Shown here: piece by piece, positions 1 to 23,884 of the stretch | Layout of the letters: the number at the start of each line of letters is the position of its first letter | Position numbering within the stretch: the stretch's first letter is position 1 | DNA from: a virus | DNA: 23,884 nt | Virus record (IMG/VR): IMGVR_UViG_3300043464_000915 | Span: 1-23,884 of that record | Direction: 5' to 3' (one strand) | Translations under genes and position numbers: made by a program | Notes under the pieces: model-generated | The model's input: the letters and a program-made list of their open reading frames with translations, nothing else | Databases searched by the model: none | What the model was told of the DNA's origin: nothing

Positions 1-1224
1 CGATACCGTCATCAGGTAAAGCTGAGTGCCGTCGAAGTAACTGTTGTAAGCGCCAGACACTGAGTTATAGGTGACAGCCGATAGGTCACCGAAGTTAGAC
101 CCAGAGTATGTGATGCCGCGCGCCGCACCGTTGACGTATGGCAAATCATAGAAATACCACGTGTCATACACGTAGTTGTAGATAGCCGCCCTATTGCAAC
201 CGGGGTAGCCTGTGTTGTTACCAATAGGGAACCGACAGTATGGGTCACGCGACACATAGCAGAACATCACTTCGCCCTGCTTGGCGTTGTTTACCACAAA
301 GAACTTGGAAGCTTCAGTCGTGACGATATTGTTGAAGATAAAGTCACGGACTCGGCCCATAGCGATGGACTTATTGGTGTAACCATCGTGGGACCATATG
401 TCCTCGTTACCAAACACATAGTGAATAGAGTTATGCTCTGCCACACAGTTCTGGTTAATGACGCCTCTGTTGTTGAACAGACGACGATAGTTGAACACCA
501 AGCTATCGCCCCGATACTCCATGCTCCACGTTTCATTGCGGGCGTAGAGTATCATTCGGTCACGAAGAGGCCATCCGTCTAGCAGTGGGTCTTGAAGGTC
601 GCCTAGGACGTTCTCTGTGGCGCTATTGTTGGTAGCAGCAGTCCATGCACCCGGAGGTGAACCAAAGACCGAGAAGTCGCTGGTCTTCACCATGGTCGGG
701 TAGCGGACACCGTTCTTGGTGATGTTGAGCGCTACAAGGACACCTTGGAAGGAGCGTAAGGCTTCACAGCGCCACTCTGAGTTCCAGTTGGGGAGTGTGG
801 CGAAGCTGGAGCCACCCGTAGTCTTATACCAAGGAACTCGGTCGCTACGGTTTACATAGACCACATCATTCAGGATGGTGGCGGTATACACCAAGCCACT
901 ATCACCCGGTGAGTATCCAGCAGGACTTATGTTGACTTCAGTCGGCGCAGTGCCGGGAGTGGAAGCCGCCCAGTTGGTGATGGTTCCATCTCGGTTGAAC
1001 ACTAAGAATTGGGAACTATCGTTCAAAAGTTTATAGGCTATACATTGGGATGGCGTGGTGTTGCTAAGAGCACCCACAGCGTTAAAGATAGGTCCACGCT
1101 GAATACGGTTGTTCGTAAAGCGGACGTTAGAACCCATGGTGAACGCAGTGATGGGTAGATCAACCGGAGACCAGTCCGTATTGACCCCGAGTTTGCCGAT
1201 GTCACGGACTGGAACGATGGTCAT
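1..1224 (-). CDS. Podophage tail/virion structural protein (C-terminus outside window)
   Basis: The leftward frame is open from an ATG at 1224 to the window edge (408 codons), so the C-terminus is missing. The start has a GAGGA ribosome site six bases upstream and lies just after the stop of the collar-fibre gene. The translation opens MTIVPVRDIGKLGVNTDW and continues with a segment of the type ITAFTMGSNVRFTNNRIQRG. It later has a GNEDIWSHDG motif, is rich in Asn, Thr, Gly and aromatic residues, and has no membrane segments. Podophage virion proteins beside the tail genes, often annotated as stabilisation or beta-propeller-like tail proteins, share this opening and the aromatic-DG repeats. 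The family placement is from recalled resemblance only. Position next to the tail fibre supports a structural role; exact placement in the virion is unknown. Confidence 0.7.
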   Translation of the reverse strand, partial: MTIVPVRDIGKLGVNTDWSPVDLPITAFTMGSNVRFTNNRIQRGPIFNAVGALSNTTPSQCIAYKLLNDSSQFLVFNRDGTITNWAASTPGTAPTEVNISPAGYSPGDSGLVYTATILNDVVYVNRSDRVPWYKTTGGSSFATLPNWNSEWRCEALRSFQGVLVALNITKNGVRYPTMVKTSDFSVFGSPPGAWTAATNNSATENVLGDLQDPLLDGWPLRDRMILYARNETWSMEYRGDSLVFNYRRLFNNRGVINQNCVAEHNSIHYVFGNEDIWSHDGYTNKSIAMGRVRDFIFNNIVTTEASKFFVVNNAKQGEVMFCYVSRDPYCRFPIGNNTGYPGCNRAAIYNYVYDTWYFYDLPYVNGAARGITYSGSNFGDLSAVTYNSVSGAYNSYFDGTQLYLMTVS

Positions 1225-1233
1225 CTATAGTCC

Positions 1234-1989
1234 TCAAAGCTTCATAATGTAGGCCAAGGCGTAATACGGAGGAACGGTAGGAACCGCAGAACTCGCAGCC
1301 GTATTGTTGTGGATGTGTGAACCAGAGCCACCAAAGGAACTGTTAGACGCCGTGATGCCAGTCACACGAGTGTTGATGCTGATACCCGTGTAGTTCGTGC
1401 CAGTGACGGTATTCGTCTTGCCCTGCTCTGCGGTGACAGCAGCCACGCTACCGTTGACCACAGTGCCACTGTTAGACCTGTCGTAGCTGTGAGCGTGACC
1501 GGGGTCCGTGATGGCGTGGTTATGCCCCGGATCAGTCACGGTAATCGTGTGGGCATGAGCAGGAACCTGAGCTTCTGTCAGGGTTACCGCTTGGTTGGTC
1601 AGTGTGATGGTCGGAGTGTTACTAGCAGCACCACCAGTAGAACCCACGGAATACGAGGTGCCTGCACAGACCACAAAACGATTGGTCAGGTCAGGTGTCG
1701 TAATGTTACCTGAGCCGTCAGTCTTCGCTACGGTCTGACCGTTACACAAAGCCCAGCCGGAAGGAACACTAGACGTAGAGCCTGACCACAGCAGGATGGA
1801 ACCAGTGGGGACTAGAGCACCATTCAGTTGGGCCTGAGTGGACGTTACAGCACCAGTGAGGTTCGGAAAGGTGGACTTAAGGACAGACTTTAGTAACCGA
1901 ATGTGGTCGTCAGCTTGACCCACAGGATCAGAGCCGGGAGGGTTACTTGAGTTAAGGTCGCTAATGAAACTTGCAGATTCTATGGCCAA
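1234..1989 (-). CDS. Tail-collar-domain fibre protein
   Basis: A 251-residue tail fibre of the phage tail-collar (microcystin-dependent-protein-like) type. The N-terminus carries NPPGSDPVGQADDHIRLLKS, the usual virion-attachment segment of such fibres. The collar motif follows (PTGSILLWSG, PSGWALCNGQTV, TPDLTNRFVV), then a His-rich shaft with HAH, HNH, HAH and HIH motifs, and the typical ending VPPYYALAYIMKL. HxH motifs coordinate iron in the T4 gp37 fibre tip, so metal binding here is a reasonable inference. I chose a TTG start at 1989 because a GGAG site lies seven bases upstream, just after the stop of the preceding gene. A GTG at 2040 gives a 268-residue alternative overlapping that gene by 35 bases. 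The protein probably contacts the host surface. Confidence 0.85.
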   Translation of the reverse strand: MAIESASFISDLNSSNPPGSDPVGQADDHIRLLKSVLKSTFPNLTGAVTSTQAQLNGALVPTGSILLWSGSTSSVPSGWALCNGQTVAKTDGSGNITTPDLTNRFVVCAGTSYSVGSTGGAASNTPTITLTNQAVTLTEAQVPAHAHTITVTDPGHNHAITDPGHAHSYDRSNSGTVVNGSVAAVTAEQGKTNTVTGTNYTGISINTRVTGITASNSSFGGSGSHIHNNTAASSAVPTVPPYYALAYIMKL

Positions 1990-2005
1990 CGTGAGGCTCC
2001 AATTG

Positions 2006-2413
2006 TTACTCGGAGTCCTCCAGTCGCTGGTAGAACTCACCTACTTTAATAATTTCTTCGGGTGAAGCGTTAGATTTAATTCGGTTTGCTTTTAGGGACA
2101 CAATGATGACGTTGCCCTTAATGTAACCAAGGGCTGGAATAATGCGGTCAATAGAAGGACTGTTGTTTCTACCGTCTTCATTACCGAAAGCTAATTCAAT
2201 GCCTAATACCGGACATTTGTTATCTTTAGGGTAAATGGAAAGAATATAATCAGTATCTAGATCAAAAGGTATACCCTTAGATACAGCTTTAGACTTTGTT
2301 GTATTCAAATTAATACATACTCTAGTTCTAAATGCTGCTTTTGGTGAATACCAATGTCGTCCTACATACACAAAACCATCATCACGAGTATCCCCTAACT
2401 TGGGTTTACTCAT
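2006..2413 (-). CDS. Putative HNH-type homing endonuclease
   Basis: 135 residues. The C-terminal half has the pattern of a common phage nuclease family: CPVLGIEL (Cys67), then SPSIDRIIPALGYIKGNV (Asp89-Arg90), then a SLKANRIKSNAS helix followed by EEII. Family members are usually annotated as HNH or endonuclease VII-like nucleases and occur as free-standing homing genes in phages. The classical DHxH cluster is absent, so the active site is inferred from family pattern only. The start is the ATG at 2413, behind AAAGAGA. The gene is visibly more AT-rich than the neighbouring fibre gene and is inserted at the head of the leftward virion operon, which fits recent acquisition. It ends only 16 bases before the preferred fibre start. 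Confidence 0.6.
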   Translation of the reverse strand: MSKPKLGDTRDDGFVYVGRHWYSPKAAFRTRVCINLNTTKSKAVSKGIPFDLDTDYILSIYPKDNKCPVLGIELAFGNEDGRNNSPSIDRIIPALGYIKGNVIIVSLKANRIKSNASPEEIIKVGEFYQRLEDSE

Positions 2414-2535
2414 GGTTTCTCTTTAATGAATTACACAAGAAATAAGGTTACTAAGGTAGCTTAGAGTATGCTCTTAGTTTTTCTTATATGAATAAACATA
2501 AATACAATCTTCGAGTTTACTCTAAGATACCTATA

Positions 2536-2607
2536 GCTGGTCAGGAATGGGTGGCAGTAGTTACTAGGGGTATCCAGACCCCATGCCTCTGGCTCCTGTC
2601 GGCCAGC
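2536..2607. other. Candidate structured RNA element (branched fold)
   Basis: Nested complementary segments can form a branched structure: GCTGG 2536-2540 with CCAGC 2603-2607, CAGGA 2542-2546 with TCCTG 2594-2598, GGCA 2553-2556 with TGCC 2584-2587, and inside this a GGGGT/ACCCC hairpin at 2567-2582. A competing helix pairs CCAGA 2574-2578 with TCTGG 2588-2592. It has roughly tRNA size but no T-arm consensus or CCA-ready acceptor. The transcribed strand is unknown; a leftward transcript would place it in the 5' leader of the nuclease/fibre operon. Confidence 0.25.
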
Positions 2608-2852
2608 AAAACTACGCATTGTTCGCGTGTTCTCTTCTATATGCATAGATAGAAGCAAAAAGTGACGCCAAGTCATTGTTCTTAAAGGGTCTCAGCGAAA
2701 CTACGTGTTTTTCAGGAAACTGGGGGTTCTGGGGGTTACTTTGAGCACCGGAACGGTGTTCCTGTGGTTCCATCTGGCTCGGGTTTTGGTTCCATAAGTT
2801 GGCGAAAGGTTGCTCTGAGACGAACAACAACCTAGCCGCTTCAGGCAATTTT

Positions 2853-2870
2853 TTGAAAAGCAATTTTCAA
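2853..2870. repeat. Perfect 7-bp inverted repeat with GCAA loop
   Basis: TTGAAAA (2853-2859) and TTTTCAA (2864-2870) are exact complements around a GCAA tetraloop, which is a GNRA-type loop when read on the plus strand. No T-run follows on either strand, so it is not a standard intrinsic terminator. It could be a protein-binding site or an RNA hairpin in an early leader. Confidence 0.45.
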
Positions 2871-3044
2871 GCGATTAGCAGGGGGAGACAAGCGGTAGGG
2901 ACCCGTTGCAACCTGTGGTCGCTGCATGTTCTTGTGGTTGCTCACTGTTCACTGTGGGTTGCGGACTAGGTATCCGCTTGGCTTGTTAGATGATGCATGA
3001 TGTAGACGCAGGGTTACGCATGGCAAACCGTGTGTGAATTGTTA

Positions 3045-3088
3045 GACATTCGGCGGACATTTGCCGGACATTCGGTAGACATTGGCAA
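3045..3088. repeat. Four tandem 11-bp GACATT repeats (iteron-like array)
   Basis: GACATT begins at 3045, 3056, 3067 and 3078, exactly 11 bases apart. The units are GACATTCGGCG, GACATTTGCCG, GACATTCGGTA and GACATTGGCAA. Spacing of one helical turn puts all copies on the same DNA face, as in iterons of replication origins or in arrays bound by a regulator. The array lies about 290 bases upstream of the first rightward gene and about 630 bases upstream of the first leftward gene, followed by AT-rich sequence. The repeats are visible directly; function is inference. Confidence 0.7.
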
Positions 3089-3192
3089 TGGTTAGCCATA
3101 GGCATCTATATCTAGTGTGTATCATCTACATCTTGTATAAATTACGATTATTTATAGGTTTTCATAAGTTGTTGAAAACAAACGGACTTCTC

Positions 3193-3210
3193 GACACTAC
3201 GCATTGTGTC
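3193..3210. repeat. Inverted repeat containing a 12-mer repeated at 2611-2622
   Basis: GACAC (3193-3197) and GTGTC (3206-3210) flank an eight-base loop. The 12-mer ACTACGCATTGT inside it (3196-3207) also occurs at 2611-2622, 585 bases away in the same control region. The shared 12-mer is unlikely by chance in so short a span. The inverted arms are present only at the right copy. Possible roles are a regulator site or part of an origin. Confidence 0.35.
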
Positions 3211-3310
3211 ATAAACTATTGATAATAAAGGCGAATCTTTGCGCGATTTGCCCTAAGAGCAACCTTTCGCCCCCATACATAACCTATTGATTTTACACAC
3301 ACTAAAAATA

Positions 3311-3342
3311 GGTGTTTGCCCATGGGCAATTAGTGCTATTCT
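3311..3342 (+). promoter_or_regulatory. Candidate early promoter overlapped by a 14-bp palindromic operator
   Basis: TTGCCCATGGGCAA at 3316-3329 is a perfect palindrome. An extended -10 (TGcTATTCT, hexamer 3337-3342) lies just downstream. TTTGCC (3315-3320), inside the palindrome, is 16 bases from it and can serve as a weak -35. Transcription would start near 3349, about 30 bases before the first early gene. A protein bound to the palindrome would cover the -35 and spacer, the usual geometry of repression. The half-site TTGCCCAT recurs at 3604, 3749, 4484, 8900 and, inverted, 8961. Promoter assignment is inference from weak consensus. Confidence 0.45.
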
Positions 3343-3378
3343 GCACTCATCGGAAACAAATCAACACGGGATAACACT

Positions 3379-3600
3379 ATGAATAAGCAAAGCCTAAACC
3401 GCGCAATCGGTCTCGCCATGTCTGCCCTGCAGCAAGCCCGCGCCTTTGGTTATAGCCAGCGCGCTGTTGCTTTCATTAGTTGCGCCCTGAGTATGCTCAA
3501 TCGTGCGCGGGCTAGTCTTAAGGTTGGCGATGCAGCGCGGGCGCAATTGCTTGCGTCAATAGCTCATCAACAAATCACGTGCGCCATTGCCGCGCGCTAA
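3379..3600 (+). CDS. Small early protein of unknown function (helical, Ala-rich)
   Basis: 73 residues from an ATG at 3379 behind a CGGGATAA ribosome site. The protein is basic, Ala/Arg/Gln-rich and probably all helical, with two helices bounded near ARAFGYSQRA and a KVGDAARAQ turn. There is no signal peptide or clear membrane segment, and I do not recognise the family. It is the first rightward gene after the control region and the candidate promoter, the position where T7-like phages place host-takeover proteins. Its stop overlaps a TAATG junction that begins the intergenic repeat at 3598. The reading frame is reliable; the role is not. Confidence 0.65.
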   Translation: MNKQSLNRAIGLAMSALQQARAFGYSQRAVAFISCALSMLNRARASLKVGDAARAQLLASIAHQQITCAIAAR

Positions 3601-3640
3601 TGGTTGCCCATGTTCACCACAAGCGACACTAGGGGATAAT
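3598..3640 (+). repeat. Early-gene junction repeat, copy 1
   Basis: 43 bases starting at the stop codon of the first early gene and ending in the AGGGGATAAT ribosome-site segment of the next. It matches the copy at 3743-3784 with one substitution and one single-base indel; the first 27 bases are identical. It contains TTGCCCATG and a ten-codon mini frame from the overlapping TAATG (MVAHVHHKRH). Confidence 0.85.
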
Positions 3641-3643
3641 CTC

Positions 3644-3745
3644 ATGACCTATTCAAGCTTTGCCTATGGCTTCTTCTTCGCTATGTCCATTGTGTTTGCT
3701 GGTCTCACGATTGGCTTTTCTACCATGGCTTTTTTCATGGGCTAA
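3644..3745 (+). CDS. 33-residue single-span membrane peptide
   Basis: The ATG at 3644 follows AGGGGATAATCTC, a strong ribosome site carried by the upstream junction repeat. The product (MTYSSFAYGFFFAMSIVFAG and a further 13 residues) is almost entirely hydrophobic and can form one transmembrane helix, with small and aromatic residues throughout and no charged residue. It is flanked on both sides by near-identical junction repeats, so it forms a repeat-bounded cassette. Early membrane peptides of phages often act in exclusion or on host membrane enzymes, but nothing here identifies a target. Family not recognised. The ribosome site and cassette structure make translation likely despite the small size. 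Confidence 0.6.
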   Translation: MTYSSFAYGFFFAMSIVFAGLTIGFSTMAFFMG

Positions 3746-3784
3746 TGGTTGCCCATGTTCACCACAAGCAACACAGGGGATAAT
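3743..3784 (+). repeat. Early-gene junction repeat, copy 2
   Basis: 42 bases nearly identical to 3598-3640, again beginning with the upstream stop (TAATGG), containing TTGCCCATG and ending in AGGGGATAAT, which supplies the ribosome site of the next gene. The TAATG overlap again opens a mini frame beginning MVAHVHHK. Confidence 0.85.
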
Positions 3785-3787
3785 GCT

Positions 3788-4480
3788 ATGAATAAGTTCT
3801 TTTCGTTTACGCTAAAATCACGCAATAGCAAAACGGGAGACATTCCCGTTTCTACTAGCAATAAATCCACCTGCCCTAATGCCTGCCCATTGCAAGCCAC
3901 TGGCGCTTGCTACGCAAAGCATGGTCCGCTTGGCATGCTATGGTCCGCTATTGATACAGGCAATGTGAAGCGCGGCGCTATTGTTTGGCAGACATTGCTT
4001 GAACGGGTGAAAGCCTTACCCGATGGCCAATTATGGCGCCATAACCAAGCCGGTGATTTGCCGGGAGATAATGACTGCATTGACCCTGTGGCCATGCGTG
4101 AACTTGTGTCTGCCAATAGCGGGCGCAAAGGCTTCACCTATACTCACAAGCCTGTGGAAACAAACGAAGCCAATGCGGCGCTAGTCGCACATGCCAACGC
4201 TAATGGCTTCACTGTCAACCTTAGCGCCGACAACCTATCCGAAGCCGATAGCCTAAAAGCGCTCAATATCGGTCCTGTGGTGACTGTGTTGCCACGCGAA
4301 GCGCCAGCCGTTTCCTATACGCCACAGGGACACAAGGTTGTGGTTTGCCCTGCACAAACCCGAGACGATGTGACATGCAAATCATGCGGCCTGTGCGCCA
4401 TAGCAGCGCGAGACGTTATTGTGGGCTTTCTTGCCCATGGCGTTAGCGCGAAGAAGGCTGAAGCCATTGCTTTGGCCTAA
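3788..4480 (+). CDS. DUF7227/gp88-like phage protein, Cys-rich
   Basis: 230 residues. I use the ATG at 3788 because the junction repeat places AGGGGATAAT before it; an in-frame ATG at 3749 lies inside the repeat and is less likely. Recognisable features in order are SRNSKTGDIPVSTSNKSTCP, CPNACPLQATGACYAK, LWRHNQAGDLPG, GFTYTHKP, FTVNLSADNLSEAD, PVVTVLP, VVVCPAQT and TCKSCGLCA, ending with VGFLAHG and a Lys/Ala tail. This matches a widespread phage and plasmid family usually annotated DUF7227 or gp88-like, whose function is unknown. The two Cys clusters (CxxxCP...C and CxxCxxC) suggest metal binding or an iron-sulphur site, which is inference. The gene ends in another TAATGG junction. Confidence 0.75.
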   Translation: MNKFFSFTLKSRNSKTGDIPVSTSNKSTCPNACPLQATGACYAKHGPLGMLWSAIDTGNVKRGAIVWQTLLERVKALPDGQLWRHNQAGDLPGDNDCIDPVAMRELVSANSGRKGFTYTHKPVETNEANAALVAHANANGFTVNLSADNLSEADSLKALNIGPVVTVLPREAPAVSYTPQGHKVVVCPAQTRDDVTCKSCGLCAIAARDVIVGFLAHGVSAKKAEAIALA

Positions 4481-4496
4481 TGGTTGCCCATGTTCA
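4478..4496 (+). repeat. Early-gene junction repeat, copy 3 (truncated)
   Basis: TAATGGTTGCCCATGTTCA matches the first 19 bases of the junction repeats at 3598 and 3743, again starting on the upstream stop codon, then diverges into GAAAGG, the ribosome site of the following gene. Confidence 0.75.
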
Positions 4497-4515
4497 TACT
4501 GTGAAAGGTAAACCC

Positions 4516-4689
4516 ATGTCTTACGTCATACAATTCCGCACTCGCACCCGTCACGATTACAAGTGGCGAACGATTGGTCCGTTTACCTATGCAACCCGCG
4601 AACATGCGGTAAACGCAGCGCGCCTAATGTTTCCCCATGGCTATTCGTTCGACTGTGTGCGTTTTCGTTCTACTCACAAGGGGAATTGA
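4516..4689 (+). CDS. Small early protein of unknown function
   Basis: 57 residues from the ATG at 4516 (MSYVIQFRTRTRHDYKW), preceded by GAAAGG at suitable distance. An in-frame ATG at 4480 would add 12 residues encoded by the junction repeat and is not preferred. The protein is short, basic and aromatic, with a beta-strand-like FRTRTRHDYKWRTIGPFTY followed by a helical ATREHAVNAARL, a pattern seen in many small phage proteins that lack assigned roles. The next gene begins three bases after its stop. Confidence 0.6.
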   Translation: MSYVIQFRTRTRHDYKWRTIGPFTYATREHAVNAARLMFPHGYSFDCVRFRSTHKGN

Positions 4690-4691
4690 CC

Positions 4692-4913
4692 ATGTCTTAC
4701 AAGCCAGAAGTTCAAACTGATAGCAGCGGCAAATGGTATGGCAATGCTTTGCGGTTTGCCACGTATGAGGAAGCATTCGAGAACGCCCGCGACCTGTCAT
4801 GCCGGTGGTTTGCTGTTATGGATTTCAGAGCCAGTGAAAGCAGCGACCCTGTGAACTATGCCTATCGCGACCACAAGCTTGTTACGTTGGAAAGCAAGGA
4901 AACAACGCCATGA
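4692..4913 (+). CDS. Small conserved-type phage protein, unknown function
   Basis: 73 residues starting at ATG 4692 behind AAGGGGAATTGACC, a strong ribosome site. The sequence contains VQTDSSGKWYGNALRFATYEEAFENARDL, then RWFAVMDFRASESSDPVNY. A small phage/plasmid family shares this pattern (a W-Y-x-N turn, FAT-EEA helix and ESxDPVN), but no function is known to me. The upstream half of this frame overlaps the preceding gene and has no better start. Its stop overlaps the next ATG as ATGA, which suggests translational coupling. Confidence 0.65.
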   Translation: MSYKPEVQTDSSGKWYGNALRFATYEEAFENARDLSCRWFAVMDFRASESSDPVNYAYRDHKLVTLESKETTP

Positions 4914-5080
4914 AACGCGAACGACTAGCAGCAACCTATGCCGAATGGGTCGTTGATAATCTCTCTTATGAGGACTTATGTGAACGAGCCGAAGAAGCAA
5001 TTGTGCGCGACATTCTAGAAGGCTTAGAGAACGGCAGCATTACCGAAGACCAGTTATTCGATGAGATGGAGCAAGACTAA
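4910..5080 (+). CDS. Small acidic early protein
   Basis: 56 residues from ATG 4910, overlapping the previous stop in an ATGA junction and ending in a TAATG overlap with the next gene. The translation (MKRERLAATYAEWVVDNLSY, then a Glu/Asp-rich helix ending EDQLFDEMEQD) is acidic and helical. It has no membrane segment and no family I recognise. Early acidic peptides sometimes mimic DNA or bind host polymerase; that is only a possibility here. Coupled junctions on both sides are the main support for expression. Confidence 0.6.
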   Translation: MKRERLAATYAEWVVDNLSYEDLCERAEEAIVRDILEGLENGSITEDQLFDEMEQD

Positions 5081-5241
5081 TGAGCAACCACCACAACACG
5101 ACGCCCTCGCGCGTTTATACCACCCCCCGCGCGTATCTCGCGTTCTACACGTTCCTCGACGCCCTCGCGTTTATTATGGGCGTGTTGCTCGGTGCATTCA
5201 CTCTAGGCCGCATGATGGCTTGGTATTTTTTTGGCCAATAG
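5080..5241 (+). CDS. 53-residue single-span membrane protein
   Basis: The ATG at 5080 overlaps the preceding TAA (TAATG). The product has a polar N-terminus with SNHHNTTPSRVYTTPRAYLA, then a hydrophobic stretch FYTFLDALAFIMGVLLGAFTLG that can span the membrane, and a short MMAWYFFGQ tail. This is the first gene with CTCGCG motifs: three copies, at 5106, 5137 and 5164. A frame beginning at 5061 on the same strand is an out-of-frame shadow. It ends directly in junction repeat copy 4. The role is unknown; a second early membrane peptide near the one at 3644 suggests action at the host envelope. Confidence 0.6.
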   Translation: MSNHHNTTPSRVYTTPRAYLAFYTFLDALAFIMGVLLGAFTLGRMMAWYFFGQ

Positions 5242-5258
5242 TATGCCCATGTTCACAC
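5239..5258 (+). repeat. Early-gene junction repeat, copy 4 (diverged)
   Basis: TAGTATGCCCATGTTCACAC keeps the TGCCCATGTTCA core of the other junction repeats, again starting on the upstream stop codon. The TTGCCCAT half-site is changed to ATGCCCAT. AAAGG before the DUF932 start follows downstream. Confidence 0.6.
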
Positions 5259-5279
5259 ACACACTGAAAGGCTAGTATC

Positions 5280-6149
5280 ATGAACTTCCACTATACCCGC
5301 ACCTCGCGTTCTACTCACGCTCTCACTGAGGACGCCCTCGCGCTACTCGCGCCCTCTGTGTTCGCTCTCGACAAGCACGAGTCACGCAGCGACAAGTTTA
5401 TTGCTGTTCCAACCATTGATGTGGTGCGTGAATTACAGCGGCATGACTTCCTGCCTATTGGCGCAAAGCAGAGCCGCACACGCGACCCCTCGCGCCGAGA
5501 GTATACAAAGCACCTTATACGTTTCCGCCATGCTTCTACCATCACGCCCTCTCGCGCGACTGATGGTGTCCCCGAGATTATCCTTAAGAACGCTAATGAC
5601 GGGACCAGCGCTTATGATCTGATGGCAGGCGTCTGGCGCGAGGTGTGCCTAAATGGTCTTGTGGTGCTTCAGGAAGGCATTGAGTCTATCAAAGTGCGCC
5701 ACAATGGCCGCAGGGTCATAGATGACGTTGTCGAGGGAACATATCGCGTCCTAGGGCAGACTGAGACCTATATGGCAGCACCAGAACAATGGTCCGCCAT
5801 CGCCGTCTCGCGCGAGGCTGCTATGGCCTATGCGGAAGAGGCGCACATGTTGCGCTTTGAACCTGAGAGCAACACCACAGTAAAACCCGTTGACCTATTG
5901 CGCCCCCGTCGCGCGGAGGACAGATCAACAGACCTATGGACTGTGTTTAATGTTGTGCAGGAAAATATCATTAAAGGTGGCTTGTCGGACACTCGCGTGT
6001 CTCTCGATTCGCGCGGGCGTCAACGTGTTCGCTACATGCACACGCGACCTGTCAACGGTATTGACCAAGACATCAGCCTGAACCGCGACCTGTGGCAACT
6101 AACAGCCACTATGGCTGGACACATCTCGTCGCAGCACCTCGCGGCCTAA
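5280..6149 (+). CDS. DUF932 family protein
   Basis: 289 residues from ATG 5280 behind GAAAGG. The order of recognisable blocks is SDKFIAVPTIDVVRELQRHDFLP, QSRTRDPSRREYTKHLIRFRH, GVPEIILKNANDGTSAYDLMAGVWREVCLNGLVV, then a basic middle with VEGTYRVLGQTE, and a C-terminal LWTVFNVVQENIIKGG. This matches the DUF932 (phage/plasmid-like) family. Members lie beside early or plasmid maintenance genes and have been suggested to interact with DNA, but the biochemical role is not established. The gene carries eight CTCGCG motifs in all three codon phases, several encoding Ser-Arg or Leu-Ala, showing that the motif has shaped its codon choice. Confidence 0.8.
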   Translation: MNFHYTRTSRSTHALTEDALALLAPSVFALDKHESRSDKFIAVPTIDVVRELQRHDFLPIGAKQSRTRDPSRREYTKHLIRFRHASTITPSRATDGVPEIILKNANDGTSAYDLMAGVWREVCLNGLVVLQEGIESIKVRHNGRRVIDDVVEGTYRVLGQTETYMAAPEQWSAIAVSREAAMAYAEEAHMLRFEPESNTTVKPVDLLRPRRAEDRSTDLWTVFNVVQENIIKGGLSDTRVSLDSRGRQRVRYMHTRPVNGIDQDISLNRDLWQLTATMAGHISSQHLAA

Positions 6150-6152
6150 CAC

Positions 6153-6218
6153 ATGCCAACCATAAGCCCCTCGCGCGCCATTAGTGTGCGCGAAGGGTTA
6201 CCCATGGACATATACTAA
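6153..6218 (+). CDS. Possible leader peptide upstream of 6218 gene
   Basis: A 21-codon frame from ATG 6153 ends in a TAATG overlap with the next start. It has no ribosome site of its own. A nested ATG at 6204 (four codons, same frame) follows GCGAAGGG with good spacing, so ribosomes may begin there and re-initiate at 6218, which lacks a close ribosome site. Translation of a leader is inference. Confidence 0.25.
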   Translation: MPTISPSRAISVREGLPMDIY

Positions 6219-6460
6219 TGACTCCTAAAGAAGCTTACGCCATCCTAGGCGAACCCCTCGCGCATTATGAACTTGTGGGGCTTGTCAAAGCCCTACTCCA
6301 CCCCTCGCGCCCCTCCACCCCTCGCGACTATGAGCGACTCGCAGCAGCCATGTGGGCCTTACGCCACAGGGACGCATGGTCGCGCGAATGTCTGTGGAAC
6401 CAGCGCAACCCTCCCCGCACCCTCTGGACCCCAGATCAACTCAAGGCGTTTGCCCTATGA
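6218..6460 (+). CDS. Small phage protein of unknown function
   Basis: 80 residues from ATG 6218. The sequence MTPKEAYAILGEPLAHYELV, then KALLHPSRPSTPRDYERLAAAMWALRHRDAW, is helical, with a Pro/Ser/Arg linker coded mainly by CTCGCG-containing DNA. No family is recognised. The nearest ribosome site (GAAGGG near 6193) is too far for direct use, so expression probably depends on re-initiation from the mini frame ending at 6218. Its stop overlaps the next ATG (ATGA), so the two genes are likely co-translated. Confidence 0.55.
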   Translation: MTPKEAYAILGEPLAHYELVGLVKALLHPSRPSTPRDYERLAAAMWALRHRDAWSRECLWNQRNPPRTLWTPDQLKAFAL

Positions 6461-6720
6461 CCACCCTCACCCATGCCATCGCGCCTTTGCGCTTCAAAAA
6501 CTACCTGACCACTGGGGATACCTTCGGCCTAGGTCCAGATGACCTAGAGACCTGTGACAGGTGCTTTCCACATGAGACTGTGGGCGACCTATTCATGGTG
6601 GAGCCTGCGCCTCGCGCGATGCACACCCGTAATGATCCTCCCCTCGCGTTCTATACGTTTGTAAAGGCCGAAACTCACATTTCCGGGGAGGACCACCAGC
6701 TATTAACAGCCGCAGCGTAA
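6457..6720 (+). CDS. Small phage protein of unknown function
   Basis: 87 residues; I start at ATG 6457, which overlaps the preceding stop, rather than an upstream in-frame ATG at 6352 buried in that gene. It contains a CDRC pair after LGPDDLET and a beta-rich VGDLFMVEPAPRAM followed by LAFYTFVKAETHISG, which resembles a compact beta fold. Family not recognised. A gap of 87 bases follows. It contains TTGACA at 6728 but no -10 hexamer at proper spacing, so I do not claim a promoter there. Confidence 0.6.
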   Translation: MTTLTHAIAPLRFKNYLTTGDTFGLGPDDLETCDRCFPHETVGDLFMVEPAPRAMHTRNDPPLAFYTFVKAETHISGEDHQLLTAAA

Positions 6721-6807
6721 AAACTGGTTGACAAGGCTTGGCGACGCAGCCACCCTATTATTGTTACGCGATGACATAATCCTTTCTTCAATGAAGAGGT
6801 GTGTCCA

Positions 6808-7347
6808 ATGAAACGCGTAGCAATCCCAGACAACCAGACGGCCCTAGAAAGCCCAGAGAAGCCCGTAGAGCAGCTTGCTGCCCCCGCGCGCTATATGGGT
6901 AGCCATGGGCAGCCAAATGAACCACAGAGCCGTTCTACGGCGTCTGGAACCAAGGAGGATAGCGCCACAAATAATGTAGTTGTTCCGTGTATGTTCTCAG
7001 GTTACAGTCAGCGTTTCATCCCTCGCGTATCCAGTGGACGCAGTCCCTGCTTTGAGGGAAATGAAAATAACGGTATTAATCCCGGTAGTGAGGCAGATAT
7101 GGGTAAACCGCCTGAAAACAGCGTTGTATGCAAGTTGTCGGATGGCTATTTGATTGGCGACAGAATGGTTGATGGTATTGAGACAAGTGTCCTTGTTGCC
7201 ATTAACGCCCCCGCGCAACAGATAGTCCGAGCTAATGGTCTTCGTTACGTCGAGGTCAAGGTATTGATCCAATTGATACCGGATAGTAACAATGACACAT
7301 TGGCAACCATTCGTGAGTCACAGGAGGCACAAATCTCCTGTGTCTAG
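6808..7347 (+). CDS. Unknown early/lysogeny-region protein
   Basis: 179 residues from ATG 6808 behind AGAGG; an in-frame GTG at 6799 overlaps that ribosome site and is not preferred. The N-terminal half is polar and low-complexity (Pro, Ser, Asn, Gln) and probably disordered. The C-terminal half is more folded, with VVCKLSDGYLIGDRMVDGIETSVLVAI and a beta-like NGLRYVEVKVLIQLIP. No DNA-binding motif or membrane segment is evident. Only one CTCGCG motif is present (7022), fewer than in its neighbours. It lies directly before the regulator and integrase, so a role in the lysogeny switch is possible but unsupported by any domain. Confidence 0.55.
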   Translation: MKRVAIPDNQTALESPEKPVEQLAAPARYMGSHGQPNEPQSRSTASGTKEDSATNNVVVPCMFSGYSQRFIPRVSSGRSPCFEGNENNGINPGSEADMGKPPENSVVCKLSDGYLIGDRMVDGIETSVLVAINAPAQQIVRANGLRYVEVKVLIQLIPDSNNDTLATIRESQEAQISCV

Positions 7348-7361
7348 TTACGGAGTGCAGT

Positions 7362-7724
7362 GTGAAGCAAAAGATTACTTTCAGCCCTGAAGAGCTAAAA
7401 AGCTTCAAGGCGATGATCCGCGCTCTCGCGCAATTCAAGCAACTGTCAGAACGGTTTCCTGTTAGCTACATGGAGACCCTTCTACAGGTTGCAGTGAAGC
7501 AGGGTCTTGGCACCACTGAGTATGCTGAACGTGTCAGCATAGGCAAAGACAGCACCTCGCGCACATTGGGTGTCTTAGGTGAACGCCCTCGCGCGAGAGA
7601 CGAAAAGGTCTACGGGTTTCTTGAGCAGTGCGATGACCCTATCGACTCGCGCAAGACCCACTATTTCGTGACATCTAAAGGAGCGCAGCTTCTCAAAAAA
7701 ATACATCAGGAACTTGAAGCATGA
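7362..7724 (+). CDS. MarR-like winged-helix transcriptional regulator
   Basis: 120 residues from a GTG at 7362 behind a GGAG site. The centre fits a winged helix-turn-helix: MIRALAQFKQLSERFPVSYM, then METLLQVAVKQGLGTTEYAERV, recognition helix SIGKDSTSRTLGVLG, a wing around DDPIDSRKTHYFVTSKG, and a terminal helix AQLLKKIHQELEA. The order and the D-x-R-K wing resemble MarR-type regulators, though it is shorter at the N-terminus. It overlaps the integrase start (ATGA), so the two are probably produced together. It is the best candidate in this window for the protein that reads the TTGCCCAT palindrome or controls integrase and RNA polymerase expression; that link is inference. Confidence 0.65.
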   Translation: MKQKITFSPEELKSFKAMIRALAQFKQLSERFPVSYMETLLQVAVKQGLGTTEYAERVSIGKDSTSRTLGVLGERPRARDEKVYGFLEQCDDPIDSRKTHYFVTSKGAQLLKKIHQELEA

Positions 7725-8899
7725 GCATCTATGTAGAGAAGCGCAACGGTAGACCAACCGGCAAATGGAAGGTCGAGGTGACTGTCCAAGGTCAACGCCA
7801 TGTCGCGCGGACCAACAGTATGGAGGAAGCCAAACGCATCGAACAAGAGTTGAAGCTCACCGGCCAAAAACCGGACTCTAGTCGTGTCCAAATATATACC
7901 CTTGGTCATCTAGATGATGATGCTTGTCGCCGTCTGTGGGACGGCCAGAAGGATGGTGCGTATGCCTACCAACGCTGGAGGCGGTGTCTCGCGCTCCTCG
8001 GTCCACAAACGCCTATCACCGAGGTGCGTGTCGCGCGCCTAGAGCACTTGGCGCAGCGCCTTCGCGCTCAGGGTCTGTCTAACAAGACCATCAACAGGCA
8101 CCTCGCGTGTGTATCTAAGGCGCTCAGGTGGGCTTGGCGTAACGACATCCTGCTCTCTATGCCCTACATCCCCCGCCTCCATGAGGACGAGGGTCGCATC
8201 GCGTATCTAAGGAACTCAGAGATACCTGTGTTCCTAGACTACCTATATGCGAACGAGAGGCCATCAGTGGCCCTGTGTCTGGAGGTGCTGCTGGTCACTG
8301 GTATGCGGGCCGGGGAGCTAATGTCCCTACTCCCTCACAACGTAGAGATTGAGGAGGACGACGCCCTAATCGTGCTTGACGACTCAAAGTCAGGCGAAGG
8401 ACGCACCATACCCATCCCTCGCGAGCTAGGGGTCAAACTGTGCAAAGTGGTCAATCTGGGGCTACCGGATTACGACCTGTTGCTTCGCGCATGCCATAGG
8501 GCCAGCGAGGAACTAGGGACCAAGGATACGGTGACGCCGCACATTTTGAGGCACACCTGTGCGACCGTCCTGACAGCCTCGGGCGTTCCGACTCTTGTGG
8601 TTGCCGATCTGCTTGGCCATAGGAATCTAGAGACAACCCGTAAGTATGCTCACCCGACTCGCGATGCGCTTAGGGAGGCCACAAGGTCGATGGTAATGCG
8701 TGGTAATGCTGGTGGTAATCTTCGGGGAACTAGCGGCGAAACTAAAGTAAAATCAGGAGAACCAGCGTCTTCTCTGCTTTTACAGTCCGCCCCCTTTGCC
8801 GCTCGGGACATTCCCCCACATGGGGCGGAACCAGTAGAGAAGCCAAAAGCTTCCGTCAAGCGGCCTAAAGCTGACAAACCGAGAACAAAGGGCAGTTAG
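7721..8899 (+). CDS. int: Tyrosine recombinase / phage integrase
   Basis: 392 residues from ATG 7721. An N-terminal arm-binding-like region (GKWKVEVTVQGQRHVARTNS) leads to a core-binding domain near residues 75-150 (YQRWRRCLALLG, LSNKTINRHLACVSKALRWA). The catalytic domain keeps every key residue: Arg196 in TGMRAGEL, Lys223 in DSKSGEG, His274 and Arg277 in HILRH, His300 in LLGHRN and the nucleophile Tyr309 in TRKYAH. About 80 further residues form a Pro/Lys-rich tail that most integrases lack. The enzyme should catalyse site-specific integration and, with a helper, excision. Placement just upstream of the RNA polymerase matches integrase-bearing T7-like podophages. No tRNA-derived attachment site is visible nearby. 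Confidence 0.93.
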   Translation: MSIYVEKRNGRPTGKWKVEVTVQGQRHVARTNSMEEAKRIEQELKLTGQKPDSSRVQIYTLGHLDDDACRRLWDGQKDGAYAYQRWRRCLALLGPQTPITEVRVARLEHLAQRLRAQGLSNKTINRHLACVSKALRWAWRNDILLSMPYIPRLHEDEGRIAYLRNSEIPVFLDYLYANERPSVALCLEVLLVTGMRAGELMSLLPHNVEIEEDDALIVLDDSKSGEGRTIPIPRELGVKLCKVVNLGLPDYDLLLRACHRASEELGTKDTVTPHILRHTCATVLTASGVPTLVVADLLGHRNLETTRKYAHPTRDALREATRSMVMRGNAGGNLRGTSGETKVKSGEPASSLLLQSAPFAARDIPPHGAEPVEKPKASVKRPKADKPRTKGS

Positions 8900-8968
8900 T
8901 TGCCCATCGGTCTTGAAGTGCATGGTAATTGAGTATACATGGTCACCTATGTAGATGAACATGGGCAA
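8900..8968 (+). promoter_or_regulatory. Candidate operator/promoter region before RNA polymerase
   Basis: TTGCCCAT (8900-8907) and its exact complement ATGGGCAA (8961-8968) face each other 53 bases apart. They repeat the two arms of the early palindrome at 3316-3329. Between them lies a weak sigma70-like pair, TTGAAG (8913-8918) and TATACA (8934-8939), with a short 15-base spacer. A regulator bound at both half-sites could loop over this promoter. Half-sites are seen directly; the promoter is inference. Confidence 0.35.
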
Positions 8969-9000
8969 TAGTTGCTGAAGCAGCATGTAAACAATGAGTT

Positions 9001-9037
9001 GGCATAGGAATTTCGTTCTATCTATGCCTATAGCATA
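9001..9037 (+). promoter_or_regulatory. Alternative hairpins in the RNA polymerase leader
   Basis: GGCATAG (9001-9007) is the exact complement of CTATGCC (9022-9028), while TATGC (9023-9027) can instead pair with GCATA (9033-9037). The two hairpins exclude each other and lie just before the GAGGA ribosome site at 9044-9048 for the RNA polymerase start at 9054. This could tune RNA polymerase translation; whether it folds in vivo is unknown. Confidence 0.3.
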
Positions 9038-9053
9038 TACGCCGAGGACACAA

Positions 9054-11498
9054 ATGGACGCTCTTGATACCACCCTGAAAAACACTGACCACAAAAGAAC
9101 AAAAACTATCAGTAGGTTGGGATTTGGAGATACCGAAGAAGGCTTAAAGCTAACTGAGGTCTACTTCCCGAAGTATATAGGTTTATTCTCCTCTTGTGTG
9201 GAGACTTTACGCTCCAAGAAAGGCTATAAGAAGACTACTAAGGCTATGCTTGAGCTACCTGTGGAAACCTTAGCTGCCCTTAGCCTCAATGCTGCTATGA
9301 CAAGCATGTTCAGTGATAACAATACTTTAGCCAGCACACTGAGGACCATCGGCACTGCCGTTTACATGGAGTGCTATGGACGCGAGTTGAACATCTGGAA
9401 CGAAGAGGAAACAAAACGCCTTGAAGCCATGGTCAAATATAGGAATGGCTCCCTAAAACACCGTCGTATCGCTCTTCGCAGCTATGCACGAAAGCTCAAA
9501 AACTTTACCTATGAACCTTGGTCTGACTCAGAGCGTATCTGTGCTGGAAAGGTTCTGCTTGAGGTTGTTCTTGAAGGTCCGGCGTTTTGTCTGACCGAGG
9601 AACAACGTCTCGACCTGACCCCGGAAGCTTTGGCTCATCTGGAGGACATTAGCTCCGATCTGGTAATCCGCCGTCTGGTTGGTGTTCCTATGACCGGAGA
9701 GCCATTGGCGTGGCAGGAGAGCACTCTCCATATCCCTACGCCTGAAGGCGTCCCCCTGCCCTACCCTCTGGTGCGTTCGTTCCAGAAGCCGGTCAGGGCG
9801 CACGTAGACAGGGCTATCCGCAGTGGACAGGCCAAGAGTGTCCTAGAGGCACTCAACGCTATCCAAGGCGTTCTCTGGGCGATTAATAGGCCAATCCTCG
9901 CCTTGGTGAAGCACTGCTACACCCATAACATCCCTGTCCCCGGCCTACCGCAGCAAAGAGACCTTCCGGTCCCTGAGAAGCCTGTGGCTTGGGACGATAT
10001 GACCAAGGACCAGCGTGTCGCATGGCGCCGTAAGGCCAGTGAGATTGCCACCGTAAACCGTGGCTACATTGGTGAACGTATAATCTTAGCGCGTGACTTT
10101 GCGACTGCTGAACATCTGGCTGATGCTGGTGAGTTCTGGATACCCCACAACATTGACTATCGTGGTCGTGTGTATGGCGTCCCGCACTTTCAGTTCCAGA
10201 GACAGCCGCACATCCGTGCGATGTTTCAGTTTGCTGAAGGTCAGCTTGTCGATGCTGAAGGTCTCTATTGGCTCAAGGTCCATCTGGCCAATGTAGGAGA
10301 CTTCAATAAAATCTCTAAGGCTCCCTTCGACGAGCGTGTGTGGTGGGTTGACGATAACTGTGAGCGTCTTCTAGCGACTGCTGCTGATCCTCTCGCTGAC
10401 CTTTGGTGGCTTGAGGCTGACAAGACGTTCATGTTTGTCGCCGCCTGTATGGCGCTGAAAGATGCGCTTGAGAACAAGCCTGTGCATATACCAACGAGTT
10501 TCGATGGCGCATGTTCAGGATTGCAGCACTTAAGCTCTATGGCGAGATGTGAAGACACAGCGAAACTTGTTTCACTTGTGCCTCTCAAGAAACCGTCTGA
10601 CATCTACCAGACTGTGGCTGACTTGGTGAAAACCAAAGTCACGGCTGATCTCTCGTCTGACCGCGTTCTTGAGTTTAAGTCAGGCGACAATGTTCCTGTG
10701 GCTGATCTGGCGCGCAAGCTTCTTGATTATGGCATCTCTCGTTCGCTGGTGAAGCGTAACGTGATGACTTATTCATACTCAAGCAAGCGCGCTGGTATGC
10801 AAGACCAAATCTTAGAAGACACCATGCGTCCTTTGCAGCTTCAGGTTCTCTCAGGAGAACTTGAGAAGCATCCGTTTGGTGATGATGGTGGCTTTGCTAC
10901 TGCCCGCTATCTGTCTGAGGTTACCTACAAGTCCATTGTGGAGACGGTGAAACGTCCTGCGGTGGTCATGAAGTATCTTCAAGACATTGCGCGGGTCATG
11001 AGCCACGAGGAGCGTCCTGTAACATGGACGACGCCTATTGGCCTTCCTGTGATGCTGAGATGCCCCAAAGTAGATACTTCATGTCTAAACCTTTTTCTAC
11101 ACGACAAAGGTGTGAAGGTCTGCATACAGCCACGCACAGCAGTTGAAGTTGGAGGTATGGACAAGCATAGAGCGACACTCGCTGTGGCTCCGAGTTTCGT
11201 TCATGCTTACGACGCCTGTCATCTGATGATGGTGGTTCTAGAAGCAAAGAAACAAGGCATCAGCAATGTTGCTTTGGTTCACGACAGCTTTGGATGTTTG
11301 CCGAATGAGGCAGCACGTTTCAGACAACTCATAAAGGAGACTTTCGTTCAACTCTATGTTGAGAATGACCCTTTGAAGCAAATACATCAGGAGAATTGCG
11401 CCGTTTTAGATACCCATGGATACAGAATGCCCGACATGCCGACTAAAGGCTCACTGCTAATCGAGGAAGTAAACCATGCCGAATATTCCTTCGCCTGA
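9054..11498 (+). CDS. T7-like single-subunit DNA-directed RNA polymerase
   Basis: 814 residues (T7 enzyme 883). I start at ATG 9054, where GAGGA lies five bases upstream; an in-frame ATG at 8994 has no ribosome site. Palm and fingers residues match T7: Asp484 in FDGACSGLQHLSSM (T7 Asp537), Lys567 and Tyr575 in VKRNVMTYSYSSK (T7 Lys631, Tyr639), and Asp744 in LVHDSFG (T7 Asp812). The C-terminus ends EYSFA, comparable to the FAFA foot of T7. It should transcribe phage middle and late genes from its own promoters, including the leftward virion genes. Those promoters are not obvious in this window. The next gene begins inside its last 23 bases. Confidence 0.97.
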   Translation: MDALDTTLKNTDHKRTKTISRLGFGDTEEGLKLTEVYFPKYIGLFSSCVETLRSKKGYKKTTKAMLELPVETLAALSLNAAMTSMFSDNNTLASTLRTIGTAVYMECYGRELNIWNEEETKRLEAMVKYRNGSLKHRRIALRSYARKLKNFTYEPWSDSERICAGKVLLEVVLEGPAFCLTEEQRLDLTPEALAHLEDISSDLVIRRLVGVPMTGEPLAWQESTLHIPTPEGVPLPYPLVRSFQKPVRAHVDRAIRSGQAKSVLEALNAIQGVLWAINRPILALVKHCYTHNIPVPGLPQQRDLPVPEKPVAWDDMTKDQRVAWRRKASEIATVNRGYIGERIILARDFATAEHLADAGEFWIPHNIDYRGRVYGVPHFQFQRQPHIRAMFQFAEGQLVDAEGLYWLKVHLANVGDFNKISKAPFDERVWWVDDNCERLLATAADPLADLWWLEADKTFMFVAACMALKDALENKPVHIPTSFDGACSGLQHLSSMARCEDTAKLVSLVPLKKPSDIYQTVADLVKTKVTADLSSDRVLEFKSGDNVPVADLARKLLDYGISRSLVKRNVMTYSYSSKRAGMQDQILEDTMRPLQLQVLSGELEKHPFGDDGGFATARYLSEVTYKSIVETVKRPAVVMKYLQDIARVMSHEERPVTWTTPIGLPVMLRCPKVDTSCLNLFLHDKGVKVCIQPRTAVEVGGMDKHRATLAVAPSFVHAYDACHLMMVVLEAKKQGISNVALVHDSFGCLPNEAARFRQLIKETFVQLYVENDPLKQIHQENCAVLDTHGYRMPDMPTKGSLLIEEVNHAEYSFA

Positions 11499-11688
11499 TG
11501 ATGACGAAGACGACGCACCGCTAACACAGGAGGAGATGGAGGCAATCTACGACCAACTCCCTCCGTTCGACCAAATGACGCCACAGGACGCCTGCATCGC
11601 AGCAGGCTTTCTGTTGGACATGGACATGCCTGTGCCTGTTGACCTTGTGACCAAGGCACACAGCGCTGGACTTTATATTGCACACTAA
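11476..11688 (+). CDS. Small acidic protein, unknown
   Basis: 70 residues from ATG 11476, overlapping the RNA polymerase end and preceded by GAGGAAG. It opens with an Asp/Glu-rich run (PDDDEDDAPLTQEEMEAIYDQLPP) and continues MTPQDACIAAGFLLDMDMPVPVDL, a compact helical pattern. Very acidic small proteins in this position could act as DNA mimics or polymerase modulators, but I know of no defined family. Its place between RNA polymerase and the ssDNA-binding protein corresponds to the small gene-2 region of T7, where the gp2 inhibitor of host RNA polymerase lies; there is no sequence match to gp2 that I can see. Confidence 0.6.
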   Translation: MPNIPSPDDDEDDAPLTQEEMEAIYDQLPPFDQMTPQDACIAAGFLLDMDMPVPVDLVTKAHSAGLYIAH

Positions 11689-11700
11689 CAAAGGAAAATT

Positions 11701-12219
11701 ATGAGCAAGCATTACATCACTACGCCTATCGGAACCGCTGTTCTTCCCTTCTTGTTCGAAGAAGACAAAGAATATGGTGGTTTCAAAATTGCTATCCGTG
11801 TGGACAAGAAAACCGCTGAGACATTCAAGGCCAAACTTCTCGACACGCTCAAGAACGAAGAGTTCAAATCCAAGACGCCGCACATTCCGATTGTCGCTGA
11901 CGAAAAGAATGAAGGCATGTATCTGATCCGCACAAGCTCGAAGTATCAGCCTGCGGTGTTCGACAGCAAGAATAAGGCGCTGTCAGCGAACACGAAGGTT
12001 GGTGGCGGCTCTGAGGTCCGAGCCATCGCTGAAGCTTACAAGTATGAGGTGCAGAAGAAGGAAGGCATCAAGCTGCGTTTGAAGCAGGTGCAGGTCATTA
12101 AGCTTGCTGAAGGCGGCGGTGGCTTCTCTGGTTTCGATCAGATCGACGATGGTTATGAGGCTGACGACAGTGCTCCGAGCTTCTCTTCGGAGGAAACGGT
12201 GAGTGCGCTCGACCTCTGA
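11701..12219 (+). CDS. Single-stranded DNA-binding protein (T7 gp2.5-like)
   Basis: 172 residues from ATG 11701 behind AAAGGA. The opening YITTPIGTAVLPFLFEEDKEYGGFKIAIRVDKKTAETF resembles the OB-fold start of gp2.5-type proteins. The middle has IRTSSKYQPAVFDSKNKAL and a Lys-rich GIKLRLKQVQVIKLAEGGGGFSGFDQ strand, and the last 25 residues are acidic. In T7 the acidic tail contacts polymerase and helicase and ends in Phe; here it ends SALDL, so the terminal aromatic is missing. The protein should coat ssDNA and organise the replisome. The endonuclease gene starts within its last 17 bases. Order SSB, endonuclease I, primase, polymerase matches T7. Confidence 0.85.
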   Translation: MSKHYITTPIGTAVLPFLFEEDKEYGGFKIAIRVDKKTAETFKAKLLDTLKNEEFKSKTPHIPIVADEKNEGMYLIRTSSKYQPAVFDSKNKALSANTKVGGGSEVRAIAEAYKYEVQKKEGIKLRLKQVQVIKLAEGGGGFSGFDQIDDGYEADDSAPSFSSEETVSALDL

Positions 12220-12628
12220 TGTAAACCCAGTGCTACTTAGAGCAAAGTATCGCTCTAAGCTTGAAGAACGAGTAGCGAAACAACTTACCGACAACGGTCT
12301 TGAGTTCTCTTATGAGAGCGTCAAGATTAGCTACACGGTCCCTCAAAGAACTGCCCGCTATACTCCAGATTTTTTGGTTGCTGGCAGTAACATTTTGATT
12401 GAGGCCAAAGGAAGATTCCGGTCGGCCTCAGACAGACAGAAGCTGCTTCTCGTGAAGGAGCAGTATCCAGAGTTAGACCTTCGTCTTCTCTTTCAGAACG
12501 CAAATCTACCAATCTACAAGGGAAGCAAAACGACTTACGCCCAGTGGGCTGAGTCGAACGGTTTCCTTTACGCAGACAAAGGAACAATACCACAATCATG
12601 GCTAATGGAACTCAAGCAAACCAAATGA
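12203..12628 (+). CDS. Endonuclease I, Holliday junction resolvase (T7 gp3-like)
   Basis: 141 residues from a GTG at 12203 that overlaps the ssDNA-binding gene; T7 gp3 has 149. The active-site set of T7 endonuclease I is complete: Glu21 in SKLEERV (T7 Glu20), Asp56 in YTPDFL (T7 Asp55), and Glu67 and Lys69 in LIEAKGR (T7 Glu65, Lys67). Further family segments are VKEQYPELDLRLLFQNANLPIYKGSKTTYAQWAESNGFLYADK and IPQSWL. It should cut branched DNA, resolve recombination intermediates before packaging and degrade host DNA together with the exonuclease. It ends in an ATGA overlap with a small helix-turn-helix gene. Confidence 0.93.
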   Translation: MRSTSDVNPVLLRAKYRSKLEERVAKQLTDNGLEFSYESVKISYTVPQRTARYTPDFLVAGSNILIEAKGRFRSASDRQKLLLVKEQYPELDLRLLFQNANLPIYKGSKTTYAQWAESNGFLYADKGTIPQSWLMELKQTK

Positions 12629-12849
12629 ACATTATGAAACTTCTGAAACTCAAACCGCAGGCACGTAAAGTTCTCAATCATCTAACCAAGCGTAAATCTA
12701 TCAGCCCGCTCGAAGCTCTTCACGTTTACGGCATCTACCGGTTAGCCGCCTGCATTCACGAGCTTCGTAAGACCGGCATCCAGATTAACACCGTGATGAA
12801 GGCTGATGCCTCTGGTCATCACTATGCTCGCTATGAGGTGGCTGCGTGA
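12625..12849 (+). CDS. Small helix-turn-helix (HTH_39-like) protein
   Basis: 74 residues with ATG 12625 overlapping the preceding TGA; an in-frame ATG at 12598 lies inside the endonuclease gene and is the alternative. The sequence follows the small phage winged-helix pattern: KPQARKVLNHLTKRKSISPLEALHVYGIYRLAACIHELRKTGIQINTVM, then HYARYEVAA. The LEAL...YRLAACIHELRKTG block is the helix-turn-helix and HYARYE is the wing strand. Such proteins presumably bind DNA; the target is unknown. It sits between endonuclease I and the primase region, coupled on both sides (ATGA before, GTGA after). Confidence 0.75.
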   Translation: MNIMKLLKLKPQARKVLNHLTKRKSISPLEALHVYGIYRLAACIHELRKTGIQINTVMKADASGHHYARYEVAA

Positions 12850-13460
12850 CATCTGAAGCAACCTTTAGCTACTCCGGCTTTGGCCGCGAGTTTAAAGTCA
12901 CATTGAATGGTGATGACGCTGAGTATCTCCCGAAGCTTCTGATTACTTTCGCAGACTTCTTGCGAAGCTCCGGGTTCACCTATGTTGGCGTCAAAGAGAT
13001 GGCTGACGGCTATCTGTTTCATAAGAACTACGACATGGACGATGATGAGTCATGGGGTGAAACCTATAACTCAGAGTTTTTCAACATGAGTGACGAAGAG
13101 ATTCAGTCTGAAATCAATCAGGCTGCTGAAGACTATTGGGACAAGGCTGTCGATGATGCAGTAGCCGCCGAAGAGGTCGAAGCTGGCGACACCGTGTTCT
13201 ACCACGGTCGTGGTGAAGGCGAGACGACGCTCAACGACCATGAGCAGCCGCAGGGTCACGGTGGCCGCACTGGCATTTCTCTTATCAACATGAAGGGAAA
13301 GGTTGTGATGGTCACGAGCAGCCCTGTTGGTCCTCGTGTCCTCGTCAAGTGGAACAACTGGTATGACGGTCACAACGGTATGGGTGATGACCCGAATGCT
13401 GTGATGAGCGCCAAGAACTACTGGTGGTCGAACGTCAATAACGTAGCCAAGAGCAACTAA
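12846..13460 (+). CDS. Unknown replication-region protein with SH3-like C-terminus
   Basis: 204 residues from a GTG at 12846 that overlaps the previous stop. The N-terminal 60 residues are a beta/alpha mix (FSYSGFGREFKVTLNGDDAEYLPKLLITFADFLRSSGFTYVGV). The middle is strongly acidic, and the last 80 residues look like a small beta-barrel: EAGDTVFYHGRGEGETT, LINMKGKVVMVTSSPVGPRVLVKW and SAKNYWW. The GKV..VTS...VLVKW pattern resembles KOW/SH3-like barrels, but no catalytic motif is visible. Its position just before the primase suggests a replication-linked role. The call of fold is tentative; the reading frame is strong. Confidence 0.65.
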   Translation: MTSEATFSYSGFGREFKVTLNGDDAEYLPKLLITFADFLRSSGFTYVGVKEMADGYLFHKNYDMDDDESWGETYNSEFFNMSDEEIQSEINQAAEDYWDKAVDDAVAAEEVEAGDTVFYHGRGEGETTLNDHEQPQGHGGRTGISLINMKGKVVMVTSSPVGPRVLVKWNNWYDGHNGMGDDPNAVMSAKNYWWSNVNNVAKSN

Positions 13461-13463
13461 ACA

Positions 13464-15083
13464 ATGGGAACCTTCGTAAAGCATATCGCCTGTGACAACT
13501 GTGGGTCATCTGACGGCAACTCTCTGTATGAAGATGGCACGACTTATTGTTTCGTGTGTAATGCTTACGGAGGTTCCTCAGATACCAACGGAGACACTGT
13601 GAATAATGGGAAACTACTGGAGCGACATAGCAGACTTTTACAAGGCTCTTACACCGACATACCTAAGCGACATCTACGAGAAGACACTTGCAGACGCTTC
13701 GGATACCAGACCGGAACAGATTCAAGTGGTCAACCCATACACATTGCTAACTATTGCGATGCTTCAGGGCGTGTTGTCGCTCAGAAAGTACGACGAGCCA
13801 ACAAGTCGTTTGCTTGGGTGGGAGAAAGAAGCACATCATTACCTCTCTACGGTCAGCATCTATGGACCTCCGGTAAATCTGTCGTCATCACCGAAGGAGA
13901 AATCGACTGCTTGAGTTATGCCGAGGCTATGCCGAAGGGATACGCAGTCGTTAGCTTGCCTGATGGAGCACAGAGCGCACCAAAAGCTATAACCAAGGCT
14001 TACGAGTGGCTTTGTGGCTTCGAGAAGATTGTTTTGTGTTTCGATCAGGATGAGCCGGGACAAAAAGCCGCTCAACAGGTTGCAGAGATGTTACCTATCG
14101 GTAAGGTTTTCATCATGAGGCTTCAGCGTAAGGACGCTAATGATGTCTTGGTGAATGACGGTAAGGCTCCACTCACACAATCCTTCTGGAACGCTGCTGA
14201 ATGGCGTCCAGATGGCATCATGAGTGGGAAGGAGTTCTCCAAAGCTCAACTGAAGGCTGCAACGGCTTCTGGCTACTCACTCCCTTGGCCTGTTGTAAGC
14301 GAACAACTTTACGGTATTCGTGAGGGTGAACTTACTCTCATTACCGCTGGCTCTGGAGTTGGCAAAAGCACCTTAGCAAGAGAACTGGCATTCCATCTAC
14401 ACAAGACGCATGGCCTGACTATTGGAAACATCTTTCTTGAGGAAGCCATAACTACCACAGCGCAAGCTTATATTGCACTTGATAACAACGTCAAACTAGA
14501 CAGCCTCCGTAAAGACACGAGCATTTTGTCAGACAAACAGTGGGACAAGTCGATTGCAACCGTTCTTCATGAACGGATGTATTTTTACGACCACTTTGGT
14601 TCACTTGAGTCTGACAGACTTCTAGCAAAGATCAGATACATGAGATGCGCTCTAAAGTGCAATTTCGTGGTGTTAGATCACATTAGCATAGTCGTGTCTG
14701 GAATGACTTCGTCAGGTGAGGGTGAGCGAAGAGACATAGATGTCTTGATGACGAAGTTACGTTCACTCGTTCAGGAAACAGGACTTGGTGTTATAGCCAT
14801 CGTTCATCTCCGACAACCAGACGGCAAACCACATGAGGAAGGTGGCAGAGTGACGCTTCGTGATCTGCGTGGATCAGGGAGTCTAAAACAAATCAGCGAT
14901 ACCGTATGGGCGCTGGAAAGGAACCAACAGGACCGTGAGAACAAGGACAAGTCAGTCATTCGTATCCTTAAAGACAGATATGGAGGACGAGTTGGTCCAG
15001 CGGATCAGCTTTTGTTCAACTGTCAAGGTCGAATGATTTCAGAAGGAGCCTTCATTGAAGGAGACAAAAACTCTCATTTTTGA
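13464..15083 (+). CDS. Primase/helicase (T7 gp4-like)
   Basis: 539 residues from ATG 13464 (T7 gp4: 566). The N-terminal zinc ribbon has Cys10, Cys13, Cys29 and Cys32 in CDNC and CFVC. A TOPRIM primase core follows, with ITEGEIDCLSYAEA and CFDQDEPGQKA. The hexameric helicase domain has a Walker A loop GSGVGKST with Lys301, then LEEAITTTAQAY, a Walker B-like VVLDHISIVV, and the HLRQPDG and LRDLRGSGSLKQISDTVWALERNQ segment typical of DnaB/gp4 helicases. One protein therefore primes the lagging strand and unwinds the fork. Its last 29 bases overlap the DNA polymerase start. A second frame at 13606-13914 inside it is a shadow. Confidence 0.95.
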   Translation: MGTFVKHIACDNCGSSDGNSLYEDGTTYCFVCNAYGGSSDTNGDTVNNGKLLERHSRLLQGSYTDIPKRHLREDTCRRFGYQTGTDSSGQPIHIANYCDASGRVVAQKVRRANKSFAWVGERSTSLPLYGQHLWTSGKSVVITEGEIDCLSYAEAMPKGYAVVSLPDGAQSAPKAITKAYEWLCGFEKIVLCFDQDEPGQKAAQQVAEMLPIGKVFIMRLQRKDANDVLVNDGKAPLTQSFWNAAEWRPDGIMSGKEFSKAQLKAATASGYSLPWPVVSEQLYGIREGELTLITAGSGVGKSTLARELAFHLHKTHGLTIGNIFLEEAITTTAQAYIALDNNVKLDSLRKDTSILSDKQWDKSIATVLHERMYFYDHFGSLESDRLLAKIRYMRCALKCNFVVLDHISIVVSGMTSSGEGERRDIDVLMTKLRSLVQETGLGVIAIVHLRQPDGKPHEEGGRVTLRDLRGSGSLKQISDTVWALERNQQDRENKDKSVIRILKDRYGGRVGPADQLLFNCQGRMISEGAFIEGDKNSHF

Positions 15084-16839
15084 CTTAGAGGCTAATGGCC
15101 TCTTGAAGCAAGCTACCAAGGTTCATTGTATTGCAATCTGTGACGCTACTACAGGTGACGTATGGTCCTATGGACCTGAAGACATTGAGCGAGGACTTGA
15201 AGAACTCTACGACGCAGATGTCCTCGTCGCCCACAACGGTTCCACCTACGACATTCCGCTACTCAGGAAACTCTACGGGTGGAACCCTCGACCCGGTTCT
15301 CGGCTTATTGATACTTTGGTGGTGGCTCGTCTTCTTCATCCTAACGTTAAGGAAGATGACTTCAAGCGTATCGACTGGGACAAAAAGCTTATCGGAAGCC
15401 ATAGCCTTAGAGCATGGGGACTGCGGCTTGGATGCCCCAAAGACGACTACAGCGGAGGATGGGACGCTTGGTCAGAAGAAATGGAAAGCTACTGTCGGCA
15501 AGACGTTAAGACCACCTACCGACTCCTGACGTTCCTGAGACCGTGGGAGTATTCGTCGCAAGTCCCTTTAGACTTAGAGCATCAGATAGCAACAATTTGT
15601 CATCTGATGCACGAGGAGGGCTGGACTTTCGACAAGAAGGCCGCTCAGGAACTCTATGTGAAACTGGTGGAACGGAAGGATCAACTGGAAAAACAGTTGG
15701 TCGAGAAGTTCGGTCAGTGGGAGGAAGTGGACAAGGTTCTAATACCGAAGAGGGACAACAAGAAACTCGGGTATCTGAAAGATGTTCCAGTAACGAAATA
15801 CAAGACAGTAGTCTTCAATCCGGGGAGCAGAGTTCACATTGAGAAAAAGCTCAAAGAAGCAGGATGGGAGCCAACAGAATACACTGACTCAGGACGCGCA
15901 AAGCTGGATGAAAGTGTCCTTGGACGCATCCGGCAACCTGAAGCAGAACTCCTTGTCGAGTATCTCCTTATCCAGAAGCGCCTTGGCCAAATTAGTGACG
16001 GAAGTAACGGATGGCTTAGGTTGGTTGAAGCAGACGGGCGTATCCACGGAACCGTCAATCCGGGTGGAACAGTCACAGGACGAGCAACGCATCACTCTCC
16101 AAATGTTAGCCAAGTTCCTGCCAACAGGGCAGTCTACGGTAAAGAGTGTCGTGCTTGTTTCAGAGTTCCAGAAGGCTGGAAGCTCGTGGGTGCTGACATG
16201 GCGGGACTGGAGCTACGAACGTTTGCTCATTACCTAGCTGCTTTCGACAAAGGGGAATACGCCAAGATTGTTACTGAAGGTGATGTCCATACACACAATC
16301 AGCTTACAGCAGGTTTGGACACCAGAGACCAAGCGAAGACCTTTATCTACGCTCTGCTTTACGGAGCAGGCGCACAGAAGATTGGTCAGATCGTTGGTGG
16401 CACTGAGAAGGAAGGCAACCGACTGAAACATAAGTTCATGTCCGGTATGCCAGCCTACAGCAAACTAAAAGCAGCCGTGGACGCTTCTTGTTCCAAAGGT
16501 TGGATCAAGGGTCTCGACGGTCGCCGTCTGCACATAAGGTCATCCCACTCGGCATTAAATGTTTTGCTCCAAGGGGCCGGAGCGATTTTATGCAAGAGGT
16601 GGATGGTCGACTTCTTCAACTACATGACAAACAGCGGATACACCCACGGTTACGAAGGTGACTTTGTGATCTGCGGGTGGATTCATGATGAAATCCAAGT
16701 TGCAACTAAGGAGGAATATACAGAAGTGGTAGGTAACGCTCTTGTTCATTGCGCCAAGAAAGCTGGAGAGCCATATGACTTCACCGTTCCTTTGGACAGC
16801 AGTTACTCAATCGGAAACAACTGGAGTGAAACACATTGA
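15055..16839 (+). CDS. Family A DNA polymerase (T7 gp5-like), shortened thioredoxin-binding region
   Basis: 594 residues from a TTG at 15055, seven bases after AAGGAG. The exonuclease domain has Asp10 and Glu12 in FDLEANG, VAHNGSTYDIPLL and YCRQDVKTTYRLL. Polymerase motifs match T7: Asp381 in ADMAGLELR (T7 Asp475), Lys428 and Tyr432 in AKTFIYALLYGAG (T7 Lys522, Tyr526), and Asp545-Glu546 in WIHDEIQVA (T7 654-655). The enzyme is about 110 residues shorter than T7 gp5 (704). Between KFGQWEE and VVFNPGSR, where T7 has its thioredoxin-binding thumb insertion, only about 30 residues remain, so processivity probably does not use host thioredoxin in the same way. The tail overlaps a tiny membrane-protein frame. 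Confidence 0.95.
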   Translation: MKETKTLIFDLEANGLLKQATKVHCIAICDATTGDVWSYGPEDIERGLEELYDADVLVAHNGSTYDIPLLRKLYGWNPRPGSRLIDTLVVARLLHPNVKEDDFKRIDWDKKLIGSHSLRAWGLRLGCPKDDYSGGWDAWSEEMESYCRQDVKTTYRLLTFLRPWEYSSQVPLDLEHQIATICHLMHEEGWTFDKKAAQELYVKLVERKDQLEKQLVEKFGQWEEVDKVLIPKRDNKKLGYLKDVPVTKYKTVVFNPGSRVHIEKKLKEAGWEPTEYTDSGRAKLDESVLGRIRQPEAELLVEYLLIQKRLGQISDGSNGWLRLVEADGRIHGTVNPGGTVTGRATHHSPNVSQVPANRAVYGKECRACFRVPEGWKLVGADMAGLELRTFAHYLAAFDKGEYAKIVTEGDVHTHNQLTAGLDTRDQAKTFIYALLYGAGAQKIGQIVGGTEKEGNRLKHKFMSGMPAYSKLKAAVDASCSKGWIKGLDGRRLHIRSSHSALNVLLQGAGAILCKRWMVDFFNYMTNSGYTHGYEGDFVICGWIHDEIQVATKEEYTEVVGNALVHCAKKAGEPYDFTVPLDSSYSIGNNWSETH

Positions 16840-16949
16840 AGATAGGAGAAGCCATTGAGTTGGCAATCTACTTATTCTTGATGATGGCTATAGCTTCCAT
16901 CATTAACCTCATCATACTCGAAGGACATCATGCGCTCTTCGACCATTGA
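16836..16949 (+). CDS. Possible 37-residue membrane peptide
   Basis: A TTG at 16836 overlaps the polymerase stop. The frame encodes KIGEAIELAIYLFLMMAIAS and then IINLIILEG, one clear hydrophobic span, followed by a short HHALFDH tail. Nothing else fills the 90 bases before the next gene, and the frame overlaps that gene's start by 20 bases. A GGAG lies about 11 bases upstream. The start codon and spacing are weak, so expression is uncertain. Small membrane peptides in this position have no assigned role that I know of. Confidence 0.4.
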   Translation: MKIGEAIELAIYLFLMMAIASIINLIILEGHHALFDH

Positions 16950-17214
16950 CAAACATTTACTAGAAACAGTTCTCGAAGCATACAAACGGTCCTACAGCGT
17001 TCAATCAGATTACGCACGAGCCAATGCCGAATACGTCGCTATGGCAGCGTCGATTGGATACATCTCAACCAAAGTATACGGCAATGTTTTCTCTCGTGAC
17101 TGGAGACCAACAGTCAAGGGACTAACGTGGCTCGAAAAGATTGGTGAGTCCATCAGCGACGATACGTGGACTGACGCACCCCTAGAACACGAGGCTGATG
17201 TTGAAGAGCCGTAA
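16930..17214 (+). CDS. Small phage protein, possibly winged-helix
   Basis: 94 residues from ATG 16930 behind GAAGGA. The core SDYARANAEYVAMAASIGYISTKVYGNVFSRDWRPTVKGLTWLE has helix, turn, strand and KGLTWLE in the order of a winged-helix regulator, where R-x-W-R-x-T-x-K-G would be the wing. No family is assigned. The C-terminus is acidic. The next gene starts inside its last 17 bases. A regulatory role is only suggested by the fold pattern and by two further small HTH-like genes nearby (12625 and 17391). Confidence 0.6.
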   Translation: MRSSTIDKHLLETVLEAYKRSYSVQSDYARANAEYVAMAASIGYISTKVYGNVFSRDWRPTVKGLTWLEKIGESISDDTWTDAPLEHEADVEEP

Positions 17215-17401
17215 AGCCTTTGTTGTTCGTGTTGGCCAACAGTTCATAGGGCCACGCCATGCACACAGAGCATTAGTGTCCTTCGAGAAAGCAGAGCTAT
17301 TCCGATACAGGGCTGCTGCTAAACGAATAGCTTACGCACAGAAAGCAGATGAAATCATGACAGTAACTATAGCACTTGAGGAGCCGACGAATGACCAGTA
17401 G
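17198..17401 (+). CDS. Small basic protein, unknown
   Basis: 67 residues from ATG 17198, overlapping the previous gene by 17 bases and the next by 11. The protein is basic (RKAFVVRVGQQFIGPRHAHRAL, then EKAELFRYRAAAKRIAYAQKADE) with a short beta hairpin followed by a long amphipathic helix. A nucleic acid-binding role would fit the charge, but no motif proves it and no family is recognised. The ribosome site is not obvious; translation is probably coupled to the upstream gene. Confidence 0.5.
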   Translation: MLKSRKAFVVRVGQQFIGPRHAHRALVSFEKAELFRYRAAAKRIAYAQKADEIMTVTIALEEPTNDQ

Positions 17402-17648
17402 CGCAAGTATTGAGGCGCTGAACTCAATAGACACCACTAAACTCGAAGAACTTGTCTTTAGCATCATCGAGTCGTTCGGAAATGGGGGATGTATTTCAGA
17501 CGATGTAAGAGCACATAAGCCGGGACTTGCTTACTCTTCAATCACCGCGAGATATTCGTCTCTACTTAGAAAAGGGTTGATTACCCGAGGACCAGACAAA
17601 AGGAAGGGTATAAGCGGTAGAAGTCAGGGAGTAATGAGAGCAAAATGA
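17391..17648 (+). CDS. Small winged helix-turn-helix protein
   Basis: 85 residues from ATG 17391, with GAGGAG upstream; a TTG at 17376 overlaps that ribosome site and is not preferred. The sequence LEELVFSIIESFGNGGCISDDVRAHKPGLAYSSITARYSSLLRKGLITRGPDKRKGISGRSQGVMRAK reads as helix, helix, recognition helix (YSSITARYSSLLRKGLI) and wing (RGPDKRKGISGRSQ). Phage wHTH proteins with a comparable SGR-x-Q wing are common and probably regulate transcription or replication. It ends in an ATGA overlap with thyX, so it may set thyX expression or simply ride in the operon. Target unknown. Confidence 0.65.
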   Translation: MTSSASIEALNSIDTTKLEELVFSIIESFGNGGCISDDVRAHKPGLAYSSITARYSSLLRKGLITRGPDKRKGISGRSQGVMRAK

Positions 17649-18301
17649 ATGTTGAACTAATAGACTACATGGGTTCAGATAACTCAGTAGTAGATGCAGC
17701 AAGAGTATCATTCAGTAAACACCACGACAAATACAGCGACGAAGATAACGCCAGACTAATCTCCTACCTGGCCTATAATAACCACTGGTCACCCTTCGCT
17801 CACACTTCGATCAGCCTCCGCATCAAAGCTCCAATCTTCATCGCTCGGCAGCTTGTGAAACATCAGGTTGGCTTTGCGTGGAATGAGGTCTCTCGCCGCT
17901 ACGTTGATGATGAACCTGAGTTCTTCATTCCCGACTACTGGAGGAAGCGCGCAGAGAACATTAAGCAAGGGTCCACTAACGACCAAGTGTATCTCTCGCC
18001 TATGCTTGAGATGGAGACAGATAATGGCTGTGTGCATACTCCCGTTGAACTGTATATGGCAGCGAAGGATTGCTACGAGGCGCTACTGAAGATTGGCGTT
18101 TGCCCTGAGCAAGCTCGGATGGTTCTGCCGCAGGCTATGTATACCGAGTGGATTTGGACCGGCTCTCTGTTCGCTTGGAGCCGTATGTATAACCTCAGAA
18201 CCGACAGTCACACACAACTCGAAACGCAGCAGGTAGCTTTCCTTATTGGTGAAGCTATTGAGCCTCTGTTTCCGAAGTCATGGAAAGCACTGACTAAATG
18301 A
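17645..18301 (+). CDS. thyX: Flavin-dependent thymidylate synthase ThyX
   Basis: 218 residues from ATG 17645, overlapping the previous stop. ThyX converts dUMP to dTMP with FAD, NADPH and methylenetetrahydrofolate. Recognisable blocks are DAARVSF near residue 20, WSPFAHTSISLRIKAPIFIARQLVKHQ, then WNEVSRRYVDDEPEF, and a C-terminal TEWIWTGSLFAWSRMYNLRTDSHTQLETQQVA. The signature is a variant: Lys72-His73-Gln74 followed by eight residues to Ser83, instead of the canonical RHR-X7-S. Phage-type ThyX proteins commonly carry this KHQ form, so it is probably active. It supplies dTMP together with the ribonucleotide reductase and MazG-like protein downstream. Its stop overlaps the start of a lipoprotein gene. 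Confidence 0.95.
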   Translation: MNVELIDYMGSDNSVVDAARVSFSKHHDKYSDEDNARLISYLAYNNHWSPFAHTSISLRIKAPIFIARQLVKHQVGFAWNEVSRRYVDDEPEFFIPDYWRKRAENIKQGSTNDQVYLSPMLEMETDNGCVHTPVELYMAAKDCYEALLKIGVCPEQARMVLPQAMYTEWIWTGSLFAWSRMYNLRTDSHTQLETQQVAFLIGEAIEPLFPKSWKALTK

Positions 18302-18513
18302 CACGCAGCGACTTCATGCTGTTCTTGGTGTTCTTCTCGCTCATGATGCTGATTACAGGCTGTAGCACAGCCTATGACGCTATTGGGCAGATCGACACCA
18401 ACGGCACCTACTACAAGTCAGACAAGAAGCAGCCTGCATACTGTCAGGTAACCAAGGGCAACATCACTTACTTCGTTCCCTGCTCCACCCTCAAACATGA
18501 CGAGAACATATAA
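18298..18513 (+). CDS. Small phage lipoprotein
   Basis: 71 residues from ATG 18298 (ATGA overlap with thyX). The N-terminus MTRSDFMLFLVFFSLMMLIT is a signal sequence ending in the lipobox LITGC, so Cys22 should be lipidated and the mature 50-residue protein held in the envelope. The mature part has two more Cys (YCQVTKG and FVPCSTL) that may form a disulphide. Phage lipoproteins act in superinfection exclusion or as outer spanins. The position among replication genes, away from any visible holin or lysin, argues mildly for exclusion. Family not recognised. Confidence 0.7.
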   Translation: MTRSDFMLFLVFFSLMMLITGCSTAYDAIGQIDTNGTYYKSDKKQPAYCQVTKGNITYFVPCSTLKHDENI

Positions 18514-18530
18514 GAAGGAACTTCGCCCCT

Positions 18531-18785
18531 ATGATTAAACTTGAGTCAGGATGGGCCATCATTGGTCATTCAGCCAATGAAACCACTGAACATCTCTACA
18601 ACAAGCTCCGCAAGCATGACATCAAGCCAAAAGAGTTCATGCTCTACGGTGACATCAGAACCTTTGTGCGAGCCAATGAACTACCTGAAGACGAAGCCAT
18701 AGCGTTTCACCATGGTCTGTATGTCGGAACAATCGACTACATTGATCCTTACATCAACGAATTTAAAAGGACTGACGGCGCATGA
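18531..18785 (+). CDS. Small protein, unknown
   Basis: 84 residues from ATG 18531 behind AAGAAGGAA. The sequence MIKLESGWAIIGHSANETTE and then HLYNKLRKHDIKPKEFMLYGDIRTFVRANELPEDEAIAFHHGLYVGTIDYIDPY is an alpha/beta mix with no membrane segment, Cys cluster or nucleotide-binding loop. I do not recognise a family. It overlaps the next gene by four bases (ATGA), so it belongs to the same transcription and translation unit. Confidence 0.6.
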   Translation: MIKLESGWAIIGHSANETTEHLYNKLRKHDIKPKEFMLYGDIRTFVRANELPEDEAIAFHHGLYVGTIDYIDPYINEFKRTDGA

Positions 18786-19075
18786 AGCCAACCCTAGTAG
18801 ATAACTGTGAGCACTACTCTTACCAGACGCACAACTGCACCAAGTGTGGCCGTGGGTTACCTGATGTCTGTGCTGAATTTGAAGAAATGAGAAACGCAGC
18901 GAAAGCCTTTCATGAGCAGAATGAAGTTCTACGAAATAAAGATAGCAGTAGGACTGTTGGCTCTGGTGATGATGTTACTGACGATACTGTGGCCAGTGTG
19001 GATACCCCTGCTGTTCCCAAGCCCCGTGGTAGACAGAGAGCAGGAACTGCGTCCCCAAAGCGAGTGGCACAGTGA
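18782..19075 (+). CDS. Small Cys-rich protein with low-complexity tail
   Basis: 97 residues from ATG 18782. The N-terminal 30 residues contain Cys9, Cys19, Cys22 and Cys30 plus two His in DNCEHYSYQTHNCTKCGRGL, enough ligands for a zinc site. A helix FEEMRNAAKAFHEQNEVLRN follows. After residue 55 the sequence turns into a Thr/Val/Asp-rich, then Pro/Arg-rich disordered tail. That tail is exactly the part overlapped by a second frame at 18912-19094, which encodes a convincing membrane helix, so the odd composition may come from dual coding. The stop overlaps the GTG of the exonuclease gene (GTGA), which supports this frame being read to its end. Confidence 0.6.
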   Translation: MKPTLVDNCEHYSYQTHNCTKCGRGLPDVCAEFEEMRNAAKAFHEQNEVLRNKDSSRTVGSGDDVTDDTVASVDTPAVPKPRGRQRAGTASPKRVAQ

Positions 19076-19094
19076 AGAGGACTTTACTGATTGA
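18912..19094 (+). CDS. Possible overlapping gene for a 60-residue membrane protein
   Basis: A frame nested in the Cys-rich gene and running into the exonuclease start, in the third phase relative to both. From ATG 18912 it encodes a short basic head (MSRMKFYEIK), a long hydrophobic span IAVGLLALVMMLLTILWPVW with IPLLF, and an acidic tail ending SEEDFTD. Positive-inside head, single span and charged tail look like a real small membrane protein. There is no strong ribosome site (only AAAGCC...GAGCAG nearby), so expression could be by re-initiation. It may be a chance frame; the well-ordered topology is the main argument for it. Confidence 0.4.
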   Translation: MSRMKFYEIKIAVGLLALVMMLLTILWPVWIPLLFPSPVVDREQELRPQSEWHSEEDFTD

Positions 19095-19827
19095 TGGCGA
19101 CGAGTTCTGCCATGTCTCAAGCGCAGCAGTTGAATACGAAGCGCACTGGGATGACCAAAACATCATTCTTGCATCAAATATAGAGGAGGCATGGGATGCC
19201 TTTCATGGACGCCTTCAAGGTGTTCTGGATGCTATTGAGGGCGAAAAGACTTTACGGTTCGCTTTCACTGGACCGGAAAACTTCCGCAGAACACTATACC
19301 ATGATTACAAAAAGAAACGTGGTGGACGTAAGCCGCTTTGCTTCTCCGCACTCAAGCAGCGGATACACGAGAATTTCGATTGTCATACGGAACCGACCCT
19401 AGAAGCTGATGACCTCATGGGTATCTGGGCGACTTCAGGCAGCTTCGAGAATCCAGTGATTGTTTCCCAAGACAAGGACATGCTGACTATCCCAACCACT
19501 CTCTGGCGTGAGGGTAGTCTCGTAGTCACTGGTCGTGGTGACGCTGATTACTACTGGATGAAACAAACGCTCACCGGGGATACCTCAGATGGCTATCCGG
19601 GGTGTCCGGGGTATGGCCCTGTGACCGCTGAGAAGCTCTTGGATAACTTCACGGCACTTGATGGTGGGTTCCTGCTTGATGAGGCGTGGAAGGCTGTCGT
19701 TCAGCAATACATCAAGAAGGGTCAGGCTGAAGAGGATGCTTTGGTTCAGGCGCAGTTGGCGAGGATTCTTAGGAGTGGCGATTGGGACGCAGAGAAACGA
19801 GAGGTGAACCTGTGGACACCGACCTAA
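19072..19827 (+). CDS. 5'-3' exonuclease (T7 gp6-like, FEN family)
   Basis: 251 residues from a GTG at 19072 overlapping the previous stop. Metal-binding acidic motifs of the PIN/FEN nuclease fold are present: LIDGDEF at residues 5-11, TEPTLEADDLMG near 110, VSQDKDML near 130, and TGDTSDGYPGCPGYGPVTAEKLL near 170, which includes the helix-hairpin-helix. T7 gp6 has similar size and is essential for removing RNA primers and degrading host DNA. Here it would act with endonuclease I, with nucleotides passing to the RNR/ThyX/MazG set. A coiled-coil gene begins inside its last 16 bases. Confidence 0.92.
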   Translation: MKRTLLIDGDEFCHVSSAAVEYEAHWDDQNIILASNIEEAWDAFHGRLQGVLDAIEGEKTLRFAFTGPENFRRTLYHDYKKKRGGRKPLCFSALKQRIHENFDCHTEPTLEADDLMGIWATSGSFENPVIVSQDKDMLTIPTTLWREGSLVVTGRGDADYYWMKQTLTGDTSDGYPGCPGYGPVTAEKLLDNFTALDGGFLLDEAWKAVVQQYIKKGQAEEDALVQAQLARILRSGDWDAEKREVNLWTPT

Positions 19828-20108
19828 TCGCACGGCTGCGTGGGAACGATATGCCTTGGTCTGTCAAAGACGCCGCCGACGCATTAGAGGCGCAGGCGCG
19901 ACGGATTGTGGAGTTGGAGGAAGGTCTGAAATTAGAGCGCGATACCGGGACAAGGCTTTGGGAAGGTGCGCTTGCTTATATGAAAGAACGAAATGAAGCT
20001 CGCGCCCGCATCGCGGAACTTGAAGCCGAGAACGAAGAACTGAAAAAGGCAATTTCTAAACCGTGGATGGGTTCTGCCCGCGCCGCTTATCTGGGAGAGA
20101 AGGAATGA
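19812..20108 (+). CDS. Small coiled-coil protein
   Basis: 98 residues from a GTG at 19812 behind GAGAGG; a TTG at 19782 further upstream is less likely. The opening DTDLIARLRGNDMPWSVKDAADALEAQARRIVELEEGL is a very common phage pattern (LIARLR...DAADALEAQ). A long coiled coil follows, RNEARARIAELEAENEELKKAI, with heptad Leu/Ile/Ala spacing. Function of this family is not known; it probably forms dimers or bundles. It ends with an ATGA overlap into the next small gene. Confidence 0.65.
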   Translation: MDTDLIARLRGNDMPWSVKDAADALEAQARRIVELEEGLKLERDTGTRLWEGALAYMKERNEARARIAELEAENEELKKAISKPWMGSARAAYLGEKE

Positions 20109-20248
20109 TTGACGCTATCAGATACCACCTGTTCAAGATGAGCATGTGGTTCGCTAAGAAGCTGTGTGTTTGGGGTTCTACATACGACAGTCTTCTTGAA
20201 GCTGAATATGAAGAAGAGTGTTTTACGAAAGGATGGCCTCTTTGGTGA
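20105..20248 (+). CDS. 47-residue protein, unknown
   Basis: ATG 20105 overlaps the preceding TGA, with GGGAG seven bases upstream. The product MIDAIRYHLFKMSMWFAKKL, then CVWGSTYDSLLEAEYEEECFTKGWPLW, has an amphipathic aromatic helix and an acidic C-terminal half. A weak membrane association is possible but the hydrophobic run is short. Its stop overlaps the GTG of the DUF3310 gene. No family recognised; coupled junctions on both sides support translation. Confidence 0.5.
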   Translation: MIDAIRYHLFKMSMWFAKKLCVWGSTYDSLLEAEYEEECFTKGWPLW

Positions 20249-20475
20249 CTCAATCCACAAAAGCACAGAGCACACAAATAGGTGGCTCTCATTACACAAA
20301 GCTGAAGATACAGCCCATGGAATACTCAATGCAAAACTCCTTGGGACCAGCGGAACATACCGTCATCAAGTATGTCACCCGCTGGAAAGACAAGGGTGGC
20401 GTCGAGGACTTGAAGAAAGCTCGACACACCTTGGACCTGCTTATTGAATACACGGAGTCCAGTAGTGACCAGTAA
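20245..20475 (+). CDS. DUF3310 family protein (T7 gp1.7-related)
   Basis: 76 residues. I start at the GTG at 20245, which overlaps the previous TGA (GTGA) and has AAAGGA ten bases upstream; GTG 20218 and ATG 20233 are in-frame alternatives with poorer ribosome-site spacing. The DUF3310 signature is clear: IGGSHYTKLKIQPMEYSMQNSLGPAEHTVIKYVTRWKDKGGVEDLKKARHTLDLLIEY. T7 gp1.7, which carries this domain, is a nucleotide kinase acting on dTMP and dGMP, so a role in dNTP supply is plausible beside ThyX and RNR. The present protein is little more than the core domain, so kinase activity is not assured. Confidence 0.85.
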   Translation: MTQSTKAQSTQIGGSHYTKLKIQPMEYSMQNSLGPAEHTVIKYVTRWKDKGGVEDLKKARHTLDLLIEYTESSSDQ

Positions 20476-20725
20476 GGTAACACGTTTTCCTACCCAAGAA
20501 ACACCACAAGAACTACCAGAACCCGCCCGCTTCCCTGATGCACCCACAGTCGAGTCAATGTTGCTCGGGAAACCTCTGCAAGCTCTCGTTCTACTCACAG
20601 TCAATACAGTCGGTGACGTAAGTCACTACATGGACGGCGTGACCACTGCTGAGGCTATCGGCATGTGTGAGATGCTGAAGCAGGCCATCTTCTTAGATGA
20701 CATGGGATACAATGACTATGACTAG
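20465..20725 (+). CDS. Small protein, unknown
   Basis: 86 residues from a GTG at 20465 with GGAG upstream; a TTG at 20444 would extend it into the DUF3310 gene. The N-terminus is Pro/Thr-rich (FPTQETPQELPEPARFPDAPTVESML). The rest is helical, LLGKPLQALVLLTVNTVGDVSHYMDGVTTAEAIGMCEMLKQAIFLDDMG, without a recognised motif. The pattern could be a small adaptor or a degraded enzyme domain. It overlaps the MazG-like gene by a few bases, so the two are likely translated together. Confidence 0.55.
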   Translation: MTSKVTRFPTQETPQELPEPARFPDAPTVESMLLGKPLQALVLLTVNTVGDVSHYMDGVTTAEAIGMCEMLKQAIFLDDMGYNDYD

Positions 20726-21137
20726 CCTGAACTTGCCAGAAGAAATCGACCGTCTATCCCTAGTCAAGAAGTTTCAATCAGCAGACCCCACGTATCCTAG
20801 TGACAAAGAGTTTCACTACACGTTGATCCGTGAGGAAATGAAGGAAGTAGCTGAGGCATACGCTGAGTTACTGAAAGAACTCACAGACCTTGAGTATGTC
20901 CTTGTGGGGGCGACAGCCAAGGGTATCCACGAGTATCCCGAAGACATCGTGGGAAACCTCTACGCCTTCGAACATCTGTATCAGGCTATTCCATCAGCAA
21001 TCCTCAACGAAGCTTTCGTTCGTGTTCACAAGTCGAACATGAGTAAGCTGACTGACGGCAAGCTAGTGAAGCGTGAGGACGGCAAGATACTTAAGCCTGA
21101 AAGCTATGAACCACCCAACATGATGGAGTTAGTGTAA
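20712..21137 (+). CDS. MazG-like nucleotide pyrophosphohydrolase
   Basis: 141 residues if started at ATG 20712; ATG 20697 or 20718 are close alternatives and the choice is not firm. The all-alpha NTP pyrophosphohydrolase signature is present: REEMKEVAEAYAELLKELTDLEYVLVGATA gives the E-E-x-x-E then E-x-x-D metal-binding set. Earlier residues HYTLIREE and later PEDIVGNLYAFEHLYQAIPSAILNEAFVRVHKSNMSK complete the bundle. The SNMSK segment and LKPESYEPPNM ending are typical of phage MazG/HisE-like proteins. It probably hydrolyses non-canonical or excess (d)NTPs, or lowers alarmone levels, supporting the RNR directly downstream. Confidence 0.8.
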   Translation: MTMTSLNLPEEIDRLSLVKKFQSADPTYPSDKEFHYTLIREEMKEVAEAYAELLKELTDLEYVLVGATAKGIHEYPEDIVGNLYAFEHLYQAIPSAILNEAFVRVHKSNMSKLTDGKLVKREDGKILKPESYEPPNMMELV

Positions 21138-21139
21138 CC

Positions 21140-23146
21140 TTGGTTTCAACACGAGCAGAGATTGTAACACGTAGAACTTACTCAAGACCCAAAGATACCC
21201 AAGGCACCAAGTTCGAGACTTGGAAAGAGACCATAGATCGGGTCATTAGTCACCAAAGGTGGCTCTGGGAACGAGCGAAAGCCAAACCTTGGGAAGAACC
21301 AAAGTCACTTACAGCAAAGGAAGAGGAAGAGCTTGAGAAATTACGGGTTCTCTTCGAGAGCCGCAAAGCGTTGCCGTCAGGACGAACACTGTGGCTTGGG
21401 GGAACTGAAGTCGCCAAGAGACGAGAAGCCAGTCAGTTCAACTGTAGCTTCCTGCGTATCGAAACTGTGTACGACCTGTGCGACAGTTACTGGCTTTTGC
21501 TCCAAGGTACCGGCGTGGGTTTCGAGCCAGTTGTTGGGACACTGAATGGTTTTAGTAGACCTGTAGAGCTTGAAATCATCCGATCCAAAAAGACAGACAA
21601 GGAGGACAAAGGCAATCCGAATAACGTCGAATGGTTCCGTGAAGGTATCCCGGTAGGTAAAGCTGAAGCACACATCAAAGGCGCTCAGTGGCACATCCGG
21701 GTTGGCGACTCGGCAGAAGCATGGGCCAAGCTTCCCGGCAAGCTTCTAGCCAACAAGATACCCTGCGAAAAACTTACTCTAGACTTCTCAGAGATACGCC
21801 CTGCTGGCACACGACTGAGCAGCTATGGGTGGATCAGCAGCGGCGATGAGCTACTCGCTGAAGCCATGACACAGATTGTTCGCATCCTTAACCTCAAGAA
21901 CAATCGTCTCCTTAGTCGCATAGACATTCTCGACATCATGAACCTGCTTGGCTCAACCCTGAGTAGCCGTAGGTCTGCTGAGATTTGCCTTGTGCCTTTT
22001 GGTGACCCTGAGACCTATGACTTCATCAACGCCAAGAGTGACCTAGCTGCTACACCGTGGAGAACTCAGAGCAACAACACGCTTCTCTTTTACCACAAGC
22101 CTACACATGGTGAACTGACGAAGCTCTTTGAGACTATGGTTGCTAATGGTGGCTCTGAGCCGGGGTTCTATAACGCGCAGAGTGCGCTCAAGAGAGCACC
22201 TTGGTTCAAAGGGACCAATCCGTGCGGAGAGATACTCTTAGCGAACCACAGTTTTTGCAACCTAATGGAAATCGACCTGAGTGCTTTCAATGGTGCTAAG
22301 GAAGAACTCTATGAAGCTGCAAAGCTAATAGGCCGCGCAAATTACCGACAAACATGCGTCGTACTTACGGATGGCATATTGCAGCGGGTATGGCACGAGA
22401 ACAACGAGTTCCTTCATTTGTGTGGTGTAGGCATCACAGGCATTGTCGGGTGGGAACATCTGATGGAGCCGAGGGAACTTAAGGAAGTCATGAAGGCTGC
22501 TGGTCGTGGAGCCAATAGCATGGCGACTGAGCTTCGGCTCCCGTTGCCCAAGGCTATTACCACAGTGAAACCTTCAGGCACCCTATCCAAAATCATGGAT
22601 ACGACTGAGGGTGTCCACAAGCCTCTGGGTCGCTACATCTTCAACAACATTAAGTTCAGCATCCATGACCCTATTGTGCCTAAGGCTAAGGAAGCTGGAT
22701 ACCGTGTGTTTGACGATCCATACAACAAGGATGCTGTCCTAGTGACCTTCCCTGTTGAGTATAGTGAAGTTGAGTTCACTGAGGTTGACGGTAAGTCGGT
22801 GAACATTGAGTCAGCCATTGAACAGCTAGAGAGATACAGGTGGACCATGGACAACTACGTGGAGCATAATTGCTCCATAACGGTGTCTTATGATCCATCA
22901 GAAGTCCAAGGCATCGTTAGCTGGCTCATGGACAACTGGGATACTTACGTGGGCGTCAGCTTCATCCTACGTAATGACCCTACGAAGACAGCGGCTGACT
23001 TAGGGTATGCCTATCTTCCACAGGAGGTTGTCACCAAGGAGACCTACGACGCCTACGCCAAGGGTCTTAAGAAGCTAAAGCTGGTGGACAGTCTGGAAGA
23101 GCTTCAAGACGAAGGGTGCTCTACAGGGGCGTGTCCTATTCGATGA
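21140..23146 (+). CDS. nrdJ: Adenosylcobalamin-dependent (class II) ribonucleotide reductase
   Basis: 668 residues from a TTG at 21140, two bases after the previous stop; the ribosome site (GGAG near 21124) is distant, so the exact start is uncertain. Catalytic residues match the monomeric Lactobacillus leichmannii enzyme: Cys102 in FNCSF and Cys373 in SFCNL form the reducible pair, with Cys362 and Glu364 in NPCGEILL as the radical Cys and acid. The C-terminal CSTGACPIR gives Cys660 and Cys665, spaced like the swinging pair of the family. The enzyme reduces ribonucleotides with vitamin B12 and needs no oxygen or second subunit, so replication depends on host cobalamin. It follows the MazG-like gene and overlaps phoH. 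Confidence 0.96.
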   Translation: MVSTRAEIVTRRTYSRPKDTQGTKFETWKETIDRVISHQRWLWERAKAKPWEEPKSLTAKEEEELEKLRVLFESRKALPSGRTLWLGGTEVAKRREASQFNCSFLRIETVYDLCDSYWLLLQGTGVGFEPVVGTLNGFSRPVELEIIRSKKTDKEDKGNPNNVEWFREGIPVGKAEAHIKGAQWHIRVGDSAEAWAKLPGKLLANKIPCEKLTLDFSEIRPAGTRLSSYGWISSGDELLAEAMTQIVRILNLKNNRLLSRIDILDIMNLLGSTLSSRRSAEICLVPFGDPETYDFINAKSDLAATPWRTQSNNTLLFYHKPTHGELTKLFETMVANGGSEPGFYNAQSALKRAPWFKGTNPCGEILLANHSFCNLMEIDLSAFNGAKEELYEAAKLIGRANYRQTCVVLTDGILQRVWHENNEFLHLCGVGITGIVGWEHLMEPRELKEVMKAAGRGANSMATELRLPLPKAITTVKPSGTLSKIMDTTEGVHKPLGRYIFNNIKFSIHDPIVPKAKEAGYRVFDDPYNKDAVLVTFPVEYSEVEFTEVDGKSVNIESAIEQLERYRWTMDNYVEHNCSITVSYDPSEVQGIVSWLMDNWDTYVGVSFILRNDPTKTAADLGYAYLPQEVVTKETYDAYAKGLKKLKLVDSLEELQDEGCSTGACPIR

Positions 23147-23862
23147 CTCTCAGTAGGAAAGAGCGTCGAAGGACGCTTAGAGAACAGAGGGCGGCGGCGG
23201 GTTTTCCTGCCGCTCCCCCTGCCCCACCGTCCCTAGTGACCATTCGTCCCATGACCATCAACCAGAACCGGGTGTTCAAAGAGTTCAACCGGGGGCAGCA
23301 TCTGGTGCTCCATGGTTACGCGGGGACTGGTAAGAGCTTCCTGAGCCTCTATCTGGCCTTGCATGAGGTGATGGACAAGAAGACCTACAAGCGGGTCATC
23401 ATTGTCCGGTCAGCAGTCCCTAGTAGAACTCAGGGCTTCCTACCGGGAACTGAGGAAGAGAAGGCTGCTGTCTATGAGGCTGCTTACACGGCTATTGTAG
23501 ACGACCTGTTTGGCAAGGGTGGGACGTATAGGAAACTGAAGGACCAGAAGCTCATTGAGTTCACCACGACATCCTATCTGCGTGGGCTGACCATAGACGA
23601 TGCTATCGTCATCATCGACGAGGTCCAGAACATGATAGACGGGGAGATTAACACGGTGATGACCCGAGTCGGTCAGAATACCCGAGTGATTATCTGTGGT
23701 GACTTCAGGCAGAATGATCTGGCTAACAAGCGGGAGGAGAGTTGCATACGGTCACTTATGGACACCGTGTGGCGTATGGCTTCCTTCAGCATCGTTGAGA
23801 TGACCCATGACGACATTGTGCGCTCTGGGTTGGTCAAGGAGTGGATACTGGCCAGAGAGTAG
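23143..23862 (+). CDS. phoH: PhoH-like ATPase
   Basis: 239 residues from ATG 23143, overlapping the RNR stop (ATGA); GTG/TTG alternatives just upstream lie inside that gene. After a basic, Pro/Ala-rich N-terminus comes MTINQNRVFKEFNRGQHLVLHGYAGTGKSFLSLYLAL with the Walker A loop, VIIVRSAVPSRTQGFLPGTEEEK, a Walker B VIIDEVQNM, and TRVIICGDFRQNDL, the standard order of PhoH P-loop proteins. PhoH genes are common in phages of marine and soil bacteria. The biochemical role (RNA or phosphate-stress related) is unsettled. A new frame may start at ATG 23869 but too little of it is in the window. Confidence 0.93.
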   Translation: MTLSRKERRRTLREQRAAAGFPAAPPAPPSLVTIRPMTINQNRVFKEFNRGQHLVLHGYAGTGKSFLSLYLALHEVMDKKTYKRVIIVRSAVPSRTQGFLPGTEEEKAAVYEAAYTAIVDDLFGKGGTYRKLKDQKLIEFTTTSYLRGLTIDDAIVIIDEVQNMIDGEINTVMTRVGQNTRVIICGDFRQNDLANKREESCIRSLMDTVWRMASFSIVEMTHDDIVRSGLVKEWILARE

Positions 23863-23884
23863 TCCTAGATGACTCAGAGAAGGC

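Follow-up and report, generated by a model that had tools for sequence, protein, structure and literature searches.

Genes of the locus and the embedded frame

The window (the whole stretch of DNA that was analysed, a virus record of 23.9 kb) carries a T7-like replication module that encodes a single-subunit RNA polymerase, with an FAD-dependent thymidylate synthase, an exonuclease, and a DUF3310 protein as further members, and includes a gene that, by a reading of its sequence, appears to encode a DNA polymerase. The 392-aa ORF upstream of the RNA polymerase gene resembles a tyrosine recombinase in its motifs and may encode one. The candidate frame lies in a tightly packed run (Table 1), in which successive genes from 17645 to 19827 overlap by four bases, with the exception of a 17-base gap after the lipoprotein-like ORF. 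Most related loci have a similar lipoprotein-like ORF in this position.

Table 1. Coordinates of the features discussed, as positions in the window.
Feature	Positions	Strand	Remarks
392-aa ORF	7721–8899	+	upstream of the RNA polymerase gene
Control hydrophobic +1 frame, 132 aa	15131–15529	+	inside the putative DNA polymerase gene; maximum KD19 2.33
Thymidylate synthase	17645–18301		in the tightly packed run that holds the candidate
Lipoprotein-like ORF	18298–18513	+	hydrophobic head, LITGC; starts within the thymidylate synthase stop
84-aa ORF	18531–18785		between the lipoprotein-like and 97-aa ORFs
Host ORF, 97 aa	18782–19075	+	probable zinc-ribbon-like head, low-complexity tail; no family match
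Candidate embedded ORF, 60 aa	18912–19094	+	ATG; +1 relative to 18782–19075; sequence MSRMKFYEIKIAVGLLALVMMLLTILWPVWIPLLFPSPVVDREQELRPQSEWHSEEDFTD
Predicted membrane span, residues 11–35	18942–19016	+	maximum KD19 2.54; overlapped main codons strongly T-enriched at third position
21-base in-frame indel	~19033–19053	+	missing from L003/L008/L040 and L004/L009/L032; both frames kept
5'-3' exonuclease (T7-like), 251 aa	19072–19827	+	GTG start; phrog_107, PF02739, PF01367

The 97-aa protein has relatives on 12 IMG/VR contigs (five close and seven more distant) and had no profile match in PHROGs, Pfam, or NCBIfam. Four cysteines (C9, C19, C22, and C30) are invariant in its head across 11 sequences, an arrangement that suggests a zinc ribbon. 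The predicted model of the protein, used solely to judge whether the tail is disordered, was of low confidence (mean pLDDT, 61; near 50 from residue 51 onward), and the tail, over which the candidate lies, looks disordered. The main frame beneath the candidate is rich in S, T, D, G, and V, in keeping with its description as low-complexity in an earlier sequence-only reading. That reading had also given the candidate a basic head, a clean hydrophobic span, and an acidic tail, and had it enter the exonuclease gene, and both descriptions were borne out: residues 1–10 form the basic head and residues ~11–35 the hydrophobic span, followed by the acidic tail, and the 3' end falls 23 bases inside the exonuclease gene. 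The GTGA at 19072–19075, which supplies both the stop of the 97-aa ORF and the GTG start of the exonuclease, is common to all three ORFs. As in an overprinted gene, an open frame is nested in the second frame of a gene that has homologs.

Signals for initiation of the second frame were sought and not found. ATG 18912 has no Shine-Dalgarno sequence (duplex energy, −0.5, matched or bettered by 80% of the window's ATGs), and among the other starts compared about half are at −5 or stronger; the alternative ATG 18921 reached −1.9. Coupling of ATG 18912 to an upstream stop was also absent, and this ATG is lost in one of the more distant lineages (L034). Known overprinted lysis genes can have weak starts, so the absent ribosome binding site is a point against the frame, though not a decisive one. 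In profile searches with the 60-aa peptide, the best PHROGs match was to a family of unknown function (E = 0.052) and neither Pfam nor NCBIfam gave a match at 0.1, such that the peptide was not recognised as a holin, a spanin, or any other family of these databases. A tblastn search of 50,697 phage records returned one match (E = 4), and a description of the candidate frame was found neither there nor in a literature search, which led to papers on overprinting in bacteria and to a review of overlapping genes in viruses (PMC8227390).

Retention in relatives and chance expectation

Relatives were sought with protein, alignment, and DNA-pattern queries of viral contigs, an alignment query of genome contigs, and the tblastn search of phage records. 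The DNA-pattern search proved too loose, returning at least 120 stretches, among which a local tblastn identified two relatives, L091, on the contig of L004 (already in the set), and L167, which by identities and coordinates is probably the contig of L002. The genome-contig query returned one weak, unrelated-looking match (L043, 27%). The candidate was open and hydrophobic in all four close contigs that span it (peptide identity, 91–100%), and in a fifth, which ends after 16 codons, the frame was open up to that point. Two of the four spanning contigs carry the 21-base deletion, and the residue changes within the span in this clade were A>V, V>L, L>A, and I>L. Stops in close relatives, named in the sequence-only reading as what would refute the frame, were accordingly not encountered. 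Among relatives this close, retention without stops has a probability of 0.55–0.57 in the absence of selection, and the lack of stops was rejected as evidence in its own right.

A comparable ORF is missing from all seven of the more distant homologs. In the nearest outgroup (L033) the +1 frame is open yet hydrophilic, and in L035 and L036 it is interrupted by stops. A hydrophobic +1 stretch of 25–30 codons occurs in L034, L037, and L038, including L034, where ACG stands in place of the candidate ATG, and L039 has a very hydrophobic +1 frame of 26 codons. Among the three lineages with a hydrophobic +1 frame, the peptide differs in both length and sequence. The 60-aa protein is thus restricted to one close clade, but a hydrophobic +1 frame at that place is not.

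Chance expectation was calculated with the main protein held fixed and its synonymous codons redrawn, by permutation or by draws from codon usage (20,000 each). A +1 ORF of at least 60 aa arose in 3,066 permutations and 7,514 usage draws (15–38%), and in 1–4.5% of draws such an ORF had a KD19 of at least 2.0, while the observed hydrophobicity (KD19, 2.54) was reached in 96 permutations and 5 usage draws (0.025–0.5%). Across 23 genes of the window, 0.017–0.023 sense alternative ORFs with at least 50 aa and a KD19 of at least 2.5 were expected and one was seen; 1.7–2.3% of codon-shuffled windows held any such ORF. Given these redraw frequencies and the 23-gene expectation, the length of the candidate is ordinary and its hydrophobicity is not. 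ORF length was discarded as stand-alone evidence for a gene, and the view that so well ordered a frame would be an unusual coincidence holds for hydrophobicity and fails for length.

Even for hydrophobicity, that view needs a control, since the window contains a second hydrophobic +1 frame, inside the putative DNA polymerase gene (Table 1). This frame is open and hydrophobic in four of eight relatives, with five to six stops in the other four, and it passes the protein-conservation test described below as well as the candidate does. No explanation beyond chance is offered for it.

Codon choice and substitutions in the overlapped tail

Over the predicted span, 17 of 27 main codons end in T, compared to 8.1 expected, and the +1 frame is hydrophobic because the T of these codons falls at its second position; third-position T of the host gene is displaced into a hydrophobic span, as in overprinting of the phiX174 E-in-D type. 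For codons 44–77 of the tail, 20 T-ending codons were observed against 9.5 expected from the phage's own usage (p = 5e-5), whereas the head of the same gene has 11 against 11.7 expected. An excess at p = 0.01 was reached in none of 78 own-gene control segments, and none of 49 disorder-like stretches in 24 other ORFs of the window reached 0.05. The tail p value for the window is inflated, as the frame was chosen for its hydrophobicity; the other lineages were not so chosen. Among these, the tail excess was seen in L039 (20 against 10.8 expected, p = 7e-4), L038 (p = 0.012), L037 (p = 0.025), and L034 (p = 0.038), each relative to its own usage. The tails of L033, L035, and L036, where the +1 frames are not hydrophobic, have no excess (p = 0.30–0.46), nor do the heads in any lineage (p = 0.17–0.77). 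Fisher's method, applied by hand to the values of four further lineages (L033, ~0.46; L037/L038, ~0.02; L035/L036, ~0.35; L039, ~0.0007), gave a combined p near 0.001.

Permutation of synonymous codons within the gene reached the observed hydrophobicity in 1–3% of cases for four sequences of the window clade and in 7% for L039, compared to 51–63% for L037/L038 and 75% for L034. By this measure the signal in L034, L037, and L038 is much weaker, a caveat to the recurrence of the T-ending excess.

The window and L030 differ at 0 of 733 positions in the exonuclease and at 6 of 130 just upstream, and are only ~76% identical in the gene at 18531; as the contigs are mosaic, rates of change were not compared between regions. 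Within the overlap, 12 sites vary in the close clade, and their distribution over positions 1/2/3 of the main codons is 4/3/5, compared to 9/6/61 in flanking single-frame coding sequence (Fisher p = 0.009); the 130 bases of the host gene that precede the overlap have 1/0/6, from which the overlap does not differ significantly (p = 0.15). In the window clade there is no enrichment at the +1 wobble position (4 of 12). In the tail of the second clade, the counts (L037–L038, 6/3/4; L038–L034, 7/2/1) lean to main position 1, which is the +1 wobble position, and position 1 equalled or exceeded position 3 in only 4 of 185 control segments. With a relaxed tail the counts should be 1:1:1, and with +1 coding position 1 should be in excess; the summed counts (17/8/10) lean to +1 coding and are still compatible with a relaxed tail (hand chi-square ~3.8, 2 df).

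By randomisation, +1 changes were conservative given the main frame, with a nominal p of 0.005 in the close clade and of 0.0035, 0.019, and 0.00025 in the second clade, all from an overly permissive test: among 53 open +1 segments taken from ordinary genes, 6 reach 0.004, and the two hydrophobic ones, which come from the DNA polymerase gene, reach 0.002. With ordinary +1 segments, chiefly the hydrophobic DNA polymerase ones, passing too often, the test was rejected as sole evidence and, in view of this miscalibration, is given little weight. The synonymous-site evidence, a check proposed in the sequence-only reading, supports extra constraint, through a T-ending excess confined to the tail and recurring in other lineages, together with a lost third-position bias. 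Purifying selection may thus act on the second frame: the T-ending excess and the codon-position counts lean that way, and the conservation test, which the DNA polymerase control passes equally, adds no calibrated support.

Competing explanations and parallels

The reading adopted here, with a probability of about 0.5, is that overprinting has recently given rise here to a fast-changing gene for a small single-pass membrane peptide. The candidate would lie across the disordered tail of a small, zinc-ribbon-like protein whose gene directly precedes that of the exonuclease, and this tail would tolerate nearly any D/S/T/G/V-rich sequence, such that selection on the +1 frame could be satisfied through T-ending main codons that place Leu, Val, Ile, Met, or Phe in the +1 frame. 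Ribosomes would initiate weakly inside the host gene, at ATG 18912 or 18921, and the product would insert into the membrane with its basic N terminus inside and its acidic C terminus outside, as expected from the positive-inside rule. If the peptide acts, it would most likely be made at a low level and work on the membrane, in the manner of phiX174 E or a holin. The overprinted membrane protein put forward from the sequence has so far gained from the retention of the frame in the close clade and from the synonymous-site signal, and has lost ground through the missing ribosome binding site and the lack of a comparable ORF in the distant homologs; support from related phages is real but not decisive.

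An overprinted membrane peptide appears about as likely as a by-product of the host gene, and the frame is best treated as a candidate and not as an established gene. It could well be that the +1 frame is no gene at all and that a disordered D/S/T/G/V-rich tail happens to use T-ending codons, through local composition or slippage-made low complexity, which the code turns into Leu, Val, Ile, Met, or Phe one frame on, with the frame open owing to the closeness of the relatives. The frequency of equally long ORFs in codon draws, the ease with which within-gene permutation matches the hydrophobicity of L037/L038 and L034 and, far less often, that of L039 and the window clade, the even odds of retention without stops, the behaviour of the DNA polymerase frame, and the absent ribosome binding site all fit such an origin, and a relaxed disordered tail would likewise lose its third-position bias. 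It accounts less readily for a T-ending excess that is limited to the tail, is unseen in other disorder-like stretches, and recurs in separate lineages, or for second-clade counts that lean to the +1 wobble position. Improbable by comparison is a transframe product, in which some of the ribosomes translating the 97-aa gene would shift by +1 around codon 43–44 and join the zinc-ribbon head to a membrane anchor. Such a product would need no separate start codon and so would suit L034, which lacks the ATG and has the hydrophobic +1 stretch, and the window has TTT CAT GAG at that place, where a UUU-to-UUC slip is conceivable; the other lineages have TAT GAC or TAC GAC there and no slip site in common.

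Beyond the candidate gene in the window, it is conceivable, if rather doubtful, that the disordered tail is a recurrent overprinting site in this T7-like phage group, with at least three lineages keeping the +1 frame hydrophobic by synonymous choice and making E-like peptides that stay hydrophobic while changing quickly in sequence and length. If the overprinting is real, the locus would present an overprinted membrane gene caught young and absent from outgroups, would record at the codon level how a first frame pays for a second, and would raise the testable question of whether disordered tails with T-ending codons are nurseries for membrane peptides. If it is not, T-rich codons in a low-complexity tail easily imitate a membrane protein, and protein-conservation tests on +1 frames need calibration.

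The closest parallel is phiX174 gene E within gene D, which, like the candidate, encodes a small membrane peptide in the other frame of a longer gene. A review of viral overlapping genes (PMC8227390) describes how the high third-position T content of gene D falls at the second position of E and yields a leucine-rich transmembrane domain, the same displacement as seen here; this provides the best parallel and also explains how hydrophobic +1 frames can come about passively. Gene E has a known lysis role, whereas translation and function of the candidate are putative, and the candidate also crosses into the next gene and lies in a neighbourhood of DNA metabolism. De novo overlapping viral proteins in the +1 frame are reported, in the same review, to be enriched in hydrophobic residues and to have fewer acidic ones (PMC8227390); the hydrophobic span of the candidate fits this description and its acidic C-terminal tail differs. 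Those overlaps are curated, whereas the overlap described here rests on sequence statistics.

Small single-span ORFs of 45–55 aa occur directly 3' of the exonuclease in four related loci (L035:3250–3387, L036:3250–3387, L038:1657–1794, and L039:3211–3378), unlike in the window, where the exonuclease is not directly followed by one. No sequence likeness to the candidate was evident by eye, and, unlike the candidate, these ORFs come after the exonuclease and overlap its end by tens of bases; they share with the candidate a single hydrophobic span and the same neighbourhood.
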